A DNA stretch of 64,000 bases. Origin: an uncultured Aliiroseovarius sp. GTDB taxonomy: Bacteria > Pseudomonadota > Alphaproteobacteria > Rhodobacterales > Rhodobacteraceae. Each line of letters starts with the position of its first letter. The first letter of the stretch is position 1. This document shows positions 1-64,000 of the stretch, piece by piece. Under the pieces are notes generated by a model, which was given only the letters and a program-made list of their open reading frames with translations, was not told where the DNA came from and did not search any database. The position numbers and the translations under genes are program-made. The stretch covers positions 1 through 64,000 of the forward strand of contig NZ_CANMFT010000002.1 of NCBI RefSeq assembly GCF_947497285.1, in the 5' to 3' direction.

Positions 1-2
1 TG

Positions 3-260
3 ACCCGCGAGGCCGAGGCGCTGACCTCGACCATGGCGCGGTTTGAAACCGGCGTTGCGCGTGCCGACCCGGCGCGGATTCTGACCGGCGCGCCCTTCGG
101 CGGATCGGCGCAAGACCCTGCGCCAGACCGCGCCACCGCGCCCAACCCACCACCCGTGGCGCATTCCGGCGCCGCCCTCGCCATAGCCCCGGCCACCACG
201 CCGCCCGACACCCAAACCGACCCGGAACAGCAAAACCTCGAGGCGTGGGAAGAGTTTTGA
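3..260 (+). CDS. Methyl-accepting chemotaxis protein, C-terminal fragment
   Basis: Only the last 85 codons lie in the window; the gene begins upstream. The first residues (…EALTSTMARFETG) read like the end of the cytoplasmic signalling coiled coil of a chemoreceptor, followed by a Pro/Ala/Thr-rich flexible linker. The protein ends in the pentapeptide-like tail AWEEF, which resembles the W-x-x-F tether by which CheR methyltransferase docks onto receptors. The sensor and membrane parts cannot be seen. The family call rests on the coiled-coil ending plus this tail and is fairly secure, but the ligand is unknown. Confidence 0.7.
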   Translation, partial: TREAEALTSTMARFETGVARADPARILTGAPFGGSAQDPAPDRATAPNPPPVAHSGAALAIAPATTPPDTQTDPEQQNLEAWEEF

Positions 261-318
261 GACCGATTGACATTTCCGAAGCCATGTTCGACCCCTTGTG
301 TCAACGAAAGGGAGCAAC

Positions 319-3300
319 ATGGCGGACGGGCAGTGGGAGTTTTGGATTGATCGTGGGGGCACGTTTACTGATGTTGTGGCGCGCAAACCTGACGGTCGAC
401 TGGTCAGCCACAAGCTTCTGAGTGAAAACCCCGAACACTACCGGGATGCCGCGATCCAAGGTATTCGCGATCTGATGTCTTTAGAGCCGACCGAGACCCT
501 GCCTGCTGGCAGTATCGCCTCTGTTAAGATGGGCACCACGGTTGCCACCAACGCGTTGTTGGAACGCAAGGGCGACGACACCTTGCTGCTGATCACGCAG
601 GGCTTTGGCGACTTGTTGCGGATCGGGTATCAAACACGGCCCAAATTGTTCGATCTTGAAATCAAACGTCCGGATCTGCTCTATTCGCAAGTGGAGGAAG
701 TTGCAGAGCGGCTTGCGGCAGACGGAACAGTTGTCACGCCGATGGATGAGGCCGCTATGCGGGCGACCCTGAACCGTGCGTTCCAAAGCGGCCTGCGCGG
801 TGTGGCGATTGCGTTCCTGCACGGATACATCAATCCCGTCCATGAACGCCGTGCGGCTGAGTTGGCAAAAGAGGTCGGGTTTACACAGATTTCAGTCAGT
901 CACGAGGTTTCACGACTTGCGAAACTTGTGGGCCGTGGCGATACGACCGTCGTTGATGCCTATCTTTCGCCAATCCTGCGACGCTATGTGGATCAGGTCA
1001 CCGACGCGCTGGATATCGGCGCGGCCTGTGATCGGCTCTTGTTCATGCAATCCAATGGCGGGTTGACCGATGCTTCATTCTTCCAGGGCAGAGACGCCAT
1101 TCTTTCGGGCCCCGCCGGTGGCATCGTCGGAATGGTGAAAACAGCGCAAGCTGCTGGATTTGAACGATTGATCGGTTTCGATATGGGGGGAACCTCGACC
1201 GATGTCAGTCACTTCGCGGGCAGTTTGGAGCGGAGCTTCGAAACCGAGGTTGCAGGGGTGCGCATGCGCGCGCCCATGATGGATATTCATACCGTCGCCG
1301 CCGGCGGTGGATCAATTTGTCAGTTTCGCGACGGCCGTTTTCAGGTCGGACCGGAAAGTGCTGGAGCAAATCCCGGACCGGCCTGCTATCGCCGCGGCGG
1401 TCCGTTGACCGTCACAGATTGCAACGTGATGCTGGGGCGGCTCAACCCCGATCATTTCCCACATGTCTTTGGTCCGACAGCAACAGAGCCGTTGGATCGT
1501 GACATTGTAAGGTCGCAGTTCGAGGCACTTGCCGCACGCATTGCAGCCGAAACCGGCCAACCCGCCCCGCCCGCCGAAGAGGTGGCGCATGGCTTTCTGC
1601 GCATCGCAGTGGACAACATGGCCAATGCGATCAAGAAGATCAGCATCGAACGCGGGCATGATGTGACCGATTATGTGCTGCAATGCTTCGGCGGGGCAGG
1701 CGGGCAACATGCCTGTCTGGTCGCTGATGCGCTTGGCATAACGCGGGTCTTCCTTCATCCATATGCGGGCGTTTTGTCCGCCTATGGGATGGGGCTGGCA
1801 GAAGTCCGGGCGCTGCGGCAAGAGCAGTTTGATGCACCTCTGGCTGCGCTCGATGTCGCGCAGGCTCGGCTGGATATCCTTGCCAAGGCCGCCCAAGATG
1901 AAGTTTCGGCGCAGGGCGTGGCGCAGGCGCGCGTCGCACAGGCCGCTCATCTTCGCTATGAGGGATCGCATCAGGCGTTGGAAGTGCCGTTCGGCACGGC
2001 AGAGGAGATGCGTCGCACCTTTGAGGCGCTGCACGACACGCGGTTTGGCTTTCATTCACCAGAACGCGCGATTTTGTTCGAGATGCTGGCCGTTGAAGCG
2101 ATTGGAGCCTCAGCCGAGGCACCGCGCGGTCACGCGACCCAAGGCCGACCTGATCCGATTGATCTGGTGCCTATGGCAACTGAAGCAGGCTGGAGCGATG
2201 TGTCGCTCTTTGATCGCGGGCAACTAGAGGCAGATGCGCAGATCACCGGCCCGGCCATCATTTGCGAGCCCACCGGAACCAACATCGTCGAGCCGGGCTG
2301 GACAGTGCGCCAAGACAGTGTTGGCAACCTGCTGATGGAACGGACATCGCAGAAAGAAAGCACCCACGCCGCTGGAACCGATGCTAATCCGGTTCTGTTA
2401 GAGGTGTTCAACAACCTGTTCATGTCGGTCGCAGACCAGATGGGCGCGACGCTTGCGAACACGTCTTGGTCGGTGAACATTAAGGAAAGGCTCGACTTTT
2501 CCTGTGCGATATTTGATCGGCAGGGAGATCTGGTGGCCAATGCGCCGCATGTGCCGGTTCATCTTGGCTCGATGTCCGACAGCATCCGCACGGTGATGCG
2601 CGACAACGAAGGCACGGTGCGCGCAGGCGATGCCTTTGTGTTAAACAGCCCTTTCAACGGCGGCACGCATTTGCCAGACGTGACGGTGGTCACGCCGGTC
2701 TTCGTCGGTGATGACATCGCCTTCTGGCTGGGCGCGCGCGGTCACCATGCCGATATTGGTGGGCGCACGCCGGGATCTGGTCCACCCGACAGTCGCCATA
2801 TCGAAGAAGAGGGTGTCTTGATCGAGAACACGCGCCTGGTTGCCGAAGGGCGGTTGCGCGACGCTGAAATGCGCGCGATTTTGGCCTCTGGGCGATACCC
2901 CTGCCGCAACATCGATCAGAATATGGCTGACCTGAAGGCGCAGGTTGCCGCGAACGAAACCGGGCGGCAGGCCTTGCTGGGCGTCGTGGCACAATACGGC
3001 ATCGACGTGGTTCAGGCCTATATGCGCCACGTGCAGGACAACGCAGAAGAAAGTGTGCGGCGGGTCATCGACCGGCTGCAGGACGGCCAATTCACCTATC
3101 CGATGGACGGCGGGTCTGAAATCAAAGTGCGGGTCAGTGTCAACCATGCCGACCGGTCCGCCTGCGTCGATTTTAGCGGCACATCACCCCAGCAAGAGGG
3201 CAACTACAATGCCCCCCTTTCGATCAGCAAAGCGGTGGTTCTTTACGTGTTCCGAACGCTGGTCGGTGCGGACATCCCGCTGAACCAAGGTTGCCTTGCC

Positions 3301-3906
3301 CCGCTTCAGATCATCGTGCCCGAAGGCTGCATGCTGAACCCCGTCTATCCTGCGGCGGTGATCGCGGGCAATACCGAGGTCAGTCAAGCCGCCTGTAATG
3401 CGCTTTATGGCGCGTTGGGCGTGATTGCAGGCAGTCAGGGCACCATGAACAATTTCATATGGGGCAATGATGCGTTCCAGAACTATGAAACCATCGCGGG
3501 CGGCACGGGGGCGGGGCCGGGGTTTTGCGGCTGCGATGCAGTGCAAAGCCACATGACCAACACGCGGATGACGGACCCGGAAATCCTGGAAAAACGCTTT
3601 CCGGTCCGATTGGAATCCTTTTCGATCCGCCACGGGTCTGGCGGCGCCGGCAAGTGGCGCGGTGGAAATGGCGTCGAAAGGCGGCTTAGGTTTCTGGCGC
3701 CGGTGACGGTCACAACGCTCAGCTCGCACCGCGTGGTGCCACCGTTCGGCGGACAGGGCGGAGACCCGGGCGCTGTCGGGATTAACACCGCAGAGAAAGC
3801 GGACGGCACGCGTATCGAGATGCCGGGCAATGGCGAGATCACGCTTGACGCTGGCGATCTGTTCGAGATGCGCACACCCGGCGGAGGCGGTTGGGGGCGA
3901 GCGTGA
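319..3906 (+). CDS. 5-oxoprolinase / hydantoinase A-B fusion protein
   Basis: Large ATP-dependent amidohydrolase of the HyuA-HyuB family, about 1195 residues, the length of single-chain 5-oxoprolinases that open 5-oxoproline to glutamate. The N-terminal half carries the ASKHA-type nucleotide motifs (DRGGTFTD near residue 12 and DMGGTSTD near residue 290). The C-terminal hydantoinase B half begins around residue 690 (NPVLLEVFNNLF) and ends in the glycine-rich GGGGWG tail. The start at 319 is chosen over an in-frame GTG at 298 because AAAGGGAG sits just before it and the protein then begins as family members do. It stands alone, so the substrate (5-oxoproline or a hydantoin) is not fixed by context. 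Confidence 0.88.
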   Translation: MADGQWEFWIDRGGTFTDVVARKPDGRLVSHKLLSENPEHYRDAAIQGIRDLMSLEPTETLPAGSIASVKMGTTVATNALLERKGDDTLLLITQGFGDLLRIGYQTRPKLFDLEIKRPDLLYSQVEEVAERLAADGTVVTPMDEAAMRATLNRAFQSGLRGVAIAFLHGYINPVHERRAAELAKEVGFTQISVSHEVSRLAKLVGRGDTTVVDAYLSPILRRYVDQVTDALDIGAACDRLLFMQSNGGLTDASFFQGRDAILSGPAGGIVGMVKTAQAAGFERLIGFDMGGTSTDVSHFAGSLERSFETEVAGVRMRAPMMDIHTVAAGGGSICQFRDGRFQVGPESAGANPGPACYRRGGPLTVTDCNVMLGRLNPDHFPHVFGPTATEPLDRDIVRSQFEALAARIAAETGQPAPPAEEVAHGFLRIAVDNMANAIKKISIERGHDVTDYVLQCFGGAGGQHACLVADALGITRVFLHPYAGVLSAYGMGLAEVRALRQEQFDAPLAALDVAQARLDILAKAAQDEVSAQGVAQARVAQAAHLRYEGSHQALEVPFGTAEEMRRTFEALHDTRFGFHSPERAILFEMLAVEAIGASAEAPRGHATQGRPDPIDLVPMATEAGWSDVSLFDRGQLEADAQITGPAIICEPTGTNIVEPGWTVRQDSVGNLLMERTSQKESTHAAGTDANPVLLEVFNNLFMSVADQMGATLANTSWSVNIKERLDFSCAIFDRQGDLVANAPHVPVHLGSMSDSIRTVMRDNEGTVRAGDAFVLNSPFNGGTHLPDVTVVTPVFVGDDIAFWLGARGHHADIGGRTPGSGPPDSRHIEEEGVLIENTRLVAEGRLRDAEMRAILASGRYPCRNIDQNMADLKAQVAANETGRQALLGVVAQYGIDVVQAYMRHVQDNAEESVRRVIDRLQDGQFTYPMDGGSEIKVRVSVNHADRSACVDFSGTSPQQEGNYNAPLSISKAVVLYVFRTLVGADIPLNQGCLAPLQIIVPEGCMLNPVYPAAVIAGNTEVSQAACNALYGALGVIAGSQGTMNNFIWGNDAFQNYETIAGGTGAGPGFCGCDAVQSHMTNTRMTDPEILEKRFPVRLESFSIRHGSGGAGKWRGGNGVERRLRFLAPVTVTTLSSHRVVPPFGGQGGDPGAVGINTAEKADGTRIEMPGNGEITLDAGDLFEMRTPGGGGWGRA

Positions 3907-3937
3907 GAGCGACGCGCCCTAACGCGCGGACGTTCCC

Positions 3938-4855
3938 TTACGGTGACAAGCAGTCAAGGAAGGCTTTTGACTGGCCGCGCAAAAGGGCGTCGTAATGGTC
4001 TACCCCTGGCGGGAGGGTCGCCCCACTTGGGTCCAGTAGGCCAAGCTTTGCAGGCGTGCCTTCAACCAGTGTCGCCATGACCTGTTCGTCCTGAAATACT
4101 TCGGCAAACGCACACGCAACCTTGCCCGCGGCAATCAGATCGGTGATCTGTCGAAGCCGTGCCGCCGAGGGCGGGGCGGCGTCGCTTTCGCGGACTGTTC
4201 CAAGGGCGTTTAGCTGATAGTGCTCGGTGAAATACCCGTATGCGTCGTGATAAAGCACGAACCCGACGGTGCGCAGGGGGGCCAGAATTTGCTGTATTTC
4301 ATGGTCCATCTGGATCAGGTTTGCGCGCGCTTGGGCTGCATTCTTCTGATAGGTTTGGGCGTTTTCCGGGTCCAGCGCCGCCAATTCATCGGCAATCGCA
4401 AGAAGCCAGATTGCGGCATTTTCCGGCGACAGCCAAGCGTGCGGATCGACCCGTGCGCCGTCCTGCGGCGTGCTGTCATGATCGTCATTGTGATCGTCGC
4501 CATGATCGTGGTCGTGACTTTGGTCACCCTTGCGCAGGTGTGTCCCCTTGACCGTCAACAGCGACAGCGAGGCCGCATCCCCAGTCCCTGTCAGCGCACG
4601 TTCCAGCCAAGGTGTCATGTCACGCCCGACCCAAATGACCAGATCTGCGCCAGACAAATGTCGAACTTGCGACGGGCGCATCTGAAAGCTGTGCGGGTCC
4701 GCGCCTTGTGGCAGCAAAAGGGTCGGGGTCGCCACCCCGTCCATCACCTGCGCGGCCAAAGAATGGACGGGGGCAATGTCGGCGACAACGCGCGGTGCTT
4801 CGGCGCGGGCCGCTGTGGCACCCAGCAAGACGGCAAGAAACAGAGCTCTATACAT
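3938..4855 (-). CDS. znuA: Zinc ABC transporter substrate-binding protein ZnuA
   Basis: Periplasmic zinc-binding component of the ZnuABC importer, 305 residues. It has a cleavable signal peptide (about residues 1-18, ending ARA), the cluster A-I solute-binding fold, the metal ligand His in APVHSL near residue 31, and a histidine/aspartate-rich loop around residues 112-130 typical of ZnuA. It is divergent from zur-znuC-znuB, with only about 60 bases between start codons, and those bases hold an inverted repeat that is probably the Zur operator. Expression is therefore expected to be derepressed under zinc limitation. A manganese-binding relative is possible, but the His-rich loop and the neighbours favour zinc. 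Confidence 0.93.
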   Translation of the reverse strand: MYRALFLAVLLGATAARAEAPRVVADIAPVHSLAAQVMDGVATPTLLLPQGADPHSFQMRPSQVRHLSGADLVIWVGRDMTPWLERALTGTGDAASLSLLTVKGTHLRKGDQSHDHDHGDDHNDDHDSTPQDGARVDPHAWLSPENAAIWLLAIADELAALDPENAQTYQKNAAQARANLIQMDHEIQQILAPLRTVGFVLYHDAYGYFTEHYQLNALGTVRESDAAPPSAARLRQITDLIAAGKVACAFAEVFQDEQVMATLVEGTPAKLGLLDPSGATLPPGVDHYDALLRGQSKAFLDCLSP

Positions 4856-4882
4856 GTTGGTCCTTGTCGGGTGATGTGTGAT

Positions 4883-4913
4883 GTAATACTATCTCAAAAA
4901 GTGATAGTATAAC
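4883..4913. promoter_or_regulatory. Predicted Zur operator in the znuA / zur-znuCB divergent promoter
   Basis: Two 11-base arms, GTAATACTATC at 4883-4893 and GATAGTATAAC at 4903-4913, form an inverted repeat with one mismatch around a 9-base spacer. The right arm ends 3 bases before the zur start codon, so a bound repressor would block both directions. Position and AT-rich dyad fit a Fur/Zur-family site; binding is inferred. Confidence 0.65.
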
Positions 4914-4916
4914 TCA

Positions 4917-5429
4917 ATGATGGTGTCAAACCCTATGCCAAACCCCGACCCTTCCTGTGCGTTTCACAGCCATGACCATGCCGCCTGCACCCAAGATGTG
5001 CTGACCCGCGCGGAAACCCTCTGCAAAGAAGGCGGCGCCCGACTGACGCCTGTGCGGCGGCGGGTGCTGGAAATCTTGCTGGAAGAACATCGCGCGATGG
5101 GCGCCTATGATGTGCTGGAGCGACTGGCCGCCGAAGGGTTCGGAAGCCAGCCGCCCGTCGCCTATCGGGCGCTGGATTTCTTGGCCGAACAAGGGTTGGT
5201 GCATCGTATTCGCCGGTTGAACGCCTTTGCCGCCTGCACCGATCCCGGGCAACACCACGCGCCGGTATTCTTCATTTGCAAGACCTGCAACGCGGTGGCC
5301 GAAGCGCCGGAGCAATCCGTGCGCGCAGCAATTGACGACCTTGGCCGCACACTGGGTTTTGCTGTCGAGCGCACCAATATCGAAGCCATGGGCCTGTGCC
5401 CGACTTGCCACGCGGGGCAGGGTCAGTGA
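4917..5429 (+). CDS. zur: Zinc uptake regulator Zur (Fur family)
   Basis: Zinc-sensing transcriptional repressor, 170 residues. An N-terminal winged helix (RLTPVRRRVLEIL, then GAYDVLERL) is followed by the dimerisation domain with an HH-containing loop and two Cys pairs, CKTC near residue 120 and CPTC near residue 164, which form the structural zinc site. It is the first gene of zur-znuC-znuB and overlaps znuC by four bases. The start used is the first ATG, directly after the inverted repeat; there is no clear ribosome binding site, so a leaderless message or a start at 4935 is possible. It probably represses itself together with znuA. Confidence 0.9.
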   Translation: MMVSNPMPNPDPSCAFHSHDHAACTQDVLTRAETLCKEGGARLTPVRRRVLEILLEEHRAMGAYDVLERLAAEGFGSQPPVAYRALDFLAEQGLVHRIRRLNAFAACTDPGQHHAPVFFICKTCNAVAEAPEQSVRAAIDDLGRTLGFAVERTNIEAMGLCPTCHAGQGQ

Positions 5430-6178
5430 GCTTGATCACAGCGAAAGACCTGACGGTGTCACACGGGCGCAAGCGGGTGCTTGAGCATGTGGATTTCACA
5501 ATCTCAAAGGGTGAGATCGTGACCATTGTCGGTCCCAATGGGTCGGGCAAATCTACATTGCTGCGTGCGTTGCTGGGGATCTTGCCGGGGTCTGGAAGCG
5601 TTCAGCGAAAACCGGGGTTGGTGGTCGGCTATGTGCCACAAAAGCTATCGCTGGACCGCAGTTTGCCGATGCCAGTGTCAAGCTTTCTGAACTTGCCAAA
5701 AGCACATTCGCCCGCCGCGCAGGCCGAGGTGCTGCGCAAAGTGGGGATTTCCGGCGTGGAAGGGCAGCAGATCGCCGATTTGTCGGGCGGGCAGTTGCAA
5801 CGCGTGCTTTTGGCGCGCGCATTGCTGTCTGATCCCGACATTCTGGTGTTGGATGAACCAACGCAAGGACTGGACCAAATGGGCGAAGCGGCCTTTTATC
5901 AATTGATCGAGTCCGTGCGGCGGCAAACCGGTGTGGCCGTGCTGATGGTGTCGCATGACCTTCACGTGGTGATGAGCGCCTCGGACCGGGTCATCTGTTT
6001 GAACGGACATGTCTGTTGTGAAGGCACACCCCATGTGGTGCGCGAAGCGCCAGAGTATCGCGCGCTGTTCGGGCATGGGACGCATGGCGCGTTGGCGCTC
6101 TATCAGCACGACCATGATCATGACCATGCCGCCTGCGATCATAGCCATACGGCGCCAGACGAGGTGCAAGATGCCTGA
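5426..6178 (+). CDS. znuC: Zinc ABC transporter ATP-binding protein ZnuC
   Basis: ATPase of the zinc importer, 250 residues from a GTG start that overlaps the zur stop (GTGA), preceded by a GGGGCAGGG Shine-Dalgarno-like run. Walker A GPNGSGKST lies near residue 38, the signature LSGGQ near residue 120 and Walker B ILVLDEP near residue 143. The C-terminus is a histidine-rich tail (HDHDHDH and following), common in zinc transporter ATPases. An ATG at 5396 is in frame but would reach deep into zur. It overlaps znuB by eight bases, consistent with a coupled operon. Confidence 0.92.
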   Translation: MSLITAKDLTVSHGRKRVLEHVDFTISKGEIVTIVGPNGSGKSTLLRALLGILPGSGSVQRKPGLVVGYVPQKLSLDRSLPMPVSSFLNLPKAHSPAAQAEVLRKVGISGVEGQQIADLSGGQLQRVLLARALLSDPDILVLDEPTQGLDQMGEAAFYQLIESVRRQTGVAVLMVSHDLHVVMSASDRVICLNGHVCCEGTPHVVREAPEYRALFGHGTHGALALYQHDHDHDHAACDHSHTAPDEVQDA

Positions 6179-6962
6179 TGATTTCTTGATCCGGGCCGCC
6201 GCTGCGGGGATCGGGCTGTCAATTGCCACCGGTCCGCTGGGCGCGTTTGTGGTATGGCGGCGCATGGCGTATTTTGGTGATGCAACCGCGCATGCCGCCA
6301 TTTTGGGGGTCGCGCTTGCGCTCTTATTGTCGTTCCCCATTTTGCTGGGCACTTTGATCGTGGCGCTGGCCATGGCCCTGACCGTCAGCTGGATGACGCT
6401 GCGGGGTCAGTCTGCCGATACCGGGCTAGGGGTCTTGTCCTACGGGGCATTGTCGGCGGGACTGGTCGCTATCTCTTTTGCGCCGGGGGTGCGGGTCGAC
6501 CTTTCTGCGTTTCTGTTTGGCGATATTCTGGCCGTCACGCGATCTGACCTGTTGGTGGTCTGGGGCGGCTCTGTCGCCGTGGCCGGAGTGATCGTCTGGC
6601 GGTGGTCGCGGTTGCTCCTCTCAACGCTCAGTTCGGATTTGGCGGCTGCCTCTGGCATCAACCCAAGCCGAGAGAGCCTCGTTTTGACGCTTTCCCTTGC
6701 GTTGGTCGTTGCGGTGTCCTTGAAGGTCGTCGGCGCGCTTTTGGTGTCGGCCATGCTGATCATTCCTGCCGCAGCCGCACGCCAGCGTGCGCATCGCCCC
6801 GCCGTGATGGCTGTTGTTGCGGTGCTGATCGGGTGGGGCGCGACGCTGTCTGGGCTGTGGGGGTCGTTGCGGTTTGACACGCCTGCGGGGCCTTCGATCA
6901 TCGTTGCCGCCACGCTGATTTATGCAATCATGATGGCGCTGCGTTCGGCGCGGCCAGCATGA
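6171..6962 (+). CDS. znuB: Zinc ABC transporter permease ZnuB
   Basis: Inner-membrane channel of the zinc importer, ABC-3 permease family, 263 residues with about eight hydrophobic segments. Family landmarks include the early GPLGAFVVWRRMAYFGDATAHAA-type stretch (about residues 22-44) and the coupling region near SAMLIIPAAAARQ. The start is the ATG at 6171, inside the end of znuC; the frame stays open further upstream but that part would sit inside the ATPase gene. Last gene of zur-znuC-znuB. Confidence 0.92.
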   Translation: MPDDFLIRAAAAGIGLSIATGPLGAFVVWRRMAYFGDATAHAAILGVALALLLSFPILLGTLIVALAMALTVSWMTLRGQSADTGLGVLSYGALSAGLVAISFAPGVRVDLSAFLFGDILAVTRSDLLVVWGGSVAVAGVIVWRWSRLLLSTLSSDLAAASGINPSRESLVLTLSLALVVAVSLKVVGALLVSAMLIIPAAAARQRAHRPAVMAVVAVLIGWGATLSGLWGSLRFDTPAGPSIIVAATLIYAIMMALRSARPA

Positions 6963-7073
6963 AACGGGACCGATTATGAAAATGGGGTGAACCTGACCGC
7001 GCCCAGATGCTAGGTTTACGAAAGGGGCGTGCCAGACTCTGGCAACCCATTGCGACCAAAGAAGGAATTGGAT

Positions 7074-8753
7074 GTGTCTGAAGGACAAGAGGCGAAGGCT
7101 GCGCAGAAGATGAACATCTTGTTTGTCATGTATGATCAGTTGCGATTTGACTATCTGTCCTGTGCCGGCCATCCGCACCTTGAGACACCGAATTTCGATC
7201 GCGTCGCGGCGATGGGCGTGCGGTTCACCAATGCCTACGTGCAGTCCCCGATTTGTGGTGCCTCCCGGATGAGCTTCTATACCGGGCGATATACCTCGTC
7301 GCATGGTGCGCAATGGAACGGCTTTCCCCTGCGCGTGGGCGAACAGACCATGGGTGATCATTTGCGCCGCGCAGGTATGGCGTGTTGGCTGATCGGCAAG
7401 ACACATATGAAGGCCGACGCGGACGGCATGGCGCGGCTGGGGCTGTCTCCAGATACCGTCATTGGCGCGCGACAGGCCGAATGCGGTTTTGACAGCTGGA
7501 TCCGTGATGACGGATTGTGGGCCGAAGGGCCGGATGGGTTTTATGACGAAAAAAGATCGCCTTATAACGAATACTTGAAGTTAAAGGGCTACTCATCCCA
7601 GAATCCGTGGGCGGATTTCGCAAATGCAGGCCGCACCGCAGATGGGGACATCGCGTCAGGATGGATGTTCCGCAATGCCGACCAGCCTGCCAACATCCAC
7701 GAGCAGGACAGCGAAACCCCTTGGCTTACCCGAAAAACGATCGAGTTCATCGATCAGGCCGACGGGCCGTGGTGCGCGCATGTAAGCTATATCAAGCCGC
7801 ACTGGCCCTATATCGTGCCTGCGCCCTATCACGACATGTATGGCCCCAACCAGGTGCCAGCCGCCACCCGCCACGATAGCGAACGAGATGACCCACACCC
7901 TGTTTTCGGGGCCTACATGAACAACAAGGTCGCGCAAGCCTTCCAGCGCGACGAGGTTCGCCACAAGGTGATCCCGGCCTATATGGGATTGATCAAGCAA
8001 TGCGACGATCAGTTGGGAGTCTTGCTGGACCACCTTGAGGCCACCGGCCGGATGGACAACACGATGATCGTTTTGACCTCGGATCACGGGGACTATCTGG
8101 GTGACCATTGGCTGGGTGAGAAGGATATGTTTCACGAACCCTCGGTCAAGATCCCCCTGATCATCTATGACCCGCGCAGCACGGCCGATGCGACACGTGG
8201 TTCGACCTGCGACGCGTTGGTGGAAAGCATCGACGTTGCGGCCACCTTTGTCGAGGCTGCGGGAGGAACGGTGCCAGATCACATCATTGAAGGACGCTCT
8301 TTAATGCCTTGGTTGCAGGGGGAAAAGCCGAACTGGCGCACGTTCGTGATTAGCGAATACGACTATTCTTCGACCCCGCAATGTGTCGCCTTGGGGCTGA
8401 CCCCTCGCGACGCGCGGCTGTTCATGGTCTATGACGGCCGGTTCAAGCTGATCCATGCCGAGGGCGGATTTCGCCCCATGTTGTTTGATCTGCAAGCTGA
8501 CCCGGATGAATTTCATGATCTGGGCAAGACCACCAATCATCGTGAACATATTGACCGGCTGTATGGGTATCTTGCCCAATGGGGGCGCCGAATGTCCCAG
8601 CGCGTCACGAAGTCGGACAGTGATATCATTGGCGCGCGCGGGCGGTCGATGCGACGCGGTATCCTGCCATTCCTCTATGACGGCTCAGAGGTCGACGAGG
8701 CGTTGACGGTCAAGTATCGCGGCCCGTCACCAGCCCATTTTCGCGATGACTAG
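7074..8753 (+). CDS. Sulfatase family hydrolase (formylglycine type)
   Basis: Alkaline-phosphatase-fold sulfatase of about 559 residues. The metal-binding start ILFVMYDQLRFDYL contains the usual DQxRxD. The active-site motif C-G-A-S-R, with Cys about residue 61, is the substrate for conversion to formylglycine, followed by FYTGRYTSSHG. Later motifs are KPHWPY and the metal site TSDHGDYLGDHW. No signal peptide is seen, suggesting a cytoplasmic enzyme acting on an imported sulfate ester or phosphonate ester. The GTG at 7074 has AAGGA seven bases upstream; ATG 7110 is an alternative. It precedes the phosphotransacetylase/taurine cluster, which hints at organosulfur metabolism, but the substrate cannot be read from sequence. 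Confidence 0.85.
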   Translation: MSEGQEAKAAQKMNILFVMYDQLRFDYLSCAGHPHLETPNFDRVAAMGVRFTNAYVQSPICGASRMSFYTGRYTSSHGAQWNGFPLRVGEQTMGDHLRRAGMACWLIGKTHMKADADGMARLGLSPDTVIGARQAECGFDSWIRDDGLWAEGPDGFYDEKRSPYNEYLKLKGYSSQNPWADFANAGRTADGDIASGWMFRNADQPANIHEQDSETPWLTRKTIEFIDQADGPWCAHVSYIKPHWPYIVPAPYHDMYGPNQVPAATRHDSERDDPHPVFGAYMNNKVAQAFQRDEVRHKVIPAYMGLIKQCDDQLGVLLDHLEATGRMDNTMIVLTSDHGDYLGDHWLGEKDMFHEPSVKIPLIIYDPRSTADATRGSTCDALVESIDVAATFVEAAGGTVPDHIIEGRSLMPWLQGEKPNWRTFVISEYDYSSTPQCVALGLTPRDARLFMVYDGRFKLIHAEGGFRPMLFDLQADPDEFHDLGKTTNHREHIDRLYGYLAQWGRRMSQRVTKSDSDIIGARGRSMRRGILPFLYDGSEVDEALTVKYRGPSPAHFRDD

Positions 8754-8839
8754 CGCAGGCTTGATCTGGGCCCGCGCAAAGGTTTACTGGTCTGACAGTC
8801 AGGGTCGCCAGGCCCGCCCAGCCCCTGCAAGGAGCATCC

Positions 8840-9703
8840 ATGTCCGTCCTTGACCGCGCTTTTGATATCGCACGCAGCACAAAAGCCCGTGTTGTGTTGC
8901 CCGAAGGCGACGACCCGCGCATTGCGGCCGCTGGGCGACGGCTGGCGCAAGAGGGGCTGGCCCAACCTGTGCCCTTGGCGCCAGCATCCGGACGCTATCT
9001 GGAAACTCTGCTGGCGCAACGTCCTATGCGCGAAACGGTCGCCATCCGCCTGCTGCAGCGCCCTCTCATGCGCGCGGCGGCCATGGTTGCGAGCGGGGAT
9101 GCAGAGCTGATGGTGGCCGGGGCAGTGGCGCCAACCAAACGGGTCATCGAAGCTGCGTCGATCGTGATCGGATTGGCCGAGGGGATCAAAACACCGTCAA
9201 GTTTCTTTCTGATGGTGCTGCCCGATGGGCGCAATCTTATCTTCGCCGATTGCGCCGTCAATGTGGACCCGGATGCCACACAGCTTGCAGATATCGCGCG
9301 CGCCTCGAAAGGGTCAGCTCAAGCGCTTTTGGGGCAGAGCGACGTGGCGTTCTTGTCGTATTCCACCGGTGCATCCGGGGTGGGGGCATCCGTTGAAAAG
9401 GTGAAAGAAGCGGCGAAGGCGACCGGCTTTCTGGGACCCTTACAGGGAGATGCAGCCCTGAACGAAGCGGTCGCGCGCCAGAAGGGCGCGGGCGCGGGCG
9501 GGCACGCCAATGTCCTGATCTTCCCCAACCTTGATGCAGGCAATATCGCCTATAAGCTGATGGTCGAACTGGCCGGCGCGCGCGCCTATGGGCCGATCCT
9601 GCAGGGCTTTCAGCGACCGGTATGCGACTTGTCGCGCGGCGCAACGGTTGACGACATCGTCGTCAGCACGGTGTTGGCCATCGCAGGCGACCGCATGGCC
9701 TAG
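8840..9703 (+). CDS. Short phosphate acyltransferase (Pta/Ptb family) paralogue
   Basis: Phosphate acetyl/butyryltransferase-family protein of 287 residues, preceded by AAGGAG. It shares landmarks with the convergent pta next door: PEGDDPR near residue 22, TPSSFFLM, a phosphate-site region near FLSYSTGASG, and FPNLDAGNIAYK near residue 239. Compared with that neighbour it lacks roughly 45 residues of the N-terminal domain after residue 45. Its stop codon overlaps the neighbour's stop (palindromic CTAG). It could be a second acetyl-phosphate-forming enzyme, one with a different acyl group, or a degenerate copy; the catalytic region looks intact. Confidence 0.8.
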   Translation: MSVLDRAFDIARSTKARVVLPEGDDPRIAAAGRRLAQEGLAQPVPLAPASGRYLETLLAQRPMRETVAIRLLQRPLMRAAAMVASGDAELMVAGAVAPTKRVIEAASIVIGLAEGIKTPSSFFLMVLPDGRNLIFADCAVNVDPDATQLADIARASKGSAQALLGQSDVAFLSYSTGASGVGASVEKVKEAAKATGFLGPLQGDAALNEAVARQKGAGAGGHANVLIFPNLDAGNIAYKLMVELAGARAYGPILQGFQRPVCDLSRGATVDDIVVSTVLAIAGDRMA

Positions 9704-10704
9704 CTGACGTCGCTGGCTTGTGCGGCCGTGACGGCGATCATGTGCAGAATGTCTTCGGAAGTGCACCCGCGCGACAGGTCATTGGCTGGTTTCGACAGGC
9801 CCTGAAGGACCGGGCCAATGGCGGTTGCACCACCGATCCGTTGGGCGATCTTGTAGGCAATGTTGCCGCTTTCCAAATTGGGAAAGATGAATACGTTGGC
9901 AGTGCCTTCCAAGGGCGAACCTATGGCTTTCTTGGCGGCGACATCGGGGACGAAGGCGGCATCGAACTGCAATTCGCCGTCGATCACAAGATCGGGCGCG
10001 CGGGCTTTTGCGATGGCCGTGGCGGTCACCACCTTTGACACGGCGTTATGCTCGGCGCTTCCGAGCGTTGAAAAGGACAGCATGGCAACCCGCGGCGCCT
10101 CGCCGGTCAGGATTTTGAACGAGACAGCCGACGACAAGGCGATTTGTGCCATTTCCTCGGCGGTCGGGTCTACGACAAGCCCACTGTCTGCAAAGATCAT
10201 CGCCCCCTTGCGAGCGTGATGCTTTTCGCAAAAAAGCATCAGGAAAAAGCTTGATACCAACGGCGTGTCCGGTCTGGTGCCGATGACTTGTATCGCCGTG
10301 CGCACGATCTCGGCGGTGGTTGCAACGGCACCACCGACCGTGCCGTCTGCGTGACCGGCTTTCACCAACAAAGCGGCGAAGACATGCGGGTTCAGAGCAG
10401 CCTTGGCCGCGTCCTCTTCCCTGACACCTTTATGCTTGCGCAGCTTGTAGTAGAGCGCCGCCAGTTCGCCAGAGCACGGCGCGTCGGCGGGGTCGAGGGT
10501 TTCAATATCGCGGCCCAGCGGCAATCCCAACGCAGCGAATTGCGCTTCGATCTGGGTGCGCTCGCCAACCAAACTGATCTTCGCAATACCTTGCGTGGTC
10601 GCATCATGTGCGGCTTGCACAACACGGGGATCGCTGCCTTCAGACAGGATAATCCGGTGTTGCGACCGTGCTGCGTTTCGCAATAACGTTTCCAGCGGTT
10701 TCAT
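9700..10704 (-). CDS. pta: Phosphate acetyltransferase of the taurine/sulfoacetaldehyde pathway
   Basis: Converts the acetyl phosphate made by Xsc into acetyl-CoA; 334 residues, the normal length for single-domain Pta. Motifs include SEGSDPR near residue 21, SSFFLMLF in mid-protein, LSFSTLGSA, and FPNLESGNIAYK followed by GPVLQGLSKPANDLSRG near the C-terminus. The start is the ATG preceded by AGGAAACGAGG; the frame is open for 44 codons upstream but that stretch is low-complexity and has no support. It lies 142 bases downstream of xsc in the same direction, the classical xsc-pta arrangement. Confidence 0.92.
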   Translation of the reverse strand: MKPLETLLRNAARSQHRIILSEGSDPRVVQAAHDATTQGIAKISLVGERTQIEAQFAALGLPLGRDIETLDPADAPCSGELAALYYKLRKHKGVREEDAAKAALNPHVFAALLVKAGHADGTVGGAVATTAEIVRTAIQVIGTRPDTPLVSSFFLMLFCEKHHARKGAMIFADSGLVVDPTAEEMAQIALSSAVSFKILTGEAPRVAMLSFSTLGSAEHNAVSKVVTATAIAKARAPDLVIDGELQFDAAFVPDVAAKKAIGSPLEGTANVFIFPNLESGNIAYKIAQRIGGATAIGPVLQGLSKPANDLSRGCTSEDILHMIAVTAAQASDVS

Positions 10705-10815
10705 AGGGCCTCGTTTCCTGCATCTCGGGCAGTTTGTCGGGCTGCCAAAACGGGCTGACCGGGTCACGCGACGTGAGCGAGGCGCCTTCGGCGCAGTGGG
10801 CCGGGCAGGGTGAGC

Positions 10816-10834
10816 GGGCGCCGGAATAGCGCCC
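10816..10834. other. Hairpin between xsc and pta
   Basis: GGGCGC at 10816-10821 pairs with GCGCCC at 10829-10834 across a 7-base loop, just after the xsc stop codon. No T-run follows in either direction, so it is more likely an RNA-stability or processing hairpin between xsc and pta than a terminator. Confidence 0.4.
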
Positions 10835-10846
10835 ACTCTGATCTTA

Positions 10847-12622
10847 TCAGACTTTCTGTGGCTTCATGTCGGCTTTGCTGATGCCGGCGACCACAACGGG
10901 TTTCTTCATCGCGTCGCGGCGGAAGGGTTCGCCGAGTTCCTGGTTGATCATGGCTTCGATCAGCGTCGTCTTGCCCGCCTTCTGGTCCTTGATGGCCTGA
11001 TCCAGCGCCGCTGTCAGTTCATCCATCGTGCGCGCGACGACACCGTGCAAGCCACAGGCGTTCGCAATCCCGGCATAGCTGACTTCGGTGTCCAGTTCGG
11101 TTCCGACGAAATTGTCCTCATACCACAGGGTGGTGTTGCGCTTCTCTGCCCCCCATTGGTAGTTGCGAAAGACGACCTGAGTGATCGCGGGCCATTCCTC
11201 GCGCCCGATCGCCGTCAGCTCATTGACCGAGATCCCAAAGGCGCCATCGCCCGCGAACCCGACCACCGGCGTATCGGGGTGGCCGATCTTGGCGCCGACA
11301 ATCGACGGCAGCCCATAGCCACACGGCCCGAACAGGCCGGGCGCCAAGTATTTTCGGCCCTCTTCAAAGGACGGATAGGCGTTTCCGATCGCGCAGTTGT
11401 TGCCAATATCGGACGAGATGATCGCCTCTTTCGGCAAGGCGGATTGAATGGCGCGCCATGCCATGCGCGGGCTCATCCAATCGGGTTTGGCGTCGCGGGC
11501 GCGTTCGTTCCATGTGGTGCCCGGATCGTCGTCTTCATGGTCCATCGAGCTAAGCTGCTGCGCCCACGCGGATTTCTTCTGTGCAATCCGTGTCTTGCGG
11601 TCTTCACGGCCCGCATCACCAGCGGTTTCGGACAGCTGGGCAAGCAGGCTTTTGGCGACTTTGGCGGCGTCACCCACGATGCCGACGCTGACCGTTTTGG
11701 TCAGACCGATCCGGTCAGGATTGATATCGACCTGAATGATCTTTGCCTCGGCGGGCCAATAGTCGATCCCATACCCCGGCAAGGTCGAAAACGGGTTGAG
11801 CCGCGTTCCAAGGCACAAAACGACATCGGCTTCTGAGATCAACTGCATCGCTGCCTTGGAGCCATTGTAACCAAGAGGACCTGCGAAAAGCGGGTGCGAG
11901 CCGGGAAAAGCATCATTGTGCTGGTAGCCAACACAGACAGGGGCATCCAGACGCTCAGCCAGATCCATAGAGGCCGCAATCCCCCCCTTCGAAAGCACCG
12001 TTCCAGCGCCGTTCAGGATCACCGGGTTCTTGGCGTTCGACAACAGGTCAGCCGCCTGCGCCACGGCCAATTCACCGCCAGCGGGGCGCTCGAATGCGAC
12101 GATTGCCGGCAGGTCGATGTCGACAACCTGGGTCCACATGTCACGCGGGATGTTGATCTGCGCAGGTGCGCTTGCGCGCCGCGCATTCATGATCACACGG
12201 TTCAAAACCTCGGCCACGCGGGTCGGGTCGCGGACTTCTTCTTGATAAGCGACCATGTCCTCGAACAATTTCATCTGTTCGACTTCCTGAAAGCCGCCTT
12301 GACCAATGGTCTTGTTCGCAGCCTGCGGGGTAACAAGAAGAAGCGGCGTATGGTTCCAATAGGCCGTTTTGACGGGCGTCACGAAATTGGTAATCCCCGG
12401 GCCGTTCTGGGCGATCATCATCGACATCTTGCCGGTTGTTCGGGTAAAGCCATCGGCCATCATTCCGGCCGAGCATTCATGGGCACAGTCCCAGAACGTA
12501 ATGCCGGCTGCGGGAAAAATGTCCGAGATCGGCATCATGGCCGACCCGATAATCCCAAATGCATGCTCAATCCCATGCATCTGCAACACTTTCACAAATG
12601 CTTCTTCCGTCGTCATCTTCAT
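10847..12622 (-). CDS. xsc: Sulfoacetaldehyde acetyltransferase Xsc
   Basis: Thiamine-diphosphate enzyme that cleaves sulfoacetaldehyde with phosphate to acetyl phosphate and sulfite, the desulfonation step of taurine catabolism. It is 591 residues with the three domains of the acetolactate synthase family: N-terminal pyrimidine domain (AFGIIGSAMMPISD, catalytic Glu in AHECSAGM), a central domain, and a C-terminal ThDP-binding domain with GDGAFGISVNE and the following Asn region near residues 450-480. The start chosen (MKMTTEEAF) follows GGGAGAG. It is preceded by tauR and followed by pta on the same strand, and a probable TauR operator sits about 100 bases upstream. Confidence 0.96.
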   Translation of the reverse strand: MKMTTEEAFVKVLQMHGIEHAFGIIGSAMMPISDIFPAAGITFWDCAHECSAGMMADGFTRTTGKMSMMIAQNGPGITNFVTPVKTAYWNHTPLLLVTPQAANKTIGQGGFQEVEQMKLFEDMVAYQEEVRDPTRVAEVLNRVIMNARRASAPAQINIPRDMWTQVVDIDLPAIVAFERPAGGELAVAQAADLLSNAKNPVILNGAGTVLSKGGIAASMDLAERLDAPVCVGYQHNDAFPGSHPLFAGPLGYNGSKAAMQLISEADVVLCLGTRLNPFSTLPGYGIDYWPAEAKIIQVDINPDRIGLTKTVSVGIVGDAAKVAKSLLAQLSETAGDAGREDRKTRIAQKKSAWAQQLSSMDHEDDDPGTTWNERARDAKPDWMSPRMAWRAIQSALPKEAIISSDIGNNCAIGNAYPSFEEGRKYLAPGLFGPCGYGLPSIVGAKIGHPDTPVVGFAGDGAFGISVNELTAIGREEWPAITQVVFRNYQWGAEKRNTTLWYEDNFVGTELDTEVSYAGIANACGLHGVVARTMDELTAALDQAIKDQKAGKTTLIEAMINQELGEPFRRDAMKKPVVVAGISKADMKPQKV

Positions 12623-12720
12623 CTTGGCTCTCCCTTGGAAACGGTTCAAGCGACCGAGGTCGCGCGTGACCGGCGCGCTGTGGCGTTGACTTTATTCTTA
12701 GGCAGCAGACCGGGTGCCCG

Positions 12721-12753
12721 ATAGGGCCAGTTTTTTCGGCTATTTAGCACCAG
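12721..12753 (-). promoter_or_regulatory. Predicted TauR operator upstream of xsc
   Basis: On the minus strand two direct repeats read CTGGTGCTAA (12753-12744, overlapping the last codons of tauR) and CTGGCCCTAT (12730-12721), 23 bases apart. Each matches 8 of 10 positions of the CTGGACYTAA motif I recall for Rhodobacter capsulatus TauR, and the second is identical to a copy upstream of tpa. Confidence 0.55.
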
Positions 12754-14218
12754 TGAGCGCCGCTTGGCGGATCGCATCGCCGATCAGCGCTATGCCCTGT
12801 GGGATCAGCGATGAGGGGATCGAACTGTAGGCGATGCGGTAATGATGATCGGGTCGGTCTGGCGTGCCAAAGAAGGGCGCTCCCGGTTCGATCAGCACGC
12901 TTTGGGTGTGAAGCTGTTGGGCCAGAAGGGATGTGTCGACCCCCAAAGGAGCCTGCATCCAAAAAGCAGAGCCGCCGAACACGCCGCGACCGGCAATGGT
13001 CAAGCCCTGCTCTGAAATAGCGGTGTTCATAACTTCGCGTCGCTCTTGATACGCGGCCCCAATGCGCCTGACCATGGCGTCGTAGTGACCAAGGGAAAGG
13101 AAATAGGCCACCGTGCGCTGGATCAATCCAGGCGGATGGCGCAGCACTGCGGATCGAAGCGCGCGCGCCTCGCGAACGAAGGGTTCAGAGCCAACGAGAA
13201 AGCCGAGGCGCAGTCCGGGAAACAGCGATTTTGAAAAGCTGCCGACATAAACGACCCGCCCTTCCCGATCCAGGGATTTCAAGGCGGGGGAAGGGGGCTT
13301 GAGGAACGACATCTCGAAATCATAGTCATCTTCAACCACGATTGCGTCCAGTTCCCTTGCCCGTTCTAGCAGGTTCTTTCGCCGCTCGATGGGCATAGTG
13401 GCTGTGGTCGGGCTTTGATGGCTTGGCGTCGTAAAGATGACGTCGGTGCCTTCGGGCAAACCGTCAGGTGGTAGGCCGTCGCGGTCCACGGGGATCGGGC
13501 AGACATGACAGCGGCTTTGCATCAGGATGTCACGGAGCGAATAATAGCACGGGTCTTCGATCGCTGCCGTGCGACGTTGTGTCAGAAGAACCTGCGCTGA
13601 TAGCCAAAGCGCGTTTTGCGCCCCCAGCGTGATCAGGATTTCTTCAGGTCGGGCCAGAATGCCTCGTCTGGGCAGGATGTGACGGGTGATGAATTCGATC
13701 AGCTGCGGGTCGTCTTGATCATAGTAGTCACCCATCATTGCCTTATGATCTTTTTGACCCAGTGCGCGCAGAGCACAAAGCCGCCACGCATTGTGGTCAA
13801 ACAAATTTGAATCGGCCTGCCCATAGATGAATTGGTATTTGTTCGTGCGCCAATCGAGGGGTTTTTGGGGCGTACTGCCCCCGGTGAAGCTGGTGCCTAT
13901 GGCGCGCTGCCAGTCGACCGTGTCTTCGCTGCGTGCGCGCAACTTGAAAGACGGAGGTTCTGGCGCGTTTTCAGAGACATAAAAGCCGCTTCTGCCCTTT
14001 GACGAGAGGTAATCATTTGCCTGCAGTTCGGTATAGGCCAAGGTCACAGTGATGCGACTGACCCCCAGATGGGCCGACAATCTTCGTGTCGATGGAAGCT
14101 TTTCGCCGCGCGGCAGGCGACCGGACAGAATAGCCTCGGCAATCATTTGCTGAATCTGCGCCTGAAGCGTGCCTTGGGCATCTTGATCCAGAAAGAATGT
14201 TTCGACGGGTGCGGCCAT
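12740..14218 (-). CDS. tauR: Taurine-pathway transcriptional regulator TauR (MocR/GntR-aminotransferase type)
   Basis: A 492-residue MocR-family activator. The N-terminal GntR winged helix occupies about residues 15-85 (GEKLPSTRRLSAHLGVSRITV), joined to a fold-type I aminotransferase domain with the PLP-lysine region SFSKSLFPGLRLG near residue 330. In this family the aminotransferase domain senses PLP together with taurine and no longer transaminates. It lies immediately upstream of xsc and pta on the same strand, which strongly supports TauR rather than another MocR protein such as PdxR. Predicted binding sites occur upstream of xsc and tpa in this window. Confidence 0.88.
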   Translation of the reverse strand: MAAPVETFFLDQDAQGTLQAQIQQMIAEAILSGRLPRGEKLPSTRRLSAHLGVSRITVTLAYTELQANDYLSSKGRSGFYVSENAPEPPSFKLRARSEDTVDWQRAIGTSFTGGSTPQKPLDWRTNKYQFIYGQADSNLFDHNAWRLCALRALGQKDHKAMMGDYYDQDDPQLIEFITRHILPRRGILARPEEILITLGAQNALWLSAQVLLTQRRTAAIEDPCYYSLRDILMQSRCHVCPIPVDRDGLPPDGLPEGTDVIFTTPSHQSPTTATMPIERRKNLLERARELDAIVVEDDYDFEMSFLKPPSPALKSLDREGRVVYVGSFSKSLFPGLRLGFLVGSEPFVREARALRSAVLRHPPGLIQRTVAYFLSLGHYDAMVRRIGAAYQERREVMNTAISEQGLTIAGRGVFGGSAFWMQAPLGVDTSLLAQQLHTQSVLIEPGAPFFGTPDRPDHHYRIAYSSIPSSLIPQGIALIGDAIRQAALTGAK

Positions 14219-14272
14219 GTCACTAGCCTAGCGTGGCCTTAGTCGCCATGCAATCTGGATATATCGCAGTGC

Positions 14273-14566
14273 TCAGCGGTTGGACGAAATCCATGCCGAC
14301 ATCATGCCCGCGTCGCGGAAACATTCATCGGGGATGGCGCGCCGTTTGGCACGCGCGATCCGCTCGGCAAACTCGACCTGCCGCGAGGTGGCATGGCCAC
14401 CACGGGTGCGCGTTTTCAGCTGCGACTGATGCTCCGAGATCCAAGAGGACAAGGAGGCGCGATCATTGATCTTGTCGCTTGGGATAGTTGCGCCCAGCCG
14501 TGCGGCGATGTGGCGGGCGAAATCCACCTGTTTGGGGGTTGGCGGAAGTGTATGAGCGTGTAGCAT
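14273..14566 (-). CDS. Small protein made of two repeats of a helical domain
   Basis: A 97-residue protein of unknown function with an AGGAGG ribosome binding site ahead of the chosen ATG. It consists of two copies of a ~37-residue unit, about residues 9-46 and 60-97. Each reads T-(P/S)-(K/R)-Q-V-(D/E)-F-A-x-x-I-A, then IP, then a D-x-x-x-(L/M)-S-(S/A)-WIS ending. The copies are joined by a basic linker. I recall similar short units near the C-termini of some proteobacterial topoisomerases, so nucleic-acid contact is conceivable but unproven. No signal peptide or membrane segment. It sits between tauR and an acetyltransferase with no evident link. Confidence 0.7.
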   Translation of the reverse strand: MLHAHTLPPTPKQVDFARHIAARLGATIPSDKINDRASLSSWISEHQSQLKTRTRGGHATSRQVEFAERIARAKRRAIPDECFRDAGMMSAWISSNR

Positions 14567-14676
14567 AACTGTTCCTCCTGTCCTTGGCGCAACGCCATAG
14601 AACAAAAGTAGAACAAAATGACCGAAAAGTCCAGCGAATTGGTTTTACACCTTCACGTGATACGGTGCTCGCAGGC

Positions 14677-15267
14677 TTAGTCTCGGGGGGCAGTCAGCTT
14701 GTGGGTCAGGTTGGTGCGCACGGTCGGCCACTCGGCGGCGATGACCGAATACACGGCCGTGTCGCGCAAGGCGCCGTTCGGTCCCTGCATGTGACTGCGC
14801 AGAACGCCATCCAGCTTTGCGCCAAGCCGTTCGATCGCGGCACGGCTTTGCTGGTTCATGAAATGCGTTCGAAACTCAACCGCGATGCAGTCCAGCGTGT
14901 CGAAGGCATGTGACAGAAGCAAAAGTTTGGCTTCGGTGTTCAAGGGGCCGCGCTGCACAGCCTTGCGATACCAGGTCGACCCGATTTCGAGCCGTCGGTT
15001 GGCGGCGTCGATGTTCATATAGGTTGTCATGCCGACCGGTGTGCCATCGGGTGTCATGACCGTAAAAGGCAGCATCGTGCCCGCGGCTTGAAGCGACAGG
15101 CGCCGCTGGATATCGGCCTCCATATCGTCGGGCGCGGGCACCCACGTATACCAAAGGCGATGCAATGCACCGTCTGCGCTGGCAGTTTTCAGGTCCGGTG
15201 CATGGGCCGGATCAAGCGGCTCAAGGCGGACATGTTCGCCCGCGAGGGAAACAGGCTCAGGCCACAT
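14677..15267 (-). CDS. GNAT-family N-acetyltransferase (RimJ/RimL-like)
   Basis: A 196-residue acetyltransferase. The start VSLAGEHVRLEPLDPAHAPDL is typical of RimJ/RimL-type GNATs; the acetyl-CoA region is around VQRGPLNTEAKLLLL (about residue 105) and FRTHFMNQQSRAAIERLGAKLDG (about residue 135), where the usual N-xxS-xxAIEKLG is readable. Proteins of this subgroup acetylate amino groups of proteins or small molecules. A ribosome binding site AAAGGT precedes the start. Nothing in context names the substrate. Confidence 0.85.
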   Translation of the reverse strand: MWPEPVSLAGEHVRLEPLDPAHAPDLKTASADGALHRLWYTWVPAPDDMEADIQRRLSLQAAGTMLPFTVMTPDGTPVGMTTYMNIDAANRRLEIGSTWYRKAVQRGPLNTEAKLLLLSHAFDTLDCIAVEFRTHFMNQQSRAAIERLGAKLDGVLRSHMQGPNGALRDTAVYSVIAAEWPTVRTNLTHKLTAPRD

Positions 15268-15299
15268 TTGGTGGACCTTTCGAAATGAATTTGAGTGCG

Positions 15300-15330
15300 A
15301 AAAAGCGGCGTCTTGCCAACGCCGCTTTTC
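15300..15330 (-). terminator. Rho-independent terminator of tpa
   Basis: AAAAGCGGCG at 15301-15310 and CGCCGCTTTT at 15320-15329 form a 10-bp stem with a 9-base loop; on the minus strand it ends in a run of T. It lies 23 bases after the tpa stop codon. Confidence 0.85.
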
Positions 15331-15351
15331 CTAGGTGGGTATTGGGTGGGA

Positions 15352-16749
15352 TTACCCAAAGACCTTGGTCAACGCCTTGTCCACGGTGTCGGTGATGCGG
15401 TCGATGTCATCCGCCGACGCGATCAGCGCGGGGCTGAAACACAGCGCATTATTGCGCCCCGGAACAGACCTGTTGATCGCCCCGATGATCACGCCCTGCG
15501 CGCCGCAATCCGCGACGACTGCGGCGATCTCTTTCTCGGAAACGGGGTCTTTGGTGGTCCGGTCCGTGACCAGCTCGGCCCCAAGAAACAGCCCTTTGCC
15601 CCGCACGTCGCCAATGACGCGGTGCTTTTCCATCAGGGCGCGCAGGTTGTCCAGCATCCTGTCGCCCATCTGGATGGTGTTATCAAGCAGTCCCTCGTCT
15701 TCGATGATGCGCATGTTTTCAAGGGCTGCAGCCGGACCAGCCGTGCAGCCGCCAAAGGTCGAGATGTCGCGGAAATAGTTCATCGGATCGTCGCTGTTGT
15801 CCTTGAACATCTCGAAGACATGTTCGGTCGTCACACAACAGGCAATTGCCGCATAGCCTGACGCCACGCCCTTTGCCATGGTGACGAAATCGGGCTTGAT
15901 GCCGTAGTGCTGATACCCAAACCACGTTCCGGTGCGCCCGACGCCGCAGACCACCTCGTCGATATGCAGGAGCACATTGTATTTCGTGCAAATCTCTTGC
16001 ACGCGTTCCCAATACCCGGGCGGAGGGGGGATTACACCACCACCTGCGGTAACCGGCTCCAAGCACAGCGCACCCACGGTGTCGGCGCCTTCGGCCAGAA
16101 TGACCTGTTCGATCGCATCGGCTGCGTGTTGGCCATATTCCTCGCTGGAAAGATGGGCCAGACCCTGTTCGTGCGCGCGGTACTCCATACAGTGCGGCAC
16201 CCGCACGAAATCAGGCGCGAAGGGGCCATACTGGGCGTTGCGCTCGTCTTGCCCGCCACAGCTCATCGCGGCGAGGGTCGAACCGTGATAGTCGCGGTCC
16301 CGATACAGGATTTTGGTCTTCTTGCCACCATAGCGCTTGTGCGCGATCTGGCGAACCATCTTGAAGGCCTTCTCGTTCGCTTCAGAGCCCGAGTTGGTAT
16401 AATAGACCCGCGTCATGCCTGGCATTTTGGAGATCAGCTTTTCCGAGAACATGGCCCCGGGGATCGACCCGGCAGACCCCGAGAAATAGTTCAGCTTAAC
16501 CAGTTGGTCGCGCACCACATCGGCGATGCTTTCGCGGCCATAGCCAACGTTGACAGTCCAGACACCGCCAGAGACCGCGTCAAGGTATTCCTTGCCGTTC
16601 TGGTCCCAAACGCGCATGCCCTTGCCTTCGACGATGATCCGGGGGTCAACCGTTTCAAACGGTTTATGCTGTGTCAGGTGGTGCCACACATGAGCCTTGT
16701 CAGCCTCGACCACCTTCGAGATGTCGTTGTCCTTGATCGCGCCGTCCAT
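15352..16749 (-). CDS. tpa: Taurine:pyruvate aminotransferase Tpa
   Basis: Class III PLP aminotransferase of 465 residues, converting taurine plus pyruvate to sulfoacetaldehyde plus alanine and so feeding Xsc. The beginning AHVWHHLTQHKPFE is characteristic of Tpa. The cofactor-binding segment NSGSEANEKAFKMVRQ is near residue 120, the Asp in LLHIDEVVCGVGRTG near residue 255, and the Schiff-base Lys in TMAKGVASGY near residue 285. GGAGG stands five bases before the chosen ATG; an in-frame GTG 15 bases upstream is less likely. It is separated from tauR-xsc-pta by two unrelated genes but has a matching predicted TauR operator. Confidence 0.93.
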   Translation of the reverse strand: MDGAIKDNDISKVVEADKAHVWHHLTQHKPFETVDPRIIVEGKGMRVWDQNGKEYLDAVSGGVWTVNVGYGRESIADVVRDQLVKLNYFSGSAGSIPGAMFSEKLISKMPGMTRVYYTNSGSEANEKAFKMVRQIAHKRYGGKKTKILYRDRDYHGSTLAAMSCGGQDERNAQYGPFAPDFVRVPHCMEYRAHEQGLAHLSSEEYGQHAADAIEQVILAEGADTVGALCLEPVTAGGGVIPPPPGYWERVQEICTKYNVLLHIDEVVCGVGRTGTWFGYQHYGIKPDFVTMAKGVASGYAAIACCVTTEHVFEMFKDNSDDPMNYFRDISTFGGCTAGPAAALENMRIIEDEGLLDNTIQMGDRMLDNLRALMEKHRVIGDVRGKGLFLGAELVTDRTTKDPVSEKEIAAVVADCGAQGVIIGAINRSVPGRNNALCFSPALIASADDIDRITDTVDKALTKVFG

Positions 16750-17043
16750 GGTATCCTCCGTCACTGGGTGTTCCCGCTGCGACCGGCAGTCATGAGAACA
16801 GAGATTCCTTGATCAAAAGAATGACCTCATTTGGGGCCGCAAGAAATAGGGCCAGTGGTTTCTATCTTTATGTCCAGATTGAGCGTGGTTTGGCATTGTC
16901 CTCGTGATTGCCACCCTGGTTCCTGGGTCGCTGCAGCTGGGGAGTCGTCGCGGCAATCAGGCTGGGGTGCGAAAGGTGCGGCAGGCACAGCTTGACTGCA
17001 AAGCGGTCATGGATCTGTTTGCAACGCTTGGCTGAGACATCGC
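16750..17043. other. Intergenic region carrying the tpa promoter
   Basis: About 290 bases without a credible gene, between tpa (leaving leftward) and the 3' end of the amidotransferase gene. The repeated CTGG motifs at 16843-16877 are the only structure I see; the rest (16878-17043) shows no terminator or RNA gene that I can recognise. Confidence 0.6.
16843..16877 (-). promoter_or_regulatory. Predicted TauR operator upstream of tpa
   Basis: On the minus strand CTGGACATAA (16877-16868) and CTGGCCCTAT (16855-16846) are direct repeats exactly 22 bases apart, i.e. on the same helix face. The first matches 9 of 10 positions of the TauR motif CTGGACYTAA that I recall from Rhodobacter. They lie about 100-130 bases upstream of the tpa start. 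Confidence 0.6.
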
Positions 17044-17751
17044 TCACGCGCTGCGATCATGTTCGAAAAAGCGGACAATCCAGTCGGCGAACATGCCGTT
17101 ATCAGCTGACTTGGGAAGAGACTTTCGCGCCGCGTCTATGACGGCGGCGGGTTTGTCATCAGCCAGTTCCTCGATCAACGCGGCGATGAAATCATGTGAC
17201 ATCTCAGGATGGTTTTGGGTGGTGAAGATGTGGTCGCCGACCACGAACCCACCGATGGGGCAGCCCGCATGGCGAAACACCACCTGCGCACCGTCAGGCA
17301 GGGCGGTAACCTGTTCGATATGTGCACCATATTGCCAGAAGCGTTTGACCTCGAGCCATGGCATGTGGCTGCAAACCTCTACTTCTGTCGAGCCGAACAC
17401 CCACCCATCGGGGTTTTGGTCAACCTGTCCCCCAAGGGCCATGGCGATAGCCTGATGACCAAAGCAGGCACCGAACATTGGCACACGTGCGTCCTCCAAG
17501 CGTTGGATCAGGTCCAGCAGCTTTACGATCCAACCGGCGTTGTCATGCACCGAGGCAGGGCTTCCCGTTACGATCCAGCCATCGAACTCCGAAGGCGATT
17601 GCGGAAATTCGTCATCCTTCACGCTGAACACCGTGAATTTCCAGTCAGGGCGCTTTGCCCCAATCAAGGTCTGCCACTTTTGCCCATCTTTTGGATGGCG
17701 TTGTGCAAATGCGCTTTCATCGGTGTTGGTCATCAAGATCGCGATCCGCAT
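17044..17751 (-). CDS. Class I glutamine amidotransferase-like hydrolase
   Basis: A 235-residue stand-alone type 1 GATase. The nucleophile elbow GACFGHQ places Cys near residue 96, and the His/Glu pair of the triad is in QNHPEM (about residues 181 and 183). Stand-alone members next to glutamine-synthetase-like ligases often hydrolyse gamma-glutamyl amides (PuuD-like, or AtdA2-like in aniline degradation) rather than supply ammonia to a synthase. Here a GS-like gene and a P450 are divergently transcribed from an 87-base shared promoter region, which supports such a role. The substrate is unknown. Confidence 0.82.
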   Translation of the reverse strand: MRIAILMTNTDESAFAQRHPKDGQKWQTLIGAKRPDWKFTVFSVKDDEFPQSPSEFDGWIVTGSPASVHDNAGWIVKLLDLIQRLEDARVPMFGACFGHQAIAMALGGQVDQNPDGWVFGSTEVEVCSHMPWLEVKRFWQYGAHIEQVTALPDGAQVVFRHAGCPIGGFVVGDHIFTTQNHPEMSHDFIAALIEELADDKPAAVIDAARKSLPKSADNGMFADWIVRFFEHDRSA

Positions 17752-17764
17752 GATTTCCCCGCTT

Positions 17765-17793
17765 TACATATTTAACATGTTCTCTAACATATT
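17765..17793. promoter_or_regulatory. AT-rich repeat units in the amidotransferase / P450 divergent promoter
   Basis: Three similar 9-base units, TACATATTT (17765), TAACATGTT (17773) and TAACATATT (17785), lie in the short region between the divergent genes; the middle one contains the palindrome AACATGTT. They may bind a regulator shared by both transcripts. No regulator gene is adjacent, so this is tentative. Confidence 0.3.
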
Positions 17794-17838
17794 TTCAGAC
17801 GCGCAACATACAACTGCATAACGGCCAAGGAGGCGCGC

Positions 17839-19098
17839 ATGACGGTCTGGACCCCCAATGACGACGGATTTGCCGATCTGTCCAGCCACGACACTTTCGT
17901 GAATGGTCCGCCACACAATACGTTTGCCCGCCTGCGCCGTGATGATCCGGTCAGTTGGTCAGATTGGGAGGGCGGAAAAGGCTTCTGGAACATCGTGCGC
18001 CACGCGGACATCACCGAGCTGAACCGCAACTACCAGGTCATGTCCTCGGCTCGCGGCATTCGCATGGAGGACCAGTCTTACGAAGAATATCTGGCGCGAC
18101 GTACCTTTCAGGAAACCGACCCGCCCGAGCATTTGAAAACGCGCATGAAGGTGGGCAAGGCATTTTCGCGCCCCGTGGTGTCGGAGTTTGAACAGCAGAT
18201 CCGTGATTTGTGCCAGCCAATTTTGGACAAAGCGCTTGCGATGGGCACGTTTGATGCGACCAAGGAGATTTCACGCCTGCTGCCTATGATGATGTTGGGC
18301 AGAATTCTCGGCACGCCCGACGAAGACCTGCCCTGGCTGGTTGAAAAAGGCGATGCGCTGATTGCCAATACGGACCCGGATTTCACCGATCATGTGCTTG
18401 ATAAGATGGAAACCGACGAATACCGGATGATGCCGTTTAACAGCCCGGCGGGCGCCGAATTGTTCGACTATGCCCGCGATCTTTTGGCGAAAAAGGAGCG
18501 CGCGGGCGACACGGACGGTGTGCTTCAGATGATCTTGCAACCCGACAAAGACGGCAACGTCATGCCGGAACAGGAGTTTCGCAATTTCTTCTGCCTTTTG
18601 GTGGCGGCGGGCAATGACACCACGCGTTATTCGATCGCAGCGGGTATTCAGGCGATGTGTCACCAGCCGGAACTGCTGGGCCAGATGCAAGAAGGCGGCG
18701 ATGTCTGGGCCACCGCCCCGGACGAGATCATCCGCTGGGCCACGCCCGCGCTTTATTTCCGGCGCACGGCGACATGCGACCATGAAATCCACGGCAAGAC
18801 GATCCACGAAGGGGACAAGGTGCTCTATTGGTGGATTTCGGCAAACCGCGATGAAGAGGTGTTCGACGACCCGAACCGCGTTGACCTGCACCGCAGCCCC
18901 AACCGGCACATGTCATTCGGCCAAGGTGGCCCGCATGTCTGTCTTGGAATGCATTTGGCGCGTCTTGAGGTGCGGGTTTTGTTTGAAGAACTCGCAAAAC
19001 GCGTCAAACTGGTGGAACCGGCAGGGGATCACAAGTTCCTGCGGTCTAACTTTGTCGGTGGGATCAAGGAATTGCCTGTCACGATGCAGGCCAAATAA
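17839..19098 (+). CDS. Cytochrome P450
   Basis: Soluble bacterial P450 of 419 residues. The I-helix oxygen-binding motif AAGNDTTR is near residue 257, the ExxR of the K helix is EIIRW near residue 296, and the haem-ligand loop FGQGGPHVCLG has the axial Cys at about residue 368. No membrane anchor is present. AAGGAGG precedes the ATG. No ferredoxin or reductase gene is adjacent, so redox partners must lie elsewhere. It is followed 47 bases later by a GS-like ligase and is divergent from a GATase, pointing to monooxygenation of a nitrogen-containing compound. Confidence 0.95.
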   Translation: MTVWTPNDDGFADLSSHDTFVNGPPHNTFARLRRDDPVSWSDWEGGKGFWNIVRHADITELNRNYQVMSSARGIRMEDQSYEEYLARRTFQETDPPEHLKTRMKVGKAFSRPVVSEFEQQIRDLCQPILDKALAMGTFDATKEISRLLPMMMLGRILGTPDEDLPWLVEKGDALIANTDPDFTDHVLDKMETDEYRMMPFNSPAGAELFDYARDLLAKKERAGDTDGVLQMILQPDKDGNVMPEQEFRNFFCLLVAAGNDTTRYSIAAGIQAMCHQPELLGQMQEGGDVWATAPDEIIRWATPALYFRRTATCDHEIHGKTIHEGDKVLYWWISANRDEEVFDDPNRVDLHRSPNRHMSFGQGGPHVCLGMHLARLEVRVLFEELAKRVKLVEPAGDHKFLRSNFVGGIKELPVTMQAK

Positions 19099-19145
19099 CC
19101 CCGGCAATCGGGGTTGGCCCGGAAGTGATCGGGCAGGGAGGTTAG

Positions 19146-20435
19146 ATGAAAGACCGATTGCGCGCCCTGTGGTGCGATCACCTGAGCATTCTGCGCGGCA
19201 AATACCTGCCCAACCACAAGATCGAAGATGGGAATACGCGCTTCTGCCGGTCCACCTTCGGCGTGCATTACGACAAAGACCTGCTGGACGCCCCCGGCGC
19301 GATGATGAAGGAAGGCCTGCCGGATATGGAGCTTCGCTGGCGCGAGGCGGATATCCGCGACAGTTGGGAAAGTTCAACCCAGATCGTGATTGGCGATCTT
19401 TATGATCAGGACGGTGCACCGCTTGAGCTGTGCGGGCGACAAGCGTTAAAGCGCGCGATTGCCGCGTGGGAAGCGCACGGGCTGAAACCCATGATCGGGA
19501 TCGAACTGGAATGCTACGCACTGATGGCCAACGAAATCGGCCGCCTTGTGCCTTATGACGCGCCGGGCGGGGTGGTTTACGGGACAGGGCCGTTTTCGGA
19601 CCCTCTCCGCTTCACCGATGACATCTGGGAACGCGCGGACAATCTGGGCTTCAATGTCGACATGATCACCGCAGAATATGACAGCCCGCAGTTCGAATTT
19701 ACGCTGACCTTCGATGAAGCCTTGAAGCAGATGGACGATATCGTGTTGTTCCGCCAGATGGCGCGTGAGGTCGCGTTGGAACACGGATTGGTCCTGACCT
19801 TCATGCCGAAACCAATTGCCGAGGCTGGTGGGTCCGGCATGCATATCAACTTCAGCTTTCAGGATCAGGACGGGCGCAATGCGCTGGACAATGGCCCGGT
19901 TGGCGGACCCGATAACATGAACGAACTGGCGCGCGGCTGTATTTCGGGTCTGATGCATCACCACAAGGGGCTGTCGGGCTTGGTGGCACCCACTTCGAAT
20001 TCCTATCAACGGCTGCAACCCGGCTCGCTGTCCGGCTATTGGCGCAACTGGGGCGGGGATCATCGCAACGTCACCACGCGCATTTCGGGCGAGGGCGGGG
20101 CCAAAACGCGGCTGGAACACCGGATGGCGGACGCGACGGCCAACCCTTACACGGCGGTCGCGGCTGTGCTTCAGGCATCGCTGCTGGGGGTGGAGCAGGG
20201 TTATGACCTTGGCCCAATAGAAACGGGCGATGGGTTTGATCGCACCGACGCGCGTGACGGCACGGCCGTCGACCTGAAACGCGCGATGAATGATCTGGAG
20301 GCTGACCAGGTGCTGGGTGACGCGGTGGGGCGGCTTCTGGTCGACAACCACATTTTCATGAAGCGCAAGGAAGTCATTAAAACCCGTGATCTGGAAGGCG
20401 ACGGGCTTAGGGATTTTTATGTGCATTTTGTTTAA
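19146..20435 (+). CDS. Glutamine-synthetase-like ligase (gamma-glutamylamide synthetase candidate)
   Basis: A 429-residue member of the glutamine synthetase fold, shorter than housekeeping GlnA. Catalytic features are visible: the Glu-containing IGIELECYAL (about residue 120), the metal-binding SGMHINFSF near residue 230, the NSYQRLQPGS segment near residue 285 and the C-terminal EHRMADATANPY near residue 325. Such divergent GS proteins (PuuA, GmaS, IpuC, AtdA1) attach glutamate to amines. Position directly after a P450 and across from a GATase supports amine gamma-glutamylation here rather than ammonia assimilation. GGGAGG precedes the start. Confidence 0.85.
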   Translation: MKDRLRALWCDHLSILRGKYLPNHKIEDGNTRFCRSTFGVHYDKDLLDAPGAMMKEGLPDMELRWREADIRDSWESSTQIVIGDLYDQDGAPLELCGRQALKRAIAAWEAHGLKPMIGIELECYALMANEIGRLVPYDAPGGVVYGTGPFSDPLRFTDDIWERADNLGFNVDMITAEYDSPQFEFTLTFDEALKQMDDIVLFRQMAREVALEHGLVLTFMPKPIAEAGGSGMHINFSFQDQDGRNALDNGPVGGPDNMNELARGCISGLMHHHKGLSGLVAPTSNSYQRLQPGSLSGYWRNWGGDHRNVTTRISGEGGAKTRLEHRMADATANPYTAVAAVLQASLLGVEQGYDLGPIETGDGFDRTDARDGTAVDLKRAMNDLEADQVLGDAVGRLLVDNHIFMKRKEVIKTRDLEGDGLRDFYVHFV

Positions 20436-20506
20436 TCTCAATTGAGGTGACCTGGGGGCCCGTCCGATTTGTGCTACACTGGGCGCACAAAACGGAGGAT
20501 CACATC

Positions 20507-20875
20507 ATGCAGCTTGGGGCATTTTCAGTCAGTCTTGCCGTCAAGGATTTGGCGAAATCCCGCGCCTTTTATGAGGCGCTTGGGTTCACCGCCTATGCCG
20601 GAACCGAAGAGCATAATTACCTGATTATGAAGAACGGAGACACGCTGATCGGGCTGTTTCACGGCATGTTCGAAGGCGCGATGTTGACCTTCAACCCCGG
20701 ATGGGATCAATCGGCGGGCAACGTGGACCCGTTTGAAGATGTTCGGGACATCAAAGCGCGCTTGAAAGCAGCGGGGCTGGAAGTGACGCAGGAGCAAGGC
20801 GGAGATGACGGCCCAGCCAGTTTTGTTGTGATCGACCCCGACGGTGTGCCGGTTTTGATTGATCAGCACCGATAA
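20507..20875 (+). CDS. VOC-family (glyoxalase/bleomycin-resistance fold) protein
   Basis: A 122-residue protein with two beta-alpha-beta-beta-beta modules. It starts FSVSLAVKDLAKSRAFYEALGF, the standard first module, and ends FVVIDPDGVPVLIDQH. Metal ligands are not all evident. A GGAGGA site precedes the ATG. It may be co-transcribed with the upstream P450 and GS-like genes, 71 bases away, but homologues of this kind are also found alone as general detoxification proteins. Confidence 0.85.
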   Translation: MQLGAFSVSLAVKDLAKSRAFYEALGFTAYAGTEEHNYLIMKNGDTLIGLFHGMFEGAMLTFNPGWDQSAGNVDPFEDVRDIKARLKAAGLEVTQEQGGDDGPASFVVIDPDGVPVLIDQHR

Positions 20876-20879
20876 TGAG

Positions 20880-20907
20880 AAAAGCCGCCCAAATCGGGGC
20901 GGCTTTT
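20880..20907. terminator. Bidirectional Rho-independent terminator
   Basis: A perfect 11-bp stem, AAAAGCCGCCC (20880-20890) and GGGCGGCTTTT (20897-20907), with a 6-base loop. It separates the VOC gene (+) from the convergent aminotransferase gene (-), and the T-rich arm serves both strands. Confidence 0.88.
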
Positions 20908-20925
20908 GCATTTGCGCGACGTGGG

Positions 20926-22278
20926 TCAGACCGCCGCGAACCCCGCTTCCAATGCGGTCAGGATCGTTTGCACATCATCAGCCGTCAGCACCAGTGGTGG
21001 CGATAGAATGATGTTCGGGCCGGACACGCGGATCATGGCGCCGTTCTGATACGTGACCTCTTGAATGGTGTTGACCGTCTGCTTGTCGATGGGGGCTTTG
21101 GTGGCGGCGTCCGACACCAGCTCTAGCGCGCACATCAACCCGTGCCCGCCGCGCACGTCGCCCACGATATCATTGGCCGAGCCAATCTTTTGCAGTCCGG
21201 CAAACAACTCGGCCCCGCGTGCAGCGGCGTTTTCGTTGACCTTCAAACGCAGGGTTTCCTGCAGGCACGCGATGGCAGCGGCGGCCCCGACCGGATGACC
21301 AGAATAGGTATAGCCGTGGCCAATGGCGGCCTTGCCTGTCGTGTCTTTCTCAAACGTCTCCACCACGTGGTCGGCGATCATCACCGCGCCGAAGGGGAAA
21401 TAGCCGTTGGTGATGGCCTTGGCGGTGCACATGAAATCGGGTTGGACACCCCAATAGCGGCTGCCGCTCCACCCGCCGGTGCGGCCAAAGGCGGTGATAA
21501 CCTCGTCTGCAATCAGCAGTATGCCGTGTTTGGTGCAAATCTCGCGCACGCCCGGCATGAAGCTTTCATGGGGCGGGATGACACCGCCTGCGCCAAGGAT
21601 CGGCTCCATGATGAACGCTGCGATGGTGCCTGCGCCTTGAAAGGCGATCTCGTCCTCAAGCGCTTGCAGGCAAAGCTGCGCCAGTTTTGCCGGGTCGGTC
21701 TCATTAAACGGGTTGCGATAGGTATAGGGCGCGGGGATGTGAAAGCAGCCCGGCAGCAGCGGCTCATACTGGGTGCGGAAATTGGCGTTTCCGTTCACCG
21801 AGGCGCCGCCCATATGGGTGCCGTGATAGCCTTTCTTCAGGCTCAGGAACTTGGTGCGCCCCTGTTCGCCCCTGATTTTATGAAACTGGCGCGAAAGCCG
21901 CAGCGCGGTTTCTATGCTGTCCGACCCGCCCGAGGTATAGAAAGCGCGCGTCAGCCCGTCGGGCGCAAAGAAATCGCGCAGCATCTCGGACAGCTCGATC
22001 ACCTTGTCATTCGTGGTGCCCCGGAAGGTCGAATAATAGGGCAGTTGGTCCAACTGGGCGGTGATAGCGTCCTTGATTGGTTGGCAAGAAAAACCAAGGT
22101 TCACATTCCACAGGCCGCCGACACCGTCGACCACTTCATGCCCGTCGACATCTGTAATCCGAACACCTTGCGCCCCGGTGACGATGGTGGGCGGATTGGC
22201 CAAGCTGTCCGCCGGGTGCGTCATGGGATGCCAAAGTGATCGGGCGTTTTTTTCTTTCAGAAAGTTGGAATCTTTCAT
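20926..22278 (-). CDS. Class III (omega-type) aminotransferase
   Basis: PLP-dependent aminotransferase of 450 residues, related to beta-alanine/taurine/omega-amino acid:pyruvate transaminases. Readable features are WHPMTH near residue 17, the cofactor segment TSGGSDSIETALRL near residue 115, LLIADEVITAFGRTG near residue 245 with the PLP-contacting Asp, and the Lys of TAKAITNGYFPFGA near residue 275. It follows the IclR-type regulator gene with one base between stop and start (TGA-C-ATG), so the two are translationally linked. It is probably part of the same catabolic unit as the divergent TctCBA-dehydrogenase operon. Its substrate is not determined. Confidence 0.9.
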   Translation of the reverse strand: MKDSNFLKEKNARSLWHPMTHPADSLANPPTIVTGAQGVRITDVDGHEVVDGVGGLWNVNLGFSCQPIKDAITAQLDQLPYYSTFRGTTNDKVIELSEMLRDFFAPDGLTRAFYTSGGSDSIETALRLSRQFHKIRGEQGRTKFLSLKKGYHGTHMGGASVNGNANFRTQYEPLLPGCFHIPAPYTYRNPFNETDPAKLAQLCLQALEDEIAFQGAGTIAAFIMEPILGAGGVIPPHESFMPGVREICTKHGILLIADEVITAFGRTGGWSGSRYWGVQPDFMCTAKAITNGYFPFGAVMIADHVVETFEKDTTGKAAIGHGYTYSGHPVGAAAAIACLQETLRLKVNENAAARGAELFAGLQKIGSANDIVGDVRGGHGLMCALELVSDAATKAPIDKQTVNTIQEVTYQNGAMIRVSGPNIILSPPLVLTADDVQTILTALEAGFAAV

Positions 22279-22279
22279 G

Positions 22280-23080
22280 TCAGGCCTCTTTCTGCAGCAT
22301 CATCTGCGGTTCGCGTGTCGGAAAAGTATCAGGTGGAAAGCCACCCAGAATGCGGGTTGTCTGGCGGGCATGGGCCAACAGATTGTCTCGGATCATCATG
22401 CGCAGCGGGTCCGTCATCCGCGACACCGGCGCGGCCACGGCCATCGCGCCAATACAGATTGACCGGGCATCAAAGATCGGCGCGGCATGCGAGAATACAT
22501 CTTCCTCAAATCCACCGACCGAGGCTGCGATGCCTTCGGTGCGGATCGACGGCAGCAGCGCGCGAATCTGGTTTGGATCGGTGATCGTTTGGGATGTGCG
22601 GGCTTTCAGCGGGCGCGACAGCATCTCATCGACCAAGGATTTTGGCGAATAGGCCAGCACGGCCAGTCCCGAACCCGTGGAATGAAGCTCCAACACTTCG
22701 GCGTCGTCCATCATCACCATCGTGCCGTGGCGGTTGGAATAGGCATAGGCGAGGTTTGACAGCACCTCGCCATTCAGCAGCGACATATGCGCGGTTTCGC
22801 CCGTTGCATCGCTGAGGTCTGTCAATTGCTTCAGCGCAACATCGCGCATGGGCACATGCTTTTCGCGCAGTGCTGCAAGACGCAGAAAGGCGGGGCCAAG
22901 GCGGTATTCACGCCCGGTTCCGACCTGTTCGACGAATCCGTGCGCGGCGAGCTCACCCAGCAACCGATACACCGTGGCCTTGTTCAACCCCGACAGGCGC
23001 GCCAACTCGCTCAACCCGATCTGCGGGGTGGCGCGGCTGAAAAAATTCAGCAGAGACAGGGCTTTGGAGGTCGTTCCCAT
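22280..23080 (-). CDS. IclR-family transcriptional regulator
   Basis: A 266-residue regulator with an N-terminal winged helix (SKALSLLNFF, IGLSELARLSGLNKATVYRLL, about residues 4-45) and the IclR effector domain ending near the C-terminus. The frame is open 16 codons further upstream, but only to a TTG; the ATG chosen starts just before the helix-turn-helix as is usual. It lies between an aminotransferase gene, with which it is coupled, and a divergent TctC gene. An inverted repeat in the shared promoter is a likely binding site. The effector is probably the transported acid or a product of it. Confidence 0.9.
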   Translation of the reverse strand: MGTTSKALSLLNFFSRATPQIGLSELARLSGLNKATVYRLLGELAAHGFVEQVGTGREYRLGPAFLRLAALREKHVPMRDVALKQLTDLSDATGETAHMSLLNGEVLSNLAYAYSNRHGTMVMMDDAEVLELHSTGSGLAVLAYSPKSLVDEMLSRPLKARTSQTITDPNQIRALLPSIRTEGIAASVGGFEEDVFSHAAPIFDARSICIGAMAVAAPVSRMTDPLRMMIRDNLLAHARQTTRILGGFPPDTFPTREPQMMLQKEA

Positions 23081-23154
23081 CGGTGATCCCAAATTATTGC
23101 GGGGCACAAGCGACGGCGCTGCCCGCAAAATTACTTCTCATGTTCATTGTTTTG

Positions 23155-23215
23155 TTGACAGGATTGACCCGGCTCTGTCAATCTAAATTAAAACCAATGG
23201 TTCAAATAATGAACC
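23155..23215. promoter_or_regulatory. Divergent promoter with inverted repeats, probable IclR-family operator
   Basis: The 170-base gap between the IclR gene and tctC holds a perfect 6-bp dyad, GGTTCA (23199-23204) and TGAACC (23210-23215), with a 5-base spacer. A second 7-bp dyad, TTGACAG (23155-23161) and CTGTCAA (23175-23181), contains a good -35-like TTGACA. Either could be the operator of the adjacent regulator. Confidence 0.5.
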
Positions 23216-23250
23216 GACATATGAGACCACGACGCAATAGGGAGATCGTC

Positions 23251-24192
23251 ATGAACACCAAATCCATTCTGGCAGGGGCCGTCGCGCTAACCGCTGCTGC
23301 ACTTGCTGGCCCGGCGCTGGCCGAATACCCGGAAAAGCCTGTCAGTTTCATCGTGCCGTGGCCTCCGGGCGACTTGGAAGACGTGCTGACCCGGATGATC
23401 GCCGAGGACTTTCAGGCCGAATACGGCGTGTCGGCGGCTGTGGTGAACAAACCCGGCGGCGGCGGTGGTCCGTTCCCCGGCGCGATCGACGTGGCAACCG
23501 CCCCGGCGGATGGTTACACCATCGGCAGTTTCGTCCCCGCCGTGCCGGTGATCGGCCACGAGATCGGCATCGACGAACTGACCCCGGCTAAGTTCGACCC
23601 GATTGGCATTTTCCTGACTTACCCGTTTGTGATCGCGACCAGCATGGACGCGCCCTATAGCTCGATGGAAGAGCTTGCGGCCTATGCCAAGGAAAACGAC
23701 GTGGCGCTTGGCCATTTCGGCGACGTTCTGACGCCCACGCAGGTGACGAAAGCCTACGCGATCAATGCTGAATTCAGCTGGGGATCGGATGCGGCCTTCG
23801 ACGCGCTGGATTGCAATACGCTGGCGTCCGGCGATGCGGACGTCATCAACACGACGTTGCAGTTGATCCTGCCCTGCCTTGACAGTGTGAAGGTGCTGAT
23901 GGCTGTGACCGACGAGCGTATCAGCCTTATCCCCGACGTGCCGACCATCGGCGAATTGGATGAAAGCCTGAACATCGCACTATGGAACGGTCTGTTTGTC
24001 ACCAAAGACACCCCAGCAGACGTGCGTGAAAAGATCGCAGCCGTTGCCTCGAAAACCGTGATGAGCGAACGGGCGCAGGCTGTCGCCAAGGAAACCGGCG
24101 CGCTGGTCTATTGGATGGATGCAGAGGCCTCTGCGGCCCGCATCGCAACCGACCAAGAAACCGGTGCGCGGATTGGCAAGATCCTCGAATAA
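23251..24192 (+). CDS. Tripartite tricarboxylate transporter substrate-binding protein (TctC/Bug family)
   Basis: Periplasmic binding protein of 313 residues. It has a clear signal peptide (about residues 1-25, ending PALA) and the family opening YPEKPVSFIVPWPPGD. A short GGGGG loop (NKPGGGGGPFPGA) near residue 72 is typical of the Bug fold, which captures carboxylates between two lobes. The chosen ATG has an AGGGAG site. Start of a five-gene operon with the membrane subunits and two catabolic genes. The ligand is probably a carboxylate used by the downstream dehydrogenase, not necessarily citrate. Confidence 0.9.
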   Translation: MNTKSILAGAVALTAAALAGPALAEYPEKPVSFIVPWPPGDLEDVLTRMIAEDFQAEYGVSAAVVNKPGGGGGPFPGAIDVATAPADGYTIGSFVPAVPVIGHEIGIDELTPAKFDPIGIFLTYPFVIATSMDAPYSSMEELAAYAKENDVALGHFGDVLTPTQVTKAYAINAEFSWGSDAAFDALDCNTLASGDADVINTTLQLILPCLDSVKVLMAVTDERISLIPDVPTIGELDESLNIALWNGLFVTKDTPADVREKIAAVASKTVMSERAQAVAKETGALVYWMDAEASAARIATDQETGARIGKILE

Positions 24193-24203
24193 TACTCCCT
24201 GAG

Positions 24204-24232
24204 CAGGGCCGGCATCGTCTGGCCCTGTTTTC
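24204..24232 (+). terminator. Terminator-like attenuator between tctC and tctB genes
   Basis: CAGGGCC (24204-24210) and GGCCCTG (24221-24227) form a 7-bp stem followed by TTTT. Such a hairpin after a binding-protein gene commonly lowers expression of the membrane subunits relative to the abundant periplasmic protein. Confidence 0.65.
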
Positions 24233-24247
24233 CGATGAGGGGCAGGC

Positions 24248-24937
24248 ATGAGTGACGACATTTCCGAACATCCGGACCGGCCGCAGCGCGGCCAAGTGCT
24301 GTTCGCAGCCTTGTTCCTGATCTGCGCGACGATGTTGATCGCGGCCTTGGGCAGCCAGACCAAGTGGCTGGATGGCAAAGATTTCTTTGCCCAGCCCCGG
24401 TTCTGGCCCGCCATTGGCGTGGGTGGCATGGTGTTATTCACTGCCCTGCATTTCTGGCATCTACCTCGCAAACCGCGACGTCTGCCGCGCTGGATGCGCG
24501 AAGCGGACTGGCTACAATGGGCGGAAAGCCTGTTCTGGGGCGCACTGGCGCTTGCCTTGTCGCTGTGGCTGGGGCCGATCAAGGCCGCGCCCTATGTGTT
24601 TCTTGTGGCGACCATCCGCGTGACATGGCTGTACCAACACTGGACCGACCGGCGCGAGGCGAAGGTCTGGGCGTCCGTGGTTGAATGGGCGGGTTGGTTT
24701 CTGGCCTATGTCCTTTTGGTGCCGATCATCGGGTATCTGCCGGTGACTGTCGCCTTCACGTTGCTCTTGACATGGCGGGTGGGCTACCGCGACCGCATCA
24801 TGATGATAAGCGCGGTTCTGTTCGCCATCGCCGTCGTGCTGGTTTTCAAAAGCTTCCTGCAAGTGAAAATCCCCGGCAGCGCGCTGTATGAGTATTTGCC
24901 CGGCGCGTTGCGCTCTTTCTTCATCCTGAATTTCTGA
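24248..24937 (+). CDS. Tripartite tricarboxylate transporter small membrane subunit (TctB family)
   Basis: A 229-residue membrane protein with several hydrophobic helices, starting around residues 16-35 and continuing through the C-terminal half. It sits between the TctC-type and TctA-type genes, where the weakly conserved TctB subunit always lies. The length is above the usual 150-180 residues, mainly from a hydrophilic N-terminus and a loop near residues 75-90. Identification relies on position plus topology. Confidence 0.8.
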   Translation: MSDDISEHPDRPQRGQVLFAALFLICATMLIAALGSQTKWLDGKDFFAQPRFWPAIGVGGMVLFTALHFWHLPRKPRRLPRWMREADWLQWAESLFWGALALALSLWLGPIKAAPYVFLVATIRVTWLYQHWTDRREAKVWASVVEWAGWFLAYVLLVPIIGYLPVTVAFTLLLTWRVGYRDRIMMISAVLFAIAVVLVFKSFLQVKIPGSALYEYLPGALRSFFILNF

Positions 24938-24944
24938 GGGGCCG

Positions 24945-26585
24945 ATGGACCTGATTTTCGACTTCCTTGCACAGGTTCAGGCCAGTTCAAACTATCTGGC
25001 GCGCTGGGACGTGGTGCTGGCGCTTTTGGTCGGGTCGGTTGGCGGCGTGATCATCGGCGCGATCCCCGGCGTGGGGCCAGCGGTTGCCATTGCGATCTTG
25101 CTGCCCGCGACCTTCTCGATGGACCCGATTGTCGGATTGACGGTGCTGTTGGGCATCTATGGAAGCTCGATGTATGGCGGGTCGATCCCAGCGATCTTGA
25201 TCAACACCCCAGGCACGGCGGTCAATGCGCTGACCACCTATGACGGCTTTCCGATGACCACTCGAGGCGAGGCGCGGCGCGCGTTGTCGCTGGCCTACAG
25301 TTCGTCGTTTTTCGGTGGCGTTTTCTCGGTGATGTGCCTGATCTTTTTCGCGCCGGTATTGGCGAAAGTCGCCCCGATGTTTGGCAGCCGGGAAATCTTT
25401 TTGGCGGCTCTTCTGGGCATCATTCTTGTGGTGACAGCGCACCGCAAACACACGTTGATAGCTGCCGCCATGGCGTGTTTTGGCATTTGGCTGAACACGA
25501 TCGGGCTGCATTCAGCCAGCTACTCCAAGCGCTATACGTTTGACCAAAGCTGGCTGTCGGGCGGCGTGAACCTGATTGTCGTCGTGCTGGGGCTATTTGC
25601 CCTGAGCCAAGCCTTCACGCTGCTGCATGGTGACGACGAAAAAGTGCGCCTGACCAAGCTGAAGGGCAGTTTTTTTCAGGGGTTCCGAGAGCTTGCCCGC
25701 CACCCGCGCATCGCCGGTGTGTCCGGAGGCTTTGGCGTGATCATGGGGATGATCCCCGGCGTGGGCGAATTTACCGCGCAGTTCATGTCCTACACCTATG
25801 CGCAGAAATCCTCGAAACGTCCCGAAGATTTCGGCCATGGATCAAGCGAGGGGCTGATCGCGGCCGAAACCGCCAACAACGCCGTGCCTGCGGCCGCCAT
25901 GGTGCCGCTGCTCGCGTTGGGCATCCCCGGCGAGGCGCTGACGGCGATGATGCTGTCGGTCTTTTACGTGCACAACGTGATCCCCGGACCGCAACTGTTC
26001 CAAAACGAGATGGACTTCGTCGTCGCGCTCTACCTCGCGCTGCTGATCCTGAACGTGCTGGTGGTGATCTTCTTGCTGGTGGCGACCAACCAGCTGATCA
26101 AGGTGGTGAAGATCCCCAATCGGTTTCTAGGCGTCTGTATCCTGATCCTCAGCTTTGTGGGGGTTTATAGCCTGCGCAACTCGTTCACCGACTGCATTCT
26201 GGCGGCGGGTTTTGGCATTTTCGGGTTCATCATGAAACGGATGCAATTGCCCGTCGTGCCCATCGTGCTTGGCATGGTGCTTGGCGGCATCATGGAGGTG
26301 AAGCTGCGCAGTGCCATGGCGCGGGTGAAAACCCCGCTCGACTTTATTGATCGCCCGATTGCGGCGATCCTGTTCACAATGATCATTCTGGTTCTGATCC
26401 TGCATTTCCGCCGGGTCTGGCTGGATCACACAGAAAGAAAGACGGACGAATGGCAGACCAGTCACGCATCAACGAGCTTCGCCGCCATCCTGTCGCGCCG
26501 CAGAACCTTTATATTGACGGAGCGTGGGAAGAAGGTTCGGGGGAAACGCAAGACGTTCTCTCGCCGATTGACGGATCGACGCTGA
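24945..26585 (+). CDS. Tripartite tricarboxylate transporter large permease (TctA family)
   Basis: Large permease subunit, 546 residues, about 11-12 membrane segments. Family landmarks include the duplicated PGVGPAVAIA (about residue 40) and PGVGEFTAQF (about residue 270) loops, and the YGGSIPAILINTPGT region near residue 85. The hydrophobic protein effectively ends near residue 495. The last ~50 residues are highly charged and their coding sequence overlaps the aldehyde dehydrogenase gene by 136 bases in another frame, suggesting loss of an earlier stop codon. Seven bases separate it from the upstream subunit. Confidence 0.9.
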   Translation: MDLIFDFLAQVQASSNYLARWDVVLALLVGSVGGVIIGAIPGVGPAVAIAILLPATFSMDPIVGLTVLLGIYGSSMYGGSIPAILINTPGTAVNALTTYDGFPMTTRGEARRALSLAYSSSFFGGVFSVMCLIFFAPVLAKVAPMFGSREIFLAALLGIILVVTAHRKHTLIAAAMACFGIWLNTIGLHSASYSKRYTFDQSWLSGGVNLIVVVLGLFALSQAFTLLHGDDEKVRLTKLKGSFFQGFRELARHPRIAGVSGGFGVIMGMIPGVGEFTAQFMSYTYAQKSSKRPEDFGHGSSEGLIAAETANNAVPAAAMVPLLALGIPGEALTAMMLSVFYVHNVIPGPQLFQNEMDFVVALYLALLILNVLVVIFLLVATNQLIKVVKIPNRFLGVCILILSFVGVYSLRNSFTDCILAAGFGIFGFIMKRMQLPVVPIVLGMVLGGIMEVKLRSAMARVKTPLDFIDRPIAAILFTMIILVLILHFRRVWLDHTERKTDEWQTSHASTSFAAILSRRRTFILTERGKKVRGKRKTFSRRLTDRR

Positions 26586-27934
26586 CGACGATCATCCGTG
26601 CGTCCGCACTGGATGTAGATCGGGCGGTGGCCGCTGCACGGCGCGCGTTTGACGACGGGCTGTGGAGCAGGGCTGCGCCTGCGCATCGAAAGAAGGTGCT
26701 GCACAAGCTGGCCGATCTAATCGAAGCGAACGCGCTGGAACTGGCGGTTCTTGGTGTCCGTGACAACGGGACCGAGGTTGGAATGGCGTTGAAGGCGGAA
26801 CCCGGATCAGCCGCTGGCACGTTTCGGTATTACGCCGAAGCTCTGGATAAGGTTTACGGCGAGATTGCTCCGACGGCGGGCAACGTGTTGGGGCTTGTGC
26901 ACAAGGAGCCTGTGGGCGTTGTCGGCGCCATCGTGCCGTGGAACTTCCCGTTGATGATCGGGGCATGGAAGCTGGCCCCTGCACTGGCGGCGGGGAACTC
27001 GGTGGTTCTGAAACCTGCTGAAACCGCATCGCTGAGTTTGCTCAAGCTTGCGGAACTGGCCGCAGAGGCAGGCTTGCCGGATGGCGTTTTGAACGTCGTG
27101 ACCGGCAAAGGGTCGGTCACCGGCGAGGCGCTGGCCATGTCGATGGATGTGGACGTGTTGGTGTTCACTGGTTCCGGCGGGGTTGGGCGCAGACTGCTGG
27201 AATATTCGGCGCGGTCGAACCTGAAACGCTGCTATCTGGAACTTGGGGGCAAATCGCCCAACGTGGTCTTCGCCGATGCGCCGGATCTGGAGGAGGCCGC
27301 GAAGGTCTCGGCGGCGGGCATCTTCCGCAATGCCGGTCAGGTCTGCGTCGCGGGGTCTCGGCTGTTGGTCGAGGACAGCGTGCATGACGAATTCGTTGAA
27401 GCGTTGTCACGCCACGCCGCAGCCATGAAGGTTGGTGACCCGCTGGACCTGACCACCAATATCGGCGCGGTGAACAACCTGACCCAGCTTGAGGGCAATC
27501 TGGGTTTTGTCACCCGTGCGCAGGAAGAAGGCGCGCATGTCGCGCTGGGCGGGTCGCGTGTGCTTGAGGACACCGGCGGATATTATATGGAACCGACCGT
27601 GCTGACTGGCGTTCAGCCACAGCATCATGTGGCCCAGAACGAGGTATTTGGCCCGGTCCTTGCCGTGACCCCCTTCAAGACCGATGAAGAGGCCGTGCAA
27701 ATAGCTAATTCTACAAATTTCGGTTTGGCCGCAGGGGTTTGGACGTCGAACCTAAGCCGTGCGCACAGAATGGTGCGCGACATTCAGGCGGGCGTGGTGC
27801 ATGTGAACACCTATGGCGGTGCGGACGGCACGGTGCCGTTGGGTGGCGTCAAGCAATCCGGCAATGGGCATGACAAATCAATGCACGCGTTCGACAAGTA
27901 TTTCGACCTTAAGACAGCCTGGATGCAGCTATGA
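26450..27934 (+). CDS. NAD(P)-dependent aldehyde dehydrogenase
   Basis: Aldehyde dehydrogenase superfamily, 494 residues. Readable features are VPWNFPLMIG near residue 163, GSGGVGRRLLE for cofactor binding near residue 240, the general base Glu in LELGGKSPN (about residue 264) and the catalytic Cys in AGQVCVAGSR (about residue 299). The start is inside the tctA reading frame; its N-terminus YIDGAWEEG is where family members begin, so the overlap is real. It overlaps the next gene by four bases. With the transporter it probably oxidises an aldehyde intermediate of an imported compound; the convergent aminotransferase could supply that aldehyde. Confidence 0.93.
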   Translation: MADQSRINELRRHPVAPQNLYIDGAWEEGSGETQDVLSPIDGSTLTTIIRASALDVDRAVAAARRAFDDGLWSRAAPAHRKKVLHKLADLIEANALELAVLGVRDNGTEVGMALKAEPGSAAGTFRYYAEALDKVYGEIAPTAGNVLGLVHKEPVGVVGAIVPWNFPLMIGAWKLAPALAAGNSVVLKPAETASLSLLKLAELAAEAGLPDGVLNVVTGKGSVTGEALAMSMDVDVLVFTGSGGVGRRLLEYSARSNLKRCYLELGGKSPNVVFADAPDLEEAAKVSAAGIFRNAGQVCVAGSRLLVEDSVHDEFVEALSRHAAAMKVGDPLDLTTNIGAVNNLTQLEGNLGFVTRAQEEGAHVALGGSRVLEDTGGYYMEPTVLTGVQPQHHVAQNEVFGPVLAVTPFKTDEEAVQIANSTNFGLAAGVWTSNLSRAHRMVRDIQAGVVHVNTYGGADGTVPLGGVKQSGNGHDKSMHAFDKYFDLKTAWMQL

Positions 27935-29163
27935 GCGATAAGACAATTCTGGTCGTCGGGACCTATGACACCAAGGATGACGAGCTGAATTACATCGCGG
28001 ACGTGATCCGTGGGCAGGGCGGTGCGGTCAGGACGATGGACATCTCGGTCCTGGGCGACCCCAACGCGCCGTGCGACTATTCAAAGCATGAGGTGGCCGA
28101 GGCTGGTGGGTCGACGATACAGGCCGCCATCGACAGCGGGGATGAGAACACCGCGATGCAGATCATGGCGCAAGGATCGGCGGCGCTGGCATTGAGGCTC
28201 TACCGCGATGGCGTGTTTGATGGGTTGATCGTGCTCGGCGGCACGATGGGCACCGATGCGGCGCTGGACTTGTGTCAGGCACTGCCGATTGGCGTGCCGA
28301 AATACGTGGTCTCGACCGTCAGCTTCTCGCCTCTAATCCCGCCAGAACGCCTGCCGGCTGATGTGCAGATGATCCTGTGGGCGGGTGGGCTTTATGGGCT
28401 GAACTCGATCTGCAAGGCGTCCCTGTCGCAAGCTGCGGGGGCTGTGTTGGGCGCGGCGCGGGCTGTTGAGACGCCGGAATTCAAAAAGCCGCTGATCGGG
28501 ATGACCAGCTTTGGCAAGACGGTGCTGCGCTATATGGTGAGCCTGAAACCGGCACTGGAAGCACGCGGGTTCGAGGTGGCCGTCTTTCACGCCACCGGCA
28601 TGGGCGGCCGGGCGTTTGAGAGCCTTGCAGCAGAGGGAGCGTTTGCCGCCGTTCTGGACTTTGCCCCGCAGGAACTGGGCAATCATATCATGGGGTCAAC
28701 GATTTCCGCCGGGCCAGATCGGATGACAGGCGCAGGTGGGTCTGAAACACCGCAGATGGTGTCGATCGGGTGCTATGATCTGGTGGATTTCATCGGCTGG
28801 CAGGACGTGCCGCAAAAGCTGGCGGGGCAGGAGGTGCACGCTCATAACCGGCTCCTCTCGTCGGTGGTGATGTCGCCGGATCAGCGCCGTGAAATGGCGC
28901 GGGCCATGTGTGCCCAGCTTTCCGACGCGAAGGGGCCTGTGACGCTGCTCCTGCCTTTGAAGGGTGGCAACGAATGGGACCGTGAAGGTGGACCGCTGCA
29001 TGATGCCGAAGGTCTGGCGGCGTTCATCGATGAAATTCGCACACAATGCCCTGACAACGTGACCCTTCTGGAATTGGACGCCCATATCAATGACCCGGCG
29101 TTTTCAGACCGCGTGTTGACCGAATTCGATGGATGGGTCGCGGCAGGCATCGTCAAGGCATGA
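27931..29163 (+). CDS. UPF0261 (Tm-1-like) family protein
   Basis: A 410-residue protein of the UPF0261 family, related to the plant Tm-1 protein. It has an N-terminal ATP-binding-type domain (VVGTYDTKDDEL at the start; VLGGTMGTDAAL near residue 100) and a C-terminal TIM-barrel-like domain from about residue 190 (GMTSFGKTV, HATGMGGRAFE). Bacterial members are poorly characterised and are often found with aldolase/hydrolase-type catabolic genes. It starts within the aldehyde dehydrogenase stop (ATGA), so it belongs to the TctCBA operon. I cannot assign a reaction. Confidence 0.85.
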   Translation: MSDKTILVVGTYDTKDDELNYIADVIRGQGGAVRTMDISVLGDPNAPCDYSKHEVAEAGGSTIQAAIDSGDENTAMQIMAQGSAALALRLYRDGVFDGLIVLGGTMGTDAALDLCQALPIGVPKYVVSTVSFSPLIPPERLPADVQMILWAGGLYGLNSICKASLSQAAGAVLGAARAVETPEFKKPLIGMTSFGKTVLRYMVSLKPALEARGFEVAVFHATGMGGRAFESLAAEGAFAAVLDFAPQELGNHIMGSTISAGPDRMTGAGGSETPQMVSIGCYDLVDFIGWQDVPQKLAGQEVHAHNRLLSSVVMSPDQRREMARAMCAQLSDAKGPVTLLLPLKGGNEWDREGGPLHDAEGLAAFIDEIRTQCPDNVTLLELDAHINDPAFSDRVLTEFDGWVAAGIVKA

Positions 29164-29237
29164 GGCAACTTGTTGCACCTACAATGAATTGCGTTTCCCA
29201 AGCGCGCGGTGTTTACTGCCAGTGTTAAGGAGTGACC

Positions 29238-29636
29238 ATGCCGCACCTGTCTTTCGAATGCAGCCACGGGCTGGGCCAACAGGCAGATTTGCCAGCGCTG
29301 GCCGAGACCATGCGCGCCGCACTGGCAGCCACGGGGCAGTGCCCCATCGGCGGCATCCGCGTGCGTGGGTTCGAAGCGGACGTTGACGCCATCGGCGACG
29401 GGGCAGGCGGGTATCACTTCCTTGATATGATCCTCAGGCTTGGGCAGGGTCGGGACGAGGCGACGCGCGACGCCATCGCCGACCAGCTATACGCGGCAGT
29501 TGAGGCTGCTCTGCGCCCACAGATGGGCGATACGCCCTTCATTCTTAGCCTTGAGGTTCAGGACATTGAAACCCGCTTCAGCCGCAAAAGCTGGAGCACG
29601 ATCCACGCGGCCCTCCGCGAAAAGGAACCGGAATGA
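29238..29636 (+). CDS. hpaF: 5-carboxymethyl-2-hydroxymuconate delta-isomerase
   Basis: A 132-residue member of the CHMI family in the tautomerase superfamily, which isomerises 5-carboxymethyl-2-hydroxymuconate during homoprotocatechuate breakdown. The chosen ATG gives MPHLSFECSH, placing Pro next to Met as required for the N-terminal catalytic proline; a GTG six bases upstream would hide it. AAGGAG lies five bases before the ATG. It overlaps hpaR by four bases. The rest of the hpa pathway is not in this window. Confidence 0.85.
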   Translation: MPHLSFECSHGLGQQADLPALAETMRAALAATGQCPIGGIRVRGFEADVDAIGDGAGGYHFLDMILRLGQGRDEATRDAIADQLYAAVEAALRPQMGDTPFILSLEVQDIETRFSRKSWSTIHAALREKEPE

Positions 29637-30058
29637 GAAAACTAGAACGCGCCCTTCCCATCGCGCTGCTTCACGCGCGTGAAGCAACCCTGAAGCCCTT
29701 CCGCCACGAGCTGGACCAGATCGACCTGACCGTGCAGCAATGGCGCGTGATCCGGGTGCTGGCCGAGGGCAAAGCCTGCTGTGCGACCGAATTGGCGGAA
29801 CGCTGCGTGCTGATGCCGCCAAGCCTGAGCCGCATCCTGAAAAACCTGACGGAACGTGGGCTGATTGAGCGGGTGAACGACAGCGACGGCCGCCGTCGAA
29901 AGGTGCAGATCGCGCCTGCGGGTTGTGCGAAATACACGCAAATGTCGGGCAAGGCCGCGAAGATCTATGAGGATCTTGAAAACCGGTTCGGGCACGAGAA
30001 GATGGAAACGCTGCTGGACCTGCTGAACGAGCTTTACGCGGTGGCCGAAGCCTCCTGA
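29633..30058 (+). CDS. hpaR: Homoprotocatechuate operon regulator HpaR (MarR family)
   Basis: A 141-residue MarR-type repressor. The winged helix is about residues 30-95: LTVQQWRVIRVLAE, ATELAERCVLMPPSLSRILKNL, then the wing with DGRRRKV. The sequence and its pairing with a CHM isomerase gene match HpaR, which responds to hydroxyphenylacetate-type ligands. The four-base overlap with hpaF implies coupled translation. Confidence 0.85.
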   Translation: MRKLERALPIALLHAREATLKPFRHELDQIDLTVQQWRVIRVLAEGKACCATELAERCVLMPPSLSRILKNLTERGLIERVNDSDGRRRKVQIAPAGCAKYTQMSGKAAKIYEDLENRFGHEKMETLLDLLNELYAVAEAS

Positions 30059-30130
30059 CGCTGCAATGCGCTTGCGTCGTGACAGTGCGCGGCTTACCCA
30101 TGGGAAAGGTTAGATTAGAACGAGGTTCCC

Positions 30131-30529
30131 ATGAGCGACCAACACACCGCACCCGAAGGTGACATCATCCTGCGCACTTTGGCGATGCCCAAGGATACCA
30201 ACGTGTCCGGGGATATTTTCGGCGGCTGGGTGCTGAGCCAAATGGACATCGCAGGCGGCATCATCGCCGGCGAACGCGCACAAGGCCGCGTGGCCACGGT
30301 TGCGGTGAATGCAATGAAGTTCATCCAACCGGTGAAAGTGGGCGACGTGCTGTGCGTCTATGGTCGGGTTGGCCGGGTCGGCACCACGTCGATGGCAATC
30401 GAGCTTGAAGCCTGGGTCAACCGCGACCGCCTTGGCGAGCGCCAGAAGGTAACCGAAGGGGTGTTTGTGTTTGTGGCGTTGGATGAGGGTGGGCAGCCGG
30501 TTGCCGTTGATAGTCCAACTGTGACGTAA
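30131..30529 (+). CDS. Acyl-CoA thioesterase, YciA-type hotdog fold
   Basis: A 132-residue hotdog thioesterase. It reads LAMPKDTNVSGDIFGGWVLSQMDIAGG, the hallmark N-terminal segment with the catalytic Asp/Gly region of YciA/ACOT-like enzymes, then the central AVNAMKFIQPVKVGD. It hydrolyses short- to medium-chain acyl-CoA. It is monocistronic by spacing, with a GAGG site before ATG. Confidence 0.9.
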   Translation: MSDQHTAPEGDIILRTLAMPKDTNVSGDIFGGWVLSQMDIAGGIIAGERAQGRVATVAVNAMKFIQPVKVGDVLCVYGRVGRVGTTSMAIELEAWVNRDRLGERQKVTEGVFVFVALDEGGQPVAVDSPTVT

Positions 30530-30543
30530 CCCAATCAAATGTG

Positions 30544-31455
30544 TCATGAAGCGGGAATTTCGTCATCCTTACCCGAAAGTTCGTAAGCGAATATGTAGGT
30601 TCCTGCAGGTAGCATTACTCCAAATATTCTTGACTTCAAGTGAACTGAAAAATCGAAAGGCGTGCCAGCGCCACCATGCACTTTAATGTCATTAGGAGTT
30701 CCCGATGGATAACCAATTAACTTTACATCAACGTTATGTGGTGGTGAAGAGAAGTTGGGTTCAATTTTGCCCGTCGCGGTAAAGCTATATATAGGCCTTT
30801 GTATTTCAACCGTAATTTCACCTAAGTTGTGATTTGAAGAAGCACCTTCGATTTCTTGTGACACGTCGCCGACCACCGGGACTGTCCGAGTAGGTCGGGC
30901 TGATAGCGGCAAAGTCGGTGCATGCATTTCATCCGCTGTTTCTTGGTTGTCTGTTGGTCTGTACGAGAAATCAAGTTCGCCAAATAGCGTGAGTTGCTCT
31001 TCAATCCAATGTGTCACCTCATCAGTAACGTGTTGACTGGCGACGCGGTTCCAATCCTGCATCAAGCCCGTGTTTGCTCGGCGCAACTGTCGAAGGTCCC
31101 GAATAATAGCTGTTAAGTCGGTTTCAGAGAGCTTTTCAATCTCATTTTTCTCAACAAGAGTTTGCTCGATGTAGCGTTCGAGCTCAAAGAAGTTTGTAGA
31201 CTGATCGGCGAGCTTTTTGCTGGACAGCCAAGCGATATCATCGATTTTTTCGTTTGCGCTGCTTTCAGCCGCTTCCATGGCGCTTTGCTCTGACATTGCA
31301 GCTGATATAAACCAAGACGCAGCTGTTAGCAGGACGGTAGCAAAAAAAGTCTCAACTGACGTAGGGCCGTTCGGGAAGGTTGATCTGTATCCTACAAATG
31401 CCAGTCCAATAAACAAAACACCAATTGGTAAAACCAGTTTCAGTGAAAATTTCAT
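30544..31455 (-). CDS. Hypothetical membrane-anchored protein, AT-rich
   Basis: A 303-residue protein I do not recognise. Two hydrophobic segments lie near the N-terminus (about residues 5-22 and 34-52), then a coiled-coil-like charged region to about residue 140, a Pro/Thr-rich stretch, and a C-terminal domain rich in beta-strand patterns (ITVEIQRPIYSFTATG and after). Topology suggests a C-terminal cytoplasmic or periplasmic domain on a hairpin anchor. GGAG lies six bases before the chosen ATG. Codon use and AT content differ strongly from neighbours on both sides, suggesting recent acquisition. Confidence 0.65.
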   Translation of the reverse strand: MKFSLKLVLPIGVLFIGLAFVGYRSTFPNGPTSVETFFATVLLTAASWFISAAMSEQSAMEAAESSANEKIDDIAWLSSKKLADQSTNFFELERYIEQTLVEKNEIEKLSETDLTAIIRDLRQLRRANTGLMQDWNRVASQHVTDEVTHWIEEQLTLFGELDFSYRPTDNQETADEMHAPTLPLSARPTRTVPVVGDVSQEIEGASSNHNLGEITVEIQRPIYSFTATGKIEPNFSSPPHNVDVKLIGYPSGTPNDIKVHGGAGTPFDFSVHLKSRIFGVMLPAGTYIFAYELSGKDDEIPAS

Positions 31456-31530
31456 GCATATCTCCAATAGATTGAGGAAAAGCTAGGAGAAATAATTGTT
31501 GTAAGCAAGAAAATCTAAGTGGGTTTAATG

Positions 31531-31556
31531 AAAACGGCCCCCAAAGGGGCCGCTCT
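31531..31556 (-). terminator. Rho-independent terminator of ettA
   Basis: CGGCCCC (31535-31541) and GGGGCCG (31546-31552) form a 7-bp GC stem with a 4-base loop; on the minus strand it is followed by TTTT. It starts right at the end of the ettA coding region. Confidence 0.75.
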
Positions 31557-31557
31557 C

Positions 31558-33213
<1,656 letters not shown>

Positions 33214-33287
33214 GGGATGTGTCCTCGCGTTTGACTTCCGGTTGTCTTAGCCAGACAAAGGGGGCAGGGCAACCCGAAGGAGCTTTC

Positions 33288-34319
33288 ATGACCTACCATC
33301 CGGCTGAAGATCGCTATGAAAAGATGGAATATCGGCGTTGCGGGGCGTCGGGTCTGAAACTGCCTGCGGTCAGCTTGGGGCTGTGGCACAATTTCGGGCA
33401 TGACTTTCCACATTCAAACAAGCAAGCGATTTGCCGCGCGGCGTTCGACAACGGGATCACGCATTTCGATTTGGCCAACAATTATGGCCCGCCCGCTGGC
33501 AGTGCGGAGGAAGCATTTGGCGAGATTTTGCGGACGGATTTTGTGGGCTTCCGTGACGAGTTGATCATCAGCTCCAAAGCCGGCTACGACATGTGGCCGG
33601 GGCCCTATGGTGAATGGGGCAGCCGCAAATATCTGATTGCCTCGTGCGATCAAAGCCTGAAGCGGATGGGCGTTGATTACGTCGATATCTTCTACAGCCA
33701 CCGGTTTGACCCTGACACACCGCTTGAGGAAACCATGGGCGCGTTGGATCACATCGTGCGGTCAGGGCGGGCGCTGTATGTCGGGATTTCCAGCTATAAC
33801 AGTCAGCGCACGCGCGAGGCGGTGGCGATCCTGAATGATCTGGGCACGCCCTGCCTGATCCACCAACCCAGCTACAATATGCTGAACCGCTGGGTCGAGC
33901 GGGATGGGTTGAAGGATACACTGGCCGAATTGGGCGTCGGGTCCATCGCGTTCACACCGCTGGCGCAGGGCTTGCTGACGGGCAAATACCTGAAGGGCAT
34001 TCCCAAGGACAGCCGCGCCAGTCAGGGCAAATCTTTGGCCCCATCGCTGGTGTCCGACAATGTGGTGAAAAGCCTTCGTGCGCTGGCGGGTATTGCAGAG
34101 CGTCGCGGGCAGACGCTGGCGCAAATGGCGATCGCATGGGTCTTGCGTGATGGCGGGATTACGACGGCCCTGATCGGTGCGTCGCGGCCTGAACAGGTTC
34201 TTGATTGTGCGGGCGCCGTTCACAATCTGGCGTTCACCAAAGACGAGCTGGCCGAAATTGACGCCTGTATCAGCGAAGAGACTGCAAACCTGTGGGCCGC
34301 CTCGTCCGAGACGGACTAG
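33288..34319 (+). CDS. Aldo/keto reductase, YghZ-like
   Basis: A 343-residue NADPH-dependent aldo/keto reductase, similar in length and opening ([25 protein letters not shown]) to the YghZ/L-glyceraldehyde 3-phosphate reductase group. The catalytic Asp/Tyr region is [16 protein letters not shown] near residue 60, and the Lys is in [12 protein letters not shown] near residue 97; the cofactor-binding end GASRPEQ is near residue 305. AAGGAG precedes the ATG at 33288. It is divergent from ettA. The physiological aldehyde is unknown. Confidence 0.92.
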
Positions 34320-34359
34320 GGCAGGCGACACGCGAAACAGGCCGGGCAAAGAGATCCAG

Positions 34360-34956
34360 ATGCGCTACGAACTGCCATATGCACGGCCCGGACAGGTGGT
34401 CGGTCTGTTGGGAGGGTCCTTCGATCCGGCCCACCAAGGTCACGCACATATCACGCGAGAGGCGCTGAAACGGTTCGGGCTTGATCGTGTCTGGTGGCTC
34501 GTTTCACCGGGCAACCCGTTGAAAGAAAACGGACCCGCAGCGATCGAGGTGCGGCTTGCGCGCGCGCGTGTGGTGATGCAGCACCCGCGCGTCGACGTCA
34601 CAGACATCGAGCGCCACACTGGAACGCGCTACACCGCGCAAACGCTGAAAGCGCTTCAAGCCATGTATCCCGGTGTTCGGTTTGTCTGGTTAATGGGCGC
34701 GGACAATCTGGCCGACTTTCACCGCTGGGGCAGGTGGGATTGGATTATGGCCAATTTCCCGGTCGGTGTGATCGCACGCCCGGACAACCGGGTGGCGGCA
34801 CGGATGTCCCCGGCGGCCAATCGGTTTCGACAGGCGAAAATATCGGGGCGCGCCTCGCATTTGCTGGCACGCGCGCCATCACCCGCTTGGTGCCTTGTGA
34901 ATGTGCCCATGGTCGATGTCTCGTCGTCCCAGATCCGCGCGCAGGGCGACTGGTAG
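34360..34956 (+). CDS. nadD: Nicotinate-nucleotide adenylyltransferase NadD
   Basis: A 198-residue enzyme that adenylates nicotinate mononucleotide to deamido-NAD. The nucleotidyltransferase motif [11 protein letters not shown] (HxGH) is near residue 18, [14 protein letters not shown] near residue 117, and the C-terminal VSSSQIRAQ near residue 187 corresponds to the SSTxxR motif. The start is the ATG 40 bases after the reductase stop. NadD is essential and usually lies near rsfS/proA; here the following gene is a PBP4-type peptidase. Confidence 0.93.
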
Positions 34957-35059
34957 GGGCACTCTTGCAGGCCCGCGGCCCCCTCCAAGCGCGACGTTCA
35001 GTCGTGGGCGGTTCTTTATCGGCTTGCTCTCATCGGGTCGGCAAGGTTTACTTGCCCGT

Positions 35060-36550
35060 ATGACGGGAGTTATTTCACGGCGTGCGGTTCTTGGGGGGCT
35101 TGGATCAGGCCTTGCAAGCGTGGCTTATGCAAATGCACCGACCCGGTCGATCCGACCTGCGCCCAAAGCGCCGGGGTTTGACAAGCTTACACTTCCCAGC
35201 GCCGATGCCTTGGTCGCACAGGCAAATCTTGGCGGTAAGCTGGGGTTTGTCGTCGCCGACGCAAACACGGGCGAGGTGCTGGAAGTGCGAAGCCCCCTGT
35301 TGCCACTGCCGCCAGCCAGCGTCACGAAGGCCATCACCGCAGTCTATGGCATGTCGGTTCTGGGCGCCGAGCACAGCTTTCCGACCGAGGTGATCGCCAC
35401 AGGCCCGATCGAGGCGGGTGTCGTTCAGGGTGATCTTGTCTTGGTGGGAGGGGGCGACCCGACGCTGGACACGAACGCACTTGCAGCAATGGCTGCGGCG
35501 TTGAAAGCCAAGGGCGTGCTGGCGCTGAAGGGAAAGTTCCTGGTGCACGGTGGACGGCTTCCCTATCAGCGTGTGATAGATCCCGGACAACCTGATCACC
35601 TTGGCTATAATCCGGCCGTTTCGGGATTGAACCTTAACTACAATCGCGTTCATTTCGAATGGAAACGCGCAGGGCAAAGCTTTGACGTTGCGATGGATGC
35701 AAGGTCGGACCGGTTCCGTCCATCCGTCAATATGGCCAAGATGCAGATCGTTGATCGCAAGGTGCCGGTCTATACCTATGAAGATGCGATGGGGGTGGAC
35801 AACTGGACGGTGGCGCGCGGGGCGTTGGGCAATGGCGGATCACGTTGGCTGCCAGTCCGCCGTCCGGACCTGTATGCGGGCGAAGTGTTTCAGGTCTTGG
35901 CGCGTGCACAAGGCGTGCGGCTGCCGCCACCTGTCGCCTCTGGCGATGCGCCGCAAGGCGTGGTGTTGGCGCAGCACAGGTCACGCGCGCTGACAGAAAT
36001 CGCGCGGGGTATGTTGAAATACTCAACCAACCTGACAGCCGAAGTCATTGGCCTGTCTGCCAGCACCGAGCTTGGCGCAGCACCAACCAGCCTGTCGGGG
36101 TCCGGTGCCATGATGGCCACCTGGGCCAAGGCCGAGCTGGGGGCAAACAGGCCGCAATTTCAGGACCATAGCGGGTTGGGTGATGGATCACGCCTATCGG
36201 CGCTGGACATGGTCAAGGTGTTGGTCAGCGCTGGTCCCGCCGGCGCGCTGCAGGGGCTGATGAAAGATGTCACGCCGCTTGACGTCAAGGGTCGGCCGAG
36301 AAACGCAGCCCCTTATGGCATTCAGGCCAAAACAGGGACGTTGAACTTTGTCAGCTCCCTTGCTGGCTATGTGACGGCACCGGATGAGCGGCGCTTGGCG
36401 TTTGCGTTTTTCTCGGCAGATTTGGACCGTCGCGCCGCGATTAGCCGCCAAGACCGAGAGCGACCCGCAGGCGCAAAGGGTTGGAGCCGTCAATCCCGCT
36501 GGCTTCAGCACCAATTGCTGGCGCGCTGGGCCATCATGCATGGCACCTAG
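35060..36550 (+). CDS. dacB: D-alanyl-D-alanine carboxypeptidase/endopeptidase (PBP4, family S13)
   Basis: Periplasmic peptidoglycan peptidase of 496 residues. Catalytic motifs are in order: S-V-T-K (Ser about 87, Lys about 90), S-T-N in KYSTNLTAE, and K-T-G in AKTGTLN near the C-terminus. The N-terminus has a twin-arginine-type signal (SRRAVLGGLG, about residues 6-15) ending near VAYA, so export may be via Tat, which is unusual for PBP4. The frame is open upstream into nadD; the ATG just before the signal peptide is preferred. It probably trims or cleaves cross-links in the wall. Confidence 0.9.
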   Translation: MTGVISRRAVLGGLGSGLASVAYANAPTRSIRPAPKAPGFDKLTLPSADALVAQANLGGKLGFVVADANTGEVLEVRSPLLPLPPASVTKAITAVYGMSVLGAEHSFPTEVIATGPIEAGVVQGDLVLVGGGDPTLDTNALAAMAAALKAKGVLALKGKFLVHGGRLPYQRVIDPGQPDHLGYNPAVSGLNLNYNRVHFEWKRAGQSFDVAMDARSDRFRPSVNMAKMQIVDRKVPVYTYEDAMGVDNWTVARGALGNGGSRWLPVRRPDLYAGEVFQVLARAQGVRLPPPVASGDAPQGVVLAQHRSRALTEIARGMLKYSTNLTAEVIGLSASTELGAAPTSLSGSGAMMATWAKAELGANRPQFQDHSGLGDGSRLSALDMVKVLVSAGPAGALQGLMKDVTPLDVKGRPRNAAPYGIQAKTGTLNFVSSLAGYVTAPDERRLAFAFFSADLDRRAAISRQDRERPAGAKGWSRQSRWLQHQLLARWAIMHGT

Positions 36551-36603
36551 GCGCGTTGTGGTGCTGCCAACAGAGGCTAAGGGCGACCCTTCACCGCCTT
36601 TGT

Positions 36604-37302
36604 TTAGGGCCGTGGCGGTATGTTGACCGCGATTTGCGAGGCCGGGCGATCGGCGCATTCGGTGTGCCAGCGCAAGACATTGGCGTAGCTTTCAAGCTGT
36701 AGGACATCGGCCGCTTTGTAGCCTGTAAAAAGCGCACGCACCCAAGGCCAGATGGCAATGTCAGCGATGGAATAGTCGTCGCCTGCTACCACGGAACGCC
36801 CTTCAAGCCTTTGATCCAAAACAGATAGCAGACGCTTGGCTTCGGCCTTGTAGCGATCCAACGGACGTGGGTCTTCAATCTCTTTCCCGCCATAGGCATA
36901 GAAGAAACCGAACTGTCCCAACATCGGGCCAAACCCGCCCATCTGCCACATCAACCACTGAAGGACTTCGGCGCGCTTTGCCGGGTCCGTGGGCAGAAAC
37001 TGTCCTGACTTTTCGGCCAGGTAGATCAGGATGGCCCCACTTTCCCAAAGCGGCAGGGGCTTTCCGTCTGGTCCATTGGGGTCGATGATCGCCGGGATCT
37101 TGTTGTTGGGATTCAGCGACAGGAATTCAGGTGTGAACTGGTCGTCGGTCGAAAAGTTGACCAGATGCGCCTCGTAAGGGAGCCCGGTTTCTTCCAGCAT
37201 GGCAGATGCCTTGATGCCGTTGGGCGTGGGAAGCGAATAAAGCTGGATCACGCTGGGATCTTTGGCGGGCCAGCGTTTGGTGATCGCAAATTGTTCAAGC
37301 AT
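36604..37302 (-). CDS. Glutathione S-transferase, YfcG/Nu-class-like
   Basis: A 232-residue GST. The thioredoxin-like N-domain contains YSLPTPNGIKASAMLEETGLPYE, in which TPNG replaces the usual catalytic Ser/Cys as in Nu-class enzymes with disulfide-bond reductase activity. This is followed by NKIPAIID and ESGAILIYLAEK for glutathione binding; the C-terminal helical domain holds the SIADIAIWPW motif near residue 185. AAAGGA precedes the start. A detoxification or thiol-redox role is likely. Confidence 0.9.
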   Translation of the reverse strand: MLEQFAITKRWPAKDPSVIQLYSLPTPNGIKASAMLEETGLPYEAHLVNFSTDDQFTPEFLSLNPNNKIPAIIDPNGPDGKPLPLWESGAILIYLAEKSGQFLPTDPAKRAEVLQWLMWQMGGFGPMLGQFGFFYAYGGKEIEDPRPLDRYKAEAKRLLSVLDQRLEGRSVVAGDDYSIADIAIWPWVRALFTGYKAADVLQLESYANVLRWHTECADRPASQIAVNIPPRP

Positions 37303-37382
37303 GAACGTCCTTTCAGGGGCGAGCGCCGTGAGATGATTGCAAGAAAGCGGGATTGAGCGCGCTTAAGGCGACAGGGATCCGC

Positions 37383-37805
37383 TTATAGGGTTGCGTGGCG
37401 CGCACGGGCGCCGCGTTCGATGGCAGCGGCATGCAGGCGGTCGATGTTCAACTCATAGCGGATCTCTTCCAGCAGACGCAGCTCGGTCTCGCGCAAGGCA
37501 CCATCGGCTGCTGCCACGTCGCAGGCCAGCGCATAGGCGGTTTCCCACAAGGCTTCGGGAAGGTTGTCGCGCACGAGTCCGAAAAGCGCATCAAGCCCAT
37601 CTTCTACACTGAACAGGTCAAACACTGTTTGTGACACTGTCTTGACCCGATCTGCGTCGTATGTCGCAAAGACGGGAAGGTGGTTGACGATGACCTCGAT
37701 CTTGACCAGTTCGGCCGAGTTGATCTGTTCGTCTGACGCCGAAACCGCGATCATGACAGCGATCAGACAATCTTCGGCAGTCAGGGAATGTGGGATGCTT
37801 TGCAC
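37383..37805 (-). CDS. TerB-family tellurite-resistance-like protein
   Basis: A 140-residue all-helical acidic protein resembling the TerB domain: SLTAEDCLIAVMIAVSASDEQINSAELVKIE near the N-terminus and the second half-repeat AYALACDVAAADGALRETELRLLEEI near residue 105. These paired D-x-(Q/A)-x-x-x-x-E segments are typical of metal-binding TerB folds. The start chosen is GTG at 37805, with AGGAG eight bases upstream; an ATG at 37856 would add 17 residues but lacks a site. Function unknown; it is divergent from lysK. Confidence 0.75.
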   Translation of the reverse strand: MQSIPHSLTAEDCLIAVMIAVSASDEQINSAELVKIEVIVNHLPVFATYDADRVKTVSQTVFDLFSVEDGLDALFGLVRDNLPEALWETAYALACDVAAADGALRETELRLLEEIRYELNIDRLHAAAIERGARARHATL

Positions 37806-37927
37806 GTTGGATGCTCCTATTCGTTGCAGTGCAGAATATTGACCCGACGCGTTCATCGCAATAGGGAGAGCAATGAGCACGATATTGGTGTGCGGGCGTG
37901 GTGTCCGTGCCATGAAAGGAAATGCAA

Positions 37928-39574
37928 ATGTCCGAAATGCGAGACGCTGCGATGAGTTCGAAAGCCTGGCCCTTTGAAGAGGCACGCCGGGTTCTCAAAC
38001 GCTATCAAAAAGGCGCGCCGGAAAAGGGCTATGTGCTGTTTGAAACGGGCTATGGACCATCTGGCCTTCCCCATATCGGCACGTTTGGGGAAGTGGCCCG
38101 CACGACGATGATCCAGCGCGCGTTCGAAGTCATTTCAGACATCCCGACGCGGCTGATCTGTTTTTCGGACGATCTGGACGGCATGCGCAAGGTGCCGGGC
38201 AACGTGCCCAATTCCGAGGGTTTGCATGAACATCTGCAAAAGCCCCTGACTTCGGTGCCCGATCCGTTCGGCACCCATGAAAGCTTTGGCCATCACAACA
38301 ACGCCATGCTGCGCCGGTTTCTGGACACGTTCGGCTTTGAATATGATTTCTACTCGGCCACTGATTTCTATCGCTCGGGTCAGTTCGACGAGGTGTTGAA
38401 ACGCGCCGTCGAGAAATACGACGAGATCATGGAGGTGATGCTGAAGTCACTGCGTGAGGAGCGTCGCCAGACCTATTCGATCTTCCTGCCGCTGCATCCT
38501 GAAACTGGGCGTGTGCTTTATGTGCCGATGAAAAATGTCGATGCGGAAAATCACACGATCACGTTTGATGACGAGGACGGACGCGAATGGACCCTTCCGG
38601 TCACCGGCGGCAATGTGAAACTGCAATGGAAACCAGATTTCGGCGCGCGCTGGGCCGCGCTTGAAGTCGATTTCGAGATGTATGGCAAAGACCATTCCAC
38701 CAATACGCCGATTTATGACGGGATTTGCCGGATTCTGGGCTGGCGTCCGCCGGAACACTTTTCGTATGAGCTGTTTTTGGATGAGAACGGACAGAAGATC
38801 TCGAAAACGTCTGGGAATGGCGTGTCGATTGACGAGTGGTTGACCTACGCTTCGACGGAAAGCCTTGCCTATTTCATGTATCTCAAGCCGAAAACGGCCA
38901 AACGGATGCATTTCGATGTGATCCCGAAGGCAATGGATGAATATCACCAGCAATTGCGGGCTTATGAAACGCAAGATCTGAAAGCGCGGTTGAACAACCC
39001 GGTTTGGCACATCCATGGCGGAGACGTGCCGCAATCGAAGATGGTGGTGTCGTTCAGCATGCTTTTGAACCTTGCCTCAGTCGCATCGGCGGATGACAAG
39101 GAACAGCTTTGGGGCTTCATCCAACGTTATGCGCCTGACGCCTCGGCCCAGACCCATCCGGATCTGGATGCGGCGGCGGGGTATGCCGTCAAGTATTATC
39201 AGGACTTCGTGGCACCTGCGCGCACGTTCCGGCTGCCGACCGATCAGGAACGCGCTGCGATGGAGGAGCTTGCGACCGCGTTCCGCGATGGCGATACCGC
39301 ACTGGACGTGATCGCGCGCAAAAACGCGCAGATGGGCAATGACGACCCGCTGCCCGAGGTGGATTTCACCTCGGACGAGTTCTTGCAGTCGATTGTTTTT
39401 GCAGTTGGCAAGCTGCACGGGTTCGACAATTTGCGCGATTGGTTCAAAGCCCTTTACGAAGTGCTTCTGGGGGCAAGCCAAGGCCCGCGCTTTGGAAGTT
39501 TCGCAGCCCTTTATGGAGTGAGCGAAACCGCCGAGTTGATTGATCGGGGGCTAGCGGGCGACTTGACCAGCTAG
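37928..39574 (+). CDS. lysK: Lysyl-tRNA synthetase, class I
   Basis: A 548-residue class I LysRS, the archaeal-type enzyme that replaces the common class II LysS in several alphaproteobacteria. The HIGH-type motif is in [12 protein letters not shown] (about residue 43) and the KMSKS-type motif is KISKTSGNG (about residue 292). The C-terminal anticodon-binding helical domain follows. Of two close ATGs the second is used because AAAGGA stands seven bases before it. No class II lysS is present in the window. Confidence 0.95.
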
Positions 39575-39598
39575 AGCTTTTTCAACTGACAGAAGAAG

Positions 39599-39628
39599 AA
39601 CGGCGCGCCCTATTTGGCGCGCCGTTTT
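39599..39628 (+). terminator. Rho-independent terminator of lysK
   Basis: AACGGCGCGCC (39599-39609) pairs with GGCGCGCCGTT (39616-39626), a perfect 11-bp stem with a 6-base loop, followed by TTTT. It lies about 25 bases after the lysK stop. Confidence 0.88.
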
Positions 39629-39804
39629 GCGTTGCGGTGTGGCTGTGCAACGCGCGCCCCCGTTAACGCTCGTTAAACCCTTGTTGATAGCCCTTTTGGC
39701 GTTTCTTGCCCCGTTCGCGCGCGCGTGTCTGCGCGGGTGGCCCCAGCAGCCTGACAGGCGCAGAGGGTCCGGGGCATGCATGTCTAGACCTGAAAGGGAA
39801 CTCT

Positions 39805-42096
39805 ATGAACAAGGCGATTACCGACGGGGTGGTGTTCATGCCACCCGCGTTCGAAAACGGGCTTGGCGTCTGGTCCAGTGAGGATGGCACGCCGGGCTCT
39901 TTGACTTATGTTGGCGCAGGCAATGCGGCATTGGTCCCGGCGGATCAGGATTTTGATGGCTGTCTTGAGCTGTTCAAAGATCAGAACACGCAAAAATTGC
40001 GCTACATGGGCCAGACGCCGTTTGAACAGGGGTGTTATCTTCGTGTCTCGGCGCGGGTGAAAGCGATTTCGGGTCCGTTGCCCGAGGCGCGTGTGGCCAC
40101 ATGGGCCGCGCAGGCGAGCGGAGCGCATGCCGGCGGATACGTAGAAAACGGTCCGGCAACCGCACTGACGGCCTATGGTGAGGTGGTCGAGGTGTCCGCC
40201 ATTATCGGGTCAGGCAGCCGCAATGGCGTCGACATGATCTGGGGGGCGGATGTCGCCTATGCCCATGTCGGGATCGACCTGACGGGAACGAACGGCGCCG
40301 TCGTTCGCATCGACGATATTGTCGTCGAAGATGTGACGGGCGCCTATTTGCGGGACATGATGGACTGGGTCGATGTGCGCGACTTTGGCGCGGCAGGCGA
40401 TGGCGTCACCGACGACAAGGCGGCGTTTCAAGCCGCAGACGCTGCCGCCAATGGGCGCACTGTTTTGGTGCCCGAAGGCACCTATCGCATTGCGTCGAAC
40501 CTGACCCTGCACGCCGATGTCCGGTTTGAGGGCACGCTGACCATGCCGGACAACGCCTATCTGTCACTGACCCGCAATTTTGATCTGCCAACCTATATCG
40601 ACGCTTTCGGGACCGAGCTGCTTGGCTTTCGCAAAGCGTTTCAGGCCCTGTTGCACTATGCCGATCACGAAATTCTGGACATGTGTGGCCGCCGGATTGA
40701 TGTCACGTCACCAATTGACATGCAGGATGCTTACAATTCAGGCGACAGCTTCCTGATCCGACGGGTCATCAAGAATGGGCAGTTTTATGTCGTCGGTGGG
40801 TCCGCTTGGGATGACGAGGTGACCACCGCCACGGCGCAATATAACGCCGCCAACCCCTATCGGTTGACCAATGTGGCCAATATTTCCGCAGTTATGCCGG
40901 GGTCGGTTGTCAGCGGTTTCGGTGTCGGGCGCGAAATCTATGTAAAGACGGTGGATGTCGCCAACTCCGAGGTCGAACTGAGCCAACCGCTTTGGGGTGC
41001 GGCCGCAAATCAGACATATACCTTTACGCGGCACAAATACGTGCTCGATTTCGGCGGGTTTGCAGAGGTGAACCGACTGAACCTGATAGAGGTCGAGCTT
41101 CAGTGCAACGGGCATGCCTCGGGCGTGATGCTGCCGCGTGATGGCGAAAACTTCGTGTTTCAGGACTGCTTTTTCATCAAACCCAAAAACAGGGGGATCA
41201 GCTCGGTCGGGCGCGGGTGTCAGGATCTGCATTTGGATCGCTGCCAATTCATCTCGAACGAACAGGGCATTGCGGCGACTGACCGGGTGTCGGTGGCATT
41301 CAACGTGAACGCAAATGACGCCAAGATCCGCGATAACCGGTTCCAGCGGATGGGCACCTCGATGGTGCTGCACGGATCGGGTCACATCATCCAAGGCAAC
41401 CACTTGTTTCAAGGTGACGAGGTGACAGATGGCCCACGGGTTGCGGGCCTTGTTTTCACCTATGAAAACAACAAGACCGTTCTGAATGGCAACTACATCG
41501 ACAATTGTTTCGTCGAATGGAACAACGAACACGATGCCTTCCCAGATTTTGGGTCCGAATACTCCTTTGGCGGCATGACGATCACCGGCAACATCTTCAC
41601 GGCCAATGATGTCGCATCCTGGTTCAAGTGGATTTATGTCAAACCCTTCGGCACCGGCCACTACCTGTCGGGGCTTCACGTGACCAACAACACCTTCCGG
41701 ACCATCGCGGGTGCCATCAATCGGGTCGAGGGCGTGTCCACCACCCATGCCGATCTGGATTACTGGAGCATGAAAGATGTCACCTTTGAAAACAATGCAT
41801 TCGTCGGGATCAGCCAGAAGACGATTTCGCCGGTGACGCTGGAATTCAACCAGAACACTGAAGCCGCCACCTGGGTACTCGACGGCTCGGATTATCTTCC
41901 GTTTGGCGGCAACGCGCGAACGGTGCAAAGCGTCACCATCGAAGGGGATCTGCGCGATGCTGGCAACAACCAAGTTTGGGACAATCCGCATGTGTTGGTC
42001 AATCAAGGGCCGAGCTACAAAAAGGTGGCGTTGACGTGGTCAAAAGCGGTGCGTGGAACGGCACATGTAACAATGCGCGTGGATCGGCCGGTCTGA
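39805..42096 (+). CDS. Right-handed parallel beta-helix (pectate-lyase-like) protein
   Basis: A 763-residue protein. An N-terminal beta-rich region (about residues 1-180) is followed by the pectate-lyase-3 start DVRDFGAAGDGVTDDKAAFQ (about residue 191) and VLVPEGTYRI. The body has repeating N-x-F / G-N-x-F turns (DNRFQRM, GNHLFQG, GNIFTAN, NNTFRTI, NNAFVGI) diagnostic of stacked beta-helix coils. No signal peptide or anchor is visible. This combination is common in phage tailspikes, gene-transfer-agent spikes and polysaccharide-active enzymes; I cannot choose between them. AAAGGGAA precedes the start. It is followed by its own terminator. Confidence 0.75.
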   Translation: MNKAITDGVVFMPPAFENGLGVWSSEDGTPGSLTYVGAGNAALVPADQDFDGCLELFKDQNTQKLRYMGQTPFEQGCYLRVSARVKAISGPLPEARVATWAAQASGAHAGGYVENGPATALTAYGEVVEVSAIIGSGSRNGVDMIWGADVAYAHVGIDLTGTNGAVVRIDDIVVEDVTGAYLRDMMDWVDVRDFGAAGDGVTDDKAAFQAADAAANGRTVLVPEGTYRIASNLTLHADVRFEGTLTMPDNAYLSLTRNFDLPTYIDAFGTELLGFRKAFQALLHYADHEILDMCGRRIDVTSPIDMQDAYNSGDSFLIRRVIKNGQFYVVGGSAWDDEVTTATAQYNAANPYRLTNVANISAVMPGSVVSGFGVGREIYVKTVDVANSEVELSQPLWGAAANQTYTFTRHKYVLDFGGFAEVNRLNLIEVELQCNGHASGVMLPRDGENFVFQDCFFIKPKNRGISSVGRGCQDLHLDRCQFISNEQGIAATDRVSVAFNVNANDAKIRDNRFQRMGTSMVLHGSGHIIQGNHLFQGDEVTDGPRVAGLVFTYENNKTVLNGNYIDNCFVEWNNEHDAFPDFGSEYSFGGMTITGNIFTANDVASWFKWIYVKPFGTGHYLSGLHVTNNTFRTIAGAINRVEGVSTTHADLDYWSMKDVTFENNAFVGISQKTISPVTLEFNQNTEAATWVLDGSDYLPFGGNARTVQSVTIEGDLRDAGNNQVWDNPHVLVNQGPSYKKVALTWSKAVRGTAHVTMRVDRPV

Positions 42097-42132
42097 CCGG
42101 TCGCCGCGCTGTTTCCCTTTCATATGCGACCA

Positions 42133-42157
42133 AGGCCCGCCGTATGGCGGGCCTGAT
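42133..42157 (+). terminator. Terminator after the beta-helix gene
   Basis: AGGCCCGCC (42133-42141) and GGCGGGCCT (42146-42154) form a perfect 9-bp stem with loop GTAT. The T-run after it is weak (GATTTC), but position and stem strength support termination. Confidence 0.7.
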
Positions 42158-42253
42158 TTCGTTGGGAATTCTGCAAATCCATTGACCCGGATCAATGCAG
42201 CCAACCGACGCCAGTGCTATCAGCAATCTGACAGCACAAAAGGAGAGATGCGC

Positions 42254-43228
42254 ATGACAGCGAAGCAACCCGCAGCAGCCACCCAAAAAGCCACGGCACA
42301 AGCCAAGAAAGCGGAAACCAAACCGGACAACGTGGTGCCCGATACGGTATCGTCGGACAAAGGTGGCTTTCCCACCGTCAGCGAAGACAAGATCCGCCAA
42401 ACCTTCGAGAACGGCAAGTATCCTTATGCGCACAAGCTCGGGCGTAAGGATTACGAGGCGCAGAAGGCGAAGCTTCAAGCCGAGCTTTTGAAAGTTCAGC
42501 GCTGGGTCGGTGAGACCGGGCAGAAATTTGTTTTGCTGTTTGAAGGTCGCGATGCAGCGGGCAAGGGCGGCACGATCAAGCGCTTTATGGAGCACCTCAA
42601 CCCACGCGAAGCGCGTGTGGTTGCGTTGAATAAACCCACCGATGTCGAACGCGGCCAGTGGTTTTATCAGCGCTATATCCAGCATCTGCCAACCGCGGGT
42701 GAAATGGTCTTCTATGACCGCTCGTGGTATAATCGCGCCGGGGTCGAGCGCGTCATGGGGTTCTGTTCGCCCAACGAATACTTGGAGTTCATGCGCCAAA
42801 CACCCGAGTTTGAACGCCACCTTAGCCGCTCGGGTATTCAGCTTTACAAATACTGGTTCTCGGTCACACGCGAAGAGCAAAAGCGCCGTTTTGACAGCCG
42901 TAAGGGTGACCCGTTGAAGCGTTGGAAACTGAGCCCGGTGGATGTGGCGTCGCTGTCAAAATGGGACGATTACACCGAAGCCAAGGAAGCAATGTTCTTC
43001 TATACCGACACGGCCGACGCACCTTGGACAATCATCAAGTCAAACGACAAGAAACGCGCAAGGATTGCTTGCATGCGGCATTTCTTGTCCACGATTGACT
43101 ACCCGGACAAAGACCACGAATTGGTTGGTCAGCCTGATCCTCTGATCGTGGGCCATGCCAGTCAGGTGATCCACAATGCGGATCACATTCTGGGCGCAAG
43201 CTTGCACCCCGAACAGCGCCGCAACTGA
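42254..43228 (+). CDS. ppk2: Polyphosphate kinase 2
   Basis: A 324-residue PPK2-family kinase that transfers phosphate between polyphosphate and nucleoside diphosphates. A Lys/Ala-rich N-terminal tail (about residues 1-45) precedes the P-loop kinase core: Walker A EGRDAAGKGGTIKR near residue 98, lid-region VALNKPT, Walker B-like FYDRSWYNRAGVERVMGF near residue 155. The ATG at 42254 has AGGAG eight bases upstream; another ATG six bases earlier is too close to that site. It is monocistronic, with a strong terminator downstream. Confidence 0.92.
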   Translation: MTAKQPAAATQKATAQAKKAETKPDNVVPDTVSSDKGGFPTVSEDKIRQTFENGKYPYAHKLGRKDYEAQKAKLQAELLKVQRWVGETGQKFVLLFEGRDAAGKGGTIKRFMEHLNPREARVVALNKPTDVERGQWFYQRYIQHLPTAGEMVFYDRSWYNRAGVERVMGFCSPNEYLEFMRQTPEFERHLSRSGIQLYKYWFSVTREEQKRRFDSRKGDPLKRWKLSPVDVASLSKWDDYTEAKEAMFFYTDTADAPWTIIKSNDKKRARIACMRHFLSTIDYPDKDHELVGQPDPLIVGHASQVIHNADHILGASLHPEQRRN

Positions 43229-43264
43229 TCGCGCGGCCGGGGCCGCAGCAATCAATACGACAGG

Positions 43265-43290
43265 AAAGGGGGCTTCACGGCCCCCTTTTT
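43265..43290 (+). terminator. Rho-independent terminator of ppk2
   Basis: AAAGGGGGC (43265-43273) and GCCCCCTTT (43280-43288) form a 9-bp stem with loop TTCACG and a following T-run. Confidence 0.88.
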
Positions 43291-43390
43291 CTGTGTCGTT
43301 GCCCGCTGATTGCCGCCGGGCGTGCGACCACCCCTTGCCTTCGCCCAACGTCCAGCTAAGGTCGGTTGAAAATGGGCAAAGGTGAGCAGG

Positions 43391-44539
43391 ATGTTACAAT
43401 CAAGACGGTTCTTTACGTTCGGCCTTGCCGGGGTGTTTTTGACAGCGTGTCAGTCAGGAGGCGCCACCGCGCCCGCCGCACGCCCTGCAACTGGTGCTGC
43501 CATGCGGTCGGTCCCCAACGCGGGCTTTGACGCGTGGGTCGAAGGCGCCAAAGCGCGCGCCATCGCCGGTGGTATCAATCCTGCGACCGTCCGGCAGGCC
43601 TTTCGCGGGGTTGGCTTTCTTCCCGGTGTGGTGGAGCGGGACCGCAACCAGACCGAATTCGTCCGCTCGTTCGAAGACTATCTGGCCATCGCAGCCTCTG
43701 ACGATCGCATTGCGAAAGGGCGTGTGATGTTGCGCAGTCATGCCAGTTTGCTGGCCGCGCTCGAAGCAAAATATGGGGTCGAGAAAGAGGTTCTCGTCGC
43801 CGTTTGGGGCGTCGAAAGCCGCTATGGTGAACGGCGCGGCGATGTGCCGGTCATCTCGGCCTTGTCGACCTTGGCGTATGACGGGCGGCGCGGTCGGTTT
43901 TTTGAAAGCCAGCTGATCGCGGCGCTCAAGATATTGGAACGCGGCGACACCACGCCTGCACGAATGACGGGCAGTTGGGCAGGGGCGATGGGGCACACAC
44001 AGTTCATCCCGACCTCGTATTTGGCCTATGCGGTAGACTTCAACGGGGACGGGCGGCGCGACATCTGGTCAGATGACCCGACGGATGCGCTGGCCTCGAC
44101 GGCGGCCTATCTTAGCCGCTCTGGCTGGAAGCGCGGACAGCGGTGGGGGGACGAGATTACCGGCCGCGCACCGACCGGGCAGGGCAGTGTGGTGAAGCCG
44201 GCGGGCGAAAATGGCCCGGTCTTCGAGGTCTACCATAACTACCGCGTTCTGGGGCGTTACAACAACGCGCAGAAATACATTATCGGCGTGGGACACCTGT
44301 CTGACCGCTTGGCAGGGCGTGGCCCATTGCGGGCGACGTTCGGGCCGGACGAATATGGGCTGACCTTGGAGGATCGCAAGGCGTTGCAGGTGGGATTGAC
44401 GCGCGCGGGCCATGATGTGGGTGAAGCAGATGGCGTGATCGGCAAAAAGACTTTTGCAGCGATCGAGGCATTCCAGCGCGCCCGCGGTTTGCCGGTGACG
44501 GGCCGTCCCTCGCGGGCGTTGTTGTCCATGCTGCGCTGA
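43391..44539 (+). CDS. Lytic murein transglycosylase lipoprotein (SLT_2 / MltB type) with peptidoglycan-binding domain
   Basis: A 382-residue wall hydrolase. The N-terminus has both a twin-arginine pattern (SRRFFTFGLAG) and a lipobox (L-T-A-C, Cys about residue 20), so it is probably a Tat-exported lipoprotein. The SLT_2 domain spans about residues 40-300 with the catalytic Glu in WGVESRYG near residue 140 and AGAMGHTQFIPTSY near residue 197. A C-terminal peptidoglycan-binding repeat (DRKALQVGL…GVIGKKTFAAIEAFQ) ends the protein. AAAGGTGAG precedes the ATG. Confidence 0.9.
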   Translation: MLQSRRFFTFGLAGVFLTACQSGGATAPAARPATGAAMRSVPNAGFDAWVEGAKARAIAGGINPATVRQAFRGVGFLPGVVERDRNQTEFVRSFEDYLAIAASDDRIAKGRVMLRSHASLLAALEAKYGVEKEVLVAVWGVESRYGERRGDVPVISALSTLAYDGRRGRFFESQLIAALKILERGDTTPARMTGSWAGAMGHTQFIPTSYLAYAVDFNGDGRRDIWSDDPTDALASTAAYLSRSGWKRGQRWGDEITGRAPTGQGSVVKPAGENGPVFEVYHNYRVLGRYNNAQKYIIGVGHLSDRLAGRGPLRATFGPDEYGLTLEDRKALQVGLTRAGHDVGEADGVIGKKTFAAIEAFQRARGLPVTGRPSRALLSMLR

Positions 44540-44620
44540 CCCATGCGCACCTCGCAGACCAGGCGGGGATGGCACGAAACCAAGCTTGCCCCGCCTTACC
44601 TTCCGGCATAGGTCTGGGTG

Positions 44621-45985
44621 ATGAACCAAAGCCTGTCCTTCCCCCTTCACATGCGAGCGGTCCTTGTCCTGGGCCTGCCACTTGTGGCGTCGCATCTGGC
44701 GCAGTTCGCCGTGCAGATCATCGATACGGTGATGTTGGGGTGGTATGGGGTCGAGGAACTGGCCGCCGTGGTGCTGGCAGGCACGGTCTTTCTGCTTTTC
44801 CTGATCGTCGGCTCGGGGCCGGCTTGGGCGTTGATGCCGCTGATTGCCTCGGCGTCCGAGGCAGGCGATGACACGCGGGTTCGGCGGCTGACGCGCATGG
44901 CGCTTTGGGTGTCGTTCGGGATTGCCCTGCTGGTCCTGCCGATCCTGTGGTTCGCCGCGCCGCTGTTGCGCGCGATCGGTCAGGACGCAGCGCTTAGCGA
45001 AATTGCGCAGGATTATCTGCGCATCGCAGGCTGGGGGTTGATCCCGGCCCTGTTCGTGATGACCCTGAAAAGCTATCTTGCCGCGCTAGAGCGCACCCGC
45101 GTGGTCTTGTGGGCCACCATTCTAAGTGCGGCCATGAATGGAGTGATCAATTACGCGCTGATCTTCGGCAATTGGGGCGCGCCGGAACTTGGGGTGCGCG
45201 GGGCGGCGATCGCTTCGGTCGTGATCCAGGTTGCAGCCGGGTTGGTGATGGCAGTGTATGCCACCCGCGCCTTGCCGCAACACGCGCTGTTTCAGCGGAT
45301 CTGGCGACCTGACTGGGAGGCCTTGGGCGAACTTGTGCGGATGGGTGTTCCGATCGGGTTGACCGGGCTGGCCGAGGTCGGGATGTTCTCGGCTTCCACA
45401 GTTGTTATGGGGTGGATCGGCACGTTGGAGCTGGCCGCCCACGGCATCGCCCTGCAGATCGTATCGGCGTTTTTCATGGTGCACCTTGGGTTTTCAAATG
45501 CCGCCACGGTGCGGGCGGGCCGCGCCCTTGGGCGGCGGGACGAAGACAGTCTGCGCCGCGGCGCACTGGCGGTTTTGCTGATGTCGGCACTGTTCGGCAT
45601 CGTCACGGTGATGTTGCTGGTCGGTGCTCCCGACCCCATGATCCTTGCGTTCCTTGATCCCGATGAACCCCTGAAGGACGAGATCTTGAGCATCGGACGT
45701 TCGCTTTTGATCGTCGCGGCGCTGTTTCAGTTTGCTGATGGGGGGCAGGCGATCACCCTTGGCCTATTGCGTGGGGTGCATGACACCAAGGTGCCGATGA
45801 TCATTGCGACAGTCAGCTATTGGATCATTGGGGTGCCGATGTCCTATGTGATGGGGATCACATGGGGCTTTGGCGGCGAAGGTGTGTGGATGGGGTTGGT
45901 GATCGGGCTGCTGGTCGCGGGTGTCTTGATGTCGTGGCGGTTCTGGGCGCGATCGTCGCGCATTGGGCAGGCGGCCGAGGTCTAA
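44621..45985 (+). CDS. MATE-family multidrug efflux transporter
   Basis: A 454-residue, roughly 12-helix membrane protein of the NorM/DinF type. It opens with LGLPLVASHLAQFAVQIIDTVMLGWYG, the conserved first-helix segment, and repeats the pattern in the second half (GVPIGLTGLAEVGMFSASTVVMGWIG, about residue 245). These are cation-coupled exporters of drugs and metabolites. The ATG used directly follows a GTG; the ribosome binding site is weak. No regulator is adjacent. Confidence 0.92.
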   Translation: MNQSLSFPLHMRAVLVLGLPLVASHLAQFAVQIIDTVMLGWYGVEELAAVVLAGTVFLLFLIVGSGPAWALMPLIASASEAGDDTRVRRLTRMALWVSFGIALLVLPILWFAAPLLRAIGQDAALSEIAQDYLRIAGWGLIPALFVMTLKSYLAALERTRVVLWATILSAAMNGVINYALIFGNWGAPELGVRGAAIASVVIQVAAGLVMAVYATRALPQHALFQRIWRPDWEALGELVRMGVPIGLTGLAEVGMFSASTVVMGWIGTLELAAHGIALQIVSAFFMVHLGFSNAATVRAGRALGRRDEDSLRRGALAVLLMSALFGIVTVMLLVGAPDPMILAFLDPDEPLKDEILSIGRSLLIVAALFQFADGGQAITLGLLRGVHDTKVPMIIATVSYWIIGVPMSYVMGITWGFGGEGVWMGLVIGLLVAGVLMSWRFWARSSRIGQAAEV

Positions 45986-45993
45986 GGGCCGTC

Positions 45994-46398
45994 TTATTCC
46001 TCTTTCATCAGCCGGTCAGCTTTCTTTCGCACCAAAACCGTCCGCAGATCATGCATCGCCAACAAAAGGGCATCCGTCACCTGCTCCAATGCCTCGTCCG
46101 AGGCGCGCGTCTGCGCCCAATGGGCGGTCAGATTCAGGTGGTCAACGGCGCGTAGAATGTCGTCAATATCCCGCTTGGCAAGCGTGTCGCGCCGGTCCCT
46201 GATCCAGTTGGAGATCGCGTCCTGATCTTCCTGGGTCAGCTCGCGCCCGCCACTGGCCTTCACCTCGCCATTCTTGATGTTGATCGCAGCGATCTGATCC
46301 ATCTCGATCCGACGATGACGGTTTTCAGTGTCAACACGGAACACGAAAGCTCCGTTTTCACGGATGCGGAAGTAATAGTCCGGCAGGTCTGCGGGCAT
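45994..46398 (-). CDS. Conserved hypothetical protein
   Basis: A 134-residue acidic cytoplasmic protein of unknown function. The N-terminal ~45 residues look beta-rich (YYFRIRENGAFVFRVD…RIEMDQIAAINIKNGEV), the rest helical, with a Leu/Ala-rich helix near residues 100-125. No catalytic motif, signal or membrane segment is seen. AAGGAG is well placed before the ATG. It is convergent with the MATE gene, nine bases apart. Confidence 0.65.
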   Translation of the reverse strand: MPADLPDYYFRIRENGAFVFRVDTENRHRRIEMDQIAAINIKNGEVKASGGRELTQEDQDAISNWIRDRRDTLAKRDIDDILRAVDHLNLTAHWAQTRASDEALEQVTDALLLAMHDLRTVLVRKKADRLMKEE

Positions 46399-46437
46399 GG
46401 GTGCTCCTTGCCTTGGCGGCGTCTTGAGATGCTGGTT

Positions 46438-48150
<1,713 letters not shown>

Positions 48151-48154
<4 letters not shown>

Positions 48155-48459
48155 GCAGCCTATCACTCGATCAACTGAAAGAAACGCCCGGCGCGCGGCC
48201 GGGTGAAACGCATGATCACCGCGTGAAGCGGCTGGCAATGCGGTCCATGCGGCGCGGTATAAAAGAGATGGATATCATCCTCAGCAAGTATGCCGACGAT
48301 CAGCTTGCTGATATGAACGGCGCCGAGCTTGACCTATACGAGGCGCTGCTGGGCGAAAACGATCAAGACCTGTATCAATGGGTTTCTGGCCAGCAGTCCG
48401 CGCCGGCGCATCTGTCCGAGCTGATCGAACATATCGCGCGACACACCGGCGCGCGCTAA
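48151..48459 (+). CDS. sdhE: FAD assembly factor SdhE
   Basis: A 102-residue protein of the SdhE/Sdh5 family that promotes covalent flavinylation of succinate dehydrogenase subunit A. The signature R-G-x-x-E is in RRGIKEMD near residue 35, followed by the helical core (MNGAELDLYEALLGENDQDLYQW split across two helices). Translation is coupled to the upstream XRE gene. The usual proteobacterial SdhE is about 80-100 residues, so this is full length. Confidence 0.9.
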
Positions 48460-48573
48460 GCGGCGCCACCGGTTCGGATTTTGCGAAATTTTTCTGCAAC
48501 TCCTTTCTGCATTTAACTGAATGTTCTTTTTTTGCCGCGAAGGTCGCTCCTGTTAATTAGGTCGGAGAGACGG

Positions 48574-49071
48574 ATGAGCATGCAAACCCCCATTGGGCAG
48601 ACAGGCAGCCAGACTTTTGTGTATCAGTATCTTGAAGCGCTTGCGTTGGTGGAACGGTTACACCGGCTTCTTCTGGATGTGATCAAGGATGAATTCGAGC
48701 GTGTCGGCGTGTTGGAGGTGAACGCCGTTCAGGCGTTGTTGCTGTTCAACATCGGTGACAACGAGGTGACGGCGGGCGAGTTGAAGTCGCGCGGCTATTA
48801 CCAAGGGTCAAACGTCTCCTACAACCTCAAGAAGCTGGTCGATATGGGGTATATGCACCATCAACGGTGTGAAATTGACCGCCGGTCGGTGCGGGTGCGG
48901 TTGACGGAAAAAGGTCGGTTCATCCGCGAAACTGTCGCGACACTTTTTGAGCGGCACGCAGACGGTCTGCAGTCGCGTGATGTGCTGAGCGCCTCGGGGA
49001 TCGAAGACATCAATGCGTCACTCAAGCGGGTCGAACGGTATTGGACAGACCAAATCCGCTATATCTATTGA
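48574..49071 (+). CDS. MarR-family regulator, LdtR-like
   Basis: A 165-residue winged-helix regulator. The DNA-binding core is about residues 45-120: VNAVQALLLFNIGDNEVTAG, then RGYYQGSNVSYNLKKLVDMG as recognition helix, then a wing with EIDRRSVRVRLTEKG. The GYYQGSNVSYNL recognition segment matches my recollection of a highly conserved alphaproteobacterial group that includes LdtR, a regulator of L,D-transpeptidase and osmotic stress genes. GGAGAG precedes the ATG. Convergent and overlapping by seven bases with the VWA-like gene. Confidence 0.82.
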   Translation: MSMQTPIGQTGSQTFVYQYLEALALVERLHRLLLDVIKDEFERVGVLEVNAVQALLLFNIGDNEVTAGELKSRGYYQGSNVSYNLKKLVDMGYMHHQRCEIDRRSVRVRLTEKGRFIRETVATLFERHADGLQSRDVLSASGIEDINASLKRVERYWTDQIRYIY

Positions 49072-49841
49072 CGGATCACAGTGGTGGTGTCGCCCGAACC
49101 GTCGGGCTCGACTTGGCTAACGATCATGCCCTGAAGTTCGCGTAGAAGTTTGCGCACCATCGCCTCTTCATAGTCTTGAAAGCCGAAGGCCTGTTCGACA
49201 AACCGTCCCCTGCCGTGGATCACAAGCTCTTTGTAATACGCAACAAGGTCGGACTTTGCATCGCCCGCCCCAATCACCAGACCATTGATCGTGATACCAT
49301 CAAACCCCGCCAGATGCCTGACATCTTGCGGGCGGGGACCAGTATTCGCTGGCCCATCACCCGAGATATCCAATGTTCGCACCCAACAGTTTTGCTGCGA
49401 CAACAGCCTCTGGCCGAAAATCATGGCCGCACCCAATCCCGTAGAAGGGTCGGCCTGAATACGTAGGGTCGCGCGCAAGCGATTGGCGACACCAAGCACC
49501 GCTGCACGGTCGGTCAACGACACCCAGTCCTGCAACAACCGCTGATGGCGTGGACCGCTCCATTCGAAAACCGAGATCTGAACCGGTGTCTTAGGGAAAG
49601 ACAGGATCGCGCGCAGCACGTCTTCGTGTTCAAGGGCCGCAGCCAAGCCATTCATTTGCAGCCGATATTCGCCTGCATCGACCGACCCGGAAACATCCAA
49701 ACCAAGCGCAAGGGCCTGCCGGCAGTCCGCACCAGTTTGGGCGCTGGCAGCCGCCGGAGGTGTGATCCAGAACAGCCCGGCTGCGAACAGGAAGCCACAA
49801 ACCGCAACACACCGTGTGACAACCCCGCGCGCGTGTTTCAT
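49065..49841 (-). CDS. Exported VWFA-like (DUF1194) protein
   Basis: A 258-residue protein with a signal peptide (about residues 1-34, ending ASA) and a von Willebrand A-like fold: ALGLDVSGSVDAGEYRLQ is the MIDAS-type D-x-S-x-S motif near residue 48, and LDISGDGPANTG supplies the later acidic residues near residue 160. This matches the DUF1194 family of periplasmic proteins of unknown role. Its start codon overlaps the gloA stop by one base (TGATG), so translation is coupled to gloA. Confidence 0.82.
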   Translation of the reverse strand: MKHARGVVTRCVAVCGFLFAAGLFWITPPAAASAQTGADCRQALALGLDVSGSVDAGEYRLQMNGLAAALEHEDVLRAILSFPKTPVQISVFEWSGPRHQRLLQDWVSLTDRAAVLGVANRLRATLRIQADPSTGLGAAMIFGQRLLSQQNCWVRTLDISGDGPANTGPRPQDVRHLAGFDGITINGLVIGAGDAKSDLVAYYKELVIHGRGRFVEQAFGFQDYEEAMVRKLLRELQGMIVSQVEPDGSGDTTTVIRQ

Positions 49842-50269
49842 CACCAGTGACCGGTGTTTTCCATGCTGGCCCATGGCTCTGCCGGGGTCAGACGGTCGCC
49901 CGCTTGCAACAGCTCGATCGAGATATTGTCGGGCGAGCGAACGAAGGCCATGTGGCCGTCTCGCGGCGGCCGGTTGATGGTCACACCGTTGTCCATAAGA
50001 TGCTGGCACATCTTGTAAATATCCTCGACCTCATAGGCCAGATGCCCGAAATGGCGACTGTCCGATGGCAGGCCTTCGTCGCCATCCCAGTTATAGGTCA
50101 GCTCCACAGGGCAGTCCGGCTGTCCCGGCGGGGCCATGAAAATCAGCGAAAACCGCCCTTGCTCGCTGTCCATCTGGCGGATTTTCTCAAGCCCCAGAAG
50201 TTCAAAGAACCGAATGCTGTCTTCAAGGTTCTTCACGCGAACCATTGTGTGCAGGTAACGAATTTTCAT
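49841..50269 (-). CDS. gloA: Lactoylglutathione lyase (glyoxalase I)
   Basis: A 142-residue VOC-fold enzyme that isomerises the methylglyoxal-glutathione hemithioacetal. It has the GloA opening IRYLHTMVRVKNLEDSIRFFELLGL with the first metal His near residue 7, FGHLAYEVEDIYKMC with another metal His near residue 77, and the Glu in ISIELLQ near residue 122. GGAGG precedes the ATG. The downstream VWA-like gene is translationally coupled to it, an unusual pairing. Confidence 0.9.
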   Translation of the reverse strand: MKIRYLHTMVRVKNLEDSIRFFELLGLEKIRQMDSEQGRFSLIFMAPPGQPDCPVELTYNWDGDEGLPSDSRHFGHLAYEVEDIYKMCQHLMDNGVTINRPPRDGHMAFVRSPDNISIELLQAGDRLTPAEPWASMENTGHW

Positions 50270-50423
50270 CTGTATCCTCCGGTGATCAAGGCGGGTTCGC
50301 CAACAGCCTAACAGGTCAAGCGCCCAAGAAAAGCGCAAACGCCGCATCTACGGCATCTTGCTGTTTTGCGATCCGCCTCGACTATATATAGTGGCCGGGC
50401 AATCATGAGACGAGAGATTCGAC

Positions 50424-51332
50424 ATGCCCCTGAGCCCCGAACAGATCCGCGAAATCGAAGAACAACGCAGCACCCCACAGCCGACCTTGCGGGCGGTCAG
50501 CCCCGGCATGGAAAAGCACCTCTATACCGCGCATGAAGTGCTGGACCACGGCTTTGTCCGCGTCATCGACTATATGGGCGACGACGCTGCGATCTGTCAG
50601 GCCGCGCGGGTCAGCTACGGCAAGGGCACCAAAAGCGTGCAGAACGACGCGGGCCTGATCCGCTACCTGATGCGCCACTGGCATTCGACCCCGTTTGAAA
50701 TGTGCGAGATCAAGCTGCACGTCAAACTGCCTGTCTTCGTGGCCCGCCAGTGGATCCGCCACCGGACCGCGAATGTGAACGAATACTCGGCGCGTTATTC
50801 GATCCTCGACCGCGAGTTCTATATCCCCGCACCCGAACACGTCGCCGCGCAGTCGGTTGTGAACAATCAGGGTCGCGGCGCCGCGCTGGAAGGCGAGGAA
50901 GCCGCGCGCGTGCTGGAAATCCTGAAGGCCGACAGCAACCGCGCCTATGATCACTATGAACAGATGATCTCGGATGACGGCCAACAGGGGCTGGCGCGGG
51001 AACTCGCGCGGATGAATCTGCCCGCCAATATCTATACGCAATGGTATTGGAAGGTGGACCTGCACAACCTGTTCCACTTCCTGCGCCTGCGCGCCGACCA
51101 CCACGCCCAATACGAAATCCGCGTCTATGCCGACGCGATCTGCAACATCGTCGCCGACTGGGTCCCCGCCGCATACGGCGCGTTCGAGGATTACCGTCTG
51201 GGCGGCGCCAACCTGTCCGGCCGCGCTATGGACTGCGTGCGCCGCATGCTGAAAGGCGAAGAGGTCACGCAGGAGAACTCCGGCATGTCGAAGGGCGAAT
51301 GGCGGGAGTTTGAGGCGGAGTTGAAGGGGTGA
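50424..51332 (+). CDS. thyX: Flavin-dependent thymidylate synthase ThyX
   Basis: A 302-residue FAD-dependent thymidylate synthase that methylates dUMP without forming dihydrofolate. The ThyX signature reads [15 protein letters not shown] at about residue 112-126, an alphaproteobacterial variant of RHRxxSxNExSxRYS. The C-terminal dUMP/FAD-contacting region is [21 protein letters not shown] near residue 215. The stop codon is three bases from the next start. No thyA is visible here. Confidence 0.95.
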
Positions 51333-51335
51333 TGA

Positions 51336-52043
51336 ATGGATGATTTTGTTCAGGTGGAAGAAAGGAACCTCCGAAATTGGGGGGTTGTCCCAAATGTGCG
51401 TGACTTACAGTCGCCAAAACATGTTAGCATTCGTTGCCCACATTGCTATCACCTGAGCACATTTGAATTACGAGGCTTACATTACAATGTGCACTCTGGT
51501 CTAGGGACGGCATTTTCCAACTGCTCAGGCTGCAATGCACGAATGACGTTCATCCTTCGTCCCGAAAATGGGGGAAGTAAGAAACTGACAAGGATATACG
51601 CCTCCAACGCGAGTGAATTTTCGGCAATAGCCTCCAACTATTCTGAACTGGTTCCGCAAAAGATTGTGGACGCGCTTTCAGAAGCGGTCAGTTCTCTAGC
51701 ATCTGGCGCTAGCAATAGCGCGGCGGCGGCTGCTGGGCGCACGTTAGAAGGAGTGCTGAAGGACGTGATTGGCATAGATTCGACGGATCTTTCTTTGTAT
51801 CAACTCATTGAAAAAGCTGTCGAAGAATACGATTTCAGTCAACCGATGAAGGATCTTGCCCTTGCTGTGAAAAAACGCAGAAACGAAGGTGCTCACTTTG
51901 ATCCTAACGTTGAGGTTGATCGAGAATCTGCAGAAATTATGATCGGATTGGTCGGCAACGTAATTTCTTATTTTTATCAGGTGCCAATCGAGATTGACGC
52001 AAAGATTAAGAGGCTTGATGAGCTGCGAGGGCAGGCGGATTAG
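51336..52043 (+). CDS. Zinc-ribbon plus DUF4145-type protein, AT-rich
   Basis: A 235-residue protein. An N-terminal zinc ribbon has Cys pairs at about 34/37 (CPHC) and 63/66 (CSGC). The C-terminal ~110 residues are helical and match the DUF4145 pattern: AAAAAGRTLEGVLKDVIG, LIEKAVEEYDFSQ, and RRNEGAHFDPNVEVDRESAE. DUF4145 domains are frequent in mobile defence or restriction-associated genes, but function is unknown. AAGGGG precedes the ATG four bases after thyX. Its AT-rich composition and rare codons contrast with thyX, and a large hairpin repeat follows, suggesting insertion. Confidence 0.75.
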   Translation: MDDFVQVEERNLRNWGVVPNVRDLQSPKHVSIRCPHCYHLSTFELRGLHYNVHSGLGTAFSNCSGCNARMTFILRPENGGSKKLTRIYASNASEFSAIASNYSELVPQKIVDALSEAVSSLASGASNSAAAAAGRTLEGVLKDVIGIDSTDLSLYQLIEKAVEEYDFSQPMKDLALAVKKRRNEGAHFDPNVEVDRESAEIMIGLVGNVISYFYQVPIEIDAKIKRLDELRGQAD

Positions 52044-52058
52044 ATAATGCTTAAGTAA

Positions 52059-52135
52059 CCCGTGCCGCGCACGGGCAGCGCCCGACCCTCCCCACGGGAG
52101 GGCGCTTCGCACCATCCCAGGGTCGGGCGCTGCCC
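52059..52135. repeat. Nested inverted-repeat element (REP-like hairpin)
   Basis: A perfect 17-bp inverted repeat, left arm 52073-52089 (GGGCAGCGCCCGACCCT) and right arm 52119-52135, flanks a second hairpin (CCCTCCC 52086-52092 with GGGAGGG 52096-52102). It is overlapped by a third (CCCGTGC 52059-52065 with GCACGGG 52069-52075). The arms compete, so alternative folds are possible. It lies in a 234-base gene-free gap. It resembles a REP/ERIC-type intergenic repeat; there is no coding capacity. Confidence 0.7.
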
Positions 52136-52277
52136 TTTGAAAACGAAGCGCGTCCCCAATCACTCGATCAGTTCCTAGGCCATAGCAGTCCCCCTTCCGT
52201 TTCGCCCCAGACCACGCCATAACAGGCGTTGGGCGGCATTCGTGCCTAGCCAAATTGATGCCAATCTAGGAGGCAAT

Positions 52278-52613
52278 ATGCGCGTTTGGGGTCTGAAAAA
52301 CTGTGACACATGCCGCAAGGCGGTGAAGGCGTTGGAGGCAGCGGGCCTCTCTGTCGATTACGTAGATGTGCGTGCTGACGGCGTTGACCCTGCCGATCTG
52401 GCGCGGTTCCATGCGGCGTTTGGCGAGGCGTTTGTCAATAAACGCTCTACCACGTGGCGCGGCTTGTCTGACAGTGAGCGCGCGGGTGATCCTATTGAAT
52501 TGTTGACACAAAATCCGACATTGATGAAGCGCCCGGTGATCGAGGACAGGGACAAGTTGACGTTAGGTTGGGACGCAAAAACGCGTGACAGCTGGTTGGA
52601 GGGCGCCGCCTGA
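52278..52613 (+). CDS. ArsC/Spx/YffB-family thioredoxin-fold protein
   Basis: A 111-residue protein with the ArsC-like fold. The active-site region WGLKNCDTCRKAVKAL carries Cys at about residues 9 and 12; the C-terminal half has NPTLMKRPVIED, the conserved Arg/Pro turn of the family. It resembles YffB-type proteins more than true arsenate reductases, and no arsenic genes are adjacent. TAGGAGG precedes the ATG. Confidence 0.85.
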   Translation: MRVWGLKNCDTCRKAVKALEAAGLSVDYVDVRADGVDPADLARFHAAFGEAFVNKRSTTWRGLSDSERAGDPIELLTQNPTLMKRPVIEDRDKLTLGWDAKTRDSWLEGAA

Positions 52614-52647
52614 GCGCCTATCTGTTCGGAAAGTAGGAGGTATTTGC

Positions 52648-53004
52648 ATGCGCAACGCTGCATTGGTTTTGGGGATCATCGCCGGGATTTGGGGCATGAT
52701 CGTTGGATTTTTCGGCTATGGCTATACCGAAGTGATCGCGCGGATGGGCGAGTTGCCCGATCTGGCCGAACAGGTGGATAATCCGGGCCGGGTCCGCGCC
52801 TTTGCCCTTATCGCGCCGGTTCTTGCGCTGGCGGGTGGTGCGATGGCGCGCTCTGCCGCACAGGTTGGGGGCATCTTGCTGCTTTTGTCCGCGGCCGGCA
52901 TGTATTTCGCTTTTGGCTATGGCGTGTTCACCATGTTCCCAATCGCGCTGGCAGGTCTGGGTGGGCTGCTCGCTCTGGTCGCGGTGAAGCCCGACCCGCA
53001 CTAG
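52648..53004 (+). CDS. Small hydrophobic membrane protein
   Basis: A 118-residue protein with four predicted membrane segments (about residues 3-25, 50-66, 70-86 and 92-110). I do not recognise a named family. Possible role in membrane stress or as a DUF4064-like protein cannot be decided. GGAGG precedes the ATG. It converges on the DoxX gene, eight bases away. Confidence 0.65.
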   Translation: MRNAALVLGIIAGIWGMIVGFFGYGYTEVIARMGELPDLAEQVDNPGRVRAFALIAPVLALAGGAMARSAAQVGGILLLLSAAGMYFAFGYGVFTMFPIALAGLGGLLALVAVKPDPH

Positions 53005-53012
53005 GGTCCGCG

Positions 53013-53561
53013 TCAGCGGATGTTCAGCAGTCGGTCGACAGACAGCGGGCCTGCGCCTTTCAGCACCAAGGTCACCAGCACAACCATCCAGAACAGGCGT
53101 TGATCCAAAATCACGCTGTCGGGAATGCGGTCAAACCATGCGCCCAGCGTTTCGGGCTGCTCAATCCCGCCGTGGCCAAAAAGGTCGGTCAGGCTTTGCA
53201 CGACGACAAAGCCGATCATCCCAAGGGCGGTTAGGCGGGTCAGCAATCCGATGGTGATCAATAGCGGCAAGGCGAATTCGGCCAAGGTGCCCGCGACGAC
53301 CACGGCCCAGTGGAACATGCCAAGCTGCCCGATGTCATACGATGCGGCCTCCATCGCTTTGGGGAAAATCTGCGCATAGGCGCCAAGGCTGGGTTGGAAA
53401 ACGCCAAGCAGGCCGTCGCCCGTTTTAGTCAGCGCCGAGGCCCAGAAATACCCAAGCAAAGTCGCAGCGAAAGTGAAGCGGGCCAGCGTGGGCAGGGTGG
53501 CCGGGGCCAACCGCTCGGCCAAATCGGCAAGCAGGTTATAGAGATTTGCCAAGGCGCGCAT
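53013..53561 (-). CDS. DoxX-family membrane protein, bufferin operon partner (BufD-like)
   Basis: A 182-residue membrane protein with four to five hydrophobic segments; ARFTFAATLLGYFWASALTK near residue 27 and the VVAGTLAEFALPLLITIGLLTRL region near residue 90 match DoxX/DoxD-type proteins. It is the last gene of a minus-strand run precursor - DUF692 - DUF2063 - DoxX, the order described for bufferin (buf) operons, 20 bases after the DUF2063 gene. DoxX proteins may mediate redox or membrane association; the exact role in buf systems is unclear. AAGGA precedes the ATG. Confidence 0.88.
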   Translation of the reverse strand: MRALANLYNLLADLAERLAPATLPTLARFTFAATLLGYFWASALTKTGDGLLGVFQPSLGAYAQIFPKAMEAASYDIGQLGMFHWAVVVAGTLAEFALPLLITIGLLTRLTALGMIGFVVVQSLTDLFGHGGIEQPETLGAWFDRIPDSVILDQRLFWMVVLVTLVLKGAGPLSVDRLLNIR

Positions 53562-53581
53562 GGCGGTATCCTTCCGAGTGT

Positions 53582-54370
53582 TCAGTCTGGTTTGTCGATG
53601 CCGATGATAGAGTGGGTTGCGATCAGAACGCCAAGAGTGGCTGTCAGATCGAAATCAGGTGTGTCTGCCGTGGCAAGCCCCAGCGCGGTGCCAAAGCTGC
53701 AACCCTTGATCAGGGAATTGACGAAACGCGCGCCGCCATCGGGCAGCAGCTCGGCCACGGGATCAAAGCCGATGCGGCTGATCAGGATGGTCTCACCTCC
53801 GCCTTTGGGCTGTGGCCCACCCTTCATGTTGAAATCCCAGATCGCCTTTGCCGGCCATTTGGTGACCAAAACCTCGCTGGCAGGCGACATCTGAAGCCGC
53901 GTCGCCATCAATGCGCGATGGTCCAGCTTGGTCAGGTCATCAGGGTTAACAGGTGCCGCGTCGCCCGCGTGATAGGCACGCCGCAGGGCCAGTTCCAACC
54001 GCGCCACATCGGGCAGGTATTTCAGATGAAGCGTGCCGGGGAAGCTTTCCAGAAACCCCGGAAGGGCGGCCCCGTAATGCATCATAAGGGGCGAGGTTGG
54101 CGGGTGAATGCGTAGGTAAACCTTTGCCATTTCGCGAAAAAATTCGTCGCCGACCAATTTGGCAAGCACCGGGAACCCCGTCAGCATCGCCTCGGACAAG
54201 CCATGCACAACGTTGTTGCGGTAGACCGAGAACCGCTTGGAGGCTTGTTGACCGTCGGGGTTGGTCAGCCCGTCCGGCACCGCCTGTTGTGGATCAAGCA
54301 GCGCTTTGCGAAACGCCGTTTGCGTCACGGTTACATCACCTGTGCGGGGAAGGGTTTCAGCGCGCGTCAT
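53582..54370 (-). CDS. bufC: DUF2063-family protein, partner of the DUF692 oxidase (BufC-like)
   Basis: A 262-residue protein. The N-terminal DUF2063 domain (about residues 15-115) reads FRKALLDP, FSVYRNNVVHGLSEAMLTGFPVL and VGDEFFREMAKVYLRIHPPTSP, the standard pattern. The C-terminal region is less conserved. DUF2063 proteins recruit the precursor peptide to the DUF692 enzyme in known systems. The start overlaps the DUF692 stop (ATGA), so the pair is made together. No signal peptide, consistent with cytoplasmic modification. Confidence 0.9.
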   Translation of the reverse strand: MTRAETLPRTGDVTVTQTAFRKALLDPQQAVPDGLTNPDGQQASKRFSVYRNNVVHGLSEAMLTGFPVLAKLVGDEFFREMAKVYLRIHPPTSPLMMHYGAALPGFLESFPGTLHLKYLPDVARLELALRRAYHAGDAAPVNPDDLTKLDHRALMATRLQMSPASEVLVTKWPAKAIWDFNMKGGPQPKGGGETILISRIGFDPVAELLPDGGARFVNSLIKGCSFGTALGLATADTPDFDLTATLGVLIATHSIIGIDKPD

Positions 54371-55236
54371 GCCGAGACCTGCGCGGCCAATGCTGGTTCC
54401 ATGTGGCGCGTCGCGCGGGCGGCTTCGGCTTCCAGAATGTCCCAATCCGGCACGTCATTGTCCCATTCCACAAGGGCAGGGCGCGCGCCTGCACGGGCGA
54501 TCACGTGGTCAAACAGGGTCCAGACGGGTTCGTCCACCGGCGTGCCGTGGCTGTCAATCAACAGCTTGCGACCCATCTCGTCGGCATCTTCGTCATGGCC
54601 AGCAAGGTGAAATTCTTCAACCAAGTCAAGCGGGTAGGCGTCGATATAGGCGCGTGGATCAAAGTCCAGATTGGTCGCAGAGACAAAGACGTTGTTCACA
54701 TCCAGCAGCAGCCCGCACCCGGTGCGCCGGGCAACTTCGCGCAGGAAATCCGGTTCGGACCACGTGCTTTCAGCGAAGGCCAGATAAGATGACGGGTTTT
54801 CCAGCAGCATCTTGCGCCCAAGGTGATCCTGCACCTCGTTGATATGCGCGGTGATGCGGGTGAGTGTGTTGGTTGTGTAGGGCAGCGGTAAAAGATCGTT
54901 CAGGAACGCGCCGTCATGGGTCGACCACGCCAGATGTTCGGAAAACATCGCGGGGTTCAGCCAATCGACCAAGCGCTTCAGGCGGGCAAGATGTTCGGGG
55001 TCCAAACGGGTTTCACCACCGATGGATAGGCCGACACCGTGCACCGAAATCGGGAAATGCTCGGCCAAGTGGCGCAGTTGCGCCATTGGGCGTCCGCCGT
55101 CGCCCATGTAGTTTTCCGCGTGAATCTCAAGCCAACTGACCGTGCCGGGGTTGTCGATGAGGGCCGCAAAATGCTGCGGTTTGTATCCGACGCCCGCCCC
55201 GTTGGGCAACGTGTTGTCATGGGCAATATCAAGCAT
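54367..55236 (-). CDS. bufB: DUF692-family multinuclear iron oxidase (MNIO; BufB-like)
   Basis: A 289-residue TIM-barrel enzyme of the DUF692 family, whose members use two or three iron ions to modify cysteine residues of ribosomally made peptides. Metal-ligand motifs are readable in order: HAENYMG near residue 39, HGVGLSIGG near 66, SEHLAWS near 98, LENPSSYL near 145, DVNNVFVSA near 180, FHLAGHDE near 213 and DSHGTPV near 230. GGAGC precedes the chosen ATG. It lies between the precursor gene and the DUF2063 gene. Confidence 0.93.
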   Translation of the reverse strand: MLDIAHDNTLPNGAGVGYKPQHFAALIDNPGTVSWLEIHAENYMGDGGRPMAQLRHLAEHFPISVHGVGLSIGGETRLDPEHLARLKRLVDWLNPAMFSEHLAWSTHDGAFLNDLLPLPYTTNTLTRITAHINEVQDHLGRKMLLENPSSYLAFAESTWSEPDFLREVARRTGCGLLLDVNNVFVSATNLDFDPRAYIDAYPLDLVEEFHLAGHDEDADEMGRKLLIDSHGTPVDEPVWTLFDHVIARAGARPALVEWDNDVPDWDILEAEAARATRHMEPALAAQVSA

Positions 55237-55350
55237 GGAAAGCTCCATCGAAAGCTCGGGTCAGGCGGTTGACTTGGCAAAGGGTGCAGGCTGGTCAGGC
55301 GCGATGGTGGCTCCGGCCGGACAACCGGCCAGAGCGATTTGCAACCAGAT

Positions 55351-55656
55351 TTAGCTGGCAGGCAGGTTGGTATCCAGAGCCTCCAACGAGCCCTTCATCA
55401 TCATGCCTTCAGCGTCGGTGACCTCCATGGTCTCGCACGTGCCGGCCGGAACCAGTTTCCAGGCGTTGCCTTGGTAGTCGACGGTGGAAGTGCCTGCGCA
55501 GGTGGTGCCGGGGCCAGCGGCGCAATCGTTTTGACCTGCAAGCGACACACCAAAGCATTTTTCCTGCTCGCCATCAGCGAAGGCGGGCACGGCGCTGGCG
55601 GCAACTGCGGCAGAGACTGCACCAAGAACGGCGACGGTTTTCATGTTGTTGGACAT
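55351..55656 (-). CDS. bufA: Bufferin-type RiPP precursor (DUF2282, BufA-like)
   Basis: A 101-residue exported precursor peptide. The signal peptide covers about residues 1-27 (ending PAFA), leaving a mature peptide of about 74 residues with four cysteines at about 34, 45, 53 and 74. The spacing EKCFG…AGQNDCA…TCAGTS…PAGTC is the DUF2282 pattern. In related systems core cysteines become thiooxazoles and the peptide is linked to copper tolerance in the periplasm; that is recalled from the literature, not shown here. AAGGAAAA precedes the ATG. First gene of bufA-bufB-bufC-doxX. Confidence 0.92.
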
Positions 55657-56059
55657 CAAGTTTTCCTTTCGGGTTTTATTCTCACCGCTCATGGGCGGTA
55701 AGGGAAAGGTAAAGCGTGGGGGGCAGGCGGCTCCATTCACGAACGCGTAATTCACGGCTCCGTTAGCGGGAGTGATCGCTGCAAAGGCGCGTTCGTTGGC
55801 GTGGTGGCGCGTGGCTTGAGCCCGTTAAGCCCTCATATCAATGGGAAAATCTGGGCGATCGGAAAATCGACTTCGCAAACTTTGCGTGACCCGAGCCAAT
55901 TGCGATTTCGAAAGTTTCAAGAAAAGCGCCGTCTTCTTGGCGTTTGTTACAGGCTTTTTGGTGATACTTTCCGTTTGTCACGGGCAATGTGAGGGGGTGC
56001 GACGTATTGGGATAGAAAAAAACCCCCGCGCTTGGCGGGGGTTTAAGGTCTTAGCCCTG
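55657..56059. other. Intergenic region with the bufferin promoter and thrS terminator
   Basis: About 400 bases between bufA and the 3' end of thrS. Near bufA is a hairpin ACCGC/GCGGT (55684-55688 and 55695-55699) in the likely 5' leader. ATTCACG occurs twice at 55735-55741 and 55750-55756, flanked by GGCTCC/GGCTCCG. A short frame at 55801-55992 has no coding signs. The stretch 55760-56010 shows nothing else I can name. Confidence 0.5.
56015..56046 (-). terminator. Rho-independent terminator of thrS
   Basis: AACCCCCGC (56021-56029) and GCGGGGGTT (56035-56043) form a 9-bp stem extended by A-T pairs, loop 5; on the minus strand it ends with seven T. It lies 17 bases after the thrS stop. Confidence 0.9.
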
Positions 56060-58009
56060 CTATTCGGCCAGATCGGGCGGGGTCGCTTCGTGCGCCAGCA
56101 TCCCGGCCACGTCTTCCAACGGCAGCACCTTCGAATGCTTGTCGCCCAAGCGGCGCATCGATACCGTGCCGTCTTCGACTTCTTTCATGCCGCAGGCCAG
56201 AATGACCGGCACCTTGCCGACCGAGTGTTCACGGACCTTGTAGTTGATCTTTTCATTTCGAATGTCAGCCTCTGCGCGGATGCCTTTTGCTTTCAGCGCG
56301 GCGACGACGTATTGCACGTAGTCATCAGCGTCCGACACGATCGAGGCGACAACCACCTGACGTGGTGCGACCCAGAAAGGCAGCTTGCCCGCGTGGCTTT
56401 CGATCAGGATGCCAATGAAGCGTTCAAAAGACCCCAGCGTGGCGCGGTGCAGCATGACCGGGCGATGCTTGGCCCCGTCCTCGCCGATATAATTCGCATC
56501 CAGACGTTCCGGCAGGACGAAATCCACCTGCAATGTGCCACATTGCCAGTCGCGCCCGATGGCGTCGGTCAATACAAACTCCAGCTTGGGACCATAGAAT
56601 GCCCCTTCGCCGGGGTTCAGTTCGCAGTCATAGCCCGCCGCTTTGGTGGCCCCCAAAAGCGCGGTCTCGGCTTTGTCCCAGACCTCGTCCGATCCCGACC
56701 GCTTTTCAGGACGGTCCGAGAACTTGATCGCGAAGTTTTCGAACCCAAGGTCTTCGTAGATCGCGGACAGAAACTCGATGAAGATTTTCGTCTCGTCCTC
56801 GATCTGCGCCTCGGTGCAGAAAATATGCGCGTCATCCTGTGTGAACCCGCGCACCCGCATGATCCCGTGCAGAGCGCCCGACGGCTCATACCGGTTGCAC
56901 GAGCCAAACTCGGCCATGCGCAGGGGCAGGTCGCGATAGGATTTCAGACCCTGATTATAAATCTGAACGTGGCACGGGCAGTTCATCGGTTTCAGCGCGT
57001 TGACGGATTTCTCGCGCGCGTGTTCTTCGTCCACTTCGACGATGAACATATGCTCCTGATATTTTTCCCAGTGGCCCGAGGCTTCCCACAGTTTGCGATC
57101 CACGACCTGCGGCGTGTTCACCTCGACATAGCCGCCGCGCTTTTGCTGACGGCGCATATAGTCCTGAAGCTCTGTGTAGATCGTCCAGCCGTTGGGGTGC
57201 CAGAAGATTTGGCCGGGGGCTTCTTCCTGCATGTGAAACAGGTCCATCTCGCGGCCCAGCTTGCGGTGGTCACGTTTGGCGGCTTCTTCCAGCATGTGCA
57301 GGTGCTTTTTCAGTTGCTCCTTGTTCTGGAAGCCGACGCCATAGATCCGTTGCAACATCGCGCGATCTGAATCGCCACGCCAATAGGCACCCGCCACGCT
57401 CATCAGTTTGAACGCGTCGGCGGGCAGTTGGCCTGTGTGTTGCAGGTGCGGACCGCGGCACAAATCCTGCCAATGGCCGTGCCAATACATGCGCAGCGGC
57501 TCGTCACCCGGAATGGCTTCGATCAGCTCGACCTTGTAGGGTTCGTTATTGGCCTCATAGAATTTCACCGCGCGGTCGCGTTCCCAAATCTCGGTGGTGA
57601 CGGGTTCGCGCTTGTTGATGATCTCTTTCATCTTGGCCTCGATCTGGCCGAGGTCTTCGGGCGTGAACGGCTCTTCGCGGTCAAAATCGTAATACCAGCC
57701 GTTATCGATCACCGGGCCGATGGTAACTTTCACGTCGGGCCAGATCTCCTGCACCGCGCGCGCCATCACGTGGGCGAAGTCGTGGCGGATCAACTCCAGC
57801 GCCTGCGTGTCGTCCTTCATCGTGTGAAGCGAGATCGACGCATCGTCGTTGATCGGCCATTGCATGTCCCAATGGGCACCACCGACCGTCGCGGAAATGG
57901 CTTTCTTCGCCAACGAATTTGAGATGCTCGCGGCGACCTCGGCAGGGGTCACGCCCGCGTCATAGTCGCGCGAATTGCCGTCAGGAAATGTAAGGGAAAT
58001 CTGGCTCAT
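56060..58009 (-). CDS. thrS: Threonyl-tRNA synthetase
   Basis: A 649-residue class II synthetase. Domain order is TGS at the N-terminus (about residues 1-62, ISLTFPDG), the second additional/editing domain with [12 protein letters not shown] near residue 75 and the C-rich CRGPH near residue 180, the catalytic core with motif 2 [22 protein letters not shown] split near residue 365, and the anticodon-binding domain after about residue 540. The zinc Cys is in MNCPCH near residue 340. The start follows GGAGAAGG; ten further upstream codons are not used. Full-length, ordinary housekeeping gene. Confidence 0.96.
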
Positions 58010-58179
58010 TGGCCTTCTCCTCGTCGTTTTGGCGCCCACGGAACGCCCGGTTGCGGGTTATGTGTGGGCGACTTTTGAACCTTGCGTGCGCGGCTGTCAA
58101 CGGCTTGAAGGGCAAGTTGGGGATTGCAGAGCATTTCGCGCCCGGTATGGTTTGCGCGACACATCAGACGGGAAAGACC

Positions 58180-58929
58180 ATGACCGACATTCAGTATCTC
58201 GACACCGCCAATGGCCGCCGCATCGCTTACGTGAAAACAGACGGGCAGGGGCCGACGATCCTGTTTCTGTCCGGCCTGAAGTCGGACATGGAGGGCACCA
58301 AGGCGGTCGCGCTTGAGGCTTGGGCCAAGGCCGAGGGGCGGGCGTTCCTTCGGTTTGACTATTCCGGGCACGGCAAAAGCTCGGGCGAGTTTACCGAAGG
58401 CTGCATCGGAGATTGGCATGAGGACACACTGGCAGTTGTCGACCAGTTGATTGACGGCCCCGTTCTGGTGGTCGGCAGTTCAATGGGCGGCTGGCAGTCG
58501 CTGTTGCTGGCGCGCGCACGACCGGGCCGGGTGGTGGGTCTTGTCACCATCGCGGCTGCCCCTGACTTCACCGAAGATGGCTATTGGGCCGGGTTCAGCG
58601 ATGATCAGAAGGCGGAACTGGAGCGTAAGGGCTTCGTGACGCTCCCCTCGGACTATGACGAGGATTACATTATCACCAAGCGCCTGATCGAAGATGGGCG
58701 CGATCATCTGGTTCTGCGCAGCCTGCTGAAGCTTGATGTGCCTGTGCGTTTTCTGCAAGGGACCGAGGACACCGCCGTGCCGACCGCGCAGGCGGTGAAA
58801 CTGCTTGAGCATGTCGAAGGCGCCGACATCCGGCTGACGTTGGTGAAAGGCGCCGATCACCGGTTTTCAGACGAAGAATGCCTGCGCACCATTCAGAAGA
58901 TGGTGAAAGTCGTGCTGTCGCGCGGATGA
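58180..58929 (+). CDS. Alpha/beta hydrolase (ABHD10-like)
   Basis: A 249-residue serine hydrolase. The nucleophile elbow VVGSSMGGWQS gives Ser near residue 107; the acid is probably in the GTEDTAVPTA turn near residue 193 and the His in GADHRFSDEE near residue 225. The FDYSGHGKSSG segment near residue 67 is typical of the group resembling the ABHD10 esterases. Divergent from thrS. Esterase or depalmitoylase-type activity is plausible; the substrate is unknown. Confidence 0.88.
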   Translation: MTDIQYLDTANGRRIAYVKTDGQGPTILFLSGLKSDMEGTKAVALEAWAKAEGRAFLRFDYSGHGKSSGEFTEGCIGDWHEDTLAVVDQLIDGPVLVVGSSMGGWQSLLLARARPGRVVGLVTIAAAPDFTEDGYWAGFSDDQKAELERKGFVTLPSDYDEDYIITKRLIEDGRDHLVLRSLLKLDVPVRFLQGTEDTAVPTAQAVKLLEHVEGADIRLTLVKGADHRFSDEECLRTIQKMVKVVLSRG

Positions 58930-59023
58930 TTGCCGCATCTTTCTGCGGCTTCCGCGATAGCGCTTGCGCAATTCGGCGCTGCGCTTCAAAGTCCCGACCG
59001 AGGCAAGACAGACAAGCGAGCGA

Positions 59024-59737
59024 ATGATGCCAGACCCCTTGGTGCTAATTCCGGGAATGATGTGTGATGCGCGCGTTTTCGGGCCGCAGATCAACGATCT
59101 TTCGCGTGATCACGCCGTTCACGTGGCCGCCCCCGTGGTGGGCGACACCATTCGTGAAATGGCAGCGCATATTTTGGATCAAGCGCCGGCGCGCTTTGCC
59201 TTGGCCGGGCTGAGCATGGGCGGCATTGTCGCGATGGAGATGGCGCGCCGCGCACCCGAGCGGGTCAACCGGCTGGCATTGATTTCAACCACGCCATTGC
59301 CCGACACCCCAGCGCAAGCCGCGTGGCGTGAACCGCAGATTGTGCGCGCAAGCGCAGGGCGGCTGGATGAGGCGCTGAACGAAGCAATGTCGCCGGACAA
59401 TCTGGCCCCTGGCGCCGGTCGAGCTCCGATCCTGGAGCTTGTGCACGACATGGCGCACGGGCTTGGTGCCGAGATGTTCGTGCGCCAATCGCGCGCGCTA
59501 CAGCGCCGCCCGGATGCACAGCGTGCGCTTCAGAAATTGCGTGTCCCGGCGATGGTCATGTGTGGGGCGCATGACGGGCTGACACCTCCGAAAAGGCATG
59601 AAACCATGGCGGCGCTTATCCCGGGGGCAGAGCTTGTCACATTGCAGGATGCAGGCCATCTGCCCACGCTTGAGGTGCCGCTTCAAGTCACGATCGGGCT
59701 GCGCGCCTGGTTGGAAATGCCGCTTGAACTTCGGTAG
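59024..59737 (+). CDS. Alpha/beta hydrolase
   Basis: A 237-residue hydrolase. LIPGMMCDARVFGPQ forms the oxyanion region at the N-terminus, LAGLSMGGIVAMEMA the nucleophile elbow (Ser near residue 69), and GAHDGLTPPKRHE with DAGHLPTLE the acid and His. Two adjacent ATGs (59024 and 59027) are equally possible. It lies 94 bases after another alpha/beta hydrolase of a different subgroup and 81 bases before the convergent phaZ stop. Function unknown; a link to polyester metabolism is only positional. Confidence 0.87.
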   Translation: MMPDPLVLIPGMMCDARVFGPQINDLSRDHAVHVAAPVVGDTIREMAAHILDQAPARFALAGLSMGGIVAMEMARRAPERVNRLALISTTPLPDTPAQAAWREPQIVRASAGRLDEALNEAMSPDNLAPGAGRAPILELVHDMAHGLGAEMFVRQSRALQRRPDAQRALQKLRVPAMVMCGAHDGLTPPKRHETMAALIPGAELVTLQDAGHLPTLEVPLQVTIGLRAWLEMPLELR

Positions 59738-59762
59738 GTAAGTTGTAGAAAACAATAAAAGA

Positions 59763-59792
59763 AAGGCGCACCGTTCAGGCGCGCCTTCTTTT
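59763..59792. terminator. Bidirectional terminator between hydrolase and phaZ
   Basis: AAGGCGC (59763-59769) and GCGCCTT (59781-59787) form a stem with an 11-base loop; T-runs follow on both strands (CTTTTG on plus, CTTTTATTG on minus). It serves the convergent hydrolase and phaZ genes. Confidence 0.75.
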
Positions 59793-59818
59793 GTTTTTTC
59801 CGCCGGATGCTTGGCTGC

Positions 59819-61120
59819 TCAGACGGCTTTCAAAACAGCAGACTTGCGTGCTTTGGTCGCCCGTTTCTTCGCGGCTTGCGCGGCGTGGCGCCCTTTGTTC
59901 TGGTCAATGAAGTCCAGCACCAAGGGACGGATGTTGTTGCGCCAGCTTTTGCCCGCGAAGATGCCGTAATGTCCGGCGCCTTCTTCCACATGGCTGGCCT
60001 TCTTGCTGTCGGGCAGGCCGGTCAGCATCTCAAGTGCCGCGATACACTGGCCCGGTGCCGTGATATCATCTTTGGTGCCTTCGACAGTTTTCACCGCGAC
60101 ATCGGTGATCGCACCGATATTGACCGTGTGGCCGTCGACGACGAATTCGTTCTTGGCGATCTCGCCCTTTTTGAACACGCGTTCAACGGTGGACAGATAG
60201 AATTCTGCAGTCATATCCATCACGGCAAGGTATTCGTCATAGAACCGATTATGTTTGTCATTCTCGGTCGCTTCGCCTTTGGCCACGCGCATGACCTGAT
60301 TTCTGAACGCCTTGGAGTGGGTTTCGGAATTCATCGACATGAAGCCGGCCAGTTGCAACAGTCCGGGATAAACCATCCGGCCTGCGCCCTTGTATTTGAA
60401 CCCAACGCGCTGGATGGCGAGCTCTTCCAATTGTCCCATCGTCACGCGACGCCCAAAGTCCGTCACGTCGGTGGCGGCGGCGTCGGGGTTGATCGGCCCG
60501 CCAATCAGGGTCAGCGTTTGCGGTTGGGCCTCGGGGTCAACTTCGGCCAGATAGGCCGTCGCGGCAAGGGTCAGGGGGGCCGGTTGGCAGACCGCTACCA
60601 CATTGATGTCCGGCCCAAGATGGCGCATGAATTCAACAAGGTAGAGCGTATAATCCTCGATATCGAACTTGCCTTCGCTGACCGGGATATCGCGGGCGTT
60701 GTGCCAGTCGGTGATATAGACCTCGGCGTCAGGCAACAGGCTGGCGACGGTCGAATGTAGAAGCGTGGCATAGTGGCCCGACATCGGCGCAACCAGCAAT
60801 ATGCGGCGCTCTTTCTCAGGCCGACCTAGAACTTTGAATTGGATCAAGTCTCCGAACGGGCGTTCGACCAACTTATCGATCTGCACGATGTGATCACGCC
60901 CATCTTCGGCGACGACGCTGGTGATGCCCCAATCCGGCTTCATCACCATGCGGTGAAAGCTGCGTTCTGTGACTTCGCCCCAAGCGGCCATCATTTGAAA
61001 GAACGGGGTCGGCATAAGCGCCGTTGCCGGATAGGAACCCATCGCGGCGGCGGTCGCACCGAGCCACTGATTCGTGTTGCGGATGGTTTCCATCAGGTCG
61101 TAGGTCGCCATATATCGCAT
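59819..61120 (-). CDS. phaZ: Intracellular polyhydroxybutyrate depolymerase PhaZ
   Basis: A 433-residue intracellular PHB depolymerase. It contains the HNARDIPVSEGKFDIEDY stretch near residue 140 and the catalytic-cysteine box VVAVCQPAPLTLAA near residue 175, where Cys replaces the usual Ser, as in short-chain intracellular depolymerases. The C-terminus is Lys/Ala-rich. AAAGGG lies eight bases before the first ATG; a second ATG three codons on is possible. Divergent from phaC with about 100 bases between them, so synthesis and mobilisation share a promoter region. Confidence 0.92.
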   Translation of the reverse strand: MRYMATYDLMETIRNTNQWLGATAAAMGSYPATALMPTPFFQMMAAWGEVTERSFHRMVMKPDWGITSVVAEDGRDHIVQIDKLVERPFGDLIQFKVLGRPEKERRILLVAPMSGHYATLLHSTVASLLPDAEVYITDWHNARDIPVSEGKFDIEDYTLYLVEFMRHLGPDINVVAVCQPAPLTLAATAYLAEVDPEAQPQTLTLIGGPINPDAAATDVTDFGRRVTMGQLEELAIQRVGFKYKGAGRMVYPGLLQLAGFMSMNSETHSKAFRNQVMRVAKGEATENDKHNRFYDEYLAVMDMTAEFYLSTVERVFKKGEIAKNEFVVDGHTVNIGAITDVAVKTVEGTKDDITAPGQCIAALEMLTGLPDSKKASHVEEGAGHYGIFAGKSWRNNIRPLVLDFIDQNKGRHAAQAAKKRATKARKSAVLKAV

Positions 61121-61222
61121 GTGAATTACCCTTTGATTTTTGCTCGCTGCATTCGCATAGTCGAAAACACATGCGGATATCTCGATGCTGCACGTGCGAA
61201 ATCATACGGGGGAAATTGCTTC
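61121..61222. promoter_or_regulatory. phaZ / phaC divergent promoter region with PhaR-like half sites
   Basis: Contains CTGC-ATTC-GCAT (61147-61158) and CTGC-ACGT-GCG (61188-61198), imperfect relatives of the CTGC-N3-GCAG boxes found before phaP. They may be weak PhaR sites. No clear -35/-10 pair could be picked out. Confidence 0.35.
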
Positions 61223-63016
61223 ATGACAACTGACCAAAATAATCAGGGCCAGGAGTTGAGTGAATTAAACGACAATCTTGCCCGTATCGAGGCATTGTCC
61301 ACGCGACTTGCAAATATCATTGCGCATCGCAAGCCCGTCAGGTCCAGTTTGCAGGCCCCCGGTCAGGAATTCTTTTTGGAGACAGCCGGCAAGGTGTGGG
61401 CCGAGATCTTGGCCAACCCAGCCAAAATGATTGAACATCAGGCGAGCTATTGGGGCAAAACGCTTGAACACGCTATCGAAGCTCAGGCGGCGATCGCCAG
61501 AGGCGACTTCAATTCCGCCGATGATGAAACGCCCAAGGATCGGCGCTTTTCCAATCCGCTTTGGGATTCGCATCCGTATTACAGCTACCTCAAGAAACAA
61601 TACCTCACGACCTCGCAAGCCATGAAAGAGGCTCTTGGCGATGTCGAGGGCGTGGAAGACAGCGAACGCAAGCGTCTGGAGTTCTTCACCCACCAGATCA
61701 TCGACATGATGAGCCCGACCAACTTCCTGGCCACCAATCCCGAAGCGATTGAGCGCGCTGTCGAAACCAAAGGGCAATCCTTGGTCGCCGGATTGGAAAA
61801 TCTGGTTGCGGATCTGGAAGCGCATGACGGCGAATTGCTGGTCAAGCTTGTCGACGATACCGCCTTCGAAGTGGGCAAGAACATCGCAACAACGCCGGGG
61901 CAGGTCGTCTATCGCAACCGGATGATGGAGCTGATTCAGTATGCCCCGACGACCGAAAAGGTCCACACCACGCCGTTGATCATCTTCCCGCCCTGGATCA
62001 ACAAGTTCTACATTCTGGACCTGAAAGAACAAAACAGCCTGATCAAGTGGATCGTCGAACAGGGCTTTACGCTGTTCGTGGTCAGTTGGGTAAACCCGGA
62101 TGCCTCTTACGCCGATGTTGGTATGGGGGATTACATCGAAGACGGCTATCTGGCCGCGATGCGTGAAGTGAAGGCGATCACGGGGCAGAAGAAGGTGAAC
62201 GTGGTTGGCTATTGCATCGCCGGCACAACGCTGTCGCTGACACTGTCGCTGATGAAGAAGCGCGGCGATACCTCGGTGAAGTCGGCAACCTTCTTCACGA
62301 CCCTGACGGATTTCTCGGATCAGGGAGAGGTCGGGGTCTTCCTCGACAATGATTTCGTGAACGGGATCGAGGAAGAGGTGAAAGAGGCGGGCTATCTAGA
62401 CAGTTTCTTCATGTCGCGGACGTTTTCCTATCTGCGTCCCAATGATCTGATCTATGGGCCGGCCATCAACAGCTATATGCTGGGCAAGACGCCACCCGCC
62501 TTTGATTTGCTGTATTGGAACGGCGATAGCACAAACCTTCCGGCCAAGATGACGGTCGAATACCTGCGCGGGCTGTGTCAGGGTGACCAGTTCGCCAAAG
62601 GGGACTTCCCCTTGTTGGGCGAGCATCTGTCGATCGAAGATGTGAATGTCCCGCTGTGCGCGATCGCATGTGAAACGGACCACATCGCCGCGTGGAAATC
62701 GTCTTACGACGGTTTCCGGCAGATGGGGTCGAAGAACAAGACGTTCATCTTGTCGGAAAGTGGCCATATCGCGGGCATTGTGAACCCGCCTTCGAAAAAG
62801 AAATACGGACACTACACCAATGAGGACTGGCCAGCAGCGTCGTCGGATTGGCTGGACGGGGCCACGTTCCACGAAGGATCGTGGTGGGGCAGGTGGGCCG
62901 AGTGGCTTGGTGCGCAGTCTGGCAAGATGATCGACGCCCGCGAGATAGGCGATTCGGATCATAAACCGCTGGCGCCCGCTCCCGGAACATATGTCGTCGC
63001 GAAGCCAAATATCTGA
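61223..63016 (+). CDS. phaC: Class I polyhydroxyalkanoate synthase PhaC
   Basis: A 597-residue PHA synthase polymerising (R)-3-hydroxyacyl-CoA on the granule surface. The lipase-like box G-Y-C-I-A-G has the catalytic Cys at about residue 331. Further landmarks are PPWINKFYILDL near residue 255, the catalytic Asp region LCAIACETDHIAAW near residue 485, and the His in SGHIAGIVNPP near residue 513. The N-terminal ~90 residues are variable, as in the class. GGGGGAAA precedes the ATG. Class I synthases act without PhaE or PhaR subunit partners. Confidence 0.96.
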   Translation: MTTDQNNQGQELSELNDNLARIEALSTRLANIIAHRKPVRSSLQAPGQEFFLETAGKVWAEILANPAKMIEHQASYWGKTLEHAIEAQAAIARGDFNSADDETPKDRRFSNPLWDSHPYYSYLKKQYLTTSQAMKEALGDVEGVEDSERKRLEFFTHQIIDMMSPTNFLATNPEAIERAVETKGQSLVAGLENLVADLEAHDGELLVKLVDDTAFEVGKNIATTPGQVVYRNRMMELIQYAPTTEKVHTTPLIIFPPWINKFYILDLKEQNSLIKWIVEQGFTLFVVSWVNPDASYADVGMGDYIEDGYLAAMREVKAITGQKKVNVVGYCIAGTTLSLTLSLMKKRGDTSVKSATFFTTLTDFSDQGEVGVFLDNDFVNGIEEEVKEAGYLDSFFMSRTFSYLRPNDLIYGPAINSYMLGKTPPAFDLLYWNGDSTNLPAKMTVEYLRGLCQGDQFAKGDFPLLGEHLSIEDVNVPLCAIACETDHIAAWKSSYDGFRQMGSKNKTFILSESGHIAGIVNPPSKKKYGHYTNEDWPAASSDWLDGATFHEGSWWGRWAEWLGAQSGKMIDAREIGDSDHKPLAPAPGTYVVAKPNI

Positions 63017-63043
63017 ATTTCAACGTCTTCTGAAGAAGTTATG

Positions 63044-63081
63044 CTGCAGTGCAGAAAAAGACTTGATTTGCTGCGCTGCAG
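63044..63081 (+). promoter_or_regulatory. Two predicted PhaR boxes upstream of phaP
   Basis: Two exact CTGC-N3-GCAG palindromes, CTGCAGTGCAG (63044-63054) and CTGCGCTGCAG (63071-63081), start 27 bases apart. This matches the PhaR-binding sequence and spacing I recall from the Rhodobacter sphaeroides phaP promoter. PhaR would repress phaP until PHB granules titrate it away. Confidence 0.78.
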
Positions 63082-63154
63082 CATGCATATTGTCTTCAGT
63101 TGAGAAATTCAGACGCCACCTCCTCACATCGGCGTCGCACCACGGAGAATAGAA

Positions 63155-63598
63155 ATGACTAAGACACAAGACTTCACCAAGATGTTCCAAGACATGATGG
63201 GTAACTTCCCTGTTGACATGTCGGTCGCTCAAGACGCTTTCAAAAACCAAGCCGCTCTGGCCGAAAAGATGTCGAAAGTTGCTCTGCAAGCTGCAGACAA
63301 ATCGGCTGAGATTTCGACCAAGTGGACCAAAGAAACGCTGACCAAAATGGGCGACGTTACCACTGCAAAAGAAGAAGCAGCTGATTATGGCAAAGCCGTA
63401 ACCGACTTCGCTTCGGCTCAAGCCGAGCTGGCCGCTGAGAACCTGGCTGCTTTCGCTGAAGTTGCTAAAAAAGTTCAAGCTGAAACAGTTGAACTGATGA
63501 TGGCTGCTGGCAAAGAGATCGGTGACGACGCTCAAGCCGCTGTTAAAAAAGCCACTGACGAAGTTCAGAAGGCCGCCAAAAAAGCGACTGCTAAGTAA
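63155..63598 (+). CDS. phaP: Phasin PhaP
   Basis: A 147-residue granule-coating protein. Almost the whole chain is amphipathic helix with Ala/Lys/Glu heptad-like patterns (AALAEKMSKVALQAADKSAE near residue 31; AAVKKATDEVQKAAKKATAK split at the C-terminus), as in phasins. Codon use differs from all neighbours: Ala is mainly GCT, Lys AAA/AAG, Glu GAA, giving lower GC and indicating very high expression. Between phaC and phaR, with PhaR boxes upstream and a strong terminator downstream. Confidence 0.92.
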   Translation: MTKTQDFTKMFQDMMGNFPVDMSVAQDAFKNQAALAEKMSKVALQAADKSAEISTKWTKETLTKMGDVTTAKEEAADYGKAVTDFASAQAELAAENLAAFAEVAKKVQAETVELMMAAGKEIGDDAQAAVKKATDEVQKAAKKATAK

Positions 63599-63641
63599 TC
63601 GGAACAATCGCCGGACTTACCTCCCAACCGGCATTTTTCCT

Positions 63642-63669
63642 AAGGGCGAGCATCATGCTCGCCCTTTTT
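63642..63669 (+). terminator. Rho-independent terminator of phaP
   Basis: GGGCGAGCAT (63644-63653) and ATGCTCGCCC (63655-63664) form a strong GC stem followed by TTTTT. It isolates phaP from phaR. Confidence 0.9.
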
Positions 63670-63745
63670 CTTTGTCGCGACTGTTCGGCCGATGCTGCAT
63701 CAGGTGCGCAAAAGGCTTGCCTTTGAACTTGTCGCTGTTAGGATT

Positions 63746-63770
63746 TTGCAGTGCAGCACAAAATTGCTGC
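63746..63770 (+). promoter_or_regulatory. Predicted autoregulatory PhaR site upstream of phaR
   Basis: TTGCAGTGCAG (63746-63756) matches the CTGC-N3-GCAG box at all but the first base, and overlaps the dyad GCAGCA (63753-63758) / TGCTGC (63765-63770). It ends 11 bases before the phaR start, a position suited to self-repression. Confidence 0.6.
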
Positions 63771-63781
63771 GGGGAGGTACA

Positions 63782-64000
63782 ATGGCACAGAAACAGGACA
63801 CGCTGCTGATCAAGCGCTACGCAAGTCGGCGGCTCTATAATACCGAAACCTCGGATTATGTGACGCTTGACGACATCGCCGGGTTCATCCGCGATGGGCG
63901 TGAAGTGCAGATCATTGACCTGAAATCCGGGGATGATCTGACGCGGCAATATCTTTTGCAGATCGTCGCTGAACACGAAAGCCGGGGCGAAAGCGTTCTG
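63782..64000 (+). CDS. phaR: PHB synthesis repressor PhaR, N-terminal part
   Basis: The first 73 codons of a gene that continues past the window. The sequence LLIKRYASRRLYNTETSDYVTLDDIA (shown here in part) followed by IIDLKSGDDLTRQYLLQIV is the PHB/PHA accumulation regulator N-terminal DNA-binding domain. GGGGAGG precedes the ATG. PhaR binds both DNA and PHB granules, so phaP is induced as polymer forms. Predicted boxes before phaP and before phaR itself fit this. Confidence 0.93.
   Translation, partial: MAQKQDTLLIKRYASRRLYNTETSDYVTLDDIAGFIRDGREVQIIDLKSGDDLTRQYLLQIVAEHESRGESVL

Follow-up and report, generated by a model that had tools for sequence, protein, structure and literature searches.

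In Caulobacter vibrioides the operon CC3254-CC3257 encodes Buf1, and its genes follow each other in the order DUF2282, DUF692, DUF2063 and DoxX (PMC3511200). The peptide carries thiooxazoles derived from Cys, chelates Cu(I) as well as Cu(II) and aids growth in copper excess (PMC12452194). Expression is under the control of sigma-F, with NrsF as negative regulator and a GTAACC-N16-CGAA promoter (PMC3511200); the genes sigF (CC3253) and nrsF (CC3252) adjoin the operon. Throughout Buf1 systems a DoxX gene is frequent but non-obligatory. Similar to these, the captophorin clusters (fontiphorin, oxazolin, gonophorin) combine an MNIO with a DUF2063/RRE partner and frequently with DoxX, but their precursors are made up of EGKCG repeats (PMC12668002), whereas the precursor described here is a DUF2282 peptide with four Cys. 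The methanobactin enzymes MbnB/MbnC share the MNIO family and metal-ligand-type motifs with the present system and differ from it in precursor, partner and product.

The window, i.e. the whole stretch of 64,000 nucleotides that was analysed, belongs to an uncultured Aliiroseovarius sp. whose genome comprises 3.37 Mb on 21 contigs. Four consecutive minus-strand genes had been proposed at 53013-55656 in the first-pass annotation, and these coordinates are exact to the base (Table 1). The claimed four-base overlap of the DUF692 and DUF2063 genes is present as a common ATGA at 54370-54367. Content, order and families agree with the published Buf1-type clusters (PMC12452194), as the earlier reading of the gene order had suggested, and BufB scores above the cut-off of the bufferin maturase model NF050167. 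We conclude with a probability of about 0.9 that the locus is a Buf1-type bufferin operon. It is a fresh example of an already published system and ordinary for its lineage.

Table 1. Coordinates of the genes and putative regulatory features of the bufferin locus (positions in the window).
Feature	Position	Strand	Description
bufA	55351..55656	-	Buf1/DUF2282 precursor, 101 aa; ATG 55656, stop 55351
bufB	54367..55236	-	MNIO (DUF692) maturase, 289 aa
bufC	53582..54370	-	DUF2063 partner protein, 262 aa
bufD	53013..53561	-	DoxX-like membrane protein, 182 aa
Intercistronic stem-loop	55310..55335	-	GCTCTGGCCGG-TTGT-CCGGCCGGAGC, one G-T pair, no T-tract; 3' of bufA stop; window z -3.5
Putative operator	55737..55765	-	TNACG-N4-CGTGA-N3-ACG-N4-CGTNA; 29 bp, 80 nt upstream of bufA start

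The locus was compared with its nearest relatives by BufB, the best 80 of 583 confirmed loci. The complete set of four genes is present in 78 of these 80, and the two exceptions (L032, L096) are both cut by contig ends. This co-occurrence is far above chance. Closest among the named loci by BufB are four from Aliiroseovarius with 81-83% identity, and the remaining loci of the best 80 belong to the Roseobacter side of Rhodobacterales. DUF2282 was found in 42 of 61 relatives' genomes, in 20 of the 21 genomes sampled from the genus (own genome counted) and in 181 of the 246 genomes of the family sample. Since DUF2282 is widespread in the genus and in the family, and the four-gene set among the best 80 loci, the operon can be regarded as a routine part of the lineage. 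The only exception in the genus sample (G013) contains neither DUF2282 nor the operator pattern nor the gene downstream of the operon, and this triple absence suggests loss of the whole segment.

BufA matches DUF2282 (PF10048, Pfam) with an E-value of 1.3e-25 and contains four Cys in the contexts EKC, NDC, TTC and GTC, as had been stated for the peptide before; no NCBIfam model matched it. A single hydrophobic stretch (residues 8-26) is evident from hydropathy, and the AFA-DG right after it resembles, judged by eye, a signal-peptidase site. Both observations support the signal sequence that had been proposed for the peptide. In Buf1, modification is reported for the two central Cys alone, and the first and the last form a disulphide (PMC12452194); by analogy, the central Cys of BufA (NDC, TTC) would be the expected modified pair. 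In some of the loci compared (L047, L083, L091, L108, L111) bufB is preceded by the best bufA match at a distance of 277-470 bp, where the usual gap is short, and L083 shows a second DUF2282 ORF between bufA and bufB. Tandem precursor genes are therefore likely in some relatives.

The maturase was assigned by a match of BufB to MbnB_TglH_ChrH (PF05114, Pfam; E 7.3e-105) and by its score of 378.9 bits against NF050167 MNIO_BufB ("MNIO family bufferin maturase", NCBIfam; curated cut-off 310). The NCBIfam models HvfB, ApyH, MbnB and ChrH were matched as well, each under its cut-off; for the MbnB equivalog the score is 66.1 bits versus a cut-off of 325. In the PDB, 3BWW was found with E 8.5e-45, together with 8HCI and MbnB chains. 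Residues H101, E146, N147, D179, H210, D228, H230 and E257, which include iron-ligand-type residues, align with the MbnB motifs and are invariant in an alignment of 20 BufB sequences. D259 is likewise invariant in this set, whereas the next residue, Asn260 in comparison to Phe in 3BWW, is variable. In FonB an Asp acts as catalytic base and is followed by Phe, and the substrate-facing site of DUF2282-type MNIOs is described as lacking conservation (PMC12668002). An invariant D259 with a variable neighbour fits this reported pattern, and D259 may correspond to Asp249 of FonB.

BufC exhibits a DUF2063 domain (PF09836, residues 16-107) with E 4.5e-25 and 88.2 bits against a Pfam cut-off of 27.2. 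Its match to the HvfC family of NCBIfam (E 5.7e-10) is under the cut-off, and neither BufC nor its alignment matched any PDB sequence. The earlier assignment of the last gene to DoxX could be upheld in part: position and conservation agree with it, whereas the Pfam score is weak and under the cut-off (PF07681, E 3.1e-4, 21.7 bits versus 23.6). Because of this score the assignment leans on position and conservation, a BufD homologue being located after bufC in 78 of the best 80 of 583 loci. The match to HvfX (NCBIfam, E 2.1e-5) is under its cut-off as well; hydrophobic stretches are seen in the hydropathy profile. On the plus strand, a convergent small membrane-protein gene (52645-53004) ends 8 nt from the end of bufD. 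It shows weak similarity to DUF4064 (E 2e-5, under the Pfam cut-off), and an ORF cluster resembling its homologues occurs at the same place in 68 of the best 80 loci.

Between bufA and bufB the transcript can form a stem-loop. Relative to dinucleotide shuffles, 64 of 79 loci reach a folding z-score below -2 in the first 50 nt that follow the bufA stop, and the median is -3.2. The same threshold is passed in the interior of bufB in 2 of 79, in the interior of bufA in 1 of 79 and ahead of the longest bufA ORF start in 9 of 79 loci. After bufD it is passed in 38 of 78, so that a hairpin alone is not special to bufA. In all 20 genus loci a stem-loop folds no more than 85 nt from the bufA stop. Of 99 regions, 57 contain a perfect stem of 8 bp or longer, among them 14 of the 20 genus regions, and their inner arms come in 35 different sequences; in single-base shuffles the frequency of such stems is 0.8%. 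So many inner arms with retained stems indicate that the structure was kept while the sequence changed. An Rfam scan of the window gave 0 matches.

We infer that the hairpin is an mRNA-stability or processing element that may raise the amount of precursor over that of the enzyme. Elements of this kind are known in Rhodobacter photosynthesis operons. A leaky terminator or attenuator at this site is rather unlikely, even though the position between precursor and enzyme genes would suit it and partial termination would yield the same ratio, since a TTTT run follows the bufA hairpin in only 2 of 79 loci. Apart from this stability or processing element, a stem-loop in the 5'-leader ahead of bufA was considered and rejected: 41 of 102 leaders, that of the window included, contain perfect stems of 5 bp or more, and shuffles equal or beat the score in 22% of cases on average.

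A role in copper handling and the thiooxazole chemistry are assigned to this operon from the literature and would apply to it by family membership. That the operon is a bufferin by descent and responds not to copper but to a different metal (zinc, cadmium, gold) or stress (oxidant) seems improbable to us. The Caulobacter homologues do respond to chromium and cadmium via sigma-F (PMC3511200), MerC fusions suggest further metals (PMC12452194), and the operator found here differs from the Caulobacter sigma-F site; on the other hand, the four Cys of Buf1 are all present in the peptide, BufB lies above the bufferin equivalog cut-off and the Caulobacter Buf1 was reported as a copper chelator (PMC12452194).

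Alignment of 20 upstream regions from the genus revealed the conserved block TAACGGAGCCGTGAATTACGCGTTCGTGA at 55765-55737. Read on either strand, this block fits the operator pattern, once with 0 mismatches and once with 1, pointing to one near-palindrome with four CGTNA half-sites. This is the single place at up to 1 mismatch in the own genome, and no second one was found there within 1 or 2 mismatches. Within 2 mismatches the operator is present in 19 of the 20 genus upstream regions; the twentieth (L005) is cut by a contig end, and the corresponding genome contains an operator copy at the end of another contig. Of an extended set of 97 upstream regions, 74 contain a match with no more than 1 mismatch and 86 one with no more than 3, a level that none of 970 single-base shuffles reached; the comparison is circular in part, since most of these regions had served to define the pattern. 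The set combines the 20 regions from the genus with 77 of the 80 loci (among the 77, L032-L035 duplicate genus genomes); L096, which has no bufA, as well as L040 and L103, whose core was missed by the selection rule, were left out.

In the family sample, the operator occurs with up to 1 mismatch in 90 of 246 genomes, in total 110 sites, of which 27 are exact and 83 have one mismatch. A control pattern read backwards gave 0 matches in most genomes of this sample and 1-2 in some. Among the listed exact copies, 25 of 27 stand beside a bufferin operon: for 23 the distance to a listed DUF2282 match is 181-340 bp, and two more (L153, L154) adjoin operons confirmed by tblastn. The other two exact copies are in G130 and G205, for which no DUF2282 match is listed. 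Of the one-mismatch sites, 33 are near a listed DUF2282 and 28 away from it; for the genomes of the other 22, no position is listed. Overall, at least 58 copies with up to 1 mismatch (56 and the two more) stand next to a DUF2282 gene, versus 181 genomes with DUF2282; at this stringency the pattern is thus not seen in most DUF2282 genomes of the family, and many family members have a more degenerate site or none. Inspection of 11 regions with a site not beside a listed DUF2282 showed that two (L153, L154) actually adjoin bufferin operons. The sites of the other nine are inside the longest ORF (L149, L152, L155, L156, L158) or between the ORFs shown (L148, L150, L151, L157), and no common gene was seen in these nine regions. 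The copy at L148:2767-2795 is exact and is found between genes that look ComM-like and sigma-32-like by eye; this genome is not listed with DUF2282 and the site is possibly due to chance.

Upstream of bufA in other genera of the family the operator was found within 1 mismatch in two of six tested loci. It was not found there in any of the four loci tested outside the family (at least 6 mismatches). Absence outside and patchiness inside the family indicate a lineage feature and not a bufferin-wide one. Among the listed titles and abstracts on bufferins, DUF2282 and DUF692, none mentions the operator or the hairpin, and the main texts of PMC12452194 and PMC12668002 contain none of the words hairpin, terminator, stem-loop, operator or promoter; the operator is therefore only possibly new to print.

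The regulator, left unnamed in the first-pass annotation, can now be narrowed down. No NrsF was found in the own genome (99.97% complete) with a positive Caulobacter control. With up to 2 mismatches, none of the 40 GTAACC-N16-CGAA matches of the window is located upstream of bufA at 55657-56060, and the total of 40 is at chance level (shuffle mean 42.5). In contrast to Caulobacter, a different conserved element occupies this region. Without NrsF and a sigma-F-like site, the Caulobacter switch seems not to apply. Of the ORF clusters surrounding the 80 loci, the 40 with the widest distribution were judged by eye from their first residues, many of them being out of frame, and no regulator was recognised next to bufA. 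In 25 of the best 80 loci a gene that appears MarR-like by eye lies at a distance of about 5.5 kb.

A dedicated regulator encoded away from the operon would act on the operator. Somewhat short of even odds, we tentatively propose a dedicated unlinked transcription factor with essentially one genomic target, which binds as two dimers (or a tetramer) to the 29-bp quadruple half-site and forms a second, independently evolved bufferin control circuit replacing sigma-F/NrsF in this Rhodobacteraceae lineage. It is quite improbable that the element is an ECF sigma-factor promoter and not a repressor or activator operator, since, although Buf1 clusters elsewhere contain sigma factor and NrsF genes (PMC12452194, PMC3511200), the fit to both strands, the missing second genomic place that would be expected for an autoregulated sigma gene and the lack of NrsF argue against it.

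For this operon the following sequence of events can be envisaged. A regulator encoded elsewhere would bind the four half-sites upstream of bufA and thereby switch the operon, and the hairpin after bufA would keep the precursor message in excess over that of the enzyme. BufA would be made with its Sec signal peptide, and in the cytoplasm the iron-dependent MNIO BufB, aided by BufC, would oxidise the two central Cys to 5-thiooxazoles. After export and cleavage of the signal, the outer two Cys may form a disulphide, and the modified peptide would then buffer excess copper in the periplasm, supported by the membrane protein BufD.

Bufferins are common among the sampled Rhodobacteraceae, and their control in this genus and in part of the family seems unlike the well-studied Caulobacter case. 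An operator with a nearly single target offers a direct handle on the metal sensor, and the protein that binds it should reveal the signal to which the peptide responds.
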